Assembly (NCBI GenBank): GCA_030654175.1 | Contig: JAURXZ010000024.1 | Location: 62,001-126,000 of the forward strand | From: Bacteroidia bacterium | GTDB taxonomy: Bacteria > Bacteroidota > Bacteroidia > 2-12-FULL-35-15 | Direction: 5' to 3' | Length of the DNA: 64,000 bases | Shown here: piece by piece, positions 1-64,000 of the stretch | How positions within the stretch are numbered: position 1 is the stretch's first letter | Layout of the letters: each line of letters opens with the position of its first letter | Translations under genes and position numbers: made by a program | Notes under the pieces: model-generated | Told to the model about the DNA's origin: nothing | The model's input: the letters and a program-made list of their open reading frames with translations, nothing else | Databases searched by the model: none

Positions 1-995
1 TAGATGCTTCAGGAACAGAACGTATTGTTGGAAAAAAAATGGGCTGGCAAGACAATACGGTAACCTTTGATACCGCAGCTTCTCTTGCGCATTTTGAAAA
101 CCTAAGGCCAATTACTGAATGGGATAAACTTCAAAGTGACGTTTGGAAAAATAATGCAATAGGACCACAATCGCAAAGCACCATTCATTTTTTAAGACAT
201 GGCTGCTGGTGGTGGCATATTGTATTAAATAACAATACAACAAGCATTGGTGTTGTTTACGACAAAAATATATTGGGGACCCCTGATGCTGAAAAGTTCT
301 TTAACGATTATCTCGAAAATGATGAATTGTTAAAACATATTACACAAGGTGCCACAAGAGGCGCCATCAAACACTTGCCGAAATTACCTTATCTGAGTAA
401 ACAGCTGTATAATGATGGTCTTGTTGTGATTGGTGATTCCGCAGCATTCATCGATCCTTTGTTTAGTCCGGGAATTGAATTTATTTGTCAGCAATCCATT
501 AACCTTACCGATCTGATAACGGACTATTTTAAGAATAATAAAATGAATTATCGCAAATGGAACAGGTACCAAAAAGTGTTTCTTGCTGCATTCAGCGATC
601 GCATTAAAATTTATCAGGACAGGTATAAGCTGATGGGTTCCTACGACCTTTTTTCTAATTGGGTACAACTTGATTTTTTTGGTTATTTCTGTTTCACCAT
701 TTTCCCTTCCGTAGTTTTTCCCGGGCGAATGAAAACACCACCGAGATTTCTTTTTCCTTCCAATCTTGTTTACAAATTCGTTACCAATCGCTACCTTAAA
801 ATAGCGGCACGAAGAAAGTTACAGGGAAGGCTTTCCACAAGTTTAAAGAAACCCGTTTCCTATTCGCATATTGCAATTCCAGATGGTTTCACGTTCTATC
901 TGAAGGTGCCACAGTTATTTTTTATCTGGTTTATCAATTACATGAGAATTGAAATGGATGAGGTTGGATTCATGTTTTTTCCCAAAAAAAAATGA
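1..995 (+). CDS. Flavin-dependent halogenase-like oxidoreductase, C-terminal part (cut by left edge)
   Basis: The reading frame is open from the first complete codon at base 3, so the gene starts outside the window. An in-frame ATG at 39 exists but is internal. The first residues read DASGTERIVGKKMGW; a DASG motif is typical of the FAD-binding fold of tryptophan-halogenase/geranylgeranyl-reductase-like flavoproteins. Further on, GDSAAFIDPLFSPGIEF matches the conserved flavin-site segment GDAAgFiDPlfSsGv of the same superfamily. The tail is basic and aromatic-rich. The catalytic lysine and WxWxIP motif that would prove a true halogenase are not visible in this part, although a WWWHI stretch occurs about 50 residues after the DASG. 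Substrate is unknown. Class assignment is fairly safe; halogenase versus hydroxylase or reductase is open. Confidence 0.75.
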   Translation, partial: DASGTERIVGKKMGWQDNTVTFDTAASLAHFENLRPITEWDKLQSDVWKNNAIGPQSQSTIHFLRHGCWWWHIVLNNNTTSIGVVYDKNILGTPDAEKFFNDYLENDELLKHITQGATRGAIKHLPKLPYLSKQLYNDGLVVIGDSAAFIDPLFSPGIEFICQQSINLTDLITDYFKNNKMNYRKWNRYQKVFLAAFSDRIKIYQDRYKLMGSYDLFSNWVQLDFFGYFCFTIFPSVVFPGRMKTPPRFLFPSNLVYKFVTNRYLKIAARRKLQGRLSTSLKKPVSYSHIAIPDGFTFYLKVPQLFFIWFINYMRIEMDEVGFMFFPKKK

Positions 996-1146
996 ACTTG
1001 TTTTATTTAAGGATTGGAGCAGGAGATTTTTATTATTTTTGTTGAAAGGCTGGTTTTTAATATTAATGCTACCTTAGGGGTTAAAGCGTTAAGCAAAAAA
1101 TGAAATTTAGTTTTCAAATTTACTTCTTAAACTTTTAAAATACCTA

Positions 1147-1638
1147 ATGGATTTTATTGAAAATATTAACCCCGTTTTTTTTGCAACCGCAATTCTGTGT
1201 TCTGCTTCCATTTTTACTGTTGTTTGGTTTCTTGATTCTTTAACACATGGAAAATTGGTGAAGATCGACATTACAGATAAGGAGCTTCAAACACACAGGA
1301 TCATTCTCGCTACCTCTGTTTTAATGGAACTCTCTTTGGTTTTAATGTTTTGGTTTAACGTTGCAATGCTGCCTTTTTTCGCTGCCTTTTTTATTACCCG
1401 AACCGTTCACGAATTTATTGATGAGTTGCATTGGCATACCGACAGGTGTTCCGCTTATGAATCTTTTCTTCATTTAGGAATGTGGATCTCTGTTTTGTCA
1501 AAAACTTTTTTAATGTTTATGTGGGGCTTTTTCACTCAATATAAAGGGTTTACCGAGCTTCATATAGGTTTTTATATCTGGGGGTTATTGGTAGTGGGCA
1601 GTATGGGACTGATTGGTTTGGTTGAGTGGAAACGTTAA
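1147..1638 (+). CDS. Four-helix membrane protein with His/acidic cluster, unknown function
   Basis: I do not recognise this 163-residue protein. It has about four hydrophobic segments (residues ~10-30, 55-85, 110-130, 140-160) and no signal peptide cleavage site, so it is probably an inner-membrane protein. Between the second and third helices lies a dense polar patch with the pattern RTVHEFIDELHWHTDRC followed by ExxLHLGMW. It carries four histidines plus Glu, Asp and Cys, which could bind a metal or heme; that is inference only. It stands alone between the halogenase-like gene and the exported-protein operon, with about 150 bp of non-coding DNA on each side. Confidence 0.65.
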   Translation: MDFIENINPVFFATAILCSASIFTVVWFLDSLTHGKLVKIDITDKELQTHRIILATSVLMELSLVLMFWFNVAMLPFFAAFFITRTVHEFIDELHWHTDRCSAYESFLHLGMWISVLSKTFLMFMWGFFTQYKGFTELHIGFYIWGLLVVGSMGLIGLVEWKR

Positions 1639-1795
1639 AGGCTTGATGGTCTGATTTAATTACTTTAGTTGAAATTGAAGTATTTGAATAAGAGTATGAA
1701 AAATCAAAACGTCTATGTCAAATCATTTTTCTACTTTTATATAGTTGGGACAATAAATTATAAATTAATTAAACAATAAATAAAAATCTTTTCAG

Positions 1796-2392
1796 ATGAA
1801 ACAACTATTGTTCGCTACATTTTTTTGCACTGTATTTATATTTAATGGCGTAACCTATGCTCAGGAAGCTAATGCTGATGCTGCCAAAGATAGAGACTGG
1901 GGCATTGAAGTAGAACCATCCGGATTTTTATTCCGTGGTTATGGCTTACAAGTAACCCGCAATGTTACTAAAGATAACCGTTTTAATATCGGACTTTACT
2001 CAGCTGTTTTAGATATTCCTGATTGGGCAAAAGAAGGAATATTCAAAAATGTTACAAAGGAAACGGATGTGAGATTAGGATTTGAACTTGCATTGGTTGC
2101 GCGATATAAATTTAAGATCGGACAAAAAGAAACTAATCCATATATTGGATTCATTGGAGGTTGGGAGTATTTTGATATTGCTAAACCCTTAGTGCCAAAC
2201 GTAAGGATTTCAACTTTTGTTGCCACTCCAATGATCGGATACGAGATCTATTTATTTAAACAAATGTTGTATATAAATCCTCAAATAAGAGGAGTATTTT
2301 ATTTGGCCCCTGACAGCGATCAACCTACTAGAACAGAAGCGATAAAACCTTTCTTTGCTCTTCCTACACTCTCTTTAGGGATTAAATTATAA
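1796..2392 (+). CDS. Exported outer-membrane beta-barrel-like protein
   Basis: This 198-residue protein starts with a clear signal peptide ending near TYAQEAN (cleavage about residue 22). The mature part consists of alternating aromatic/hydrophobic and polar residues typical of amphipathic strands (LFRGYGLQVTRNVTKDNRF, ALVARYKF, NPYIGFIGGWEYF) and ends in a short strand, LSLGIKL. It resembles small 8-stranded outer-membrane barrel proteins of Bacteroidota. It is the first gene of a tight plus-strand run: the next reading frame begins 19 bp downstream at a TTG, or about 64 bp downstream at the preferred ATG. Ligand and role are unknown; the context suggests work with the exported kinase-like and VTC-like proteins that follow. 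Confidence 0.7.
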   Translation: MKQLLFATFFCTVFIFNGVTYAQEANADAAKDRDWGIEVEPSGFLFRGYGLQVTRNVTKDNRFNIGLYSAVLDIPDWAKEGIFKNVTKETDVRLGFELALVARYKFKIGQKETNPYIGFIGGWEYFDIAKPLVPNVRISTFVATPMIGYEIYLFKQMLYINPQIRGVFYLAPDSDQPTRTEAIKPFFALPTLSLGIKL

Positions 2393-2456
2393 CACAAAAA
2401 AAGGATTTCATTTGAAGAATGAAATTAAGGATAGGTATCAGGCTTATCTTAAAAAA

Positions 2457-4151
2457 ATGAAAAGTGCAGTTTTATTATTATTTCTTTTTGTAAAAATCCT
2501 GGCCCCTTACAATAGCCTAGCTCAGTCTGAGCCTTTGGTACCCATTGAAAGGGGCAGCTTACTGCTAAATCAGCAACCTCAAGTATTAGATTCTTTTGTT
2601 AATAACGGCCGCATAAATTTAAAGTATGTAAGAACTATAGGTCATTTTTTAACTAACAATGACATTACCGTTTACAAAAAAACTGCTATCTCCGGGCGGA
2701 GCAAGGCAACTATCCGACACATTAAGCAACTGATTGCAAAACAGGAAGAAGGCTTTCAGGAAAATCTTCTTGTAAATGATGAAACAAGAGAGATCTTTTA
2801 CGAACTCTATTTGTTCAATGAATCATTGAAACAGAAATCATTAGCAAACGCCCAAACAAAAATGTCCTTTAATGACAAAATAAAGATGGAGGTACACTCC
2901 ATTAAAAGCAAAAGGGGGTTCCGATATAAAAATTCCATCACTGATCATGAAGCAAAAAATATAAACAAAAGTAACCTTCAGGAAGATCCCAAAGATTCTC
3001 CTTTTTGGCATCAAAGCATAAAACAAGTACCACTCGATAAACGATTTGCACAACTTGCACGTTCAAAAAAAATAAAGGCCAAAAAAGAAATGGTTGTGTT
3101 GTTTGATAAGTCCAGCTTAAGTGGATCTGCACCTAAGATCAATGTTCTGGACCTTGATCTTGACAATAAATGGTCGCTCAAATGGGGAGATGAAGTGCAT
3201 ACTGATGTGGTAGGATCACATATTTTTGCCGCACTTGGTTATGATGTTGACCACCCCTATTTTTATGAAGAAAACAAACTGACTTTAATTTTTGATGAAC
3301 TAAAAGAAATAAAAAATAAAGAAGAACTTAAAATTAAAATTAAAGAAATTTATAACATCGACCTGGAACCATTTATTACAACTTATGGTACAGTGACCAT
3401 ACAGATGACCAAAGAGCTTGCTGACTTACAACCCTATGTTGGAAAACAATATGTACGATTTAAAAAATGTGTGCTCGAGGCCCGGCCTGACAGAGTAAAA
3501 AGAATGGGGTCTTTTTTGCCTGGTCTTTTATCCAACGAAGACCGAAGAGAATTACGAGGTGCGCTCCTTGCTCACCAATTTATTGGTAATTGGGATACGC
3601 GCGAACAGAACACCTTGTTGACAACAGTTCACATGGGTAATTATAAGTACAGAATGTCGGCCGTTTTTTCTGATCTGGGAGCGAGTTTTGGAGTTGTTCA
3701 GGGAATATTCCCTCCCGATTTTAAAGTGGGTCTTGTCAACGAATTTCCATGGGAAGTTGCAAGCTGTGCAGGCGGAAAAGTAAAATTAAATAGTAGTATA
3801 AATTCCATTTTACCTCCTTATCAGCAAGCTACCTACCAGGATCTATTATGGATGGCAAAAAAAATAGGCGAACTTGATGGCCCTATGTTAAGAAACATGA
3901 TAAACAAAGCGAAATGGCCTGAACCAATTGCCGAATTATATTTTCACAAACTGGCATCCCGGAGAGCTTCTATACTAAATGCTTTTGATTTAACAGATCC
4001 TCATCCTATCCCATTCGACAAAAATTTAACTATAAAAGTGGATGGGGAATATGTTGTAAAAAACGGAAAGCTTCTTATAGATATTGATAAGGATAAAAAC
4101 CCTGAAAGCTTTTTATCAAAAAAAGGCAGATTGACTAACTATGGCCATTAA
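2457..4151 (+). CDS. Exported protein with atypical-kinase-like catalytic loop
   Basis: I prefer the ATG at 2457 over an in-frame TTG at 2412 because it gives a textbook signal peptide (MKSAVLLLFLFVKIL, cleavage after SLAQ), leaving 564 residues. The first ~250 residues are basic and lack a recognised domain. The C-terminal half contains WSLKWGDEVHTDVVGSHIF, then AALGYD, then HQFIGNWDTREQNTLL, then VFSDLGASFG. The order Lys ... D-x4-N ... DxG-like is what HipA, PI3/4-kinase and Fam20-type kinases show in their catalytic and metal-binding loops. I recall similar NWDxxxxN/sDLGatfG proteins only as uncharacterised exported proteins. The 3' end overlaps the next gene by 11 bp, implying translational coupling. 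A phosphotransferase role is inference. Confidence 0.7.
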   Translation: MKSAVLLLFLFVKILAPYNSLAQSEPLVPIERGSLLLNQQPQVLDSFVNNGRINLKYVRTIGHFLTNNDITVYKKTAISGRSKATIRHIKQLIAKQEEGFQENLLVNDETREIFYELYLFNESLKQKSLANAQTKMSFNDKIKMEVHSIKSKRGFRYKNSITDHEAKNINKSNLQEDPKDSPFWHQSIKQVPLDKRFAQLARSKKIKAKKEMVVLFDKSSLSGSAPKINVLDLDLDNKWSLKWGDEVHTDVVGSHIFAALGYDVDHPYFYEENKLTLIFDELKEIKNKEELKIKIKEIYNIDLEPFITTYGTVTIQMTKELADLQPYVGKQYVRFKKCVLEARPDRVKRMGSFLPGLLSNEDRRELRGALLAHQFIGNWDTREQNTLLTTVHMGNYKYRMSAVFSDLGASFGVVQGIFPPDFKVGLVNEFPWEVASCAGGKVKLNSSINSILPPYQQATYQDLLWMAKKIGELDGPMLRNMINKAKWPEPIAELYFHKLASRRASILNAFDLTDPHPIPFDKNLTIKVDGEYVVKNGKLLIDIDKDKNPESFLSKKGRLTNYGH

Positions 4152-5106
4152 CAGAATTTTAAAAATATTGCTTTTTTCTTTTATAAGCTCCAATATGCTT
4201 CTTGCCCAAGGCACCGAAGAACAAAGGAAGTATGTTATAAAAGATGAGAAAGCGCTGTTAAATTTTATTAATTCATCCGGACAGCTGGAAGGCTTATCGT
4301 TATACAACCACTCCAAATTCACCTATTTTGATCTTTACTTAGATACTCCGGATTTTGATCTTTATAAAAACAAATTGTCGTTGCGATTTCGAAAACGAGT
4401 TTTTAATGATAGCCTTGTCACCTATGGCCTACAATTAAAAAGCGAGATGGAAACCGTTTCAAGTGTACGCATGGAAATTGAAGAAGCACAGCTCGATTTT
4501 TACCGTGTAAAAACTGATCAGGGCTGGATTGAATTACCTAAAATACTGGATATTATTTTTTCCCAGATTCAAAATAACAAAATCGATATCAGTTCAAAAG
4601 AAATGCAGTACGCTCTTTCATCCATTCAAAAGTGGATCCAATTGAATGCGGAAAGCACTATTTCACCTTTTCAAAAAATCGCTTTTTTAAAACTCAAGGG
4701 ATTGGAAAGAGAAAAAATTGCTACCATAAGGCCGGTCTTATTTGGTTCGGAGAAACGCATAAGAAGCCATATTTATATTGACCCTGCTAAAACGATAATC
4801 GAACTAAGGAGTATGCCAATGAACAGTTTAGCACTATCTGCTGTTCCTGATTTTTTTAAAAAGAACAATACCTTTAACTGGATCTTAGAAACATCTGTTG
4901 ACTCTGCTGTTTTCTATTCCTTGTTTAAAACCAATAAAACCGAGGTAGAGATATTTGAATTCGAAGTTGAAAATAAATATTTTCTTCATGAAAAAGGAAC
5001 AGAAATAATGAATCTTTTTGAAAAAAATCTCAAAAGTAATTTTCAAATGGAGAATTTGATGGATTCAAAATACCGTCAAAGCATTAAAAAGTTTTTAGTA
5101 CCTTAA
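4141..5106 (+). CDS. Exported VTC/CYTH-like (triphosphate tunnel fold) protein
   Basis: A signal peptide (MAINRILKILLFSF..., cleavage after LLAQ) is followed by about 295 residues that fit the triphosphate tunnel superfamily. RKYVIKDEKALLNFI sits where VTC/CYTH proteins have their first strand. It is followed by YFDLYLDTPDFDLYKNKLSL then RFRKR, the hallmark 'tyfDt.dl.LY...lslRiR', then LQLKSEMETVSSVRMEIEE, and finally EVEIFEFEVENKY. These alternating charged residues would line the tunnel that holds nucleotide or polyphosphate. VTC-domain proteins polymerise polyphosphate; CYTH enzymes hydrolyse triphosphates or act in thiamine-triphosphate/cAMP chemistry. An exported location without ATP makes a binding or hydrolytic role as likely as polymerisation. 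The gene overlaps the kinase-like gene upstream and lies 24 bp before the ABC ATPase. Confidence 0.65.
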   Translation: MAINRILKILLFSFISSNMLLAQGTEEQRKYVIKDEKALLNFINSSGQLEGLSLYNHSKFTYFDLYLDTPDFDLYKNKLSLRFRKRVFNDSLVTYGLQLKSEMETVSSVRMEIEEAQLDFYRVKTDQGWIELPKILDIIFSQIQNNKIDISSKEMQYALSSIQKWIQLNAESTISPFQKIAFLKLKGLEREKIATIRPVLFGSEKRIRSHIYIDPAKTIIELRSMPMNSLALSAVPDFFKKNNTFNWILETSVDSAVFYSLFKTNKTEVEIFEFEVENKYFLHEKGTEIMNLFEKNLKSNFQMENLMDSKYRQSIKKFLVP

Positions 5107-5130
5107 TAGTCTAATTCAATACTATTCAAA

Positions 5131-6051
5131 ATGACTTTCTCAAGCGAAAAGATCATAGAAGTTAAGCACCTTGTTAAGCATTACGGAAAATTTAAAGCTT
5201 TGGAAGATGTAAGCTTCGAAGTTTACAAAGGAGATGTGTTGGGCTTTCTGGGGCCCAATGGTGCCGGGAAAAGCACAACCATCCGTGCTATTCTTTCGCT
5301 TATCAAACCAACGAGTGGTGAAATAAAATTATTCGGAAAAGATCCGGTTAAGGACCACAAATATATTTTTTCGCGCATAGGTTGTATTGTTGAAAAACCT
5401 GATTTTTATTTATATCTCTCGGCACAAAAGAATCTGGAAATTTTTGCACGTCTTACCGGAGTAGAGTTGAAAAAAAACAGAATTTCGGAGATCATTGATT
5501 TTGTGGGTTTAAAAGGACGAGAAAAAGATAAATTGAAAGGATTCTCCAACGGCATGAAACAACGCCTGGGAATTGCACAAACACTTATCCATGATCCGGA
5601 GCTTATCATTTTAGATGAACCCACTACAGGTTTGGATCCTCAAGGCATTTTGGATATCCGTAATTTGATCTTACAACTTAAGAATGAATATAATAAAACC
5701 ATTTTGTTATCCTCACATTTACTATCAGAGATCGAACTGATCGCTAACCGGATGGTAATAATTAATAAAGGGAAAACTCTCGTTCAGGGCAGCGTTGCCG
5801 ACCTTTTGAATGAACAGGAATTGATCGTTTCATTTACACTTAATGACATCGAAAAAGCAAGATCACTTTTGGCAACTTTTGGAATAGAAAAACAGTTCAT
5901 TACTATTAATCAGAATAATTTACTGTTGCAGATCTCTAATGATAAGATCCCTGCTGTAAATAAATTATTTTGTGATAATGCCATAAAAGTGTTCTCTATA
6001 GAAACCAAGAGAAAACTCGAAGATTACTTTTTAAAATTAATAAACAACTAA
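5131..6051 (+). CDS. ABC transporter ATP-binding protein (ABC-2 type partner)
   Basis: All ABC ATPase motifs are present: Walker A GPNGAGKST (residue ~40), the signature FSNGMKQRLGIAQ with NG replacing SGG, Walker B LIILDEPTTGLDP, and the H-loop LLSSHLL. The ~300-residue length with an 80-residue C-terminal extension (QGSVADLLNEQE onwards) matches the NatA/NosF/BcrA group that pairs with ABC-2 permeases. The stop codon overlaps the start of the permease gene by one base (TAATG), so the two subunits are translationally coupled. The substrate is unknown; possibilities include a lipid, a peptide or the neighbouring exported proteins' substrate. Confidence 0.9.
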   Translation: MTFSSEKIIEVKHLVKHYGKFKALEDVSFEVYKGDVLGFLGPNGAGKSTTIRAILSLIKPTSGEIKLFGKDPVKDHKYIFSRIGCIVEKPDFYLYLSAQKNLEIFARLTGVELKKNRISEIIDFVGLKGREKDKLKGFSNGMKQRLGIAQTLIHDPELIILDEPTTGLDPQGILDIRNLILQLKNEYNKTILLSSHLLSEIELIANRMVIINKGKTLVQGSVADLLNEQELIVSFTLNDIEKARSLLATFGIEKQFITINQNNLLLQISNDKIPAVNKLFCDNAIKVFSIETKRKLEDYFLKLINN

Positions 6052-6893
6052 TGTTCTGGAAAAGCACCTATAATGAATTGATTAAAATAATTGCCAAACC
6101 AAGAAGTTATATTGGTTTGGGTGCCATTACTTTAATTATTGCTATCATACTTTTTGCAATGCGTTTGGATGGTATGACCTACCTCTCTTTTATTACGCAA
6201 CTTTTTGATCAATCGCTTTCGTTTCAGGGAAATATTTTAAACGGTAACCTTGTTGCATTCATCATTCTTCAAATGTTAATTGTACATATTCCGCTGTTGA
6301 TCGCTTTGGTAACCGGTGATCTTATTTCGGGCGAAGGCGCAATGGGAACCATCCGGTTGTTATTGACCAAACCCATTTCACGAACCGGTATCTTTTTTTC
6401 AAAATATCTTGCCGGTTGTATTTATACATTCGTTATTCTGGTGTGGATCGGCTTTTTAGCCCTGGGGGTAAGTAAGTTTGTATTCGGGACTGGTGACCTT
6501 ATGATATTAAAAAGCGAAGGCCTTGTTATTATGCAGGAGCAGGATATTTTTTGGCGCTTTCTTTCTGCCTTTGGAATTGCTTATCTTGGATTAATAATGA
6601 TCGCTACATTATCGATAACGCTGTCTTGTTTCTCCGAGAACTCCATTGGACCGATAGTATTGACCATGGCTATTATTATATTGTTTACAATAATTGGCGC
6701 ACTCGATGTTTCTGTTTTGGATAATGTACGGCCATTTTTATTTACAACACACATGAGTACCTGGAACAGCTTTTTCGAAAACCCTCTTCCTACAGAACAG
6801 ATCATACGTTCAGCAGTTTCACTATTGCTTCAGATAGCCGGATTACTTGGCATTGCGCTATATAAATTTAACAGGAAGGATATTTTATCATGA
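6051..6893 (+). CDS. ABC-2 type transporter permease
   Basis: The 280-residue product has six likely transmembrane segments (near residues 20-38, 68-90, 118-140, 175-200, 205-225, 255-272) and the conserved cytosolic-facing motif GAMGTIRLLLTKPISRTGIF, typical of ABC-2/NosY-type permeases where the ATPase docks. It overlaps the ATPase gene by one base and the following LolA-like gene by four bases (ATGA), so all three are probably made from one transcript. The direction (export) is inferred from the family. Confidence 0.87.
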   Translation: MFWKSTYNELIKIIAKPRSYIGLGAITLIIAIILFAMRLDGMTYLSFITQLFDQSLSFQGNILNGNLVAFIILQMLIVHIPLLIALVTGDLISGEGAMGTIRLLLTKPISRTGIFFSKYLAGCIYTFVILVWIGFLALGVSKFVFGTGDLMILKSEGLVIMQEQDIFWRFLSAFGIAYLGLIMIATLSITLSCFSENSIGPIVLTMAIIILFTIIGALDVSVLDNVRPFLFTTHMSTWNSFFENPLPTEQIIRSAVSLLLQIAGLLGIALYKFNRKDILS

Positions 6894-7606
6894 AAGCGCA
6901 TTTATTTAAATCGGTAGTAGCATCTGTAATTTCCCTGTTCATCTTTACTTCTTTAAGCAGCCAGAATGAAACCGGAAATCAATTGCTGAACAAGGTATAC
7001 AGGAAAATACAAAAGGCGAATGATTATTCTGTTAGTGCAAATATCAAAGTAGATATGCCCTTCATTAAAATGCTGCCTATTGATGTTAAAATTTATTTCA
7101 AACAAAAAGATAAATTCAAGGTAGAATCAAAAAGTATCGCGCTCATTCCACGCCAGGGTTTTGACCAGTTAAGTAAAATGCTCTCTGATACCAACCAGTT
7201 CACATGCATGGTGCAGGGAATGGAAGTGCTGGGTGCAACTTCAGCCAAAATTATCAATGTAATTCCCTTATCCGATACTACTGATGTTATCTTAGGTAAA
7301 TTGTGGGTTGATCCGCTGGAAAGTTTAGTGCTAAAATTGCAACTGACAACAAAATCCAGCGGCACTATAATTACAGAGTATGCGTATGGTTTACAAAAAG
7401 CCTATGGTTTACCCGATCTGATGGTATTTACCATCGATGTCAAAAAATTTAAGATCCCGAAAATTATGGGAGCAGATGTTCATCATGAAAAAACGGATCC
7501 GCATAATAATCAACGGGAACAAAAGAAAGGCAAGATCGTTGTTAAACTTGGAAACTATCAAATAAACAAGGGTATAGCAGATGCCTTTTTTTTAAATAAA
7601 AAATAA
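6890..7606 (+). CDS. LolA-like periplasmic protein (outer-membrane lipoprotein-sorting-like)
   Basis: A signal peptide (MKAHLFKSVVASVISLFIFT, cleavage after SLSSQ) precedes about 215 residues of alternating strands: DYSVSANIKVDMPFI, VKIYFKQKDKFKVES, DTTDVILGKLWVDPLESLVL. This pattern is that of the LolA/LppX half-barrel that shields lipid or lipoprotein acyl chains. A WVDPLE turn is a common LolA-like motif. The start overlaps the ABC permease by four bases, so the protein probably acts as periplasmic partner of that transporter. It is longer than classical LolA and closer to the 'outer membrane lipoprotein-sorting protein' group; the true ligand is unknown. The next 107 bp before panD show no strong hairpin. 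Confidence 0.72.
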   Translation: MKAHLFKSVVASVISLFIFTSLSSQNETGNQLLNKVYRKIQKANDYSVSANIKVDMPFIKMLPIDVKIYFKQKDKFKVESKSIALIPRQGFDQLSKMLSDTNQFTCMVQGMEVLGATSAKIINVIPLSDTTDVILGKLWVDPLESLVLKLQLTTKSSGTIITEYAYGLQKAYGLPDLMVFTIDVKKFKIPKIMGADVHHEKTDPHNNQREQKKGKIVVKLGNYQINKGIADAFFLNKK

Positions 7607-7713
7607 TAACATTTATAACTGCACAGTTTTTTTAATAAATATAAACCTCTACCAAGTCTTTATATAAAAATCTATCCTTCAATTAAATTTATTTCTTTAG
7701 TTTTACAATCAAT

Positions 7714-8064
7714 ATGCAAATAGAAGTTTTAAAATCGAAGATACATCGCGTAACTGTTACACAAGCCGACCTTGATTATATCGGCAGTGTAACTATTGAC
7801 GAAAATTTGATGGACGCTGTCAACCTTATTGAAAACGAAAAGGTTGATATTTTTAATTACAACAATGGCGAGCGTTTTACCACCTATGTGATCAAGGGTG
7901 ATAGAGATTCGGGGGTTATTTGTTTAAATGGCCCTGCATCATTAAAAGTGAAAGAAGGACACGAAATAATTATTGTATCTTATGCTTTAATGGATTTCGA
8001 ACTTGCTAAAAAGCATAAACCTGCTGTTATTTTTCCGGACAGTAAAACCAACAAACTACGCTAA
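7714..8064 (+). CDS. panD: Aspartate 1-decarboxylase
   Basis: The 116-residue protein matches PanD over its whole length, starting [20 protein letters not shown]. It carries the self-cleavage site YIGSVTID: cleavage between Gly and Ser makes the pyruvoyl cofactor on the new N-terminus. PanD converts L-aspartate to beta-alanine for pantothenate and coenzyme [13 protein letters not shown] and LNGPA are further family motifs. It ends two bases before the next gene. coaX, a later CoA step, lies about 23 kb away in the same window. Confidence 0.95.
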
Positions 8065-8066
8065 TT

Positions 8067-9077
8067 TTGAAAAAAAAAATATTTAGTATTTTAAAATTTC
8101 TGTTTTTTTTAGGGGTAGGGATTTTATTGATCTGGCTGGCGGTCCGCAATCTTACTGAAGAAGACAAAGCCAGTATTGCAGAGGCATTTACTCAGGCCAA
8201 TTATTATTGGATAGCCCTTTCCATGCTTTTAAGTTTTTTAAGTCATTGGATCCGTGCCATGCGTTGGAGGCTCTTAATACAACCTCTTGGTTTTAATCCT
8301 AAACTATCCAACACTTTTTTTGCTTTAATGGTAGGTTATCTGGCCAATTTCGCATTGCCACGCTTAGGCGAAATATCCCGTTGCGGAGTGCTTACGAAAT
8401 ATGAAAAGATCCCTTTTACCGAAGGTTTTGGAACAGTGATAGCAGAGCGTGCTATTGATGTGCTTTGTTTAATTCTTATTTTTATCGGCACACTTTTTTT
8501 TCAGTTTGATGAATTATGGGGTTTAACAAATGATAAAATCATAAGCCCTCTTAACACTAAATTCTCATCATTGATGGATAGCAATATATTCCTTTCCATT
8601 TTTGCATTGATCATGGTCGGTGTTACCATCTCGTTTTTTATATTCCGTAAAAGAAGTAAAGGAATGTTTTCAAAAAAATTGAAAGAGATGGCACTTGGAT
8701 TTTGGGAAGGTTTGAAATCTGTAAAAAACATAAAACGTCCGATCCTCTTTATTTTCCATACAATTCTTATCTGGTTTCTATACACTGCATTATTATATGT
8801 TGGATTTTTCTGTTTCGCAGAAACATCTTACTTAAGTTTTGGTGCAGCATTAGCAATTATGTTGTTTGGCAGCTTAGGCATTGCTTTTGTTCCGGGCGGC
8901 ACCGGTGCTTACCAGGCCTTGGTTACCGAAACCCTGACTTCCGCCTATAAAACCACCTTCACTTTTGCATTTGCTTTTTCATGGCTTATTTGGACGTCAC
9001 AATTTGCACTCATCCTTTTATTGGGAGTGATCTCATTAATAATGCTCCCAATTATAAATAAAGAGGTAAAATTGTAA
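8067..9077 (+). CDS. Lysylphosphatidylglycerol synthase/flippase-like membrane protein (UPF0104/YbhN type)
   Basis: The start is a TTG two bases after the panD stop, giving MKKKIFSILKFLFFLGVGIL. About eight hydrophobic helices follow. Motifs seen are SHWIRAMRWRLLIQPLGF, GYLANFALPRLGEISRCGVL and FVPGGTGAYQALV, which are characteristic of the flippase-like domain shared by MprF N-termini, AglD and YbhN. These proteins move or modify polar lipids in the cytoplasmic membrane; the lipid is not deducible here. The gene is translationally coupled to panD and sits 62 bp before rfaE2, suggesting a housekeeping envelope operon. Confidence 0.85.
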   Translation: MKKKIFSILKFLFFLGVGILLIWLAVRNLTEEDKASIAEAFTQANYYWIALSMLLSFLSHWIRAMRWRLLIQPLGFNPKLSNTFFALMVGYLANFALPRLGEISRCGVLTKYEKIPFTEGFGTVIAERAIDVLCLILIFIGTLFFQFDELWGLTNDKIISPLNTKFSSLMDSNIFLSIFALIMVGVTISFFIFRKRSKGMFSKKLKEMALGFWEGLKSVKNIKRPILFIFHTILIWFLYTALLYVGFFCFAETSYLSFGAALAIMLFGSLGIAFVPGGTGAYQALVTETLTSAYKTTFTFAFAFSWLIWTSQFALILLLGVISLIMLPIINKEVKL

Positions 9078-9139
9078 ACAATTGAAATGAATATTTTTAT
9101 TTCCAAATTTTCCAATTAAAAAAATTATCATCGATCAGT

Positions 9140-9679
9140 ATGGTTCCATTTACAAAAAAATTGACCGCGTTAGAAATTATTGAGTCAAAGATCCATACTC
9201 CTGAAACTTTATTAAAAACCTTAGCTGTGTGGCGTTTCAAGTCACAGAAAATTGTTTTTACAAATGGGTGCTTTGATATACTTCACCGCGGACATATAGA
9301 TTACCTTGCAAAAGCATCTGATCTGGGTGGCAAATTAATAATTGGCTTAAACAGTGATGCCTCTACAAGGCTTTTGAATAAAGGCAGTTCACGACCTTTG
9401 CAGGATGAGCAATCACGTGCAATGATACTTGCTTCCCTGAATTTTGTAAGTGCTGTTATAATATTTGAAGATGCTACACCCCAATACTTAATTAATTTTT
9501 TACAACCCGATGTATTAGTAAAAGGTGCCGATTATGATGCTAATGAAACTGATCCACAAAGTAAAAAATACATTGTTGGTTCGGATAACGTGAAAGACTT
9601 GGGAGGTGAAGTAAAAACAATAGAATTTTTAGAGGGGTTCTCAACCACTAGCATTGAAAATAAAATCAAGGGGATCTGA
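9140..9679 (+). CDS. rfaE2: D-glycero-beta-D-manno-heptose 1-phosphate adenylyltransferase
   Basis: The product is a stand-alone nucleotidyltransferase of 179 residues. FTNGCFDILHRGHIDYLAKA contains the HxGH ATP-binding signature of the cytidylyltransferase superfamily, and LLNKGSSRPLQDEQSRAMIL carries the substrate-loop residues of the HldE C-terminal domain. Together with VKGADYD and VGSDNVKDLGGEVKTIEFLEG, these identify RfaE2, which activates heptose-1-phosphate for the LPS inner core (ADP-heptose pathway). The kinase half (RfaE1) is not in the window. The last base is three bases from the next reading frame, so co-expression is likely. Confidence 0.93.
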   Translation: MVPFTKKLTALEIIESKIHTPETLLKTLAVWRFKSQKIVFTNGCFDILHRGHIDYLAKASDLGGKLIIGLNSDASTRLLNKGSSRPLQDEQSRAMILASLNFVSAVIIFEDATPQYLINFLQPDVLVKGADYDANETDPQSKKYIVGSDNVKDLGGEVKTIEFLEGFSTTSIENKIKGI

Positions 9680-9697
9680 GATGTGAAAATTTCTAAA

Positions 9698-10831
9698 ATG
9701 AAAGTCCATTCCCGTTTTTATATTCTTATTTTATTATCTGTCGGCCTGGGAAATACAAATTCCTTAAAGGGGCAAACAATCCTAAACAAAGACACCGTTT
9801 TTAATCTCTCACCAGATGTGAATGACAGTATTACTATTCATTACATTGGCTGCAGCGGTTTTTTTATTAAGAAGGGGAATAATGCTGTTTTAATTGACCC
9901 CTATTTCTCCTATACAAATGCAAATACATATTTTTCAGGAACCTTAACAAATAAGTCAAATATTCCGGTTGATCTCAAAAATTTAATTGATTCCGTTTTT
10001 TTACATGTTATAGGGGATTCTCTTGATCGTTCCGGTTTAATTAAAACTCTTTTAATTACCCATGGGCATTATGATCATTATGGAGATGTTCCTTATCTCT
10101 ACCACAGTGGCCATGTGAATAAGGATACTATTAAAATTATTGGTAACACCACTGTGCAGGGTTATTTAGGTGGAGACCAAATTGAAGATAGAAATATCGT
10201 TAAACAGATAGAGTCCTCAACCTCCTCACCATCTTCAGAAGGAAAATGGATTTACGTAAATAATAAGATACGAATACTACCGGTCCTTACCGAACATGCT
10301 CCGAATTTAAAGATTCTTGGTATCAATATTAATTTTGTTCCCAAAAAACAGGAGCGCGAAAATACCCGTCATAAGTATTGGAGAGAATATGCTATGGGGC
10401 AAACATTGTGCTATCTGATTGATTTTTTAAACGATGATGGTAGTGTCAATTTCAGAACATATATTAATTCTGCAGCCAGCAATTTCCCTTATGGTTTTCC
10501 GGCTCAACTAATTTTAAACCAGCACCCTGTTGATATTGCTATGCTTTGTGTTGCGTCTTTTAATAATGTAAAAAAATATCCTGAAGATATTGTAACGTAT
10601 TTAAAGCCAAAACACATTATTGCTTGTCACTGGGAAGATTTCCTAAACTCTTCAATTCCCGAATTGAAAAAGAAACCTAAAACCGTTCCGGGAACAAATG
10701 TTGCCGTTTTTTTTAAACGACTCGATAAGGTTTTATCTGATCTTAATTCAGGAATATCGTATACGCTACCCAATGTAAACACAACAATTAAGTTCTTTTA
10801 TTCAAATAATGAAAGGCAATTGGGCAATTAA
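9698..10831 (+). CDS. Exported metallo-beta-lactamase-fold hydrolase
   Basis: An ATG at 9698 gives a good signal peptide (MKVHSRFYILILLSVGLG, cleavage after LKGQ); an in-frame GTG at 9683, just after the rfaE2 stop, would add five residues and is the alternative. The mature domain has an entry strand IGCSGFFIKKGNNAVLIDPY, then the metal-binding motif THGHYDHYGDV (HxHxDH), and further histidines in LTEHAPN and IACHWEDF. This is the layout of the UlaG-like branch of the MBL fold. It presumably hydrolyses a phosphoester or related bond in the periplasm; the substrate is unknown. An A+T-rich spacer of about 115 bp separates it from radA. Confidence 0.82.
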   Translation: MKVHSRFYILILLSVGLGNTNSLKGQTILNKDTVFNLSPDVNDSITIHYIGCSGFFIKKGNNAVLIDPYFSYTNANTYFSGTLTNKSNIPVDLKNLIDSVFLHVIGDSLDRSGLIKTLLITHGHYDHYGDVPYLYHSGHVNKDTIKIIGNTTVQGYLGGDQIEDRNIVKQIESSTSSPSSEGKWIYVNNKIRILPVLTEHAPNLKILGININFVPKKQERENTRHKYWREYAMGQTLCYLIDFLNDDGSVNFRTYINSAASNFPYGFPAQLILNQHPVDIAMLCVASFNNVKKYPEDIVTYLKPKHIIACHWEDFLNSSIPELKKKPKTVPGTNVAVFFKRLDKVLSDLNSGISYTLPNVNTTIKFFYSNNERQLGN

Positions 10832-10915
10832 ACAATTTAACAGTAGGCATTAAAAAATAATTAATCAATTAAGCATAGGCGATTTAACCATCATAGATTC
10901 GTAAATTCGCAACTC
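10826..10915 (+). repeat. A+T-rich dispersed spacer repeat, copy 1
   Basis: The spacer before radA contains the words aaacaatttaac, agtaggc, ataggcgattt and gattcgtaaattcg. The same words in the same general order occur before the small membrane protein gene at about 33742-33815. A partial copy (aaacaattt, gcaat, ataggc on the minus strand) lies near 58019-58064. It is a low-complexity but non-random intergenic family. No coding potential or strong hairpin is seen. Confidence 0.5.
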
Positions 10916-10948
10916 TCTAATTCTATATTTCTCTAATTCTATTTAAAA

Positions 10949-12322
10949 ATGGCAAAAACTAAAACAACCTATTTCTGTCAGAACTGTGGAGCGCAATCAG
11001 CGCGATGGATAGGTCGTTGCCCATCATGTAATGAGTGGAATACTTACGTAGAAGAAATTGTTTCAAAAGGCGATGACGCTAAAACTCCCGGCATAATAAG
11101 CACCAGCACACAGCGTGCTTCAAAGCCACAGCTGGTAACAGAAATAAGCTTATCCGAACAACATCGGATCCCTATTTATGATAAAGAACTTTCCAGAGTA
11201 CTTGGTGGCGGTCTTGTTCCAGGCTCCTTAGTATTATTTGGTGGTGAGCCCGGAATCGGTAAATCAACATTGATGCTGCAGGTTGCCCTCAACATGAAAA
11301 ACCTGAAAGTGCTATATGTATCAGGTGAAGAGAGCGAACAGCAAATTCGTATGCGGGCTGAGCGTATCGGGATGAATAATCCGAGTTGTTATATTTTAAC
11401 AGAAACATCAACACAAAATATTTTTAAGCAGATTGAAGTGCTGGAGCCGAATTTACTGATCGTAGATTCTATTCAAACATTACATTCTGCGCATATAGAA
11501 TCATCCCCCGGAAGCGTTTCTCAAATTCGTGAATGCACTTCGGAACTCATGCGCTATGCAAAAGAAAGCGGAACAGCAGTATTTCTGATCGGACATATTA
11601 CCAAAGACGGAAGCCTTGCCGGCCCTAAAGTTTTAGAGCACATGGTGGATACGGTCCTGCAATTTGAAGGAGATAGAAATCATGTGTACCGCTTATTACG
11701 CACCACTAAAAACCGTTTCGGCTCCACCAATGAATTAGGTATTTATGAAATGCAGGGCAGCGGGTTGCGGGAAGTGACCAATCCTTCCGAAATATTAATT
11801 ACCGCCCGTGAAGAATTAGTAAGCGGTGTTGCTATCGCTGCTACCATGGAAGGTTTGCGCCCTATGCTGATCGAAACACAAGCTCTCGTGAGCAGTGCTG
11901 CGTATGGCACACCGCAACGCTCTTCTACAGGGTTTGATCTGCGAAGACTTGCCATGTTACTTGCTGTTCTTGAAAAACGCTGCGGCTTCCGATTAGGGAT
12001 TAAAGATGTGTTTTTAAATATTGCAGGAGGTATAAAGGTAGAAGATCCGGGCATTGACCTTGCATTGGTATGTGCAGTGCTTTCAAGTAATGAAGATATG
12101 CCTATTTCACCCAAAACATGTTTTGCTGGTGAAGTTGGATTGAGCGGTGAGATACGCCCAGTAAACCGTGTTGACCAGCGTATTTCAGAAGCTGAGAAAT
12201 TAGGATTCGAACATATTTTTATTTCTAAATACAATAAAAAAGGACTTGATCTGAAAAACTACCACATCAAAATTACAATGGTTGGTAAAATTGAAGAAGT
12301 GTTTGGATTGTTGTTTGGGTAG
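10949..12322 (+). CDS. radA: DNA repair protein RadA
   Basis: At 457 residues this is full-length RadA. It has an N-terminal C4 zinc finger (FCQNCGAQSARWIGRCPSC), a RecA-like core with Walker A GGEPGIGKST (residue ~100), the RadA-specific KNRFG motif (TTKNRFGSTNE, residue ~255), and a C-terminal Lon-protease-like domain containing NIAGGIKVEDPGIDLALVCA and FAGEVGLSGEIRPV. RadA is a branch-migration helicase that helps RecA process recombination intermediates. The start ATG is preceded by a repetitive A+T-rich spacer, so the gene may have its own promoter. Confidence 0.97.
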   Translation: MAKTKTTYFCQNCGAQSARWIGRCPSCNEWNTYVEEIVSKGDDAKTPGIISTSTQRASKPQLVTEISLSEQHRIPIYDKELSRVLGGGLVPGSLVLFGGEPGIGKSTLMLQVALNMKNLKVLYVSGEESEQQIRMRAERIGMNNPSCYILTETSTQNIFKQIEVLEPNLLIVDSIQTLHSAHIESSPGSVSQIRECTSELMRYAKESGTAVFLIGHITKDGSLAGPKVLEHMVDTVLQFEGDRNHVYRLLRTTKNRFGSTNELGIYEMQGSGLREVTNPSEILITAREELVSGVAIAATMEGLRPMLIETQALVSSAAYGTPQRSSTGFDLRRLAMLLAVLEKRCGFRLGIKDVFLNIAGGIKVEDPGIDLALVCAVLSSNEDMPISPKTCFAGEVGLSGEIRPVNRVDQRISEAEKLGFEHIFISKYNKKGLDLKNYHIKITMVGKIEEVFGLLFG

Positions 12323-12401
12323 GATCTATTGTTTCAGATTTGTAATTCAAAAACGATCTTGAAGCAGACCTAATTATCCATAAAGCTTTTAAGTTTTTTG
12401 T

Positions 12402-12707
12402 TTAACCTCTCTGCCTCTTCCTGCTATGTAAATAAGGCTCCCATTCGGGATGCTTTTCAATATATTCAGCTACAAATGAACAGTAGGGTAGTACCTTGAG
12501 ATTATTATCTTTAGCATAGTTTAAGGCGCATTCTGTCATTTTTTTTGCAAGGCCTTTCCCCCTCCATTCTTCGGGCACATGGGTATGAAAAAAACCTATT
12601 GATTCATCCTCTATGTTATAAGGGATTTTAGCAACAAGGTCTTTTATTCGTATTTCAAACTGGTTATTTTCGCTGTTATTAACAACTTCAACCTCTGATA
12701 AATTCAT
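12402..12707 (-). CDS. Small GNAT-family N-acetyltransferase (YjdJ/GTL3B type)
   Basis: The 101-residue protein has the compact Gcn5-related fold. FEIRIKDLVAKIPY forms the early strands, FHTHVPEEWRGKGLAKKM contains the acetyl-CoA pyrophosphate-binding Q/RxxGxG/A motif (RGKGLA), and VLPYCSFVAEYIEKHPEW is the C-terminal segment characteristic of the small 'Gcn5-related N-acetyltransferase' group. Substrates of this group are mostly unknown. It is convergent with radA (79 bp between the two stops) and is monocistronic. Confidence 0.85.
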   Translation of the reverse strand: MNLSEVEVVNNSENNQFEIRIKDLVAKIPYNIEDESIGFFHTHVPEEWRGKGLAKKMTECALNYAKDNNLKVLPYCSFVAEYIEKHPEWEPYLHSRKRQRG

Positions 12708-12835
12708 ATTGTAATTTTAAAGAGCCCGATTAAATTTTATAAAAAATTTGATATTAAAATCACTACCATCAGCCTGATAGAGTTTTTAAGCACTGTTAGA
12801 ACTTATGTATTCAGATTTCCAATTACTGTTTTCAC

Positions 12836-12867
12836 TCTCTGACAGGCCTAAAATCCTATCAGAGAGA
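12836..12867. repeat. Imperfect hairpin with 'gacagg' core
   Basis: The arms tctctgacagg and cctatcagagaga flank an 8-base loop. The hairpin lies immediately 3' (on the minus strand) of the YceI terminator and in front of the GNAT gene. It resembles the hairpin at 40878 in its 'cctg.cagg' arms. Function is unknown; it could extend the terminator or be a dispersed palindromic element. Confidence 0.5.
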
Positions 12868-12873
12868 CTATAT

Positions 12874-12904
12874 AAAAAAACAAGAATGAAAAATTTCATT
12901 CTTG
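12874..12904 (-). terminator. Rho-independent terminator of the YceI gene
   Basis: Read on the minus strand, the stem caagaatgaa/ttcattcttg is followed by a run of seven T residues (the aaaaaaa at 12874-12880 on the plus strand). It lies 25 bp after the YceI stop codon, the expected place for an intrinsic terminator. Confidence 0.75.
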
Positions 12905-12929
12905 CCCCGCCATGGTTTTTTAAATGATT

Positions 12930-13508
12930 CTATTTTTGTTTTACTAATTGAATTTCACAAATTATATTTACATCATCACTAAGCATTACGCCACCGGTCT
13001 CTAATAAAGAGTTCCAATTTAATCCCCAGTCTTTGCGGTTTATTTTTCCGGTAACGATGAAGCCCGCTTTTTCATTTTCCCATGGATCTTTCATCACACC
13101 GGTAAATTCAACATTCAATTTTATTTGCTTTGTGACGCCCTTTATCTTAAGGAAACCATATAAGGTATAAATTTTATCATTATTTCCTTTTTCAATGGTG
13201 TCCCCAACAAAAGATATCTGCTTGTGTTTTTCTACATCAAAAAAGTCCGCACTTTTTATATGTTCATCACGCTTTGCATCACCGGTATCAACTGATGCAG
13301 GGTTCATAAAAAAGTCCACTTCAGATGTTATAAAATCTTCACCTGTTGTATAAACACTTGCATCAAATTCCCTGAACACCCCTTTTACATTCGTGATCAT
13401 AAGGTGTTTAACTTTGAACCCTATTTCGCTGTGTGAAGGATCAATAACCCATTTAACTTTAGTTAGTGTTTCCGTTGTTGCTGTTTCTGTTGTCCCTTTT
13501 GTTTGCAT
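12930..13508 (-). CDS. YceI-family lipid-binding protein
   Basis: The protein begins its domain with KWVIDPSHSEIGFKVKHLMI, the classic YceI opening (WxxDxxHSxixFxvkH). It continues with FREFDASVYT, RDEHIKSADFFD, LYGFLKIKGVTKQIKLNVEF and FIVTGKINRKDWGLNWN, all conserved in the lipocalin-like YceI barrel that binds polyisoprenoid chains. Unlike many YceI proteins it has no signal peptide: the first 17 residues are Thr-rich (TTETATTETLTK), so it is probably cytoplasmic. A perfect terminator follows. It is separated from the PaiB-like gene by 422 bp and is likely transcribed alone. Confidence 0.92.
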   Translation of the reverse strand: MQTKGTTETATTETLTKVKWVIDPSHSEIGFKVKHLMITNVKGVFREFDASVYTTGEDFITSEVDFFMNPASVDTGDAKRDEHIKSADFFDVEKHKQISFVGDTIEKGNNDKIYTLYGFLKIKGVTKQIKLNVEFTGVMKDPWENEKAGFIVTGKINRKDWGLNWNSLLETGGVMLSDDVNIICEIQLVKQK

Positions 13509-13930
13509 TTTCTATTTCTTTAAGGATTAGTATTAAATAAAATCTGGTTGTTCAGCTTTAGAATAAAAATATAAGCCCGTTTAGAACAGCATTAACACCA
13601 AGCTATTTGTGGCGAAAATTTCTCAACATGAGTAAAAATTTGGCTACAAGAATTTGTAAGTCCCATAGCGTCTTTTTAAAAATTAAATTACATTTTTAAA
13701 TATTGAATGGGTTTTCATTCCGCATTTCTTTTGAGCGACTTACCGTTATATCATCGCGAATTTTTCATGATTCCGAAGTACTGCGGGATGTTTGTTTATC
13801 AGTGATGCTGCTGACGAATTACAAAGATATCTCTTGGCAAAAAAGCCAATTGGGATGACATTGTCTATAAAAGTGCGTGGGTAGCTATTGGGTAGGATTT
13901 ACTATGTTGTTCCCTCTGTCGGAGAGTCGT
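13509..13930. other. Non-coding gap between YceI and PaiB-like genes
   Basis: No reading frame here looks like a gene on either strand. The first ~100 bp upstream of YceI presumably hold its promoter, but no clear TAnnTTTG box is seen. The part nearest the PaiB-like stop (13750-13900) has slightly higher G+C than the rest and could be the decayed remains of a gene, but translation in all frames is broken by stops and shows no recognisable motif. Confidence 0.4.
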
Positions 13931-14551
13931 TTACTGTTTTTTATGCTTTTTCATTTCATCGGCAATTATCCGAGAATTGCAATCTCCTTTTTTGTCTAGT
14001 TCAGATATAATATTTTTGTGATTGCGTGCGTCCCTATTTTGTGAAAGTTTATAGGCCGATTGAATCTCATTGATTTCAATTTCAAAGCCAACGATCCCTT
14101 TAATTTCTTTACTGATGAATTTTTCAGACATCTTTTCAACCGCAACAGGTTTGTCCGAATTCGCTTCATATTTATCTACTAATTTTTTCAAGGCATTGAT
14201 CAGCTTTTCACCTTCAATGATCTTAATTTTTCCATAAATATGAACGGCAATGTAGTTCCAAGTTGGAACATTTTCGTGGTCATACCAGGATGAAGATATG
14301 TAACTATGCGCTCCGGAGAAGATCGCTAATATTTGGCTGTCGTTTGTGAAATTTTTCCATTGTGGATTTCCTTTTGAAATATGGCCAACTAAAATATCCT
14401 TCCCATTTTCATCCTTGTCCAACTCAAGTGGGATGTGCGTTGCCAGAAATTTTGAGTCCTGTTGGCTAACCAGAATACCAAAACTGCTTTTGTTTAAGAA
14501 ATCGCGAACTTCATTTAGGTCATTGTTTTTAAAACAAGCAGGAATGTACAT
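13931..14551 (-). CDS. FMN-binding negative transcriptional regulator (PaiB-like)
   Basis: The 206-residue protein has the split-barrel FMN-binding fold of the PaiB family: MYIPACFKNNDLNEVRDFL at the start, THIPLELDKDENGK and LVGHISKGNPQWKNF, then IFSGAHSYISSSWYDHENVPTWNY (17-24 residues in the flavin-binding heart of the family) and IVGFEIEINEIQSAYKLSQNRD. PaiB in Bacillus represses sporulation and protease genes, but most homologues are uncharacterised. The gene starts 27 bp after the lspA stop on the same strand, so the two are probably co-transcribed. Confidence 0.9.
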   Translation of the reverse strand: MYIPACFKNNDLNEVRDFLNKSSFGILVSQQDSKFLATHIPLELDKDENGKDILVGHISKGNPQWKNFTNDSQILAIFSGAHSYISSSWYDHENVPTWNYIAVHIYGKIKIIEGEKLINALKKLVDKYEANSDKPVAVEKMSEKFISKEIKGIVGFEIEINEIQSAYKLSQNRDARNHKNIISELDKKGDCNSRIIADEMKKHKKQ

Positions 14552-14578
14552 TTTTATCCTTTTAAAATTTAATAAAAA

Positions 14579-15238
14579 CTACTTACTTTCTTCTGTAGGG
14601 GTCACAGAAGCTGCTACCGTTGGCTCTTCCGAAACCTCAACAGCTTTCTTTTTAAAAAAACGTCTTTGATAGAGTATGATGATAGCTACACCAGTACTAA
14701 TGGAAGCATCGGCTATATTAAAGACCGGACGAAAAAATATGAAATCTTCGGTTCCCCAAAAAGGAAACCATGCAGGGAAATGACCTTTAATAACCGGGAA
14801 GTAGAACATATCAACCACTTTACCATGTAATAAAGAAGAATAACCTCCTTCTTCAGGCATAAAACGGGCAATTTCATAATTACTATCACTGAACAATACG
14901 CCATAAAAAGCGCTGTCAATAATATTCCCAATAGCACCGGCAAAGATCAAGGCAATGCAAACGATATATAATTTATCTTCTTTTTGTTTTGCTAAGCTCC
15001 ATAAATACCAGCCAATAGCACCTACAGCAACAATGCGAAATACACTTAAAAATAATTTCCCAAAATCACCTCCAAACTCCATCCCATAGGCCATTCCATT
15101 GTTTTCAGTAAAATGGATGATGAACCAGTTCCCTATTACATTTACTTCCTGGCCAAGAAAAAAGTGGGTTTTGACATAAATTTTGATCAGCTGATCAAAG
15201 AACAATACAAAAAATATAATGATCAAGGGTTTTTTCAC
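14579..15238 (-). CDS. lspA: Lipoprotein signal peptidase (signal peptidase II)
   Basis: The start is a GTG at 15236-15238 giving MKKPLIIIFFVLFFDQLIKI. Four hydrophobic helices are present. The two catalytic aspartates lie in GAIGNIIDSAFYGVLFSD and VFNIADASISTGVAI; ENNGMAYG is the conserved active-site loop. The residue after the first Asp is Ser where Gram-negative model enzymes have Arg. The length of 219 residues exceeds the ~165 of E. coli LspA because of a longer periplasmic loop (EEGGYSSLLHGKVVDMFYFP) and a C-terminal tail, common in Bacteroidota. It removes signal peptides from lipoproteins such as LptC and the cupredoxin encoded in this window. Confidence 0.95.
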   Translation of the reverse strand: MKKPLIIIFFVLFFDQLIKIYVKTHFFLGQEVNVIGNWFIIHFTENNGMAYGMEFGGDFGKLFLSVFRIVAVGAIGWYLWSLAKQKEDKLYIVCIALIFAGAIGNIIDSAFYGVLFSDSNYEIARFMPEEGGYSSLLHGKVVDMFYFPVIKGHFPAWFPFWGTEDFIFFRPVFNIADASISTGVAIIILYQRRFFKKKAVEVSEEPTVAASVTPTEESK

Positions 15239-15484
15239 TCGGAGGTAGTTTTTAATTTGTCTTACAAAAGTAAAAAAAATTTGTCAATATTTGGTCTTTG
15301 TTCCGTCAGGCCAACCCTAAAGAATAAACGTAGGCTCCAACAAATCATATCTATTCTTACAGAGGATGACGAAATATGATCGAATAGCTTCCTGACATAC
15401 GGATATCAGGCAGCCCCAATAATTGCTTAACATAATGATCTTAAAAAATGCAGTAAGAGGCTGCTCTCTTCCCTAAAATTTTTA

Positions 15485-15492
15485 TATTTTTG
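15485..15492 (+). promoter_or_regulatory. Candidate Bacteroidota -7 box (TATTTTTG)
   Basis: This matches the TAnnTTTG consensus used by the Bacteroidota housekeeping sigma factor. It lies seven bases before the ATG at 15499, so the mRNA of the small exported protein would have almost no leader. No convincing -33 TTTG is seen. Confidence 0.4.
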
Positions 15493-15498
15493 TAATAG

Positions 15499-15873
15499 AT
15501 GCTTTATAAAAAAAACATACAAATTGTTTTATGCTTATTTATTTTTCTTTCGATAAATGGGTTTGCACGTCCGTATTCTAATCTATCCACCAATAAAGCA
15601 GGTCAGGAATCAATTGTTTTCCAGAATACTTCAACTCTTTATTCTGAAACCGGAAATGAAATAAAAGGAATTCTTCCATCCATAAAATTAACGGAAACGA
15701 ATAGTTCTTCAGGATTTCAAAATTTTAAGAACGGGAAAAATGGTTTTTTACTTCTTTTTTCTTTCGGACATTCGGCTCCTTCCCTGTTTTTGTATCGCTC
15801 CTATTGTGTTAGAAGAACAAACAGCTTTAGTAGAACTCCCTTTTATATTGCCTTTCGAAGTTTAATAATCTGA
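15499..15873 (+). CDS. Small exported protein of unknown function
   Basis: The 124-residue product begins with a signal peptide (MLYKKNIQIVLCLFIFLSI, cleavage after NGFA). The mature part is Ser/Asn/Thr-rich and low in complexity (NSSSGFQNFKNGKNG). It then has a hydrophobic stretch GFLLLFSFGHSAPSLFLYRS and a basic C-terminus. I recognise no domain. It precedes a 37-residue single-helix protein and YitT on the same strand. Coding status rests on the good signal peptide and the promoter box just upstream. Confidence 0.5.
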   Translation: MLYKKNIQIVLCLFIFLSINGFARPYSNLSTNKAGQESIVFQNTSTLYSETGNEIKGILPSIKLTETNSSSGFQNFKNGKNGFLLLFSFGHSAPSLFLYRSYCVRRTNSFSRTPFYIAFRSLII

Positions 15874-15984
15874 TTCTCTTTTTTTCTCAGTCCTCCCGGA
15901 CAATACCAGCACGCAGTCTTTAAAACAAGAACTGGCGGGCTATTCATGCTATTCAAAGAATTTTAACCTCTTAAATATTAAACA

Positions 15985-16098
15985 ATGGAAAATACAGATA
16001 GTAAACCCGAAGAAAAAGGCGGTGGAATTGGCATTATTATACTATTTGTGACAGTAGTGGTAGCGCTACTTGTGGCACTCAAATTTCTTATGAATTAA
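15985..16098 (+). CDS. 37-residue single-helix membrane protein
   Basis: An ATG at 15985 opens a 37-codon frame: a hydrophilic start (MENTDSKPEEKGGG) followed by one strongly hydrophobic helix (IGIIILFVTVVVALLVAL) and KFLMN. The acidic N-terminus and lysine after the helix predict an N-out/C-in membrane microprotein. A purine-poor A+T-rich leader precedes it, as for many genes here. It lies between an exported protein and yitT. Function unknown; the clean amphipathic design argues for a real gene, but its size keeps confidence moderate. Confidence 0.5.
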   Translation: MENTDSKPEEKGGGIGIIILFVTVVVALLVALKFLMN

Positions 16099-16195
16099 TA
16101 ACCCGTTTCAATTATCAATTCGGTTGATCATCAATTTTTGAATTGTAATAACATTTTAGAAAAAATGATCGACCGAATTTTAAAAATATAAAAAG

Positions 16196-17161
16196 ATGAA
16201 TCCATTATTTCAAACATTAATACATCAATCTGTTGTCAACAGAAAAAAAAATGACGGGGAGCCCAAATACCGCGCTAACAGGAAGGAAGCTCTCCTGTCC
16301 AAAGTAAGGATGCGCAGACAGATCACGAATATTTTTCTGATCCTGTTGGGTATTTTATCGGCAGGTTTTGGGTTGAAAGGTTTTTTGCTGCCAAACGGGT
16401 TTATTGATGGTGGAGTAACCGGTATTTCGCTTTTGATCTCAAAACTAACCGGTTTATCTTTACCACTACTTATTGTTGTTATCAATATCCCATTCATATT
16501 TCTCGGATATAAAAACATTGATAAATTTTTTGCAACAAAAACACTTTTGGCAATTATTGGATTATCACTATGTCTCGTTTTTATTTCCTACCCTATCATT
16601 ACATCCGACAAATTATTAGTGGCCATTTTCGGTGGATTTTTTCTCGGAGCAGGCATAGGCATGACCATGAGAGGTGGAGGCGTAATTGATGGAACAGAAG
16701 TTCTGGCTCTTAACGTGAGTCGTAACGCGAGTGTTACTATTGGTGATGTAATACTTATAATCAATATCATTATTTTTTCTGTTGCTGCATTTGTGCTTTC
16801 AATTGAAACTGCATTATATTCCATACTTACCTATTTTGCAGCTTCCAAAACACTCGACTTCATCGTTTCCGGAATTGAAGAACATACCGGAGTTACCATA
16901 ATTTCCACATGTAGTGAACAGATCAGAAAAATGATCACTGAAAAATTGGGAAGAGGAGTAACAATTTATCAAGGTAAGCGTGGGTTTGGTGCACATGGTC
17001 ATCAGTTAAATGAAACTGATATTGTTTTCACTGTTATAAGCAGACTTGAAGTATCAAAACTAAACTCCGAAATTGAAAAAATTGATCCTAAAGCCTTTGT
17101 AATAATGAGCAGTATAAAAGATACCAAAGGAGGGATGATAAAGAAAAAACCACTACACTAA
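16196..17161 (+). CDS. YitT-family membrane protein
   Basis: The 321-residue protein has a ~45-residue basic N-terminal tail, five to six transmembrane helices with LSAGFGLKGFLLPNGFIDGG and GIGMTMRGGGVIDGTEVLAL (the DUF161 hallmark glycine-rich loops), and a C-terminal soluble DUF2179 domain (MITEKLGRGVTIYQGKRGFG). This is the standard YitT layout. The family is widespread but its transported or sensed molecule is not established. An internal ATG (MRRQITNIFL) is an alternative start that would remove the tail. Confidence 0.9.
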   Translation: MNPLFQTLIHQSVVNRKKNDGEPKYRANRKEALLSKVRMRRQITNIFLILLGILSAGFGLKGFLLPNGFIDGGVTGISLLISKLTGLSLPLLIVVINIPFIFLGYKNIDKFFATKTLLAIIGLSLCLVFISYPIITSDKLLVAIFGGFFLGAGIGMTMRGGGVIDGTEVLALNVSRNASVTIGDVILIINIIIFSVAAFVLSIETALYSILTYFAASKTLDFIVSGIEEHTGVTIISTCSEQIRKMITEKLGRGVTIYQGKRGFGAHGHQLNETDIVFTVISRLEVSKLNSEIEKIDPKAFVIMSSIKDTKGGMIKKKPLH

Positions 17162-17193
17162 ATAGTATTCATTCAAAAAGAGGGGTGCTTAAA

Positions 17194-17309
17194 TTAACCA
17201 CATAGAAACATAGAAAATGATAATTTTTTTCTCCGCCAAAGGCGAAGAAAACTAGGAGAAGCTATAGTTTTCTTCTGTGAATTCTACTGCTATGTGGTTA
17301 TGTGGTTAA
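17194..17309. repeat. Long inverted repeat (ttaaccacat...atgtggttaa)
   Basis: Outer arms ttaaccacatagaaacatag and tatgtggttatgtggttaa pair imperfectly. Inside them is a second palindrome (agaaaactaggag...ctatagttttct) and a cgccaaaggcg hairpin. It fills the convergent gap between yitT and the AlkX-like gene. It is a palindromic intergenic element, perhaps a mobile-repeat remnant, and may also act as a bidirectional transcription stop. Confidence 0.7.
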
Positions 17310-17392
17310 TTTTAGTGCTTGCGGGACCCAAGTTGACACCACACGCTTTAAGGATGATCCAACCCTTCATTCGCATTAATATTCTGAATGTC

Positions 17393-18598
17393 TTATAAAG
17401 CAAGCAAAGGCAGCATATCCTTCTTCCAGTTTTTATCTGCTTTTTCAATTACAATTTTTGTACAGCCGTTAAATGTGGCGAAGTTCTTTAATTTAGAAGC
17501 AAATGAATCATTAAAGGCTTCGGTAGGTTTAAATCCTTTTTCAAAGTGCATGATCTTAATGTAAAATACTTTTGTTGCACGATCGGCCTTGGGGTCAAAG
17601 CGGGCTATGAATTTATTACCATACAAAACAGGTAAAGAAAAATAACCATATTTCCGTTTGGGCTCTGGTAAATAACATTCGATCATATAATCAAAATCGA
17701 AAAGATGGTGTACGCGTTTCCTTTGTATGATAGCATTATCAAAGGGAGAAAGAAAATGAATATTGTTTTTCAGTTTAATCTTTTCTATGCTTTTTAATTG
17801 CTTTTCGGAGGTGATGAATGTAGATTTTTCCAGCCCTTCTATGTTAACTTCCATCAACTCCCCTTCCATCAGCATACGTTTCAAAGCTTTGTTTACAGGA
17901 GCTTTTTGGCCATTTCGTAAATAGGAGATCTCATTTTCGTTAACACATCCATGTGCCTGAACTGCCTTTAAAATTAAATGTTCGGAATATTCTTTTTCAG
18001 AGGGGAACGAAGTATCAACAGTTGAAGGCAATACACATGCTGTTAGATCATAAACCTTATGAAATCCCTGGCGTTTTGCTACCATTAGCTTGCCTTCCAT
18101 AAAAAGCTGTTCTAAAGCACGTTTGGCAGGCTTCCATTCATACCAGTTGCCGGGACCTTCTCTTTTATATTCAAAATCTTTCGACTGCAATGGCCCTTCC
18201 GCTTTTATCCGGTCGAGTACATATTTATTCATTTTTTTATCCTGCCCAAACCAATGGGATTTGCCATCTTCGTATGACTTTTTTCGCGGCAACGAAAAAC
18301 GGTAATCGCTCATCGGCAAATACGATGCGGCATGGCTCCAATATTCAAAAATGGTTTTATCGTTTTCTAAAAGGTCGCCCAAAAACTTTTCGTTATAATC
18401 AGGCAAACGGCTCCAAAGTGTATGGTGGTGGGCACGTGCAACCACCGACAGCGTGTCAATTTGCACATAGCCTAAAAGATCAATCGCAGCAAGTACAGCC
18501 TTTTTGCCTTTACCAAAATCAGGTTGAGACAACCCTTGGCTTTTCAGTGCAAGTAATTGGGCCTGTTCGCGTGATAGTGTATGTATTGAGTTTTTCAT
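17393..18598 (-). CDS. Winged-helix DNA glycosylase-like protein (YcaQ/AlkX family)
   Basis: I place the start at the ATG at 18596-18598 (MKNSIHTLSREQAQLLALK). A longer frame to 18676 exists, but its extra 26 residues are translated from an intergenic palindromic repeat and are not credible. The domain shows LLGYVQIDTLSVVARAHHHT then LWSRLPDY, with the QxD catalytic pattern of the AlkX branch of HTH_42 glycosylases. It continues with WSHAASYLPMSDYRF and FLSPFDNAIIQRKRVHHLFD, all family signatures. E. coli YcaQ unhooks DNA interstrand crosslinks and N7-alkylguanine; the same role is probable here. It appears monocistronic. Confidence 0.88.
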   Translation of the reverse strand: MKNSIHTLSREQAQLLALKSQGLSQPDFGKGKKAVLAAIDLLGYVQIDTLSVVARAHHHTLWSRLPDYNEKFLGDLLENDKTIFEYWSHAASYLPMSDYRFSLPRKKSYEDGKSHWFGQDKKMNKYVLDRIKAEGPLQSKDFEYKREGPGNWYEWKPAKRALEQLFMEGKLMVAKRQGFHKVYDLTACVLPSTVDTSFPSEKEYSEHLILKAVQAHGCVNENEISYLRNGQKAPVNKALKRMLMEGELMEVNIEGLEKSTFITSEKQLKSIEKIKLKNNIHFLSPFDNAIIQRKRVHHLFDFDYMIECYLPEPKRKYGYFSLPVLYGNKFIARFDPKADRATKVFYIKIMHFEKGFKPTEAFNDSFASKLKNFATFNGCTKIVIEKADKNWKKDMLPLLAL

Positions 18599-18635
18599 TT
18601 CTTGTTTAAAACGTTCATTTGGGCGTTCCCTTTCT

Positions 18636-18691
18636 ACCTCCCCCCTTCCCCTCTCCAAATGGAGAGGGGTGTCCAAAGGACGGGGTGAGGT
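18636..18691. repeat. G/C-rich palindromic repeat (cccctctcc...ggagagggg)
   Basis: This palindrome (cccctctccaaatggagagggg) with purine-rich flanks ending gacggggtgagg is markedly more G+C-rich than its surroundings. It belongs to a type of intergenic repeat frequent in Bacteroidota. A degenerate copy appears inside the signal-peptide codons of the collagen-like gene at about 48997-49028. Confidence 0.65.
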
Positions 18692-18760
18692 AAAAAGGGC
18701 GGGCTTTCCGCTTCAATCTTTTCTAAACAGAAAAGGATTTACGCTGCAATCCCTAACGCG
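18691..18760 (-). repeat. Stem-variable dispersed repeat, copy B
   Basis: Read on the minus strand this element is cgcgttagggattg-c-a-gcgtaaatcc, then a hairpin ttttctgtttagaaaa, then gattgaagcggaaagcccg followed by ccc. Copy A at 30721 has the same flanks around a different, longer hairpin. It lies next to the palindrome at 18636, within the gap between the AlkX-like and zinc-ribbon genes. Confidence 0.75.
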
Positions 18761-18864
18761 ACAGATCCCCAAACAACTTTATTTATTGCATTAAATGTTG
18801 ATCCTTCTATGCCCTGTTTATAAATCTTTAGCTCACCTCCACTTGGGTAGAAATAACAACAAAC

Positions 18865-18902
18865 AAAAAACGCCTTGCTCTCAAAAAGAACAAGGCGTTT
18901 TT
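18865..18902 (-). terminator. Intrinsic terminator after the zinc-ribbon gene
   Basis: The stem aaaacgccttg/caaggcgtttt with a 12-base loop is flanked by A and T runs on both sides, so it can stop transcription in either direction. It sits 18 bp after the stop codon of the minus-strand zinc-ribbon gene. Confidence 0.8.
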
Positions 18903-18919
18903 AAAAATTCTTATAATGT

Positions 18920-19684
18920 TTATGCTTTTACCGGTTTACCGCTTAAAATTTCAGCGTCAACCAAAATTCTACCGCAATGTTCACATACAATGATTTTTTT
19001 ATGCATCCGTATATCTAATTGGCGCTGAGGCGGGATTTTATTGAAACATCCACCGCATGCATCACGCTCAACAGTTACCACACCTAATCCATTCATTACA
19101 TTTGAACGGATACGTTTGTATGCATTTAATAAACGCTCATCAATTATAGCTTCAGAAGCTTTGGATTTTTTTAATAAAGCCGCTTCTTCTTTTTCAGTTT
19201 CAGCAACAATTTCTTCCAATTCTTTTTTCTTGATCTTAAGATCTTTCCTTCTGCTGGCTAGCTCTTCTTCAGAACGTTCAGCAATTTCTTTTTTAGAAAT
19301 GATATTTGCTTTGTATTCTTTGATACGTTTTTCAGCCAATTGAATTTCCAGGTTCTGGAATTCCATCTCTTTTGTTAAAGAATCAAATTCACGGTTATTG
19401 CGAACTTTACCTTGCTGAGTCTCATATTTTTTAATTAAAGCCTGAGCCTCTTTAATTACATTTTTCTTTTCTGCTATTGAATCTTCAAGTGTTTTTAACT
19501 CTTCAGTAAAATTGCCGATACGGGTTTCTAAACCTGCAACAAAATCTTCAAGATCTCTCACTTCTAAAGGCAATTCACCTCTTACAGTTCTAATTTTATC
19601 AATCTTTGAGTCGATTTGTTGTAATTCAAATAACGTTCTCAATTTTTCCTCTACTGAAATTTCGTCAGTTTTAGCTTTTGACAT
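18920..19684 (-). CDS. Coiled-coil protein with C4-type zinc ribbon
   Basis: The 254-residue protein is a long heptad-rich coiled coil (residues ~10-190, e.g. LETRIGNFTEELKTLEDSIA) ending in a zinc ribbon: RDACGGCFNKIPPQRQLDIR and VCEHCGRILVDAE supply the four cysteines. This matches the zf-RING_7/CT398-like family, found in many bacteria with unclear function and often next to Nif3-like genes. Here it starts 3 bp after the Nif3-like stop codon, so the two are one operon ending at the terminator at 18865. Confidence 0.9.
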   Translation of the reverse strand: MSKAKTDEISVEEKLRTLFELQQIDSKIDKIRTVRGELPLEVRDLEDFVAGLETRIGNFTEELKTLEDSIAEKKNVIKEAQALIKKYETQQGKVRNNREFDSLTKEMEFQNLEIQLAEKRIKEYKANIISKKEIAERSEEELASRRKDLKIKKKELEEIVAETEKEEAALLKKSKASEAIIDERLLNAYKRIRSNVMNGLGVVTVERDACGGCFNKIPPQRQLDIRMHKKIIVCEHCGRILVDAEILSGKPVKA

Positions 19685-19687
19685 CTT

Positions 19688-20782
19688 TTATAGATATTTA
19701 ATTGGATTTGTATTAATTGTTGAAATAAGGACTGCAAATGTACTAAATTTTTTCTTTAAAATCTCATAAAATAATTCTACAGTGAACTGTTCCGACTCAT
19801 AATGACCAATATCAGCAATAATAATGCGGTTTTCGGCATCAAAAAACTGGTGGTATTTAAAATCGGCTGTTACAAACACGTCCGCCCCGCTTTTTATGGC
19901 ATCTCCAAGCAAAAAACTGCCGGAACCACCACAAATGGCGATATTTTTTACCTTTTTATCGCGTAAAGCGGTATAACGAACACTATCAGCCTTCATAACC
20001 GTTTTCAAATGCTTTAAAAAATCCATTTCATTGCTTTCCTCAGGCAATTCACCTACAAGCCCTGCTCCTATTCTGTTGTGGGTATTTGAAAGTGAGATAA
20101 GATCATACGCCACCTCTTCGTAAGGGTGAGCATTAAACAATGCTTTTAATAGCTGACCTTCAATATGTTGTGGGTAAATAGTTTCGATCCTTATTTCGTT
20201 TTCATGATGTTGTTTGCCAATTTCACCCACAAATGGATCACTTCCTGCTCCGGCACGAAAAGTCCCTGTTCCCGTGGTATTGAAACTACACTCATCATAA
20301 TTGGCTATTTTGCCTGCTCCGGCATTAAATAATGCTATTCTTACTTCTTCCGCCTTTGCTTCCGGACAAAATGTAACGAGTTTTTTTAATAAATTTTTTT
20401 GAGGAGCAAGTACCGTACAATTGATCAATCCAAGTTTCTCGGCAATTTTTGCATTTACACCGTTGTGTACATTGTCTAAATTAGTGTGTGCCGCATAAAT
20501 GGCAATATTATTCCGGATCGCTTTTATTATAACACGTTCCACATAATTTTTTCCGTTGAATTTTTTCAAACCCGAAAACACTATCGGGTGATGTGCAATT
20601 ACCAGGTTGCAGCCCCGCTCAATAGCCTCATCAATAATCGCTTCGGTGCTATCCAAACAGATCAATGCAGCAGTAATTTCCATATCCTTACTTCCACAGA
20701 TAAGCCCTGCATTATCATAACTTTCCTGCAAAGCCAAGGGGGCATAAGCCTCTAAACAATCGGTTATTTCATTTAGTTTCAT
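19688..20782 (-). CDS. Nif3-like dinuclear metal centre protein
   Basis: The product (364 residues) has the Nif3/DUF34 signature: ALQESYDNAGLICGS at the start, VIAHHPIVFSGLKKF with the two metal-binding histidines, YAAHTNLDNVHNGVN, and the C-terminal DIGHYESEQF ligand. The length shows the PII-like insert domain (residues ~130-235, starting KLVTFCPEAKAEEVR) present in longer homologues. These hexameric proteins bind two metals. They have been linked to GTP cyclohydrolase I-like chemistry and NAD/metabolite repair, but the reaction is not settled. It is followed directly by the zinc-ribbon gene. Confidence 0.93.
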   Translation of the reverse strand: MKLNEITDCLEAYAPLALQESYDNAGLICGSKDMEITAALICLDSTEAIIDEAIERGCNLVIAHHPIVFSGLKKFNGKNYVERVIIKAIRNNIAIYAAHTNLDNVHNGVNAKIAEKLGLINCTVLAPQKNLLKKLVTFCPEAKAEEVRIALFNAGAGKIANYDECSFNTTGTGTFRAGAGSDPFVGEIGKQHHENEIRIETIYPQHIEGQLLKALFNAHPYEEVAYDLISLSNTHNRIGAGLVGELPEESNEMDFLKHLKTVMKADSVRYTALRDKKVKNIAICGGSGSFLLGDAIKSGADVFVTADFKYHQFFDAENRIIIADIGHYESEQFTVELFYEILKKKFSTFAVLISTINTNPIKYL

Positions 20783-20836
20783 AGGTTCTTGCTATAAATT
20801 TTATATAAGTCAATGCGATAATGTGATCAGCCCGCA

Positions 20837-20893
20837 CTTTCTCGACAAGCTCGAAATGACTGCGCGCGTGGTCATTTCGAGCGGAGTCGAGAA
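20837..20893. repeat. Palindromic repeat ctttctcgac...gtcgagaaa, copy 1
   Basis: The arms ctttctcgacaagctcgaaatgac and gtcatttcgagcggagtcgagaaa form a long hairpin upstream of the Nif3-like gene. A second copy lies at 45617-45678. The arms differ at a few bases from perfect symmetry ('aagctc' versus 'gagcgg'). Confidence 0.75.
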
Positions 20894-20961
20894 AATTGTG
20901 TGTAAGCATTTTTAAACCAATTTTTGTTGTAAACATTGGCTGTATTTTAAATGTATAAAGT

Positions 20962-23900
20962 CTACTGTTTCACAATTTTTCTTGTGTAAATTTTATCTTC
21001 GTTATAAACGTTTACAAAATATATTCCTTTAGGAATATTAGAAAGGTCTATTTCATTACGTGTTAGCTGTTTCAATTCAGATAGATAGATCTGCTCACCA
21101 AGTACATTGTAAATTTTTACTACAAATTTATTATTATTAGAAATGCCCGTACTGCTTAATTCTATTGTAAATTTTCCGTTGGATGGGTTAGGGAAAATTA
21201 TTAGGCTCAAGTCGTTTGACACTTCATTTACACCTGTGGTCTGAGAAGCAGTATTTGATTTTGAAGAATTACGGGTAGTACCACTTTGACGTGTGGAAAC
21301 GCAAGATGTAGGTCTTGTTGCTTCTACAATATACTGAGCATTTGGCAACACATCCGTGCTGGTGTAGGTAGTTGTACCGAAACTTACGGAGTCTATCACT
21401 TGCCAATTCCCATTGCCCAGGTCATCACGCAGGATACGGTATTGGGAAAACGTAAACCCGGTATAATTGTTCCAGCTAAGGTTAACCCCTTGAGGAAATG
21501 CGACACCAAGCTGAACATGTATTGTATGATGTTCTGTGCTCAGAGGGCTTTCATTTCCACAGGTATCCAGCACCGACAATTTATATTTGTAAGAAGTTGT
21601 ATTCGGGTTAATTCCATTGGCATTATCAGTAAATTCACTCACCTCATCGTAAGGCACACTCCCAACATAAGTATAAACACTTGCTATTTCCCTATAAATC
21701 CTGAAACTATCAATTGGAGCATCGGTGGGCTTTTCCCATACAATTACATTTTTTGTAGAACTGCTGTCAACTGTAACCATGCATATAGGTGTTGAAATGG
21801 GTGCAATGGAGTTATTGATGATAAAGGTTTCTGAAACAACGCACCCGTTAGTATCTGTAGCGATAACAGAGTATGTTCCGCTTCCGATGTTGGAAAGGTT
21901 TTGACTAATGCTGTTATTTGACCAAAGGTAGGAATAGGGCTCTGCGCCTCCATTTGGAATGACACTTGCGCTTCCATCATTATTATAACAAGATGCATTT
22001 GTAAAAGATGAAACAAGCGAAAGTGAAGGAAATTCAGTAACAAGCGTAACAGAATCTAAAATACTACATCCATTACTATCTGTAACCGTAACGGAATAAG
22101 TCCCGGCTAAGAGACTTGAAATTGTGTCGGTAGTGCTATTGTTGTTTGTTGACCAAAGATAAGAGTATGGGGCAATGCCACCGCTTGCCGTAATGGCCGC
22201 GCTTCCATTGTTGTTTGTACAGATGGGATTAATCGATGATGAAACAATCGAGAGTAAAGGAAACTGAGTAACAAGAGTAACAGAATCTAAAATACTACAT
22301 CCGTTAGTATCTGTAACTATTACAGAATAAGTCCCGGCTAAGAGACTTGAAATGGTGTCGGTAGTACTATTGTTGTTTGTTGACCAAAGGTAAGCGTATG
22401 GGGCTGTGCCACCGCTTGATGTGACTTCTGCAATGCCATTATTATTGGTGCAAATAGGATCTGTAATGGATAAAAGAACTGATAACGAAGCCTGGGGTTC
22501 AGACAAAATAATGTTAGTTGAAGCGGTAATGCAATTGTTCGCATCTTTTACAACAATTTGATAGGTGCTTGCAGTAAGCCCTGTGAATGCATTTGAGGAT
22601 TGATAAGTACTTCCATTGTCTTTTGAATATTGTAACGTTCCGGTTCCACCACTTGCATTAACAGTAATGCTTCCTGAATTACCATTATAACACAGCACAT
22701 TGCTTGGTGTGGTTGTAAAGGCAAGTAATGCAGGTTCAGTAATAATTACGCTTTGAGCAGCAGTAACACAGTTGTTCGCATCTTTTACAATTATCTGATA
22801 GGTGCTGGCAGTAAGCCCTGTGAACGCATTTGACAATTGATAAGTACTTCCATTGTCTTTTGAATATTGTAAAATTCCGGTACCACCACTTGCACTAACA
22901 GTAATACTTCCTGAATTACCATTCTTACAGATCGCATCAATTGATGTCTTTGTAAACGAAAGTAATGTAGGTTCAGTAACAATAACGCTTTGAGCAGCAG
23001 TAATACAGTTGTTTACATCTTTTACAACAATCTGATAAGCATTTGCAGTAAGCCCTGTGAATACATTTGAGGCCTGGTAAGTACTGCCACCATCATTTGA
23101 ATATTGTAACGCGGGAGTACCACCACTTGCTGTAACGGTGATGGTTCCTGAATTGCCGCTTTTACAAAGCACATTGGTTGAAGTTTTAGTAAACGAAAGC
23201 AACGCTGGTTCTGTTATAATTATTCCCTGACCAACAGTAACACAGTTATTGGCATCTTTTACAACAATTTGATAACCGGCTGCACTAAGCCCAGTAAATA
23301 CGTTTGACGATTGATATGTATTGCCATTATTTTTTGAATATTGCAATACCCCGGTACCTCCACTTGCATTAACAGTAATACTTCCTGAACTACCATTATT
23401 ACAAAGCACATTTACTTTCGTTGTTGTAAAAGTAAGTTGTGCAGGTTGGCTGATAGTAATCGTTTTTGTGAACGAGCAACCATAACTTGCTTCTGTAGTT
23501 GTTACTGTATAAGTTCCTGCTCCTAGCCCTGTTGCTGTGGCTACTGTTTGACCATTGCTCCACAAATAATTGTAGACGTAAGGCGATGCACCTCCAGCAG
23601 GCGTAATAATAGCCGTTGCCGTTGTATCTCCATAACAAAAATTTTGCTGGATTTGTGAAATTGTAGCGGTAAGTGGAGTTCCATTTTGATATTCATAAGC
23701 ACCCATGTCAATCCTACATACAGTCACCCGCGTGTTTCCTACGATATCAGTGGCAGGATAAGTACCGGTTGGGTCTCCGGTATTTATACTAGGAGAGTTA
23801 CTTTGCAGTGACCAATTAGCGACCACACCATTAAAACCATTACCATTGCCAGCTGAAGGCGAAACAAATTTTGGGTCTGAATCAATATTGTTTGAATAAA

Positions 23901-24891
23901 TGCCTGTATGAGAATTCCCGTTAAGTTCAAAAGCGTCCAAACCTCCCTGTATATTGCAGTAATAAAAATCAGGATCGCTTTGGTTGTCGGCTATGTATAT
24001 CTGCGATCCACTTGTGCTTACTGCGTTGCCCCATAAAATACAATTTCGTAAAGTTGGACTTGAGATGATATCGAAAACAATCCCACCTCCGTATATTGCG
24101 TTGTTATTACTAATAGTGTTGTTGGTGATAACCGGACTAACGTTACTGAAATATATTCCACCGCCATAATTAGAAGCAGTGTTATTAGAAATAATATTAT
24201 TACTTAATATTGCACCTGCATGGCAATAAATACCACCACCATTAGAAGCTGTATTATTGGAAATGGTGTTGTTGGAAATATTGGGACTGTAGGAGTTGCA
24301 ATAAATTCCACCTCCGTTTATAGAAGCTGTGTTATCTGAAATAGTATTATAGACTATTTTGGGGCTGCAATAGTAGCAACAAATCCCACCCCCATTATAA
24401 GCTGCAGTACAATTAGAGATTCGGCAGTTGGAAATTACTGTTTTGGAAAAAGTGTCAAAATAAAACGCGCCCCCCCTGTCATCAGGAAAAGAGCTCAATG
24501 CTTTCCCGTATTGCAGCTTGCAATAAATTATTTTAGAGCTATCATTGGTTGTAGGAGTATTGTTAAATCGTATTCCCAACCAGCCATTAGTGATATTGGC
24601 AGCAGTAAAAGTAATTGTATCAGTAACAGTACCAATTGCAAGCAACCGCCCTTGTATATTAAACTTGTATGTTCCCTGAAAGTTTATTGTTACACCAGGT
24701 TGTATTGTTAGAGTAGTACCATTAGGTATTGAAATGTTGCCTAGCACGTTATAAGGAGAACCGGCAAGCGTCCATGTTCCCGAAACATTGCCTGCGGGAA
24801 TTGAAGTTTGTGCCTTGCAGTTTAAAGTCCCAAATTTCAAATTTAAAGTTGCAAAAATAACAATTGCAAAGAGTAGATTTATTGTTTTCAT
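20962..24891 (-). CDS. T9SS surface protein: parallel beta-helix plus SprB repeats
   Basis: This 1309-residue protein has a signal peptide (to about residue 29). A right-handed beta-helix region follows (residues ~40-350) with Asn ladders such as NNTISNNTASNGGGIYCH, ending in VGNTRVTVCRIDMGAYEYQ, a usual close of such domains. About nine SprB-like repeats come next (~405-1010); five share NGNSGSITVSASGGTG and QIVVKDANNCVTA. Then there is a pair of fibronectin-like modules (~1030-1215) and a type A T9SS sorting domain (FPNPSNGKFTIELSS to the end IYTRKIVKQ). It is exported through the type IX system and anchored or released at the surface. SprB repeats are known from gliding adhesins. The last 230 bp are nearly identical to those of the next gene. 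Confidence 0.92.
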   Translation of the reverse strand: MKTINLLFAIVIFATLNLKFGTLNCKAQTSIPAGNVSGTWTLAGSPYNVLGNISIPNGTTLTIQPGVTINFQGTYKFNIQGRLLAIGTVTDTITFTAANITNGWLGIRFNNTPTTNDSSKIIYCKLQYGKALSSFPDDRGGAFYFDTFSKTVISNCRISNCTAAYNGGGICCYYCSPKIVYNTISDNTASINGGGIYCNSYSPNISNNTISNNTASNGGGIYCHAGAILSNNIISNNTASNYGGGIYFSNVSPVITNNTISNNNAIYGGGIVFDIISSPTLRNCILWGNAVSTSGSQIYIADNQSDPDFYYCNIQGGLDAFELNGNSHTGIYSNNIDSDPKFVSPSAGNGNGFNGVVANWSLQSNSPSINTGDPTGTYPATDIVGNTRVTVCRIDMGAYEYQNGTPLTATISQIQQNFCYGDTTATAIITPAGGASPYVYNYLWSNGQTVATATGLGAGTYTVTTTEASYGCSFTKTITISQPAQLTFTTTKVNVLCNNGSSGSITVNASGGTGVLQYSKNNGNTYQSSNVFTGLSAAGYQIVVKDANNCVTVGQGIIITEPALLSFTKTSTNVLCKSGNSGTITVTASGGTPALQYSNDGGSTYQASNVFTGLTANAYQIVVKDVNNCITAAQSVIVTEPTLLSFTKTSIDAICKNGNSGSITVSASGGTGILQYSKDNGSTYQLSNAFTGLTASTYQIIVKDANNCVTAAQSVIITEPALLAFTTTPSNVLCYNGNSGSITVNASGGTGTLQYSKDNGSTYQSSNAFTGLTASTYQIVVKDANNCITASTNIILSEPQASLSVLLSITDPICTNNNGIAEVTSSGGTAPYAYLWSTNNNSTTDTISSLLAGTYSVIVTDTNGCSILDSVTLVTQFPLLSIVSSSINPICTNNNGSAAITASGGIAPYSYLWSTNNNSTTDTISSLLAGTYSVTVTDSNGCSILDSVTLVTEFPSLSLVSSFTNASCYNNDGSASVIPNGGAEPYSYLWSNNSISQNLSNIGSGTYSVIATDTNGCVVSETFIINNSIAPISTPICMVTVDSSSTKNVIVWEKPTDAPIDSFRIYREIASVYTYVGSVPYDEVSEFTDNANGINPNTTSYKYKLSVLDTCGNESPLSTEHHTIHVQLGVAFPQGVNLSWNNYTGFTFSQYRILRDDLGNGNWQVIDSVSFGTTTYTSTDVLPNAQYIVEATRPTSCVSTRQSGTTRNSSKSNTASQTTGVNEVSNDLSLIIFPNPSNGKFTIELSSTGISNNNKFVVKIYNVLGEQIYLSELKQLTRNEIDLSNIPKGIYFVNVYNEDKIYTRKIVKQ
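20964..21193 (-). repeat. Near-identical T9SS sorting-domain DNA, copy 1
   Basis: These 230 bases encode the C-terminal sorting domain of the beta-helix/SprB protein. They match 24961-25190 with only scattered, mostly silent differences, far closer than the rest of the two genes. This points to recent duplication or gene conversion. Confidence 0.8.
22500..23450 (-). repeat. Tandem SprB repeats visible at DNA level
   Basis: About five units of roughly 230-235 bp follow one another. Each contains the minus-strand equivalents of 'tcttttacaacaatttgataggtgc', 'ccattgtcttttgaatattgtaa' and 'ccaccacttgc'. Units differ by point changes only, so the array is prone to copy-number change by recombination. 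Confidence 0.75.
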
Positions 24892-24958
24892 ATTTCAAAT
24901 TATTTTTTTGTCCTACTCATTTGGCTTTTCTATTTTTTTCATCTTTCAAAAAAGGCAA

Positions 24959-26746
24959 TTACTGTTTCACAATTTTTCTTGTGTACATTTTATCTCCGTT
25001 ATAAACGTTTACAAAATATATTCCTTTAGGAACATTAGAAAGGTCTATTTCATTATGTGTTAGCTGTTTCAATTCAGATAGATAGATCTGTTCGCCAAGT
25101 ACATTGTAAATTTTTACTGCAAATTTATTATTATTCGAAATGCCCGAATTGCTTAATTCTATTGTAAATTTCCCGTTGGAGGGGTTAGGAGAAATAGTTA
25201 TCATATTTTCAAATGCACCTTCATTTATACCGGTGCTATTCGTCTTCAATAGATTTGAACGTGATTTATTAATAGCCGTCATCATCCCTGAAGTTGTTCG
25301 GGTTAGATCACAGCTAATATTCCATTGTGTCTCAATTCGCCAGTTTGCAGTATTTTGATACGTTGAGTATTGTGGGTCAGTTATACTATTTTGAGTACCG
25401 GCCACTCCTGCCACGGTAATCCAATGTCCATCGTTTAAATTATCTCTTTTCAATTCATAAAACGTAACAGGGTTTGGAGTGTTTTCTATTTCATAAAAAT
25501 TCCATGAAAAATTTCCGTTGTTATTTAATATATGAATGGTGTTATGGTATAACCCTAATGAACTATAATTACCATTGATGTCGCGTATTTGAAGCTTATA
25601 ACGATACGAAGAAATATTCGGATCACCGGTAACCGGGAAATATTGTACTCTTACGGTATCCGTAAACTGACTAAGAGAATTATAAGAGACGGCACCAATC
25701 GGTAAATAATTATTTGTTGTGTACTCCCTATAAACAATGAAGCTATCCACATCCGTATAAGGTGTTTTATCCCATGCGATAATACTATAATGCGAAAGTG
25801 AATCAACTGTAACAAGACAAATTGGTGGTGAGCTTACCGGGTTAAATTCCCAGAAATCATTTTTTATATTCGTACCATCAAACCCTGTTCCTATATACCC
25901 TTTAGTACCAACTGAAAAACCTACCGCATCCCATCTTCCGGTTCCACCGAAGTCTGCTCTTTGAAACCATTGATTTACGCTCGGATCCCATTCCCAAAAA
26001 TCCTGTTGCCATCCTGCGCCATCATACCCTGTCCCAATGTATCCTTTATTGCTGATGGAAAAACCACTTGCAGCCTGCCTTGGTGTCCCACCAAAATCGG
26101 CTTTCTGCATCCAGCTGTCAGTAGCTTGGTCCCATTCCCAAAAATCATTTTTTTTATCATTCCCGTCATATCCTGTTCCAATATAACCTTTAGTGCCAAT
26201 CGAAAAACCAACAGCATCTTCTCTTGGTACTCCACCAAAATTTGCTTTCTGTGCCCATGTATCGGTAGCTTGATCCCATTCCCAGAAATCCTGCAAAAAG
26301 TTATTATCATTTCCTGTTCCTATATATCCTTTTGTTCCAATCGAAAAACTCACAGCTCCACGCCTTCCTGTTCCTCCAAAATTTGCCTTTTGTGCCCAAG
26401 TATTAGTTGCCTGGTTCCATTCCCAAAAATCAGTATACATAGCACCCGGAGTCCAACCTGTGCCTAAATATCCTTTCGTACCAATTGAAAAGCCGGCTAA
26501 TTGCTGCCTTGCAGGTCCCGGAAAGTTTGCTTTCTGTGTCCATGTATCAGTAACCTGATTCCATTCCCACAAATCCTGCTTGTTTGTTCCACTAAACCCT
26601 GTTCCTAGATAACCTTTAGTACCGATAGAAAAACAAACTGCACTTTGTCTCACGCCTCCGCCAAAGTTTGCCTTTTGGGTCCAAGTGCTTTGTGCGTGAG
26701 CTATTCCGAAAATTGTAATTGATAAGATAAGTAGTTTTATTTTCAT
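24959..26746 (-). CDS. T9SS surface protein with kelch-like beta-propeller
   Basis: The 595-residue protein has a signal peptide ending at AHAQ and six repeats of about 48 residues in the pattern 'tWtQKAnFGGt.R..AvgFSIGtKGYiGTG.dg...kDFWEWdqatd'. This corresponds to the blades of a galactose-oxidase/kelch-type propeller (residues ~18-300). Two fibronectin-like modules (~305-490) and a type A T9SS domain (ISPNPSNGKFTIELS... YTRKIVKQ) complete it. The C-terminal half has the same module order as the larger neighbour, 67 bp downstream on the same strand, so the pair may be co-transcribed. The ligand is unknown; propellers of this type often mediate binding rather than catalysis. Confidence 0.92.
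   Translation of the reverse strand: MKIKLLILSITIFGIAHAQSTWTQKANFGGGVRQSAVCFSIGTKGYLGTGFSGTNKQDLWEWNQVTDTWTQKANFPGPARQQLAGFSIGTKGYLGTGWTPGAMYTDFWEWNQATNTWAQKANFGGTGRRGAVSFSIGTKGYIGTGNDNNFLQDFWEWDQATDTWAQKANFGGVPREDAVGFSIGTKGYIGTGYDGNDKKNDFWEWDQATDSWMQKADFGGTPRQAASGFSISNKGYIGTGYDGAGWQQDFWEWDPSVNQWFQRADFGGTGRWDAVGFSVGTKGYIGTGFDGTNIKNDFWEFNPVSSPPICLVTVDSLSHYSIIAWDKTPYTDVDSFIVYREYTTNNYLPIGAVSYNSLSQFTDTVRVQYFPVTGDPNISSYRYKLQIRDINGNYSSLGLYHNTIHILNNNGNFSWNFYEIENTPNPVTFYELKRDNLNDGHWITVAGVAGTQNSITDPQYSTYQNTANWRIETQWNISCDLTRTTSGMMTAINKSRSNLLKTNSTGINEGAFENMITISPNPSNGKFTIELSNSGISNNNKFAVKIYNVLGEQIYLSELKQLTHNEIDLSNVPKGIYFVNVYNGDKMYTRKIVKQ
24961..25190 (-). repeat. Near-identical T9SS sorting-domain DNA, copy 2
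   Basis: Partner of 20964-21193; see that entry. The match begins at the stop codon region and fades just upstream of the PNPSNGKF codons. Confidence 0.8.
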
Positions 26747-27002
26747 ATTTTTTTATTATTGTTGTCAATTACAAAAAAATTCTGTCCGGAAATTGTCCAT
26801 CATTTTTTTGCTTTTGGCTAACATTGTTTAAGCGAACCCTATTGGAATTATTGGCAAATGTAGGCAATAGCCTCAACTGAATGGGTTTATTTCTCAATTA
26901 TATCCTCTTTCTATAATTCCACCGGATACAATAAAATAAAAAGGGAAATGCAGATACCCAGCTGTATACTATACCACCACAAATTTGACAGGTTATCCTA
27001 AC

Positions 27003-27032
27003 AAAAAAGCCCTTACATTTCTGTAAGGGCTT
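27003..27032 (-). terminator. Intrinsic terminator after the broken VOC gene
   Basis: On the minus strand the stem agcccttaca/tgtaagggct with a short loop is followed by a T run (aaaaaa at 27003-27008 on the plus strand). It is almost the same sequence as the terminator after tRNA-Phe at 29604. It lies about 76 bp after the VOC stop codon. Confidence 0.8.
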
Positions 27033-27108
27033 GCTTTTTCCTGGGCTTCTCTATCGGTCTACCGACAGAATAAAAATTCCGCTTGATGCCGATCTTCCGC
27101 TATTTTTT

Positions 27109-27444
27109 TTAAGAATGAACTTTACTCATCACATCATTATAACGTTTCTGCATTTCATCAAAAGAAACATCTTCAATGTGCTTTCCAATGGTCCATTGTA
27201 AACCAAAAGGGTCGGTTATGGTTCCTGAACGGTCTCCGTAAAACTGATCCTTCATTTCCATATTTTTATCTACTTTGGCTCCGCCAGCCAAAGCTTGCTT
27301 ATATAACTCGTCAGCATTTTTCGCGTATATGCAGAGACTGACTGGTGAGCCTCCTAATGTTTGTGACGACTTACCGCCCATACCGGGCATTTCATCAGAT
27401 AACAGAATACGGGAATTCCCGATTAAAATGGATCGTTTAAATGT
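27109..27444 (-). pseudogene. 5'-truncated VOC/PhnB-like glyoxalase-fold gene
   Basis: The frame reads IGNSRILLSDEMPGMGGKSS, then LGGSPVSLCIYAKNADELY, then MKDQFYGDRSGTITDPFGLQWTIGKH, and VEDVSFDEMQKRY-like residues at the end. These are the second half of a PhnB/YdcE-type VOC protein (normally about 140-150 residues). The in-frame ATG at 27388-27390 would make only 93 residues. Homologous sequence continues upstream to about 27427 before a TAA at 27445, so at least the first 50 or so residues of the family are missing. The metal ligands of the first half are lost. I regard it as a remnant; a short expressed protein is possible but unlikely to be active. Confidence 0.6.
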
Positions 27445-27557
27445 TTAAATGAGGGTTTTGTAATCCAGAGGGGGGCGCCTTTATCTTCGACTTCATATCC
27501 AGGTAAATTAAGAATTTGAGAAACACCCCAATAAAAAAAGTCTTTACGTTTTTGCAG
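27423..27557 (-). other. Orphan open segment between barrel gene and VOC remnant
   Basis: Directly after the TAG of the triple-barrel gene, and in the same frame, 44 codons stay open to a TAA at 27423. The encoded stretch includes DFFYWGVSQILNLPGYEVED and GAPLWITKPSFKHLNDPF, which looks like natural protein sequence rather than random translation. There is no start codon. It could be the 3' scrap of a deleted gene next to the also truncated VOC gene, or readthrough sequence. I do not recognise the family. Confidence 0.35.
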
Positions 27558-29507
27558 CTACTTTAATTTGCCCCCAAATGTATACCCAAAAGCCATTTTT
27601 ATTTTTGCACTCGGTAGAGTACCCTTTTCGGCTTTATTAAAGGCGGGATCTCCATAGTCAATAAAAGTAGTAGTATATTTTATTCCTAATCCAAAACTTT
27701 GATCGAGATAAAAGTTTTTTAAAATTTTTATTTTTACTCCATAGCCGATATGATCTTCAATATCCTTTTGTTCTAATTTGTAAGTCCATACAATAGGAAG
27801 ATTCGGGTTTGGCCCTGCTATATAATTGCCCTTGTCGGTATAATGGTGGAACATAAATTCGTTTTGGAAATAGAAATCAAATCGTTTTCCTCTTGGCTTA
27901 GTATATCTTTGATAAACAACATAAAACCCGGTTAAGCCATATTGTTTGGAAACCTCACTTAAATAGCTTTCCATTTTCAATTTCAAGCCAATTACCGGTC
28001 CGGCTGCTACAAAATTTCTCCCTTTTTCTATTGTAAAATGGGCGTAGTAGTCCAATCCTTCCCATTCATAAGAAGGCATGGCACCTATGTTAATGCCAAA
28101 TCTTAAAATGTTTTTTTCAGCGGCAAAGAAATCTGTTTGTTTAATTGAATCCCTTTGCACAAAGGGGGTTTCCGAATACGGCTTTGTTTTATAATCAAAT
28201 TTATATCCGATACCCATTTTTAATAGTAAACCGAAATTAGTATCATCCTCGTTTGAATTATACTTAGTGTCCTCATAATTTATTACGGTTGAAAGGTGTA
28301 TTATCCCAATTCCAATACTTTGATTAAGGTAAAAATTTTTAAAAAGTTTTTCTCTACAGCCATAACCCATATAGGCCTGGATATCTGTTTGACGAGATTT
28401 GTAAGATTGGAATACAGAAATATTGTGGTCATTCACATAGGTTGTGCCCTGGTCGTTGTAATGGTGCAAAATAAATTCATGTTGAAAAAACAGATCAACA
28501 CCAAATTTTTTATGATTCGGATTTGGATTTCTTTGATAAACCATATTAAATCCGGTTAAACCATATTTCCCGCTAAGCCTGTGCTTGTCGTAATAGCTTA
28601 TTTCCGCTTTTGAGCCAATTACAGGTCCGGCTGAAAAAATATTTTTTCCTTTTTCAAGAGTAAAAAGAGCATACTGCTCCAATCCTTCCCATAGGTAAGA
28701 AGGTATAATACCAACGTTAAATCCAAAAATAATTTTTGGAGATGCAATGGAATCAATCCGTCTGGTAGAATTTGATACAATGGAATCCAACTGTTCGGGA
28801 GAAAAAGCAGAATAGGATATAATGGTATTTTTCTTTTTGAGGGGGCCGGCAGGCTGTGGTTTTAATTTGTAGTCGAATTTGTATCCGAGACCTAATTTAA
28901 GTATAACACCCGGACGAAAATTGCGGTCGTTTCTATTATAGCTATTATAACTAATATCCTTATAGTCCAGCACTGTGGCATAATATTCCATTCCCATTCC
29001 TATGCTTTGATTCACATAAAAGTTATTTAGAAATTTAACTTTAAACCCCCAGCCAATATAATCTCCAATGATAGTTTGATGTGATTTGTAAGATATTGCT
29101 GCAGGAAGAAATTGGTGCCCATAATTGGAATAAAGCTCCTTGGTTGTATTATTATCAATGTAATAATGGAAAAAAAATTCGTTTTGAAAATAGGACTGAA
29201 AAATTTTTCTTTTTGTGTTAGGGCTAATTTGATAAACCGCATTAAGTCCGGTTAGGCTAAAATTTCCATTATAATAATTGTCGTTGGATCCATGGCTTAG
29301 ATCCATCTTCGAACCAAAAACGGGTCCAAGCTCAAAATGACTGCCCCCCCTTTCCATTGTAAAATTGTAGTATGCACCATCCCCTTCATTTCCGAAAAGA
29401 GTGCCGACATTAAGTCCTAAAACAATTCTTTTTCCTGAAGTAGAATCGGCTTGTCCGAAGCAAATGCCAGACGAACAGCAGAGAAGAAAAATAATGAGTT
29501 TTTTCAT
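27558..29507 (-). CDS. Exported protein made of three tandem barrel-like units
   Basis: After a signal peptide (MKKLIIFLLCCSSGICFGQ) the 649-residue protein consists of three homologous units, roughly residues 28-225, 257-455 and 470-649. Each shows the same order of elements: a start such as FGFNVGIIPSYLWEGLEQYA, then 'fTlEKG.n....GPViGsK', '.YGLTGf..VYQr', 'FqneF.fHhY', 'NFYlnQSiGiGi' and an ending like MGIGYKFDYK. Alternating strands and aromatic belts suggest outer-membrane barrels of the outer-membrane-protein-beta-barrel type. Linkers of 15-30 charged residues join the units. Three barrels in one chain are unusual. Its stop codon is a TAG followed by an in-frame open stretch. Confidence 0.75.
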   Translation of the reverse strand: MKKLIIFLLCCSSGICFGQADSTSGKRIVLGLNVGTLFGNEGDGAYYNFTMERGGSHFELGPVFGSKMDLSHGSNDNYYNGNFSLTGLNAVYQISPNTKRKIFQSYFQNEFFFHYYIDNNTTKELYSNYGHQFLPAAISYKSHQTIIGDYIGWGFKVKFLNNFYVNQSIGMGMEYYATVLDYKDISYNSYNRNDRNFRPGVILKLGLGYKFDYKLKPQPAGPLKKKNTIISYSAFSPEQLDSIVSNSTRRIDSIASPKIIFGFNVGIIPSYLWEGLEQYALFTLEKGKNIFSAGPVIGSKAEISYYDKHRLSGKYGLTGFNMVYQRNPNPNHKKFGVDLFFQHEFILHHYNDQGTTYVNDHNISVFQSYKSRQTDIQAYMGYGCREKLFKNFYLNQSIGIGIIHLSTVINYEDTKYNSNEDDTNFGLLLKMGIGYKFDYKTKPYSETPFVQRDSIKQTDFFAAEKNILRFGINIGAMPSYEWEGLDYYAHFTIEKGRNFVAAGPVIGLKLKMESYLSEVSKQYGLTGFYVVYQRYTKPRGKRFDFYFQNEFMFHHYTDKGNYIAGPNPNLPIVWTYKLEQKDIEDHIGYGVKIKILKNFYLDQSFGLGIKYTTTFIDYGDPAFNKAEKGTLPSAKIKMAFGYTFGGKLK

Positions 29508-29603
29508 TTTTTTCTGAGATTTAAATTTGAGGGCGTTTCAAATTTTTATAAATCTAAGGAAAATTGATTGGAACCGCAAGCCAATATATCGCCTACTCCA
29601 AAC

Positions 29604-29634
29604 AAAAAAAGCCTTTACATTTCTGTAAAGGCTT
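29604..29634 (-). terminator. Intrinsic terminator of tRNA-Phe
   Basis: On the minus strand the stem agcctttaca/tgtaaaggct is followed by seven T residues. It begins about 12 bases after the 3' end of the tRNA, so it should end the tRNA transcript. Confidence 0.85.
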
Positions 29635-29645
29635 CATTTTGAAAG

Positions 29646-29718
29646 TGGTACCCACTGGAATCGAACCAGTGACACAAGGATTTTCAGTCCTTTGCTCTAC
29701 CAACTGAGCTAGGGTACC
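29646..29718 (-). tRNA. tRNA-Phe (anticodon GAA)
   Basis: The minus strand folds as a full cloverleaf of 73 bases. The acceptor arms GGTACCC/GGGTACC pair perfectly, followed by discriminator A. The D-arm contains TAGCTCAGTTGGTAGAGC. The anticodon stem AAGGA/TCCTT encloses loop CTGAAAA with anticodon GAA, and the T-arm ACTGG/CCAGT encloses TTCGATT. CCA is not encoded. A good promoter box lies upstream and a terminator downstream, so it is a single-gene transcription unit. Confidence 0.97.
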
Positions 29719-29741
29719 AGCTCATTTTTTTTATTGGAGCG

Positions 29742-29749
29742 CAAATCTA
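29742..29749 (-). promoter_or_regulatory. Promoter of tRNA-Phe (TAGATTTG)
   Basis: The minus-strand box TAGATTTG fits TAnnTTTG and lies 24 bases before the tRNA 5' end. A TTG at 29775-29773 is 23 bases further upstream, near the expected -33 position. Confidence 0.6.
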
Positions 29750-29969
29750 TGAATTTATTTGGTTTGTTGATGCAATTTTTTTTGTTTTTCCTAAATGTTT
29801 AAAAATCAAGCTGTTTTTTTTAACTTTTGGTGGAAATGTTTGGATTCGTCTTATTTTAAGAATGGTTTTTATCCTGAAAAAGCCTTTTATTTGGATTATT
29901 GGTCAATATTTCCTGTTTTATGAACCAAACAAATGCAGTTTATATAAATTAATGCCCGTTTTTTTTAAT

Positions 29970-29977
29970 TATCTTTG
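29970..29977 (+). promoter_or_regulatory. Candidate promoter of the cupredoxin gene (TATCTTTG)
   Basis: This is a perfect TAnnTTTG box 28 bases before the preferred start codon at 30006. No clear -33 element is visible in the A/T-rich sequence upstream. Confidence 0.5.
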
Positions 29978-30005
29978 TTAGACTAAGTATATAATGATCC
30001 ATATC

Positions 30006-30344
30006 ATGAAAATTAAAGTGTTTTGTTCAGCTATTCTGATGTTTTTTGTTTTGACAGGCTGTAAAAAAGAAGACAGAGGCTCCCCTGGCGTAAATGAGGT
30101 GTGGCTGGAATACAAGGCTTATAATCCAACCCAAATGTCGGTGGTTGCAGGTACTACAGTAACTTTTACCAATAAAGATAACGCAAACCACAGCATTACC
30201 GAAACAAGCGGCTTGTTTGACAGCGGAACCATTAAAAGCGGAAATTCTTTTACCCATACCTTTAACGACAAAGGAACATTCTACTTCTATTGCAATTACC
30301 ATTCAACAAATTCTGCTGAACAGGGCGCTATACAGGTAAAATAG
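30006..30344 (+). CDS. Cupredoxin-fold lipoprotein (plastocyanin-like)
   Basis: I choose the ATG at 30006 (MKIKVFCSAILMFFVLTGC); an ATG at 29994 would add four residues. VLTGC is a lipobox, so the mature protein is lipid-anchored at Cys. The domain (residues ~30-112) reads TPTQMSVVAGTTVTFTNKDN-like strands (here NPTQMSVVAGTTV), then ANHSITE with the first Cu-ligand His, and FYCNYH with the Cys and second His. The usual axial Met after CxxHxxM is absent: the sequence continues STNSAEQG. It probably binds copper in the periplasm or at the outer membrane for electron transfer or copper handling, with an altered site. Confidence 0.85.
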   Translation: MKIKVFCSAILMFFVLTGCKKEDRGSPGVNEVWLEYKAYNPTQMSVVAGTTVTFTNKDNANHSITETSGLFDSGTIKSGNSFTHTFNDKGTFYFYCNYHSTNSAEQGAIQVK

Positions 30345-30720
30345 GGTTATGTTCCTCTTTGGCTGCTGAATAAGTATTCTCTCCATTGTTTTTTGATATC
30401 GCCTTAGCTCTGCGACAGATTTTCCTTTATTTATGGTGAAAATAAATTTATGAAACGGTGCGTGAGGAATGAATCCCGCAGTGCCGCGGGACGATGCCGT
30501 GTCGCCCTGTGGGGAGGAATCGTTTGTTCTTGATTTTTTGTTTCTTTTGTATCAAAAAAAAAAAACACACAGTTTTGTTTGTTTTTTTGAAACGTTTTTA
30601 TCAAAAGGAACAAATCCCCCTAACCCTCCTTCGACTTCCCTCAGGACAAACTCTTTTCAAGAGGGAATTAAAAACAAAAAAGGCAATTTTATTGCAATAA
30701 TGCTATTGTAAACGGAATGC

Positions 30721-30799
30721 CGCGTTAGGGATTGTAACGTAAATCCTTCCCTACCGCTAATTAGCGGCAGGGAAGATTGAAGTGTAAAGCCCGACCTTT
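30721..30799 (+). repeat. Stem-variable dispersed repeat, copy A
   Basis: The element reads cgcgttagggattgtaacg then taaatcc, followed by a 28-base hairpin from ttccctaccgc to gcggcagggaa, then gattgaagtgtaaagcccg and acc. Copy B (18691-18760, opposite strand) has the same outer sequence but an unrelated 16-base hairpin in the centre. Conservation of the ability to pair rather than of sequence suggests a structured RNA or DNA element. Confidence 0.75.
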
Positions 30800-30887
30800 C
30801 TTTTTCAGAAAAGGAAACGCCCAAAAGATTTATAGAAAATTAACAACTCCATAAGCTCCCTCCACATCTCAATTTTAATATTTTATC

Positions 30888-30895
30888 TACATTTG
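30888..30895 (+). promoter_or_regulatory. Candidate coaX promoter (TACATTTG)
   Basis: A perfect TAnnTTTG box lies 16 bases before the coaX GTG start, implying a short leader of about 12 bases. Confidence 0.5.
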
Positions 30896-30911
30896 GTAAC
30901 AAATACAATCC

Positions 30912-31640
30912 GTGAACTTAATTATCGACATAGGAAATACCAGGATCAAAGCAGCATTGTTCGAAAATGCTGAATTAAAACATTTTTTTGTTTTCGAATC
31001 TACCAATGCCCTGATCGAAGCCGGTTTGTTTGAAACCTATCCTATCAAACATTGCATTGTTGCTACTGTAGTTGATAGTGTGGAGTATTTCATTGATCAG
31101 TTAAAAGAAAAAACTCAAACACAGGTATTTACAAGCCAAATGCCGGTGCCGATAATAAATTTATACCTGTCGGCAAACACACTCGGTTCCGACAGGTTGG
31201 CTGCTGCAGTAGCTGGTGCATCCTTATTTCCCGGCAAAAATGTAGTAGTAATAGATGCCGGCACCTGTGTGAAATACAATTTTGTAAACAGCAATAATGA
31301 ATTCATTGGTGGTGCCATTTCACCCGGACTGAAAATGCGCTTTAAAGCCTTAAATACGTTTACGTCCAAATTACCGTTGTTGGATGTAAATGAAAAATTT
31401 GATAGCCTCATAGGTACCACCACCGCTGAAAGTATTTTATCGGGGGTAGAAATGGGGATAATAGCCGAAGTGGAGGGCCTAATTGACAGCTATAAAGAGC
31501 TTTTTCCGGATATAAATGTGGTTTTAACAGGTGGGGACGCTAATTTTTTTGAGAAACGATTAAAAAGACGCATCTTTGCCGACTCATTTTTAATCCTTAA
31601 GGGGTTAAATTGTATATTGGACCATAATTTAAAAAAATAG
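30912..31640 (+). CDS. coaX: Type III pantothenate kinase
   Basis: The gene starts with GTG and encodes 242 residues. It opens with MNLIIDIGNTRIKAALFE, the ASKHA phosphate-1 motif (DIGNTR). LGSDRLAAAVAG contains the catalytic Asp region, VVIDAGTCVKYNFV is the phosphate-2 motif, and IGGAISPGLKMRFKAL the CoaX-specific loop. It phosphorylates pantothenate, the first committed step to coenzyme A, and uses ATP and a monovalent cation. It heads a plus-strand run with an outer-membrane protein gene and lptC, a neighbourhood often seen in Bacteroidota. Confidence 0.96.
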   Translation: MNLIIDIGNTRIKAALFENAELKHFFVFESTNALIEAGLFETYPIKHCIVATVVDSVEYFIDQLKEKTQTQVFTSQMPVPIINLYLSANTLGSDRLAAAVAGASLFPGKNVVVIDAGTCVKYNFVNSNNEFIGGAISPGLKMRFKALNTFTSKLPLLDVNEKFDSLIGTTTAESILSGVEMGIIAEVEGLIDSYKELFPDINVVLTGGDANFFEKRLKRRIFADSFLILKGLNCILDHNLKK

Positions 31641-31668
31641 TACGCATTACGTTTCAGTGCCTTTAAGT

Positions 31669-33129
31669 ATGAAGACTAAAAATTCCGTTAGCGTAAAATC
31701 AATTTTGTTCGCATTTTTTGTACTTAATACACTGTACTTAATAGATAACACTTCTACAGCCCAGGTAACGAACAGTTCGCCCTATTCCCGCTATGGCATT
31801 GGCGATTTGAGTGGCAAGGGCTTTGCTCAGGGTTTTGCAATGGGCGGTACCAACATTGCCATGCAAAATGATTCTACACCAATGTTTTTTATCAATACAG
31901 GAAATCCGGCTTCTTACTCCAATATACGCCTGACAACTGCTGAATTGGGAGAAAATTTTAACCGCACTCTGTTACAAAGTGCAACAGCAAAAAAAACAAT
32001 TAACAATGCATCATTGGCTTATCTATCATTGGCTTTCCCGGTAAAAAAGTGGTGGGGAGCAAGCGTAGGTTTAATACCATACAGTTCGGTAGGATATAAA
32101 GTATCCGACCATCAGGATGTAACTAATGTAGGTGGAGTTGATTTTTTATATGAAGGATCGGGTGGTGTTAACCAGGTTTATTTTGGAAATGGAATAAAAC
32201 CTTTGTTCGGTTTACCCGGACATTTTTTAAGGTCGAAAAAATATAGCCGCTTAAAAGCAGAAAAGAACTTTTCAAAAGCGAATAAAATATTAAAACGAAA
32301 AAAATCATGGCAATCATTTTCCCTGGGCCTTAATGCTTCCTATATGTTCGGAAACATAGATAATTCAAGACGTTCCATATTCCCTTCCAACAGCAGCTCA
32401 TTTAACACACGTGCAGCAACCATTACACGCATTGGTGATTTTTATTTTGATTATGGCGCGCAATATTCGTATACGTTCGATTCGTTAAACGGCAGAGACC
32501 TGAAAGAAAATGTGAAGCTATTGATGGGCGCCACATTTGCCGCTCAAACCAATATGACCGCGAAAATCGACAGTCTTGCTTATACTTATTTTAACAATTC
32601 ATTGGGCTACGAGGTAGTAAAAGATACCATCAATAATGTTCAGGGAGTAAAAGGGGAATTACAATTTCCACTTTCATTCGGATTTGGATTGGGTATCAAA
32701 AAAGGAGACAAATGGTTGATCGCTGGTGATTTTGCTGTTCAAAACTGGAGTACTTACAAGGCATTTAACAAATCCCAGGATCTGAAAAACAGTATGCGTG
32801 TGTCGTTGGGGGCACAATATGTTCCTAATTCAAAAGCAAACGGAAAAGGTAATTATTTCAAAAGAATGAATTACAGAATGGGCGGACGTTATGCCCAAAC
32901 ATTGCTTGAATTAAAGAACACACAATTAACAGAGTATGGAGTAAGTCTAGGTGTTGGCTTACCGGTAGGACGCAATTTTTTATTGCAAAACTTTTCACTG
33001 GTAAATATAGGTGTTGAGGTAGGTGAACGCGGTACCACTAAAAATGGGTTGATAAAAGAACAATTTGTAAAGGCCACTATCGGCTTTACTATTAACGACC
33101 GCTGGTTTGTAAGACCAAAATTCGATTAG
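31669..33129 (+). CDS. Outer-membrane protein (FadL/OmpP1-like barrel)
   Basis: The ATG at 31669 gives MKTKNSVSVKSILFAFFVLN with cleavage after STAQ; an in-frame GTG at 31657 would add four residues. The mature protein begins SSPYSRYGIGDLSGKGF and has MGGTNIAMQNDSTPMFFINT then GNPASYS, a start typical of FadL/OmpP1-type barrels of Bacteroidota. Many amphipathic strands follow, and it ends with GFTINDRWFVRPKFD, i.e. a short tail after the last strand. It lies 16-28 bp after coaX and 37 bp before lptC. It probably moves hydrophobic compounds or plays a structural role; the ligand is unknown. Confidence 0.78.
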   Translation: MKTKNSVSVKSILFAFFVLNTLYLIDNTSTAQVTNSSPYSRYGIGDLSGKGFAQGFAMGGTNIAMQNDSTPMFFINTGNPASYSNIRLTTAELGENFNRTLLQSATAKKTINNASLAYLSLAFPVKKWWGASVGLIPYSSVGYKVSDHQDVTNVGGVDFLYEGSGGVNQVYFGNGIKPLFGLPGHFLRSKKYSRLKAEKNFSKANKILKRKKSWQSFSLGLNASYMFGNIDNSRRSIFPSNSSSFNTRAATITRIGDFYFDYGAQYSYTFDSLNGRDLKENVKLLMGATFAAQTNMTAKIDSLAYTYFNNSLGYEVVKDTINNVQGVKGELQFPLSFGFGLGIKKGDKWLIAGDFAVQNWSTYKAFNKSQDLKNSMRVSLGAQYVPNSKANGKGNYFKRMNYRMGGRYAQTLLELKNTQLTEYGVSLGVGLPVGRNFLLQNFSLVNIGVEVGERGTTKNGLIKEQFVKATIGFTINDRWFVRPKFD

Positions 33130-33166
33130 TTTTAAATTATTCCATTAAATTAACAATGGCTTTTTT

Positions 33167-33739
33167 GTGAAAAAATTAATAAGTTTTCCATTTTTTATGA
33201 TACTTGTTTTAGCATTCCTCAGCGCTTGCGAAAACGATATTGCTGTTGTAAATTCGGTTACTTCAAGTGGAAAAGAACAATCGGTTGAATCCAGCAAAAA
33301 TGTGGAGTTTTTATACAGCGATTCGGCACGTGTGCGCTCAAAACTGAAAACACCCTGGGTAGATCATTTTATGGGCAAAAAGCCTTATTACGAAATGCCA
33401 AAAGGAATGGAAGTTATTTTTTATGACCAGTTTAAAAAAGAACAAACCAAGCTTACCGCCAATTACGGTATCGGTTACGATGCTGATAATAAAATGAATG
33501 TGATGGAAGCAAAAGGCAATGTGATCGTAATTAACGAAAAAGGAGATAGGCTGAACACGGAGCATTTGATTTGGAACTCGGTAACTAAAAAAATATATAC
33601 CGAAGAGTTTGTTAAGATCACAACTAAAGATGAAGTGATCTGGGGCAAGGGTTTAGAATCCAATGAGGATTTTACGGATTATTGGATCAAACAGGTAAAA
33701 GGATCAATTGCGGTAAAAGATGCAGCATTAACCAAGTAA
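33167..33739 (+). CDS. lptC: LPS export lipoprotein LptC
   Basis: The gene starts with GTG and gives MKKLISFPFFMILVLAFLSAC, a lipoprotein signal with lipobox LSAC. The mature domain has SSKNVEFLYSDSARVRSKL, then EVIFYDQFKKEQTKLTANYG, KMNVMEAKGNVIVINEKGD and IYTEEFVKITTKDEVIWGKG, matching the repeated half-jellyroll strands of LptC. LptC links the LptBFG ABC machine to the LptA bridge that carries LPS across the periplasm. The lipoprotein form is the Bacteroidota variant; E. coli LptC has a membrane anchor instead. Confidence 0.9.
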   Translation: MKKLISFPFFMILVLAFLSACENDIAVVNSVTSSGKEQSVESSKNVEFLYSDSARVRSKLKTPWVDHFMGKKPYYEMPKGMEVIFYDQFKKEQTKLTANYGIGYDADNKMNVMEAKGNVIVINEKGDRLNTEHLIWNSVTKKIYTEEFVKITTKDEVIWGKGLESNEDFTDYWIKQVKGSIAVKDAALTK

Positions 33740-33741
33740 TC

Positions 33742-33815
33742 AATTAGGCAATTTTGCAGTAGGCGATTTTTGCAACAAACAATTTAACAAACACAGATTC
33801 GTAAATTCGAAATAA
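33742..33815 (+). repeat. A+T-rich dispersed spacer repeat, copy 2
   Basis: Shares the words caatta, gcagtaggcgattt, aacaatttaaca and gattcgtaaattcg with the spacer at 10826-10915. It separates lptC from the next small gene. Confidence 0.5.
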
Positions 33816-33835
33816 TTAGTTATCCGTAACCATAA

Positions 33836-34048
33836 ATGAATAGAACATTTAGAATACTTGAAATAATATGGCTCATGATGGGCTTTGTAGGCATATTTAT
33901 GTGCATCTATTCTCTTGTTATAAAAGATAACAGGGGTGCCATTTATTTTCTCGCATTTTTCATCGTTTGCGGTGTTATGTATTATGTGCGCAGACGTCAA
34001 CGAATAAAATTTGACGAAGCTCAAAAACAAAAAGAACAAAATAAATAA
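33836..34048 (+). CDS. Small two-helix membrane protein
   Basis: The 70-residue protein has two hydrophobic helices (residues ~8-27 IIWLMMGFVGIFMCIYSLV and ~35-50 AIYFLAFFIVCGVMYYV) joined by a short polar turn (IKDNRG). It ends in a strongly basic and polar tail (RRRQRIKFDEAQKQKEQNK), so both ends should face the cytoplasm. It ends 3 bp before the CorC/HlyC-type gene and is likely co-translated with it. It may be an accessory subunit of that transporter; no family is recognised. Confidence 0.7.
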   Translation: MNRTFRILEIIWLMMGFVGIFMCIYSLVIKDNRGAIYFLAFFIVCGVMYYVRRRQRIKFDEAQKQKEQNK

Positions 34049-34051
34049 AAA

Positions 34052-35305
34052 GTGCAAAGCTCTATTATTATTCCGATTGCAATGATCGCCTCCGCTTTTT
34101 TTTCGGGGATGGAAATTGCTTTTATTACATCCAATAAATTACGTATCGAACTGGAAAATAAACAAGGCAGTTTTTCAGCAAAAATACTATCTCATTTTAA
34201 TAAATATCCATCAAGGTACCTTGCAACAATGCTAGTCGGTAACAATATTGCCCTGGTAATATTTGGTATTTATATGGATGAAGAATTAAGCCATTCGATG
34301 GAACACTTTATTTCATCAAAAGTGTTGCTTCTGCTTATTTCCACGTTTTTATCCACCATGCTTATTTTAGTGGTGGCAGAATATTTACCTAAAAACCTTT
34401 TCAGAATAAACCCTAACAAAACACTAAGCCTTTTTGTGTTTCCACTTACCATTGTTTACGGTGTTTTATACCCTGTTGTGTTGATCACCATTGGTTTTTC
34501 TGAATTTATTCTCAAACGATTATTTCGTGTGAAAATTGAAAAAGAAAATATTGCTTTTACAATGATCGATCTGGATAATTATTTAAGGGAAGGAACATCT
34601 GCTGTAGAAACCAAGGCTGAGAAGGATCATGAGATACAAATATTTCAAAATGCACTGGACTTCTCGAGTGTGAAAGCCCGGGAGTGCATGATACCACGCA
34701 CTGAAATAATTGCACTGGATGTAAATGAAAGTATTGAAGAGTTAAAAAATAAATTCATTACAACACGGCTTTCTAAAATATTGATATACTCCGAAAACAT
34801 TGATAACATTATCGGATACACGTATTCAAAAGAATTATTTAAAAAACCGGAAAGCATCCGTAACATATTATTACCGGTAAGCATTGTACCCGAATCAATG
34901 GCTGCAAGTGAAGTGTTAACGGTATTTATTCAGCAGCATAAAAGTATTGCTGTAGTTGTTGATGAATTTGGCGGAACATCCGGTATGCTTACCATGGAGG
35001 ATATAATTGAAGAGATATTTGGTGAGATCGAAGATGAGCATGATAAAGAAGAGATGATCGAAAAACAGGTAAATGAATCGGAATTTATTTTTTCTGCCCG
35101 CCTGGAAACCGATTATATAAATCACAAGTATCAACTTAAGTTGCCTATCCTCGATAACTTTGAAACCATCAGCGGCCTGATCATGCATTATCACGAAAGC
35201 ATCCCTAAGATCAATGAAGAGATACGTATTGAGAACTTCGTGTTTACAATATCCGCTGTTACAAAAACCCGAATTGAACAGGTCCATTTAAAGATAATGG
35301 AATAG
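34052..35305 (+). CDS. CorC/HlyC-type transporter (CNNM + CBS domains)
   Basis: The start is a GTG three bases after the upstream stop. The layout is an N-terminal DUF21/CNNM membrane domain (residues ~1-180, with SAFFSGMEIAFITSNKLRIE and LVGNNIALVIFG), a CBS pair (ARECMIPRTEIIALDVNESI and VVDEFGGTSGMLTMEDIIEE, ~205-325) and a CorC_HlyC C-terminal domain (~340-417, ending QVHLKIME). Proteins of this type act in Mg2+/Co2+ transport or homeostasis; the 'hemolysin' name is historic. GMEIAF and the NN motif mark the ion site. In Bacteroidota this gene often follows lptC. Confidence 0.92.
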   Translation: MQSSIIIPIAMIASAFFSGMEIAFITSNKLRIELENKQGSFSAKILSHFNKYPSRYLATMLVGNNIALVIFGIYMDEELSHSMEHFISSKVLLLLISTFLSTMLILVVAEYLPKNLFRINPNKTLSLFVFPLTIVYGVLYPVVLITIGFSEFILKRLFRVKIEKENIAFTMIDLDNYLREGTSAVETKAEKDHEIQIFQNALDFSSVKARECMIPRTEIIALDVNESIEELKNKFITTRLSKILIYSENIDNIIGYTYSKELFKKPESIRNILLPVSIVPESMAASEVLTVFIQQHKSIAVVVDEFGGTSGMLTMEDIIEEIFGEIEDEHDKEEMIEKQVNESEFIFSARLETDYINHKYQLKLPILDNFETISGLIMHYHESIPKINEEIRIENFVFTISAVTKTRIEQVHLKIME

Positions 35306-35319
35306 GGACTATAGTCCCT
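35304..35319. repeat. Perfect 16-base palindrome at gene end
   Basis: The palindrome agggactatagtccct overlaps the end of the CorC/HlyC-type gene (stop TAG at 35303-35305). It precedes the longer hairpin at 35337. Together they may stop transcription or protect the 3' end of the mRNA. Confidence 0.6.
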
Positions 35320-35336
35320 GAATTTATTGGATTCCA

Positions 35337-35368
35337 CTATAACCCCGGCCTTAAGGCTGGGGTTATAG
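35337..35368. terminator. Strong hairpin after the CorC/HlyC-type gene
   Basis: The arms ctataacccc and ggggttatag with an inner ggccttaaggc palindrome make a near-perfect 32-base stem. There is no T tract after it, so it is not a classical intrinsic terminator; it may be a REP-like element or an RNA-stabilising stem. It lies in a convergent gap between the CorC/HlyC-type gene and the PAP2-like gene. Confidence 0.55.
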
Positions 35369-35556
35369 AATGACTGATATTAAAGGGCTTTAGCATGATT
35401 ACTAAAAAATCACCGAACTATTGTTAAATTAGAGTTTCCCTTTATTCCATCATTGTTCAGATTTGAAATAAAATAGAGATCCCATCAATTCAAACACTTC
35501 TAAAAAAAAATTTTATTTGATTCAATACGTGTAAACGTATCAGAAGGAAAGGACAA

Positions 35557-36210
35557 TCAATAATAGATCATCAATAATAATTCTACCAAAAACCCAAGGG
35601 CAAAACCGGAATATACCTGTGCCGGTGTGTGAGCATTAAGTTTTAAACGAGCATAACCAACTACCCCCGCAACCAAAATAACGAGCATTAAAACAGAACG
35701 CATATCTAAATTCAATCGATACACAATACCAAGTGCTGCACCGGCAATACCACCAATACCAATGGTATGAGCACTTATTTTCCATTTAAAACTGATAAAA
35801 ATTGTCAGCAGAATGGAAATGGCTGCACCTAAAATAAGTATCTTAAAAATGTTTGGAAATTCAGCATTATAAAATAAATAAAACAATGCAAAATAATATA
35901 AAACAGCACTTGTATAGGGAATAAAGCGTTCACTCACCGTTTCCATCTCCAGGCTTTTGATGCGGCCCATCTTCAGTAAAATAAGGGCATTGATGGCCGG
36001 CAACAAAAAAGTAAAAATGAAAGTGACGATAAGTATCACTAATTTTAAATTGGGTGAAGTAAATGTGGAAATATAATTATTCGTAAAAAAAATAATTGCA
36101 AAACCGTAGGTTGGCATCAATAGAGGGTGAAACAAATAAGAAATTATTTTTGCAATACGGGTTTCCAAAATAAAGTTTTTTTGAGATTCAGGATTTAAGA
36201 TTAAAGACAC
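35557..36210 (-). CDS. PAP2-like membrane phosphatase family protein
   Basis: The GTG at 36208-36210 is the best start. The 217-residue protein has about six helices. KISAHTIGIGGIAGAALG resembles the PSGH motif of PAP2 phosphatases, and ARLKLNAHTPAQVYSGFALG resembles the SRxxxxxHxxxD motif with the catalytic His. The first KxxxxxxRP motif is weak or absent (METVSERFIPYTSA may stand in). Members dephosphorylate lipid pyrophosphates or phosphatidic acid. The altered third motif (Q instead of D: HTPAQVYSG) is seen in many Bacteroidota members. The rpoN start lies 1.5 kb away on the same strand. Confidence 0.75.
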   Translation of the reverse strand: MSLILNPESQKNFILETRIAKIISYLFHPLLMPTYGFAIIFFTNNYISTFTSPNLKLVILIVTFIFTFLLPAINALILLKMGRIKSLEMETVSERFIPYTSAVLYYFALFYLFYNAEFPNIFKILILGAAISILLTIFISFKWKISAHTIGIGGIAGAALGIVYRLNLDMRSVLMLVILVAGVVGYARLKLNAHTPAQVYSGFALGFLVELLLMIYY

Positions 36211-36279
36211 AAGATAGAAACAAATTGATCCTGTTTCCCGGCTCTTAGAGCTTGTTTCTGTATCAGGATCGGTGTTAAA

Positions 36280-37737
36280 TTATAATTCTTTTCTTAAACG
36301 GGCTACAGGTATATCAAGCTGTTCACGGTACTTTGCAATGGTTCTGCGGGCAATATTATAACCTTTTTCTTTCAGGATCTTGGTCAGCTTATCATCCGTT
36401 AATGGCTTCTTTTTGCTTTCTGCTTCAATACAATCTTTCAGGATCTTTTTTACTTCACGGGTCGATACTTCTTCACCGCTGTCGGTAGATAAAGATTCAC
36501 TAAAAAAAGATTTTAATAAAAATGTTCCAAAAGATGTTTGAACATATTTGCTATTGGCCACACGGGAGATCGTAGAAATATCAAGTCCTACTTTTTCAGC
36601 AATATCTTTTAATATCATCGGTTTTAAAAGGGTTTCATCGCCTTCTAAAAAATATTCACGCTGATACTCCATAATGGCATTCATCGAGTAAAGCAATGTT
36701 TGGCTACGTTGCTGGATAGCATCAATGAACCACCTGGCACCATCTAATTTTTGCTTCACAAACATTGATGCCTCCTTACCGTTTTTATTCTTTTCCTTGG
36801 AATACTCTTCCAGCATCTGGCTGTACACCTTGCTAACACGCAGGTCGGGAGCATTACGCGAATTGAGCGATAATATTAATTCACCATCCTCATTGGTAAT
36901 TGTAAAATCGGCAATTACCTGTTGAAAGCTTTTTTGACCATCCGCCATTGAATTACCCGGACGAGGGTTTAACTTTAAAATTTCATGAATTACCTCTTTG
37001 AGGATCTCATCATCTATCTCCAGCTTTTTGAGAATTTTATCATAATGCTTTTTTGAGAATTCATCCATCTGCTCGTCCACCACTTTAATGGCGAGCTCTA
37101 TAATAGCAGTGCGAGGCTCCTTGCGCTTTAACTGAATAAGTAAACATTCACGTAAATCGCGCGCACCAACACCTGCCGGATCAAACTCCTGGATCACCTT
37201 AAGTGCTTCGTTTAATTCTGCTTCAGTGGTAATTATGTTTTGAGAGAATGCAATATCATCCACTATCGATCCCACATCTCTGCGCAAATAACCGTCATCA
37301 TCTAAATTACCGATCAGATATTCAGCTATCTGATAGTGGTGATCATCTATATCCTTCAATCCAAGCTGGCTATCCAGCATGTCCTGAAAAGAAACTCCAA
37401 CCGAAAAAGGGATCTCTTTTCTTTCTTCGTCAGGGCTTGTATTGTTTGCTTTTAGTTTGTAGGATGTACCTTCATCCTCATCCATATAATCGCTTATGCT
37501 GAAATCATCACGCTGATTATCCTCACTCTTAGGCGCATCATCATAGTTCTCATCTTCAAACTCGCTGCTGCTTTCTTCATCGTCTTCATTGCCTTCTTCA
37601 AGAGCCGGATTCATTTCCATTTCCTCTTTGATGCGTTGTTCCAAAGCAATAGTAGGTAACTGCAACAATTTCATTAACTGAATTTGTTGCGGTGAAAGTT
37701 TTTGAAGTAATTTTTGTGTTTGTACCTGCCTTAACAT
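36280..37737 (-). CDS. rpoN: RNA polymerase sigma-54 factor
   Basis: The 485-residue protein has all three sigma-54 regions: an N-terminal activator-binding Gln-rich segment (QKLLQKLSPQQIQLMKLLQL), a long acidic linker (residues ~48-100, EEGNEDDEESSSEFEDEN), the core-binding region (FDPAGVGARDLRECLLIQL, LNPRPG) and the DNA-binding part with a helix-turn-helix (KDIAEKVGLDISTISRVANS) and the RpoN box (ARRTIAKYREQLDIP) that reads the -24 element. It directs RNA polymerase to enhancer-dependent promoters. No bEBP activator gene is in the window. A good -7 box lies upstream. Confidence 0.97.
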   Translation of the reverse strand: MLRQVQTQKLLQKLSPQQIQLMKLLQLPTIALEQRIKEEMEMNPALEEGNEDDEESSSEFEDENYDDAPKSEDNQRDDFSISDYMDEDEGTSYKLKANNTSPDEERKEIPFSVGVSFQDMLDSQLGLKDIDDHHYQIAEYLIGNLDDDGYLRRDVGSIVDDIAFSQNIITTEAELNEALKVIQEFDPAGVGARDLRECLLIQLKRKEPRTAIIELAIKVVDEQMDEFSKKHYDKILKKLEIDDEILKEVIHEILKLNPRPGNSMADGQKSFQQVIADFTITNEDGELILSLNSRNAPDLRVSKVYSQMLEEYSKEKNKNGKEASMFVKQKLDGARWFIDAIQQRSQTLLYSMNAIMEYQREYFLEGDETLLKPMILKDIAEKVGLDISTISRVANSKYVQTSFGTFLLKSFFSESLSTDSGEEVSTREVKKILKDCIEAESKKKPLTDDKLTKILKEKGYNIARRTIAKYREQLDIPVARLRKEL

Positions 37738-37764
37738 AAAGCGTTGTGCTAAATTTAATTACTA

Positions 37765-37772
37765 CAAAAATA
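37765..37772 (-). promoter_or_regulatory. Promoter of rpoN (TATTTTTG)
   Basis: On the minus strand TATTTTTG fits TAnnTTTG. It is 27 bases before the rpoN ATG, and a TTG (37797-37795) lies 22 bases further upstream near the expected -33 position. Confidence 0.6.
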
Positions 37773-38007
37773 ACAAATATTTGGAGAATGCTTTCAAGAT
37801 CTCATCAAGATACGTACCAAATTGCAAACTGGCTGATTTCAGGCGGGAAGAGCTGAGTTGATGGAGGAAATTTTGTATGAATTAAGTTACGTTAAACTTA
37901 TTTTGCCGGGGGGGGGCATCACAAAATGGCGCGCCCGGATAGCTAATGTTAGTTTCGGAATCTCATGGATGCTGAAACAAGTTGAGAATGACCTTCGGAT
38001 AATTTTG

Positions 38008-38874
38008 TTAGAAATGATAGTCCTTATAATTTTCAGTGAATTCTTCGGCAGCAATAGGGGAGTTTACCTGTAAATTATAGAATTCGTAAGTTTCAAAAAG
38101 CCCTTTATCGTCATAGATTTTTTCGCTGATCGGTAACATGTGTTCTTTATCGATCATTAATAAAAAAAGTTTGGCATATGCGTTAGGTACCTGTATCACC
38201 TGCCCGGCTGTAACATCGCTGTACCAGCTTGCTGAAGGGTTTTTTTCAAGGATCATGTATTCACTTACGTGGAGATGGTTGGCTATTGAGAGGATGGTTT
38301 CATTTTTTTTAACAGTGTACGGGACCCATGCAAAATCAGGAAATGCAATAGAAAGTTTGTAGCAGGTGCGCCCCATGTATTTTTCTTCTCCAAGGATTAC
38401 AAAATGTTTTTCCAGTGTTTCGGCATAATTTTTCATTGCGTTTTTTAAAATTTCAGCAAGATAATCCATACCCAATTCGTGAATAGTATGATGCTGGTTT
38501 TTACGCATCAACGATCCCATAGGGTCAAGGTTGAGATTGATGTATGGGAATGTTCCCGGGTTTATCAATGCATTTCCGCCATTGGCACCTTGTATCCACA
38601 ACACTTCCTGTCCATCAATCGATATATATAATTTACGCGGAGAAACCTGCAACTTTACTTTCGATTCAGTAAAATTCATTTTACCTTTTATACGTTCATT
38701 GCGCTGAAGATCATAACGAAGCGTTTTGGTAGCTGATATGGATTTTAAAACAGTGTTTAACATCTCCATTGAGCCATGCGCTTTGTGATCCTGTTTATTG
38801 CTAAATGAAGCGAATATCAGGCAAATGCCAGCAAGTGCGATAAACAATCCCGAAAAATATATTTTTGTTCTCAT
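38008..38874 (-). CDS. Exported DUF1571/LolA-like protein with inserted LysM module (paralogue 1)
   Basis: A signal peptide or N-terminal anchor (IYFSGLFIALAGICLIFASF) precedes a LolA-like half-barrel with LRYDLQRNERIKGKMNFTES, SPRKLYISIDGQEVLWIQGA and LNLDPMGSLMRKNQHHTIHE, which I match to the DUF1571 family. Inside the domain, after CYKLSIAFPDF, sits a LysM-like module (residues ~190-235: YTVKKNETILSIANHLHVSE ... AGQVIQVPNAY). The fold then resumes (FLLMIDKEHMLPISEKIYDD) and ends FTENYKDYHF. LysM usually binds peptidoglycan. It is one of three tandem copies; substrate unknown. Confidence 0.78.
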   Translation of the reverse strand: MRTKIYFSGLFIALAGICLIFASFSNKQDHKAHGSMEMLNTVLKSISATKTLRYDLQRNERIKGKMNFTESKVKLQVSPRKLYISIDGQEVLWIQGANGGNALINPGTFPYINLNLDPMGSLMRKNQHHTIHELGMDYLAEILKNAMKNYAETLEKHFVILGEEKYMGRTCYKLSIAFPDFAWVPYTVKKNETILSIANHLHVSEYMILEKNPSASWYSDVTAGQVIQVPNAYAKLFLLMIDKEHMLPISEKIYDDKGLFETYEFYNLQVNSPIAAEEFTENYKDYHF

Positions 38875-38935
38875 TGATGATATCCTGCAAAAAATTTATT
38901 CATAAATATAACGAAAACCCTTTTTAGCTTTGCAT

Positions 38936-39799
38936 TTAAAAATTGTAATCCTTATAATCTTTTGTAAATTCTTCGGAAGCGATAGGAGGATTTATTTGTA
39001 AATTATAGTATTCATAGGTTTCGAAAAGTCCTTTATCATCAAATACTTTATTATTTACCGGTAATAATAATGTCTTGTCAATCAGTAGTATGGTAAGCTT
39101 TGCGTAAGCATCCGGAACCTGTATGGTCTGCCCTGTTTTTACATCGTTGAACCCGGTCACTTCGGAATTTTTTTCCAGGATCATGTATTCGCTAACATGG
39201 AGTTTTCTAGCCACTGAAGTAATGTCTTCTCCACTTCTAATAGTATACGATTTCCAGGAGTAATCAGGAAAAGCAATGGAAAGTTTGTAACAATCACGTC
39301 CGTCATATTTTTCTTCTCCAAGTATAACAAAGTATTTATCAAACTTATCTCCGGCACGTCTTATCCCATCTTTTAAAATTTCTGCAAGATAATGAAGCCC
39401 CATTTCATGAATGGTGTGATGCTGATCTTTACGCATCAGGGATCCATAAGGATCAAGATTAAGATTCATATATGGAAATGCTCCGGGATTTATTAATGCA
39501 TCTCCATCATTAGCACCTTCTAACCATAATACTTCCGGACCTTTTAATGATAGATACAATTTCCGTGGTGCGATCTGTAATTTCACCTGTGACTCTGTAT
39601 GCTGCATTTTGCCCTTGATCCGCTCATTACACTGCAAGTTGTAACGCATTGTCTTTATTTTTCCAATAGATTCCAACACATTGTTAAGGATCTCCCGTGA
39701 ATTATATACCACCTTCTTTTGAGGACTGAATGAAGCCAGTAACACGCAAATGCATATTGCTGTTAAATATAATCCGATATAACCTGCTTTAAATTTCAT
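38936..39799 (-). CDS. Exported DUF1571/LolA-like protein with inserted LysM module (paralogue 2)
   Basis: This 287-residue protein is very similar to the product at 38008, with the same landmarks: ERIKGKMQHTESQVKLQIAP, LNLDPYGSLMRKDQHHTIHE, CYKLSIAFPDYSW, the LysM-like insert (YTIRSGEDITSVARKLHVSE ... TGQTIQVPDAY) and the ending FTKDYKDYNF. The hydrophobic start (LYLTAICICVLLASFS) is a signal peptide. It lies 61 bp upstream of paralogue 1 on the same strand. Differences cluster in the LysM region and a linker, so ligand specificity may have split after duplication. Confidence 0.78.
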   Translation of the reverse strand: MKFKAGYIGLYLTAICICVLLASFSPQKKVVYNSREILNNVLESIGKIKTMRYNLQCNERIKGKMQHTESQVKLQIAPRKLYLSLKGPEVLWLEGANDGDALINPGAFPYMNLNLDPYGSLMRKDQHHTIHEMGLHYLAEILKDGIRRAGDKFDKYFVILGEEKYDGRDCYKLSIAFPDYSWKSYTIRSGEDITSVARKLHVSEYMILEKNSEVTGFNDVKTGQTIQVPDAYAKLTILLIDKTLLLPVNNKVFDDKGLFETYEYYNLQINPPIASEEFTKDYKDYNF

Positions 39800-39897
39800 T
39801 ATTCATGCTTATTTGATCTGTAAAGGTACTTCCATTTTTATTCAAAAAAAATTAATCACTACCAAAAATTTCAATATGATCTGGTTGTCTGAAAAAG

Positions 39898-40749
39898 TTA
39901 AAACTTATACCCTTTAAAAGTTTTAGAAAACTCATCAGCTTCAAAAGGCTTGTTAATAATAACGTTGTAAAACTCATACGCCTCATACAATCCATCTTCA
40001 TCATATATTTTTATATTGATGGGCATAAATGTTTTCTTATCAATGAATAAAATAACTTTGCTTGCATAAGGAGTAGGTATCAATAATTTTTTTCCTTCTT
40101 TTATTTCACCAAAATAACTTGAAAGTCCGTTTTTATAACGAATTTTAAAATCGCTGGAGTTTAATTTTTTAGCGATACCGTTAACCGTTTCTCCCTTGGT
40201 AACAGTGTGTTCAATGTATTTGTATTCAGGGAAATTAATTAACAATTGATAACATTCAATATTGTTCCAGGTAAGTGTTCCAGCGTAAGCAAAATGTTTG
40301 TCGAAATCTTTCGGTGCTTTTACTATGGTATTGGCAATAATAAGACCTATGTTCTGAAATCCAAGATCAAAAATGGTATGATGCTGATCTTTTCGCATAA
40401 TGCTACCATAAGGATCCAGATCCAAACTAAAAAGTGGAAGGGTGGGAGAATGGACGATCGCATTTCCTTTATTTTTACCATGAACCCATAATACCTCATT
40501 CCCCTTCAAAATACTGTAGAAATAGATCTTTTTAGGATTGGTATTGATTTTTATACGGGATCCGGAATATGCAAAATGACCATTTACACGTTCTGTTGAT
40601 TTTAGATCGCAACGTTGTGTTTTAATGCTTTTAAGACTGTCGAGCATGTGCGCGACAATTTCCTGACACGACAAATTTTTCGTTGGGCGGGTGTTACCTA
40701 AAAACAAAAAGGGAATACTGATAATAGCTAATAACTTCAAAAAAGACAT
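39898..40749 (-). CDS. Exported DUF1571/LolA-like protein with inserted LysM module (paralogue 3)
   Basis: The most diverged of the three copies (283 residues). It keeps ERVNGHFAYSGSRIKINTNP, LDLDPYGSIMRKDQHHTIFD, the LysM-like insert (HTVTKGETVNGIAKKLNSSD ... EGKKLLIPTPYASKV) and the ending FSKTFKGYKF. The signal peptide is MSFLKLLAIISIPFLFLG. A TAnnTTTG box just upstream makes it the likely first gene of a three-gene transcription unit with spacers of 98 and 61 bp. Confidence 0.77.
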   Translation of the reverse strand: MSFLKLLAIISIPFLFLGNTRPTKNLSCQEIVAHMLDSLKSIKTQRCDLKSTERVNGHFAYSGSRIKINTNPKKIYFYSILKGNEVLWVHGKNKGNAIVHSPTLPLFSLDLDPYGSIMRKDQHHTIFDLGFQNIGLIIANTIVKAPKDFDKHFAYAGTLTWNNIECYQLLINFPEYKYIEHTVTKGETVNGIAKKLNSSDFKIRYKNGLSSYFGEIKEGKKLLIPTPYASKVILFIDKKTFMPINIKIYDEDGLYEAYEFYNVIINKPFEADEFSKTFKGYKF

Positions 40750-40753
40750 ATTA

Positions 40754-40761
40754 CAAAGTTA
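40754..40761 (-). promoter_or_regulatory. Promoter box (TAACTTTG) of the LysM-insert triplet
   Basis: The minus-strand TAACTTTG is a perfect TAnnTTTG box only four bases before the ATG of paralogue 3, so transcription would start at or next to the A of the start codon. This suggests a leaderless mRNA. Confidence 0.5.
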
Positions 40762-40877
40762 ATAAAAAATGTTGTTTTTACCTATCTTTTAACGTCTTTC
40801 TTTGGTAGAATAAACTAATTTTTTTTTGTAAAAAAATCAGACGGTTAAGATTGGAGATATAGCAAAATCGGTTGTTT

Positions 40878-40910
40878 AGACCTGGCAGGTTTTAAAAATC
40901 TGACAGGTCT
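40878..40910. repeat. Hairpin repeat agacctggcagg...tctgacaggtct
   Basis: The arms agacctggcaggtttt and aaaatctgacaggtct form an imperfect hairpin in the divergent gap between the LysM-insert genes and kdsB. Similar 'gacctg.cagg' palindromes are common intergenic repeats in Bacteroidota; a related hairpin is at 12836. Confidence 0.6.
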
Positions 40911-41016
40911 TGATCCGCTAATGATAAATAGAATATTTGTTTTGAACCATTTAGATAATCCATGCCCGATTGATAAATATTAATTCAGTATTTTCGTATA
41001 AAATTAATACGTGTTT

Positions 41017-41754
41017 ATGAAAATAGTTGGTGTTATCCCTGCCCGTTTTGCCTCTACCCGTTTCCCGGCTAAACCATTAGTAGATATTGGTGGAAAATCA
41101 ATGATACAAAGGGTTTACGAACAGGCAAAAAAATCAGCGTCATTAGCCGATGTGGTAGTGGCCACGGATGATATCCGCATTCACGACCATGTAATAGCTT
41201 TTGGAGGTGAGGTAATTATGACAGCAGATAGCCATCAGAGCGGAACGGACAGGTGTTTTGAAGCAATTAAAAAATATACTGCTTCAGCAGATGTTGTAAT
41301 AAATATTCAAGGGGATGAACCTTTTATTCGTCCCGAACAGATCGATCTGGCCGCATCCTGCTTTGTTTCGGATAAAGTGCAGATCGCTACGCTTGTTAAA
41401 AAAATAAAAACAAATGAGGAGTTGTTTAATGTCAACACTCCCAAAGTGCTGTTAAATAAATACGATGAGGCAATTTATTTCAGCCGGCAAACAATACCGT
41501 ATGTTCGTGAAAAAGAACAAAGCCAATGGCTCAATTACCAAACGTTTTATAAGCACATTGGAATTTATGCTTACACCACAAAAATATTAGCCGAAATTAC
41601 CTCCTTGAAACAATCCTCTTTAGAACTTGCAGAAGGGTTGGAACAGCTCCGCTGGATACAAAATGGGTATAAAATAAACACTAAAATAACTGATTTTGAG
41701 AGCATTGCGGTAGATGTACCCGATGACCTTAAAAAACTGACAATTTTTTTGTAA
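41017..41754 (+). CDS. kdsB: 3-deoxy-manno-octulosonate cytidylyltransferase
   Basis: The ATG at 41017 starts directly with KIVGVIPARFASTRFPAKPL, the conserved N-terminus; an in-frame GTG at 41011 would add MF. Other motifs are VVVATDDIRIHDHVIAFGG, MTADSHQSGTDRCFEA, VVINIQGDEPFIRPEQI and FYKHIGIYAYT, all typical of KdsB. The enzyme makes CMP-Kdo from CTP and Kdo for the LPS inner core, which together with RfaE2 and LptC shows an LPS-bearing outer membrane. It ends about 83 bp before the next gene. Confidence 0.96.
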   Translation: MKIVGVIPARFASTRFPAKPLVDIGGKSMIQRVYEQAKKSASLADVVVATDDIRIHDHVIAFGGEVIMTADSHQSGTDRCFEAIKKYTASADVVINIQGDEPFIRPEQIDLAASCFVSDKVQIATLVKKIKTNEELFNVNTPKVLLNKYDEAIYFSRQTIPYVREKEQSQWLNYQTFYKHIGIYAYTTKILAEITSLKQSSLELAEGLEQLRWIQNGYKINTKITDFESIAVDVPDDLKKLTIFL

Positions 41755-41836
41755 ATTTGTAATCCTCTCCGATTTTTATTTGGACAAGATTTACTCCATT
41801 TAAAAAAATGTTTAGGATAAACTATAAAATAATTTT

Positions 41837-42916
41837 TTGAAGGTTTTGATAAAAGTAGATAAACATATAAGTGACCTGTTATACGCACACGATTGTGTTA
41901 TTGTTCCTGAATTGGGCGGTTTTGTGGCTAATTATGCACCAGCAAAAATCCATCCGACCCAACATACTTTTACTCCGCCCTCTAAAAATATTATTTTTAA
42001 CAAGAGTCTGAAAAATAACGATGGTCTTTTGGCAAATCATATTGCAAATGCTGAAAGAACAAGTTACCCGGAGGCATTAAAATATCTTCAGCACTTTACA
42101 TCAACAACCAATACAGAATTAAAAAAAGGCGCTAAAGTTACAATTGACGAAGTGGGTATGCTGTTTCTTGATGCGGAACGCAACATACAATTTGAACCTG
42201 AAACAACAAATTATCTTTTAGATGCATTTGGCTTGTCGCGCTTTCAGTCACCCGCAATAAAACGTGATACTATTGGTAAACGTTTAGAAAAAGAATTTAA
42301 AGACAGAGGCGCAATCCCTGCTGAGAAAAAGAAGATCAACGTTAAACGTCTTGTAGCTCTTGCTATTGCGATCCCTTTGGTTTTTGGAATGGTATGGGTC
42401 CCGTTAAAAACCGACCTGTTAAAAAATATTAATTATTCAAGTTTAAACCCTTTTGCTTTAAAAGGTGTTCCAAATAATATTGTATTTGAAAATACAATAG
42501 CTAACGTTCCAAAAGTTGAAGAGGTTGTATCAAATTCTTTACCGGATATAAATGATACGATCAAACATGCGGCATTGGATTTAACAAACAATGCATCGCA
42601 ACCGGTTACAGCCGGCCTTGTTGACGGTCAAATTGCAGATGCTGTAAAAGCTGATTCTACCCATGTTGCAGTTAACAATGAGAGCATCGGTCTTGATTTT
42701 AAATTTCATCTGATAACAGGTTGTTTTCAGATCCAGGAAAATGCAACAAGATTTGTAAACGATTTACAGAATCAAAATATTACCGCATCTATAATAGGAA
42801 AACGTAACGGATTATACGTTGTAAGTTCCGGGGATTATGCTACTCGTAAAGAGGCTTATACTCAGTTGAAACAACTTAAATTAAGTCAACCTGAAGCCTG
42901 GTTGCTTAAAAAATAA
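41837..42916 (+). CDS. HU-CCDC81/SPOR domain protein
   Basis: The TTG start gives MKVLIKVDKHISDLLYAHDC. The N-terminal ~145 residues match the two bacterial HU-CCDC81 domains: CVIVPELGGFVANYAPAKIH, FNKSLKNNDGLLANHIA and GAKVTIDEVGMLFLDAERNI. A transmembrane helix (residues ~172-190, LVALAIAIPLVFGMVWVPL) and a ~90-residue linker follow. A C-terminal SPOR domain (~285-357, FHLITGCFQIQENATRFVND ... YVVSSGDYATRKEAYTQLKQ) should bind denuded septal peptidoglycan. The protein may tie the chromosome or cytosolic HU-like surface to the division site. A TAAATTTG box overlaps the kdsB stop upstream. Confidence 0.85.
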   Translation: MKVLIKVDKHISDLLYAHDCVIVPELGGFVANYAPAKIHPTQHTFTPPSKNIIFNKSLKNNDGLLANHIANAERTSYPEALKYLQHFTSTTNTELKKGAKVTIDEVGMLFLDAERNIQFEPETTNYLLDAFGLSRFQSPAIKRDTIGKRLEKEFKDRGAIPAEKKKINVKRLVALAIAIPLVFGMVWVPLKTDLLKNINYSSLNPFALKGVPNNIVFENTIANVPKVEEVVSNSLPDINDTIKHAALDLTNNASQPVTAGLVDGQIADAVKADSTHVAVNNESIGLDFKFHLITGCFQIQENATRFVNDLQNQNITASIIGKRNGLYVVSSGDYATRKEAYTQLKQLKLSQPEAWLLKK

Positions 42917-42980
42917 TTAAGCACCCGTCCTCGCCCTTATTGCAGATTATACCCATCAAACAAATTAACCGATAAGTACA

Positions 42981-43742
42981 TTGCAACGCTATTTCATTCA
43001 ATTATCATATAACGGAACTGCCTACCACGGCTGGCAGATACAGGAAAATACATATCGAACCGTACAACAGGTATTAAATGAAATGCTTTCCAGGTTATTG
43101 AATGAACCCATTGTTATTACCGGCTGCGGAAGAACGGATACCGGTGTACATGCATCCGAATATTTCGCTCATTTTGATTCTACAATTGAAGATCTTGAGA
43201 TCAACCAGCATAAATGGATCTTTAAATTTAATTTTGCCCTTCCTGCTGATATTGCCATTCAAAAGATCATTACTGTAAAAGAAAAATCAAATGCCCGGTT
43301 TGATGCTGTTTCCAGAACATATCAATACATCATTAATAAAAAGAAAGATCCCTTTCAAATAGATATGTCCTGCTTTTTGTATGGCCCTCTAAATATAGAG
43401 GAGATGAATAAAGCAACTAAAATATTGTTTGACCACATCGACTTTTCTGCTTTCGCAAAAACCAATACTCAAAACCTAAGCAATAATTGCAAAATTTATA
43501 AAGCTGAATGGAAAGAAGAAAATGACTCGCTGATCTTTACTATTTCGGCCAATCGTTTTTTGCGAAACATGGTGCGTGCAATAGTCGGAACACTTTTGAA
43601 TGTTGGCAAAGGGAAGATATCTATTGAGCAATTTAATGAGATCATTGAAAGTAAAACGCGCTCAAAAGCTGGGTTTTCAGCCCATGCCTGTGGTTTATAT
43701 TTAACAAAGGTGGAGTACCCGCAAAATTATTTTAATGTCTGA
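42981..43742 (+). CDS. truA: tRNA pseudouridine(38-40) synthase
   Basis: The TTG start gives MQRYFIQLSYNGTAYHGWQI. GCGRTDTGVHASEYFAHF holds the catalytic Asp of the RTDxGVHA motif. FKFNFALPADIAIQ, RFDAVSRTYQYIIN and FLRNMVRAIVGTLLNVGKG are all TruA signatures. The enzyme modifies U38-40 in the anticodon arm. It overlaps the following ABC exporter gene by eight bases, a coupling often seen in Bacteroidota. Confidence 0.96.
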   Translation: MQRYFIQLSYNGTAYHGWQIQENTYRTVQQVLNEMLSRLLNEPIVITGCGRTDTGVHASEYFAHFDSTIEDLEINQHKWIFKFNFALPADIAIQKIITVKEKSNARFDAVSRTYQYIINKKKDPFQIDMSCFLYGPLNIEEMNKATKILFDHIDFSAFAKTNTQNLSNNCKIYKAEWKEENDSLIFTISANRFLRNMVRAIVGTLLNVGKGKISIEQFNEIIESKTRSKAGFSAHACGLYLTKVEYPQNYFNV

Positions 43743-45519
43743 GCAAAAGAAAAAATCGATAACAGGTAAAGCCGTTGATGTACTGCTGCTTAAAAGGGTT
43801 TTTTCTTATATAAAACCTTATCGAAAAAATTTTGTATTAGCTGTTTGCACCACAATTACACTTGCAGCGCTTTCCCCCATACGACCTTATTTAATTCAAT
43901 ACACATTCGATCATTATGTAGCTGCGGCTAACAGCTCCATGTTATTGTATATGACCATCATATTGATCGTATTACTAGTATTAGAGGCGTTTTTTCAGTT
44001 TGCGGATTCTTTTTTGACAAACCAATTAGGGCAAAATATAATTAAAGATCTTCGTGTGCAGTTGTATAAACACATCATTAGCCTGCGTTTAAAATATTAT
44101 GACAACACCCCTATTGGAACCCTTGTAACACGTGCTGTTTCTGACATTGAAGTAATTGCTGATATTTTTTCGGAAGGGCTCATTGTTATCATTGGTGATC
44201 TCCTTAAAATCACTGTTATCCTAGGGGTAATGTTGTTTTTAAACTTTAAACTGACCTTAATTATTCTATCTCCTATTCCATTTTTATTTATTGCAACATA
44301 CATTTTTAAAAAATCGGTACATGCGTCTTTCCAGGATGTGCGCACACAGGTAGCGCGCCTCAACGCCTTTGTTCAAGAGCATATTACGGGCATGTATGTG
44401 GTGCAGATCTTTAATCGCGAAAAAGCGGAAATGAAACATTTTAATGATATTAATGCAAAACACCGTGATGCAAATATCAGGTCGATACTGGCGTACTCCA
44501 TCTTTTTTCCGGTGGTGGAGATCCTTTCATCGGTTTCTCTTGGCCTGCTTGTTTGGTGGGGTGGCAAAGGCATTTTGAAAGGCACTGCTACAGTGGGGGA
44601 ATTGGTTTCGTTCATCATGTACATCAATATGTTGTTTCGGCCGATACGGCAGTTGGCGGATCGGTTCAATACTTTACAGATGGGAATGGTTTCTTCAGAG
44701 CGAGTATTTAAAGTGCTTGATACAAAGGAGTTTATTGAAAATGAAGGCCGGGTGGAGGCAGAAAAGATCAATGGAAATATTGAGTTTAAAAATGTGTGGT
44801 TTGCCTATAATAATGAAGACTGGATCTTAAAAAACATTTCTTTTTCAGTCAAACAAGGCGAAACGATTGCCCTGGTGGGTGCAACAGGAGCAGGTAAATC
44901 TTCTATCATTAATTTGTTAAATCGCTTTTACGAATACAACAAAGGCCTTATAAGCATTGACGGGGTTGATATCCGGGATTACGAATTAACATCGTTGCGA
45001 AAAAATATAGGTGTGGTATTACAGGATGTTTTTTTATTTTCGGATACACTTGCCAATAATATTTCATTGAATGATCCTGAAATTACAAGAAAACAAATTA
45101 TTGAAGCAGCTAAAATTGTTGGCGCTCACGACTTTATAAGTAAGCTGCCCAATGATTATGATTACAATGCAATGGAACGTGGCGGAATGCTATCTGTTGG
45201 ACAAAGACAATTGATTTCTTTTATTCGGGCCTATGTTTATGATCCTAAAATTCTGGTGCTGGATGAGGCTACATCCTCTATTGATACTGAATCGGAAAAA
45301 TTGATCCAAAGGGCAACTGAACTGCTTACAAAAAACCGCACATCCATTATCATTGCGCATCGTCTGGCAACTATTCAAAAAGCAGATAAAATAATTGTAA
45401 TGGGGAATGGGGAAATAATTGAAATGGGGAATCACCAGGAATTGCTCAAACAAAATGGACAATACAAACGATTGTTCGAATTGCAATTTAAAGAAGAAAC
45501 TACTGATAAAACTCTTTGA
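43735..45519 (+). CDS. ABC exporter, fused membrane and ATPase domains
   Basis: This 594-residue half-transporter has six transmembrane helices in residues ~20-320 and a nucleotide-binding domain from ~345: Walker A GATGAGKSSI, Q-loop VLQDVFLFS, signature LSVGQRQLISF, Walker B ILVLDEATSSIDTES and H-loop IIAHRLATI. The organisation is that of MsbA/SmdB/BmrA-type exporters working as homo- or heterodimers. NTPIGTLVTRAVSDIEVIADI is the coupling-loop motif. The substrate may be lipid A core or drugs; only the class is safe. The start overlaps truA. Confidence 0.95.
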   Translation: MSEQKKKSITGKAVDVLLLKRVFSYIKPYRKNFVLAVCTTITLAALSPIRPYLIQYTFDHYVAAANSSMLLYMTIILIVLLVLEAFFQFADSFLTNQLGQNIIKDLRVQLYKHIISLRLKYYDNTPIGTLVTRAVSDIEVIADIFSEGLIVIIGDLLKITVILGVMLFLNFKLTLIILSPIPFLFIATYIFKKSVHASFQDVRTQVARLNAFVQEHITGMYVVQIFNREKAEMKHFNDINAKHRDANIRSILAYSIFFPVVEILSSVSLGLLVWWGGKGILKGTATVGELVSFIMYINMLFRPIRQLADRFNTLQMGMVSSERVFKVLDTKEFIENEGRVEAEKINGNIEFKNVWFAYNNEDWILKNISFSVKQGETIALVGATGAGKSSIINLLNRFYEYNKGLISIDGVDIRDYELTSLRKNIGVVLQDVFLFSDTLANNISLNDPEITRKQIIEAAKIVGAHDFISKLPNDYDYNAMERGGMLSVGQRQLISFIRAYVYDPKILVLDEATSSIDTESEKLIQRATELLTKNRTSIIIAHRLATIQKADKIIVMGNGEIIEMGNHQELLKQNGQYKRLFELQFKEETTDKTL

Positions 45520-45616
45520 TCATTATTTTAGGGCACCTGGAGCCGGATTAAAAAATCGTATTGTGTTTTTGATCGATACAATTTGTAGCTATATATTTGC
45601 CTAATTTCACCCTCGC

Positions 45617-45678
45617 GCTTTCTCGACTCCGCTCGAAATGACCGCGTGTGCTGCTATTTTGAGCGGAGTCGAGAAAGC
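45617..45678. repeat. Palindromic repeat ctttctcgac...gtcgagaaag, copy 2
   Basis: The arms gctttctcgactccgctc and gagcggagtcgagaaagc are perfectly complementary (18 bp) around a ~26-base loop containing gaaatgaccgcg. It lies in the gap between convergent genes. Copy 1 is at 20837-20893. Confidence 0.8.
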
Positions 45679-45744
45679 GGGAAGTGCATTGTGAATCAGA
45701 CACTTTTGTTGTAAAAAATTGTTTGTAAAAAAACAAAAAGTTTT

Positions 45745-46041
45745 TTATTTCAACGCTTCAAACTTCACTGATTTCATTCCTACTATACCTCCTGTAAAAT
45801 AGCTGACAATAAAATCAACCACATTGTATTTAGTGGTAATGGTGTACCCTTTAGCATTATTTACCGCAGGGAACGATTGTTTTTTCCCAATCGGGATAAA
45901 TCCCCAAAAAAGATGCACCATCTTTCTTTTATCAGTACTAATGGTTTGCCCCGATGTTTCACCGATGGAAAACTTTTGAGTTCCACAGCTGGATAGTACC
46001 AGACATAATGTGAGCGCATAAAGTATTGTATAGCGTTTCAT
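45745..46041 (-). CDS. Bor-like small lipoprotein
   Basis: The 98-residue protein has a lipoprotein signal (MKRYTILYALTLCLVLSSC, lipobox LSSC). The mature part reads VHLFWGFIPIGKKQSFPAVN, GYTITTKYNVVDFIVSYFTG and GIVGMKSVKFEAL. Its size, the H-x-F motif followed by a short helix and the hydrophobic 'f...lt.Gi..pk.v.v' ending resemble the phage/plasmid Bor-Iss serum-resistance lipoprotein family. The match is by pattern only. It is convergent with the ABC exporter and lies 180 bp from the glycosyltransferase gene on the same strand. Confidence 0.65.
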   Translation of the reverse strand: MKRYTILYALTLCLVLSSCGTQKFSIGETSGQTISTDKRKMVHLFWGFIPIGKKQSFPAVNNAKGYTITTKYNVVDFIVSYFTGGIVGMKSVKFEALK

Positions 46042-46224
46042 TTTTTTTGATTAGAAGAGTAAATTTAAAGATGCAATTTGTATTAGTTAACTATCAGGCA
46101 AACATAATAAAAAATAAGGGTCAAGATTTTTTGTTAATAGATTAAAGTGCGCCTATTGATACAAAGGTATTGTGTTGAATAACAGTTGAAAGGGTTTAAA
46201 AACCAGTCAGCTGTAATGCAACAT

Positions 46225-47829
46225 TTATTTCAACGTATCTAAGGGTTTCTCCTGCATTCCGCGCGCCTCCAACATTCTCTTAAATTTAGCTCCAACAGGG
46301 AAATTTAATTGTTCTGCTCTTTTTGCATCTCTAGCTGCCGCCTGTATATTTCCTGATCTATAATTTAAATAAGCACGTTTATAATAAACGGAACCATCTG
46401 TTGAATCAATCAATAAATAAGCTGAATAATCAGTGAAAGCAGCTGTATTGTTTTTTATATTTTCGTATGCATTTGCCCTATTGAACAGCGCATCACGATA
46501 ATCGTTTTGTAAAGCAAGGCATTGTGTATAATCATTAATAGCTTCGTTGAATTTACCAAGTTTAGAATATTCAACTCCCCGGTTATAATACACTTTCGGA
46601 CTGTTTTGGTAATGCCTTAATGTATTATCCCAAATAGAAAATTCATTTTTCCAGGTATCGGTTTGTTTAAAGTTTAGCACTAAATAAATTACTATAACAC
46701 TTCCGGAAACATATTTTAACCAGTTGTATTTTTTTATGCTGTTTGCAATTAAAGGAACGAACAAAGTAAAGCCCAACATTCCAAAATAGAGATAACGGTC
46801 AGCCACAGTTGAATGCTTTTGATATTCAAACGGAATGAGCCCCAATACAGGCAACACACAAACAGTGATAACAGCGAGGCCTGAAAATAGTAATGGCTGA
46901 GATCTTCTTTTTGCAAAAACAATAACTGCAGTAACAATTAAAAAAACAGTACTTAAATAAATGAGCTTATTACTTAAAATCAATTCCGGTGTATATCCAT
47001 AACATGCTGCAAGCGGATAGGGGACAATTAATTTGTACAGATAAAAAGACAAAGAGTGACCGGCAATAAAAAAGCGTTGCCAAAATGAAATGGAATCATA
47101 GATCAATTCGTTCGGTTGTGCATCTCTTGTGATCAGTAAAATGGGTAGGACCATTAAAAGCCATATAGCAAGGCCTTTCAAGATCAGCTTAAACTTGTCT
47201 TTATAAAAGCACCAAACTAAAATACTGATTACGAAAGGCAAAACAACTGCTGATGGTTTTGATAATAAACCGAGAGCAAATAAAACACATGCAATTATAA
47301 AATATTTAGATGTGATAAATGAACGAAATGTAATAATGGCGTTTTTTTCTAAATACCTGAATATGCTTATCAAAGCAAGTAATGAAAAAAAAGCGCTGTA
47401 AAGTCCTCTGAATTCAGAAACCCACGCTATTGACTCCACTTGCATCGGATGCAGCAGGAACAGCAAGCTTCCAAAAAATGCATGTGTTTGGTTTTTAAAT
47501 AAAATAAATAACAGATAAAAAACAAGGAGGCAATTTACAGTATGAGTAAATACATTAAGTGTATGAAATGTTTTCGGAGATATTTTTTTGTTTGAGTTTG
47601 AAAAAGTATTAACAAATGCCCACGTAGTATAGCTAACCGGAATGTACATTCCGGAATAAGGTTTCAGCCAAAATGATTTTACATCACCTTTAATTAATTG
47701 CTGATTGTTGCTGAGATGGATTCGTTCGTCATCCCAAACAAAGCCATAATTAAGTGTCCTGGCATATAAAATAATAGACAAAGCAAACAGGGTAGCTATC
47801 AGATACTTTCTATTAACCGGTTTATTCAT
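46225..47829 (-). CDS. TMTC-like membrane glycosyltransferase with C-terminal TPRs
   Basis: The 534-residue protein has about nine to eleven transmembrane helices (residues ~8-385). FVWDDERIHLSNNQ lies in the first outer loop: an acidic DD pair after the first helix is the hallmark of GT-C fold dolichyl/polyprenyl-phosphate-mannose transferases. The C-terminal ~125 residues contain TPR-like helices (YYNRGVEYSKLGKFNEAIND, DALFNRANAYENIKNNTAAF, YYKRAYLNYRSGNIQAAARD). This order equals eukaryotic TMTC O-mannosyltransferases and bacterial DUF1736-like proteins. The acceptor is unknown; a Thr-rich collagen-like protein is encoded about 1.1 kb away on the other strand. Confidence 0.8.
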   Translation of the reverse strand: MNKPVNRKYLIATLFALSIILYARTLNYGFVWDDERIHLSNNQQLIKGDVKSFWLKPYSGMYIPVSYTTWAFVNTFSNSNKKISPKTFHTLNVFTHTVNCLLVFYLLFILFKNQTHAFFGSLLFLLHPMQVESIAWVSEFRGLYSAFFSLLALISIFRYLEKNAIITFRSFITSKYFIIACVLFALGLLSKPSAVVLPFVISILVWCFYKDKFKLILKGLAIWLLMVLPILLITRDAQPNELIYDSISFWQRFFIAGHSLSFYLYKLIVPYPLAACYGYTPELILSNKLIYLSTVFLIVTAVIVFAKRRSQPLLFSGLAVITVCVLPVLGLIPFEYQKHSTVADRYLYFGMLGFTLFVPLIANSIKKYNWLKYVSGSVIVIYLVLNFKQTDTWKNEFSIWDNTLRHYQNSPKVYYNRGVEYSKLGKFNEAINDYTQCLALQNDYRDALFNRANAYENIKNNTAAFTDYSAYLLIDSTDGSVYYKRAYLNYRSGNIQAAARDAKRAEQLNFPVGAKFKRMLEARGMQEKPLDTLK

Positions 47830-48152
47830 TTAATTAATACAGTTTGCTATTAAGATAGAAAATGATAGAATCCCAAAGTTTAGAAAAAATAATTGATCAA
47901 AGATAATAATCACAGCCTGGTACTTTACCTTACTTTTTCAATGCTTTTTTTGAAATCTATTCAGTAAGTTTCCATTTTTGTTTTTAGTCAGGAGTATTAT
48001 TATTTTGTTTAATTTAGCCAGATAAACAAACAAAAGCATTAACGGTCGACCAAAAAACGTAAATTATCTAATTTGCTAGCATTTACAAAAGTCTCTCTTC
48101 CCAAAAAAACGGGTGGATTTAGACAGCTTCAAATCATCAAGAAAACACCAAA
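47830..48152. other. Divergent intergenic region, nothing recognised
   Basis: These 323 bp separate the divergent glycosyltransferase and exported-protein genes and must hold promoters for both. No exact TAnnTTTG box, hairpin or repeat stands out; ctagcatttac at about 48076 is the nearest approximation on the plus strand. Confidence 0.4.
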
Positions 48153-48773
48153 ATGAAAACATTTTTTTTTATCCTTTTTACGTTACAATTTGCTTTGGTC
48201 TGTTCTTCTCAATCTGACAATATACATCACTATACTGATCAGGAAGTAACCAAATTAACGAATTATATTACTGAATTAGAAAAGAAAATTTCCTCTACAA
48301 ATCCCGAAACCAACATTTCAGAGGATAAAAAACAAATTACTGCACTCTTTAATGACACCTCGCATAATTACTACGGTAGTGATATCATTAAAATATTTAA
48401 GTACCTAAAAGATCTGGAAAAAAAAGTGGCATTTATTAAAATGTCATCTAATGAAACAGACGCAGTTGAAGCGTCTTCTGAGTTATCACAACCGGTATTG
48501 TTAGTAAAAGGCATCGTCATTTTTGAAGATGGTATACAGAATAGTTATTCAAACATAAGTATTACCGTAACGGATAAGGAAAGCACCGAGATCATTGGTA
48601 TTTATACCCCGGCTTCAAAAACCGGGAAATACCTGTTTATCCTGGATCCCGGTAAAAAATATCTGGTTACAGCAAAAGTTGAAGGTTACCATTTGTATTC
48701 CGAAGATTTTTATTCTGCGAACAAAAGTGAGTCGTATGAGACGACTCAGGAAATCAGGTTAAAAAAAGAATAA
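48153..48773 (+). CDS. Exported protein with carboxypeptidase-regulatory-like domain
   Basis: The signal peptide is MKTFFFILFTLQFALVCSSQ; a lipobox is not convincing. Residues ~25-105 are helical and charged (LTNYITELEKKI, KIFKYLKDLEKKVAFIKM). The C-terminal ~100 residues form a beta-sandwich resembling carboxypeptidase-regulatory-like/PEGA domains (LVKGIVIFEDGIQNSYSNIS, KTGKYLFILDPGKKYLVTAK, GYHLYSEDF). The 'GKYLfiLdPGKkY.vtakveGY' pattern is frequent in Bacteroidota OmpA-associated envelope proteins. The role is probably structural or in binding. It precedes the collagen-like gene by 187 bp with that gene's own promoter box between. Confidence 0.7.
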   Translation: MKTFFFILFTLQFALVCSSQSDNIHHYTDQEVTKLTNYITELEKKISSTNPETNISEDKKQITALFNDTSHNYYGSDIIKIFKYLKDLEKKVAFIKMSSNETDAVEASSELSQPVLLVKGIVIFEDGIQNSYSNISITVTDKESTEIIGIYTPASKTGKYLFILDPGKKYLVTAKVEGYHLYSEDFYSANKSESYETTQEIRLKKE

Positions 48774-48821
48774 AAGCCCTTCAAAAAAACAAAAATTCCT
48801 TCAATTTGTAAAATATATTTT

Positions 48822-48829
48822 TAATTTTG
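48822..48829 (+). promoter_or_regulatory. Candidate promoter of the collagen-like gene (TAATTTTG)
   Basis: A TAnnTTTG match lies 131 bases before the ATG at 48961, implying a 5' leader of about 125 bases. A TTTG 13 bases upstream is closer than the usual spacing. Confidence 0.4.
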
Positions 48830-48954
48830 CTTACCATAAATATAAAAACTGAACAGTATACCATAAAAATATAATTTCGCAAAAAAAATTTCCCTTTCTA
48901 AGAAGTTTTGTTTGCAGAATTGATAAACAATTTTCAAGAACCCAAAAAAGGTAA

Positions 48955-55257
<6,303 letters not shown>

Positions 55258-55561
55258 TTTCTGTTCAGCTTCTCAGCCAAAAATTAATTTGAGACAAAGA
55301 GGTGAGTAAAACCGTTCGTGAAAATTCATGGCGAATTCTGTTCTTATACCAACTATCAACAAGTCAGGAAAAATGTTATTCGGAACTTGTTCCGAAATCG
55401 CATAGATGAGGAAACCACCAATACCATAGGAGCTGGCAAGTCGAGAATGACAACGCTTTTAACTTAAGAATCTTGTATCTTTTGAGCAGTTCGGTATTAA
55501 AACCTGAATAGAAACAGCAAAAAGCCTTTCAAATACATTGCTTCAAGCTTAAACTTACACC
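55258..55561. other. Convergent intergenic region without gene
   Basis: The 304 bp between the collagen-like gene and the TonB receptor (convergent stops) contain no credible frame and no perfect terminator hairpin. The stretch 55380-55470 has slightly raised G+C (gaacttgttccgaaatcgc..., gctggcaagtcgagaatgac), which may be a decayed intergenic repeat. Confidence 0.4.
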
Positions 55562-57934
55562 CTAAAACGTCATAACAAAACTAACGGTAGGTAATATTGG
55601 TAATTGATCAACGCGCTTGTATTGTACCCTGTCGAAATAGAATACATTTTTACGGCTATACACATTGGTTGCACCAGCAGCTACTTCTAACTTAGTGTGG
55701 TCGAAGAATTGAAAGGTCCTTTTAATGTTAATATCCAAACGGTGATACCAAGGTAATTCTTTTGTTTTGCCTTCATCAAAGAAATAATTCAAATCACCAT
55801 TGGTAGTGGTGTAGTCGGTACTGATGCCATTTGTAAAATTGAGATCTTCATAAAAACCACCGGTAGGTTTAAATGGAAAGCCCGAACCAATATTCCAGCG
55901 GGCATCAAATTCCCAGTTGCGGTTCTCTCCAAATACATAAGATGCAACAATATTGGCGTTATGCCTGCGATCGAAATTTGGACGGTAAGAGATAAGACTT
56001 CCGCTCTCATCCTTTAAAGCCCCATCAAAGCGGGTTACATAACCGAGTGAATATACAAACCACAAATACAAACGTTTATAATCATATTTTAAAACTACAT
56101 CTATACCTTGCGCCTTACCGGTTTCAATGATAAAATCTTTTTTCAAAGCATCTGGCCTGGCAGCATTATCAGGGCTATCATCAAATATTTTATTACGATT
56201 TAAATTGGCCAATTGCTTAAAGTCTTTGCGATAGCCTTCAATATTCAGATCGAAATGGCGGCCCAGATCAAACTCAAATCCAGCAATATAATGATTTGCT
56301 TTTTGCAACTTACTGGTAACCTCTTTTACATTGCCTTTCTCATCGGTAAATGTTTCCTGTAAATTATCAGGACCGGAAAGAAAACCATAAAATAAATTAA
56401 CCACATCCCTGTCGGAATTAGCAGCGATAAGGTTTTGAGAATACATCCCTGAAGCAAATTTGAAACGGAACTTTTTAGCAATGTTCCATTTTAAGCTCAA
56501 ACGCGGCTCCGGTGAAGTGTTTCCGAGTGATGCATAATATTGCAAACGAAAACTTGGCTCTATTAATAATTTTTTATGCTTCGATATCCACTTGTATTTA
56601 AAGTACCCACCAATTTCGGTAGTACTCTCCTGTTGAGAAATATGGCGGTTGGTGGAATTGAACAAATCGAAATCGGTACGGAAGCCGAGAACTTCAATAC
56701 CATAATTCAATTCATTTTTACTCATGAAATAAGTAAAGCCTATGCTCATGTTAAACCCCTTTATTTTGCTGCTTTTCTCGTTCTCTCCTTCCGGTTTAAG
56801 CTTTATGCCGTATTGAGAATAGGCAAAATTTCCGTTAACTAAAATCGGGGAATTTTGAGGTACCAATAAAAAATTTCCACCTCCACCATAGGATGTCCAG
56901 TTCATATCCTGCAATGCCTGGTAGCTTACTTTATCGTTAAAATTAAAACCGAATAAATTTAGTTTACTTCCATTATTGGCATTTAACGAAATTTTACCAT
57001 AATAATCACTGAAACTGAATGGCAGACCATTTGGATCAACGTATGAATAAAGAACTTTAGAGGTTGTTGGCAAATAAGAAGTTTTAGAAGAAAGAATGAA
57101 CGAAACAGTTGTTTTGCTATCTTCTTTAAATTTAACAAGCGGCCCTTCTACCAATACTTTTGCCCCAAATGGGCTTACAGCAACCTTTCCGGCAACGCGT
57201 CTTTTATTTCCATCCCTGGTGGTGATATCCATAATAGAGGAAATCCGGCCACCATATTCAGCACCAAATCCACCACTATATACATCGGCATTACGTATGA
57301 TGTCGGCATCAAATACCGAAAACAGACCAATGGAGTGGAAGGGGTTATAAATGATCATACCGTCTAGCAGCACTTTATTTTGAACCGGTGAACCACCACG
57401 AATGTAAAGTTGTCCACCCTGGTCACCTGTAAAAATCACTCCCGGCAATACCTGCAGATACTGCGCTAAATCGGGTTCTCCGCCAACCGTAGGCAATTTT
57501 TTTATAACTAAAGGATCAATTTTATTTACTGAAATTTGTGTTTCCGTTTCTTTCGCTTCCTGTTCTGCCGATACTTCCACACCTTTAAGCTGAACTGCCG
57601 ATTTTGTTAAGTATAATTTTCTGGTTACTATTTCTCCAGCTTTTACGGAAACAGCCTCCTGCAAAGTATCATAGCCAAGCATAGAAGAAATAAAAATGGT
57701 ATAATTGCCCGGAGGGATCTTACTGATAGTGAAAAAACCATTTACATCTGTAGCAATACCTAATGTTGTGCCTTTCAATACCACATTAGTAAACAATACA
57801 GGTTCACCTGTTTCTTTTAAATAAACAAACCCACGAACAACTCCGGTATTTTGTGCAGTTAAAAGGCCTGAAATGCTGAAGCATAAAACAATCAGTAGTG
57901 ATTTAATTATTTTTTGAAAATTAAAAATGCCCAT
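55562..57934 (-). CDS. TonB-dependent outer-membrane receptor
   Basis: The 790-residue protein starts with a signal peptide (ILLIVLCFSISGLLTAQN-like, here SLLIVLCFSISGLLTAQ). An N-terminal carboxypeptidase-regulatory-like domain follows (residues ~30-115: VVRGFVYLKETGEPVLFTNV, GYDTLQEAVSVKAGEIV). The plug is at ~125-245 (QVLPGVIFTGDQGGQLYIRG, GFGAEYGGRISSIMDITTRD), and a 22-strand-type barrel runs to the terminal Phe (LPILPTVSFVMTF). It imports an unknown large ligand with energy from TonB. No SusD partner is adjacent, so a polysaccharide-utilisation role is not indicated; a siderophore, cobalamin or other ligand is equally possible. Confidence 0.93.
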   Translation of the reverse strand: MGIFNFQKIIKSLLIVLCFSISGLLTAQNTGVVRGFVYLKETGEPVLFTNVVLKGTTLGIATDVNGFFTISKIPPGNYTIFISSMLGYDTLQEAVSVKAGEIVTRKLYLTKSAVQLKGVEVSAEQEAKETETQISVNKIDPLVIKKLPTVGGEPDLAQYLQVLPGVIFTGDQGGQLYIRGGSPVQNKVLLDGMIIYNPFHSIGLFSVFDADIIRNADVYSGGFGAEYGGRISSIMDITTRDGNKRRVAGKVAVSPFGAKVLVEGPLVKFKEDSKTTVSFILSSKTSYLPTTSKVLYSYVDPNGLPFSFSDYYGKISLNANNGSKLNLFGFNFNDKVSYQALQDMNWTSYGGGGNFLLVPQNSPILVNGNFAYSQYGIKLKPEGENEKSSKIKGFNMSIGFTYFMSKNELNYGIEVLGFRTDFDLFNSTNRHISQQESTTEIGGYFKYKWISKHKKLLIEPSFRLQYYASLGNTSPEPRLSLKWNIAKKFRFKFASGMYSQNLIAANSDRDVVNLFYGFLSGPDNLQETFTDEKGNVKEVTSKLQKANHYIAGFEFDLGRHFDLNIEGYRKDFKQLANLNRNKIFDDSPDNAARPDALKKDFIIETGKAQGIDVVLKYDYKRLYLWFVYSLGYVTRFDGALKDESGSLISYRPNFDRRHNANIVASYVFGENRNWEFDARWNIGSGFPFKPTGGFYEDLNFTNGISTDYTTTNGDLNYFFDEGKTKELPWYHRLDINIKRTFQFFDHTKLEVAAGATNVYSRKNVFYFDRVQYKRVDQLPILPTVSFVMTF

Positions 57935-58269
57935 GGTCTTAATAGTAATAGTTTAATTATACAATTTTGCTTGCCGGTTAAAAACTGGAATAAATTGCAG
58001 GCTCATTAATTGTTTATTTAATTGTTAAAACGGCCTATTGCACAATTGCTAAATTGTTTAAAGGCGTTCAAATGTAATAATTAATTGAATTAAATATTTA
58101 AAAATAATAAAAGCCTTTTCATGGTAAAGGTTGCTAGTAAACCGACTTCGATTAACTTTTGTTGAAAGTACTGCGTGTATCCCTATTTGAGTAATTATGC
58201 TCCAACAAAGCTCTGAAGAGGCTCCCAGTAGGATATATGGAAATATTTGAGACCGAAATGAGGGGAGTC
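57935..58269. other. Intergenic region upstream of the TonB receptor
   Basis: These 335 bp lie between the receptor start and the stop of the histidine kinase (both minus strand). They contain a partial copy of the A+T-rich spacer repeat (58019-58064, minus strand aaacaatttagcaattgtgc...ataggc). The promoter of the receptor should be here, but no exact TAnnTTTG box was found. No hairpin or gene is seen. Confidence 0.45.
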
Positions 58270-59772
58270 CTATTTATTCAACACTATTCTGAATGTAGTA
58301 CCCTTATCAATATCCGAACTTTTTACGAATATTTTTCCGGAATGATAATTTTCGATGATGCGTTTTGTGAGAGATAAGCCTAGTCCCCAACCTCTTCGTT
58401 TGGTAGTAAAACCGGGTTCAAAAACTGTTTTGTATTTGGATTTTGGTATCCCCTTCCCGGTATCGGTTATATCAATGTAAACAAATTGTGTTTGATCAGA
58501 AACAGTAATGGTAATGGAACCGTTCCCTACCATTGCATCCACGGCATTTTTACATAAATTTTCAATCACCCATTCAAACAAAGGAACATTTAATTGTGCC
58601 ATTACTTCTTTTTGGTTGCCGGCATCTATTGTAAACGCTACATTTTTAGAAGTTCTTAATTTAATATAATTCACCGACTCATTTAAAACACCCAGCAGAT
58701 CAACTTTATCTAATTTAGGTACAGAGCCGATCTTTGAAAAACGATCCGTAATTGTTTCCAGGCGCTTAATGTCTTTTTCTATTTCGAAGGAGGTCTCGTG
58801 ATCCAGGCCCTTTGATTTTAAATACTCCAGCCATGCAATTAAAGAGGAAAGAGGTGTCCCAAGCTGATGTGCCGTTTCCTTTGCCATACCTACCCAAACC
58901 TGATTTTGCTCTACTTTTCGGGCCGTGCTGAATAATAAATAGGCGATCAATAAAAACAACCCTACAATGCCAAACATCACGTATGGATAGTATTTGAGTT
59001 GGGTTAACAACATCGACTCCTGGTAGAAAATATAACTTTTACTGCCATCGCCAAACTCTACTTCAATAGGCTGATTTATGGAAGCCATACTGGCTATGGT
59101 TGTTTTTAAATAGGTGGTATCTAATATTTTTATTGAGTCCACATTGCCGGAAGCAAGCACATTTATTTTAGTGGAATCGGTATAAATAACGGGTACAGAA
59201 GCGGAGTTTACAGCTACTTCCGAAATAAATGATTTTACCAGATCATCCAACACACTTTTTAATTCCGAAAAAAGTTTTGAATCCTGGTAATACAAATAAT
59301 TTTTTTGCCCCTTGTATATATTTATTTCTATAGGCTCTTGCATAGAGCGCATTGTGAGCATTTGTTGCCTTAAATAATTTTTATCCTTTTCTTTTTCAGG
59401 ATCTAAATTTCTGGAAGTAATCGGGTTTCCTTGTTCATCGGCAAGTATCACAGGAACAGTAGTGTTATCGGATACCACTTTTAAAACAAAACCATAATCG
59501 CTCAGATCCCTTGATAATTGCTTGGTTGCTTCTGCCCACAATTCAACCTTTTTACGCTCTTCGGTTTTTATTTTATTAAATAATTCATTGGTATATTTTA
59601 CAAGATTCGCTTTCTTCTGAACCGCATCAGCCCATAACTTCACTTTTTTGCGCTCTTCTTTAGCTATTTTATTTACCAGAATATTTGTATACCACAAGGA
59701 AGCACCAACAATAACAATAGCTGCCATGAACAGCCATAATTTCCATTGTTGTTTTTGTGCATAAATACTCAT
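58270..59772 (-). CDS. Sensor histidine kinase with duplicated extracytoplasmic sensor
   Basis: Layout of the 500 residues: a transmembrane helix (~12-30), a charged EERKKVxLWA segment present twice (~35-72), two homologous sensor units (~85-175 and ~190-265, each ending 'yL...m..M.s..qPIEi....g.k.YlyYQdS.L...LK'), and a second helix (~270-288). The kinase core follows: H-box MAKETAHQLGTPLSSLIAWL, N-box ENLCKNAVDAM, G1 DTGKGIPKSKY and G2 GWGLGLSLTKRII. It should phosphorylate a response regulator, but none is encoded nearby, so it is an orphan kinase here. The AsmA-like gene lies 108 bp upstream on the same strand. Confidence 0.9.
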   Translation of the reverse strand: MSIYAQKQQWKLWLFMAAIVIVGASLWYTNILVNKIAKEERKKVKLWADAVQKKANLVKYTNELFNKIKTEERKKVELWAEATKQLSRDLSDYGFVLKVVSDNTTVPVILADEQGNPITSRNLDPEKEKDKNYLRQQMLTMRSMQEPIEINIYKGQKNYLYYQDSKLFSELKSVLDDLVKSFISEVAVNSASVPVIYTDSTKINVLASGNVDSIKILDTTYLKTTIASMASINQPIEVEFGDGSKSYIFYQESMLLTQLKYYPYVMFGIVGLFLLIAYLLFSTARKVEQNQVWVGMAKETAHQLGTPLSSLIAWLEYLKSKGLDHETSFEIEKDIKRLETITDRFSKIGSVPKLDKVDLLGVLNESVNYIKLRTSKNVAFTIDAGNQKEVMAQLNVPLFEWVIENLCKNAVDAMVGNGSITITVSDQTQFVYIDITDTGKGIPKSKYKTVFEPGFTTKRRGWGLGLSLTKRIIENYHSGKIFVKSSDIDKGTTFRIVLNK

Positions 59773-59833
59773 TGGTCTTCTTTATTTATTAGGGTTACGA
59801 ATTTAGTACTTTTTATTGTAATAACATTTTTAC

Positions 59834-59864
59834 ACCCTTACAGGGCATAAAACCCTGTAAGGGT
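59834..59864. repeat. Perfect intercistronic hairpin (acccttacaggg...ccctgtaagggt)
   Basis: The 12-base arms acccttacaggg and ccctgtaagggt around cataaaa lie between the AsmA-like stop and the histidine kinase start. No T tract follows on either strand, so it may attenuate or stabilise the transcript rather than terminate it. The arms resemble the stems of the terminators at 27003 and 29604. Confidence 0.6.
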
Positions 59865-59879
59865 AATTGGCTAAGAAAA

Positions 59880-62537
59880 TTAAAAATCCTCTTCCTCTTT
59901 TTTCTTTGGCTTTTTTAATTCTTTTTTTTCTTCTTTTTTATCGGCATCTTCCCATTTTATGGTGAACTTAGTTTTGTCTTCTTCAGGAATTTTATTTAAA
60001 TTTTTTAATGAAGTATCTTTTTTAAAGAGCCCGAACTCCTCTTTCAGTATTGTTTTTAAGGTTTGTTTTTCTATCTTCAGATCCTGTTTAACGCTCTGTA
60101 TAGCACTCTTAGTGTCATATTTTATTTTCGGATCATCTAATGTACCTTTCATAGTTAAAAAGAGATCGGTACGACCAAGGCCATCATCTGCAATTTCACC
60201 AAACTCATCATTTTCTTTTTTTGCTTTCTTCGCTTTTTTAGCCAGGAGTTCATTCAATGATAATTTTATTTTGTAATCGATCTCATTGTTAAAGGTGTGT
60301 GTACCGGACGTTGTGAAGTTCAACGCATTTGATTTTATCTCCATTTTCGGAATGGTAAGCAGCTTGTTTTTTATTTCAAATTGATTTTTGAGTGTTGCAA
60401 AACGTAAATTCTCCAGTTCTTTCAATTCAATAAAACGCGACAAACTTTTCATCGTTTCCACATTGTTTAATTCACCGTTCTCAATGGTCATATCAATACC
60501 TGCGTAAAGCTTGTCCATATCAATTTCCAGCTCCGGGCTATATACCGATGCGAATTGGATCTTAGCGGTAGTAACACCTTTTATGTTTTTATCAGTAATT
60601 GCAGTTTGTCCGAAATTTTCAAATGCAACAAACATTTTAGTAATATTTATTTTGCTCAATTCCGAAAAACAAGTGATCAATAATTTAGTAGAATCACTGC
60701 CATCAATCAAGCCGCTTAAAGTGATATTCCCACCCATAGTAGAAAGTGTTACAGGATCCACACTCATTTTTTTATCTTTCAGCTTAACAACACCTTTAAT
60801 ATTCGTGGCCTCAAATTTTCTGAATACCAAATGTTGGATTTCACTATTCAGATTTACATTTATATGTTCCGAAAATTTAAGTTTGTATTTGCTTTTTGAT
60901 GATGTGTCTTCTTCTTTATTTGCAAGCATTTCATTCAGATCCAGATTTTTCGAATTCAGCGTTGCTTCCACTGAAATGTCCTGGTTCTTTTTCAGGATAA
61001 AACCAATGCTGTTTTTAAAAACTCCTCTTAATTCAAAATCACTATTGGAAACATTTCCGGTTAATGTATTAACGGCCAGATCGTTATTATCAAACGTAAA
61101 GTCACCGTTAATATTTGCAAAGGTCAATGCGTTATTTTTTAATTTTATATTCATCCCTGCAATAGATAAAACACCGCTAGTAATTACATTTTGATAATTA
61201 ACAGTGTTAAATTCTTTTCCTTCTCCTTTAAAAGAAGCGTCAATCTTTAATTGGCCTGAAATCGTTTCAATGGTATCAATTTTTACAAAAGCTTGTAGTT
61301 TTTCTAAACTGATATCTGCTTTTATTTTAGCGGATACGGATGGATTGTTCAAATTATGTAACGACAATTCTCCCGAAACAGCTCCTTGGTCGATGGTTGC
61401 AGAAAAAGGAATCAATTCCAAGAATGAACCTTCTGCACTCCCATTATTACCGCTGGAATAACGGCCTTTTAAATTTACATTGTGTAAAACAATATTATCT
61501 TTTACTTGCGTGATATCCGCATTCTTAATTCCAAAATCCGCATTAATTTCAGGTGTTTGATCCTTTGTGAAACTTCCCTTGATTGTGGCATCGAAATAAA
61601 ATTCTCCGGTACTTTCATAGTCATTTATTATGCCTTTGTATTTGTTTGGAATTAATGATAAAACGGATCTTATATCCATATCTTTGCCTTTGATACCAAA
61701 GTTGACGATGGGTTCCTTACCCGCATTGATCACATTGCCGAACACCTCAAACAATAAATTTTCAATTTTAATTTTACCATCTTTGATTTTATAGGATGGC
61801 ATTGCATTGTCAACATCTAAAGCAAGTTCAGCATGAATTTTTTTCTTCCGTAAAAAAGTGGAGCCTTCCATTTCAAGATGGTTCACAAACAGATCACTTA
61901 CTGTTTCCAGCGAATAGTTAGAATTTGAAAATTTCCCGGATAGCGTGCTCTTATTGATCAGCACATCCATTTTCTGACCTGCCTTCTGATCTTTATAATA
62001 AAGTTGTACGTTGGTCAGCACAATCTTTTCCAGGTCAAAGGAAAAGGCTGTAAAGCTTGTGTCTGAGGATGGTTTCCAGAAATGGTAATTATCCTTCCCG
62101 TTCTTATCAATGCGGATCTTTACAACAACATCATCAATTTTTATTTTTTTAACATGATATTTTTTCCTGATAATATCTACAAGATTGAACTGAAGAGAAA
62201 TTTTGCCGGCTTTAAATAAAGTGTCCTTCTTTTTGTTTTCAATAACTTCGAGTGCTTTCACATTTTTGAAATCAAGTGAAGCATAAGGAAAACTTTTGAG
62301 TACAGTAAAATCAATGTCTTTCCCGTCAATGATGAGTTGGGTATTCAAGTGTTTGTTCAATTCCTCTATCACATATTCTTTTACCTCATTCTGGTAATAA
62401 TACCCTGCAACGGCACCTCCACCAACCACGGTAACAAACAGAATAAAAAAGAAAATAATGAAACGCCACAAAATGCGAAATAGCCTTGGTGATTTTTTAG
62501 AAGGGATTTGAGGATCTACAATGATTTCGTTATTCAT
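59880..62537 (-). CDS. AsmA-family envelope protein
   Basis: The 885-residue protein has one N-terminal transmembrane helix (residues ~24-48, FIIFFFILFVTVVGGGAVAG) and a huge beta-rich periplasmic part starting VKEYVIEELNKHLNTQLIID and FPYASLDFKNVKAL, the AsmA N-terminal signature. Repeats of 'vkgkgs..g..in..gev...' type run through the middle, and a C-terminal AsmA-like region contains NNVETMKSLSRFIELKELEN. The end is Lys/Glu-rich (KKEEKKELKKPKKKEEEDF). AsmA-like proteins (YhdP, TamB, YdbH) form hydrophobic grooves that carry phospholipids between membranes. A role in outer-membrane lipid transport is likely; no partner gene is adjacent. Confidence 0.9.
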   Translation of the reverse strand: MNNEIIVDPQIPSKKSPRLFRILWRFIIFFFILFVTVVGGGAVAGYYYQNEVKEYVIEELNKHLNTQLIIDGKDIDFTVLKSFPYASLDFKNVKALEVIENKKKDTLFKAGKISLQFNLVDIIRKKYHVKKIKIDDVVVKIRIDKNGKDNYHFWKPSSDTSFTAFSFDLEKIVLTNVQLYYKDQKAGQKMDVLINKSTLSGKFSNSNYSLETVSDLFVNHLEMEGSTFLRKKKIHAELALDVDNAMPSYKIKDGKIKIENLLFEVFGNVINAGKEPIVNFGIKGKDMDIRSVLSLIPNKYKGIINDYESTGEFYFDATIKGSFTKDQTPEINADFGIKNADITQVKDNIVLHNVNLKGRYSSGNNGSAEGSFLELIPFSATIDQGAVSGELSLHNLNNPSVSAKIKADISLEKLQAFVKIDTIETISGQLKIDASFKGEGKEFNTVNYQNVITSGVLSIAGMNIKLKNNALTFANINGDFTFDNNDLAVNTLTGNVSNSDFELRGVFKNSIGFILKKNQDISVEATLNSKNLDLNEMLANKEEDTSSKSKYKLKFSEHINVNLNSEIQHLVFRKFEATNIKGVVKLKDKKMSVDPVTLSTMGGNITLSGLIDGSDSTKLLITCFSELSKINITKMFVAFENFGQTAITDKNIKGVTTAKIQFASVYSPELEIDMDKLYAGIDMTIENGELNNVETMKSLSRFIELKELENLRFATLKNQFEIKNKLLTIPKMEIKSNALNFTTSGTHTFNNEIDYKIKLSLNELLAKKAKKAKKENDEFGEIADDGLGRTDLFLTMKGTLDDPKIKYDTKSAIQSVKQDLKIEKQTLKTILKEEFGLFKKDTSLKNLNKIPEEDKTKFTIKWEDADKKEEKKELKKPKKKEEEDF

Positions 62538-62661
62538 CCAGGCATTTTATTACAACGCAAAGTTTATAAAAAAATGCTACAGGCTTATGCTCTGTAAGGC
62601 AGATTTTATCAATAACGGAAAGTGGATAAGTTTATTTTGGAGATTATTGTTTGGAAAAATA

Positions 62662-62755
62662 AAACTCTGTGAAGGTCTCAGATTACCCTGTGACCGCTGT
62701 GTTGATTTTTTTTAACACAGAGAGCACGGAGATGAATGAGTTTCACAGTGTTTAA
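62662..62755. repeat. Tandem palindromic element, unit 1 (ctctgtgaagg...cacagtg)
   Basis: A long imperfect palindrome: aaactctgtgaa at the left pairs with tttcacagtgttt at the right, and the centre holds cgctgtgttg/taacacagag. It lies upstream of the AsmA-like gene and is repeated at 62785-62877. Confidence 0.75.
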
Positions 62756-62784
62756 AATAATATTAGGATGTGGTTTAGAAAAAA

Positions 62785-62877
62785 AAACTCTGTGAAGCTC
62801 TCAGGTTTACTCTGTGGCCTCTGTGTTAAAAAAACACAGGGAGCACGGAGATAAAGGAGTTTCACAGAGTTTAAAAC
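62785..62877. repeat. Tandem palindromic element, unit 2
   Basis: Second copy of the 62662 element in the same orientation, with arms aaactctgtgaagctctcag and ggagtttcacagagttt and centre ctctgtgttaaaaaaacacag. The two units are separated by about 30 bases. Confidence 0.75.
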
Positions 62878-62907
62878 AATATAAGGGGGCTAGAAAATTT
62901 TTAAGAA

Positions 62908-64000
62908 CTATTCAGTACTGATCATTTTCAACATGCCAACTTCAGCATCTGATAAAATTCTCCAGCGCCCACGTGGCAGATCTTTTTTTGTTAATGAACC
63001 GAACATTACTCTATCCAGCTTACGGACATTATAACCCATGTGTTCAAAAATTCTACGTACAATGCGGTTTTTGCCCGAATGTATCTCCACCCCTACCTGG
63101 GTTTTATCAGCGTTATCACCAACATAGGAAACCTCATCTACTTTAATAGGACCGTCTTCCAGCTCAAGGCCTTCGGCTATTTTATCCAGATCAACACGTT
63201 TTAGCGGTTTATCAAGCTCTACATGGTATATTTTACGGATACCGTAACGTGGGTGAGTTAATTTTTTTGTAAGATCGCCATCATTGGTAAACATCAGCAA
63301 ACCTGTGGTAGCTCTATCCAATCGGCCAACAGGGTAAATACGCTCCTTACAGGCTCCTTGTACTAATTCCAAAACCGTTCTGCGTTCCTGTGGGTCGTCA
63401 GCGGTAGTGATATAATCTTTTGGTTTGTTCAGGATCAAATAAACCAAGCGTTCTTTCTTAAGTGTTTGTCCGCCATACTTAACAATATCAGTAGGTTTCA
63501 CACGGTAACCCATTTCAGTAATGTTTTTACCATTTACCTGAACCACTCCCGATGCTATCAATTCGTCAGCTTCTCTGCGTGAGCAAATTCCTGCATTGGA
63601 AAGATATTTATTAAGGCGGGTTAAACCATCATCCTCATCACGTTGAGGTTTTGAGGCTGATTTTTTTCCGGTAAACGTTTTTTTGTCAGTTGGCTTTGAT
63701 TTTTTAAAACCTCTTCCGCTATTGCTGGTATATTTTGGTTTTTCATCACCATATTCAAAATCGCTTTCAATCATATCGTTGGGATTCACCCCATCACTTT
63801 TTCTGACAAAAGCAGGTTTTTCAGAAAATGTTTTTTTACCGAACGATTTTGGTGCTTTATTGGCTCTGTCACTGAAGGATGGCTTATCATCGCTATCAGC
63901 TCTTCTTTTCTTAAATTCTGGTTTATCTGAAAATGGTTTTTTGCTGAACGATTTTGGTCCATCAGTCCCTTTATCTCTGAAAGATGGTTTTTCATCACCA
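62908..64000 (-). CDS. RluB/RsuA-type pseudouridine synthase with long repetitive basic N-terminus (cut by right edge)
   Basis: The domain part has an S4 RNA-binding domain (TRLNKYLSNAGICSRREADE) and the catalytic core (IYPVGRLDRATTGLLMFTND with the active Asp; GKNRIVRRIFEHMGYNVRKL). This identifies the RluB/RluE/RsuA group that makes pseudouridine in rRNA. A GTG at 63787-63789 could be read as start, but the frame stays open to the window edge and encodes imperfect repeats such as KPSFRDKGTDGPKSFSKKPF and SDKPEFKKRR, so the true start lies outside. The disordered Lys/Phe/Ser-rich tail is typical of Bacteroidota RluB and may bind rRNA. Confidence 0.9.
   Translation of the reverse strand, partial: GDEKPSFRDKGTDGPKSFSKKPFSDKPEFKKRRADSDDKPSFSDRANKAPKSFGKKTFSEKPAFVRKSDGVNPNDMIESDFEYGDEKPKYTSNSGRGFKKSKPTDKKTFTGKKSASKPQRDEDDGLTRLNKYLSNAGICSRREADELIASGVVQVNGKNITEMGYRVKPTDIVKYGGQTLKKERLVYLILNKPKDYITTADDPQERRTVLELVQGACKERIYPVGRLDRATTGLLMFTNDGDLTKKLTHPRYGIRKIYHVELDKPLKRVDLDKIAEGLELEDGPIKVDEVSYVGDNADKTQVGVEIHSGKNRIVRRIFEHMGYNVRKLDRVMFGSLTKKDLPRGRWRILSDAEVGMLKMISTE

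Follow-up and report, generated by a model that had tools for sequence, protein, structure and literature searches.

A predicted exported HipA-like kinase family of Bacteroidota and the genes that accompany it

Only a small number of bacterial kinases are known to work beyond the cytoplasm, a setting in which ATP is usually in short supply. In some bacteria, CotH genes are found close to VTC-type genes, and kinase-fold AMPylases such as SelO exist. In the passages covered here, a Legionella kinome survey (PMC9758233) and a review (PMC12189002) describe HipA and CotH; HipA phosphorylates glutamyl-tRNA synthetase and is partnered by the HipB antitoxin (PMC9758233). Those passages do not describe the family reported below, but literature coverage is incomplete and an earlier description is possible. 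A phylogeny of HipA (PMC8262856) mentions neither signal peptides nor the periplasm. Two further groups of proteins bear on what follows. Tunnel proteins of the CYTH type have triphosphates and polyphosphate as substrates (PMC8233210), and a 2017 survey of nucleotide translocases (PMC5381601) recorded NTT and NTT-HEAT proteins of unknown role in free-living bacteria, reporting links to HEAT and cyclic-nucleotide-binding domains; the word kinase is absent from its main text.

The window, i.e., the whole stretch of DNA analysed, comprises 64,000 nucleotides from a Bacteroidia bacterium, and the gene of interest lies near its left end (Table 1). The reading frame is open from a TTG at 2412, in frame but judged a less likely start than the ATG at 2457, to a stop that ends at 4151. 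The product begins MKSAVLLLFLFVKILAPYNSLAQ followed by SEP, which by eye and by hydropathy is a Sec-type leader, and a hydrophobic leader also starts the orthologues of the window protein in a 27-member alignment. We propose that the window protein is secreted, belongs to the HipA-like kinase superfamily, and is competent for catalysis, and we assign this full proposal a probability of about 0.6. In outline, the gene product is probably an active, exported HipA-superfamily phosphotransferase.

Table 1. Features of the window in and around the predicted kinase gene.
Feature	Position	Strand	Basis or remark
Exported HipA-like kinase gene (putative), 564 aa	2457..4151	+	Stop included; homologues and HipA_2 profile match
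Predicted Sec signal peptide MKSAVLLLFLFVKILAPYNSLAQ, residues 1-23	2457..2525	+	Judged by eye; hydropathy peak
N-terminal region, residues 24-204	2526..3068	+	Poor conservation outside window branch; low-confidence helices in model
Glycine-rich loop candidate SSLSGSAPKINV, residues 219-230	3111..3146	+	hhalign alignment
WSLKWGDE with conserved K242, residues 239-246	3171..3194	+	Alignments
D250, candidate acidic partner of K242	3204..3206	+	48-ORF analysis
GNWDTREQN, residues 377-385, putative catalytic loop D380-x4-N385	3585..3611	+	Aligns to HipA_2 N-x-D-R-x3-N
FSDLGASFG, residues 404-412, putative metal loop D406-L-G408	3666..3692	+	Alignments
Exported CYTH (triphosphate tunnel) protein P0002, 321 aa	4141..5106	+	Pfam CYTH E 1.6e-5
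Small exported protein, 198 aa, possibly an outer-membrane barrel	1796..2392	+	No Pfam match

Relatives of the window protein are few in its own class and numerous in a sister class. A copy with 89% identity was the sole match in a scan of genome contigs; it lies in a second genome of the genus, and a lake metagenome assembly labelled Bacteroidetes contains the same sequence. A phylum-wide search added a 724 amino acid protein of another class, 26% identical, that keeps WxLK, G-x-E-V, D-x4-N, and SDLG. Searching with a profile of the domain yielded three more close members at 45-57% identity (L006, L007, L008), together with a large number of remote sister-class members, while L009, a match resembling a TonB receptor, was dismissed as chance. 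The window branch is rare: counting the window genome, it is held by four of 395 genomes and two of 295 in its class.

The original prediction had singled out WSLKWGDE, GNWDTREQN, and FSDLGASFG as kinase-like motifs in the right order, and all three are indeed present in that order (Table 1). They are also conserved beyond chance, as the corresponding segments of the 26%-identical homologue P0003 read WKLKY, GDPDIKDAN, and ASDLGGALG. Over the 27-member alignment and an analysis of 48 ORFs, the conserved set was defined as K242, D/E250, D380, N385, and D406. Hence, the lysine of WSLKWGDE stands, but E246 of the same motif varies freely and was ruled out as the kinase glutamate; the acidic partner is instead at position 250, 11 residues before a conserved Gly-Tyr. 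Intact copies have D or E at position 250, most of the remote ones E, whereas dead copies have A or G. The pentad behaves as a unit: 32 of the 48 ORFs keep all five residues, 12 have lost them together, and only four are partial. Conservation of the catalytic Asp and Asn in an alignment had been named as one point on which the prediction could fall; both are conserved, and it does not fall there. K, D, D, N, D, and G408 are all retained in the window copy and throughout the five of its branch, at 45-89% identity.

Scans of the window protein against Pfam, NCBIfam, PHROGs, and PADLOC gave nothing significant. Searches of the PDB with phmmer and with profiles returned only chance matches for the family, and searches of phage, plasmid, and viral contigs found no relatives. 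The relationship to HipA-like kinases became visible in profile-profile comparison with HipA_2 and HipA_C alignments built from proteins of these genomes. The intact family matched the HipA_2 (PF20613) set with 96% probability (E 4.7e-9, score 70) and the sister-class members alone did so with 94% (E 1.3e-7); for the six sequences of the window branch alone, the probability was 46% (E 2.1e-4, 216 columns), with the lysine, D-x4-N, and D-x-G aligned. Reversed profiles used as controls gave E values of 0.2-0.5, and 20 column-shuffled targets scored at most 27.8. The match to HipA_C/HipA (PF07804) was weaker (32%, E 5e-4). Individual members gave weak Pfam matches to HipA_2 (4/27) or HipA_C (2/27), in the N-lobe where they could be located, and SSLSGSAPKINV is similar to the glycine-rich loop SSLGGARPK of HipA proteins. 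The sequence-profile relationship to the HipA-like superfamily (PF20613/PF07804) is above chance, and the window protein carries the matching residues, i.e., Lys (K242), an acidic residue (D250), D380-x4-N385, and D406-L-G408. At the PF20613 gathering threshold, the window protein has no match, and the best relative scanned singly reached 13.1 bits against a cut-off of 27; by these profile data, the protein is a remote homologue of PF20613 and is not filed as a member.

The profile-profile link, with lysine, catalytic Asp and Asn, and DxG all in register, supports the earlier suggestion of an extracytoplasmic kinase or pseudokinase of the HipA type. CotH (PF08757), also put forward there, gave probabilities of only 0.1-0.9% against 21 CotH domains, even though the HipA_2 and HipA_C profiles do reach CotH (20-28%), and a Pfam scan of all 27 members found no match to Fam20C or PI3/4-kinases at E up to 1. 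AlphaFold models made from two sequences (the window protein and its 89% copy) had a pLDDT of 30.5 and 32.5 for the full length and the domain; the order of elements in these low-confidence models (pLDDT ~31) is strand 239-242, helix 252-259, helix 360-376, the D380 loop, two strands, and D406, which fits a kinase but proves nothing.

The closest neighbour of the predicted kinase gene is the exported CYTH-domain gene, which in the window begins just before the kinase gene ends, an overlap of 11 bp. In five of five window-branch loci (G000, G017, G697, G728, G588), it directly follows the kinase gene on the same strand. P0002 scored 25.3 bits against the Pfam CYTH cut-off of 23.2 and carries ExQxK in place of the signature ExExK; the alteration is found in five orthologues, in which RFR, QLKSE, and RxRSH are conserved, as are other basic and acidic residues, including the basic tunnel residues. 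A CYTH profile matched no solved CYTH/VTC structure in the PDB. In its own right, the protein encoded at 4141-5106 may be a periplasmic triphosphate or polyphosphate enzyme. The 198 amino acid exported protein also neighbours the kinase in G017, G697, and G728, and whether the two are linked is uncertain. Upstream, at window positions 1-1638 and at L080:6521-9639, are genes for a UbiA-type prenyltransferase, a Trp-halogenase-like flavoprotein, and a 163 amino acid membrane protein, a set that mostly recurs near the kinase in related genomes: the prenyltransferase in G000, G697, and G588, the flavoprotein in G000, G697, and G728, and the membrane protein (~163 residues) in G000, G017, G697, and G588. 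The window genome lacks a TLC/NTT gene, which rules out its use of an NTT.

The sister-class branch has different neighbours. At about 40 loci, an Omp85 barrel gene precedes the kinase-like gene on the same strand; within 2 kb upstream there are 39 barrel ORFs in this orientation and none in the opposite one. A lipobox-like site is present in 26 of 30 ORFs outside the clade of dead copies, whereas the dead copies have an ordinary signal peptide. A TLC ATP/ADP translocase gene (PF03219) occurs within 2 kb on the same strand for 24 of the 26 copies with the full residue set, but for none of the 12 that have lost the catalytic residues. The two intact exceptions are G461, a genome without TLC at the threshold used, and G800, where the contig is only 5.9 kb. 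Six genomes (G285, G289, G477, G845, G829, G815) hold both kinds of copy, and TLC adjoins only the intact one. Among 195 genomes, TLC was found in 26, all of which also have the kinase family; 160 have neither, and in nine the family occurs but TLC does not: six of these contain just a dead copy, and the other three are G309, G461, and G800. Naive Fisher tests give 3e-8 per locus and 5e-25 per genome, but these values are overstated because the dead copies are one clade (support 97/91) and the genomes are related; the joint loss of the residues and of the NTT is thus a single event.

Operon-like clusters of Omp85, kinase-like (mostly lipoprotein), and TLC/NTT genes are found at L077, L086, L088-L090, L092, and L095-L097, and further ones at L100-L107, L109, L110, L113-L115, L117, L118, and L121; some of their translocases are fused to HEAT repeats. 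At L095:7097-8852 (G784), the kinase-like gene is split across two overlapping frames, either a frameshift or an assembly error. The dead copies, pseudokinases that have lost K, E, D, and N, are at L082-L085, L087, L091, L093, L094, L099, L108, L111, and L112, and each, wherever the contig extends far enough, still has an Omp85 barrel gene beside it. A calcineurin-like phosphoesterase gene adjoins several sister-class loci. Since NTT-HEAT genes of this class can also lie away from any member of the kinase family, the carrier is not restricted to that family. In two related genomes, on contigs without the kinase family, predicted exported PPDK_N ATP-binding proteins (L127:929-3934, L126:1-2436) lie less than 3 kb from NTT-HEAT genes and may be another exported ATP-using enzyme near a nucleotide carrier.

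The mechanism that we infer would begin with Sec export, and the protein would then fold, either at the outer membrane or within the periplasm. K242, D250, N385, and D406 would bind a nucleoside triphosphate and Mg2+, and D380 would move the gamma-phosphate to an envelope substrate, which may be a protein, lipid, or glycan. Sharing this compartment, the CYTH protein that the overlapping gene encodes would probably handle the triphosphate or its product. For the distant branch, ATP is the probable donor, and the NTT translocase encoded next to the kinase would bring it into the periplasm. The linkage of intact relatives to nucleotide carriers gives independent support to the idea that the domain uses a nucleotide outside the cytoplasm. 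However, since the window genome lacks TLC and has the CYTH partner instead, the argument from ATP supply reaches the window gene by homology only. Two further points count against the proposal: D250 is an Asp where most kinases have Glu, and G461 keeps the residues without an NTT. A dedicated extracytoplasmic phosphorylation system, with a HipA-type kinase at the outer membrane beside Omp85 and supplied with ATP through an inner-membrane NTT (a part that an exported triphosphate-tunnel protein would play in the window branch), is tentative and rather less than an even prospect.

The main rival accepts export and a HipA-like fold but not catalysis by phosphotransfer: an exported pseudokinase or non-canonical transferase would use its nucleotide site to sense, to scaffold, or to carry out some other transfer (AMPylation, for instance), with a constant role beside an outer-membrane partner. 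That a whole sister-class clade without catalytic residues is retained beside the Omp85 gene indicates that the fold can serve a non-catalytic role, and the window organism has no evident extracytoplasmic supply of ATP. For the window copy, we nevertheless favour a kinase over a pseudokinase, as it and all five of its branch retain every one of the residues in question, and the relatives tied to nucleotide transporters, in this case ATP/ADP translocases, are the intact ones; we regard the pseudokinase as unlikely, at perhaps one chance in several.

Two other readings are less probable still. If the donor of the window branch were not ATP but polyphosphate or a triphosphate that the exported CYTH partner makes or holds, the enzyme would be a variant of the kinase that we propose; the constant adjacency of the two genes at all five loci, the retained basic tunnel residues, and a genome without NTT are all in keeping with this. 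The altered CYTH signature, the failure of the CYTH profile to match any solved CYTH/VTC structure, and the attachment of the remote relatives to ATP/ADP carriers make it improbable. We consider it slightly less probable again that the protein is an ordinary envelope protein, devoid of a kinase fold, whose kinase-like motifs arose by chance or convergence. Single-sequence scans found no significant match to a kinase model and the structure models lack confidence, but chance or convergence would hardly account for a HipA_2 profile-profile match in which every motif is in register and the controls are negative, nor for a motif set conserved in relatives down to ~18-26% identity.

If the exported kinase that we propose is real, linkage of intact copies alone to ATP/ADP translocase genes turns the question of its donor into a concrete, testable hypothesis. 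The same linkage offers a possible role for the NTT carriers of free-living bacteria that PMC5381601 left open, and an extracytoplasmic system would explain some of them as sending ATP out, not importing it. The family thus makes both extracytoplasmic phosphorylation in these bacteria and the origin of its ATP accessible to test.

Compared with described systems, the family is closest to HipA_2 (PF20613), its best profile match, with which it shares, in register, the lysine, an acidic residue placed 11 positions ahead of a Gly, and the D-x4-N and D-x-G motifs; it differs in being exported (as predicted), in its large N-terminal region and insertions, and in its linkage to CYTH or to NTT and Omp85 genes. 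With HipA of the HipBA toxin system (PF07804), it has in common a glycine-rich, SxxGxxPK-like loop and the layout of catalytic motifs. HipA pairs with HipB, whereas the window protein has a signal peptide and no HipB-like neighbour was seen, the adjacent genes being those for the CYTH and 198 amino acid exported proteins on the same strand. CotH and Fam20C, whose targets are secreted or spore-coat proteins, resemble it in conserving the Asp and Asn residues; CotH lacks a DFG motif (PMC12189002), whereas the window family keeps DLG. The NTT/TLC and NTT-HEAT proteins of free-living bacteria (PF03219) belong to the same families as the translocases that neighbour the sister-class kinases.
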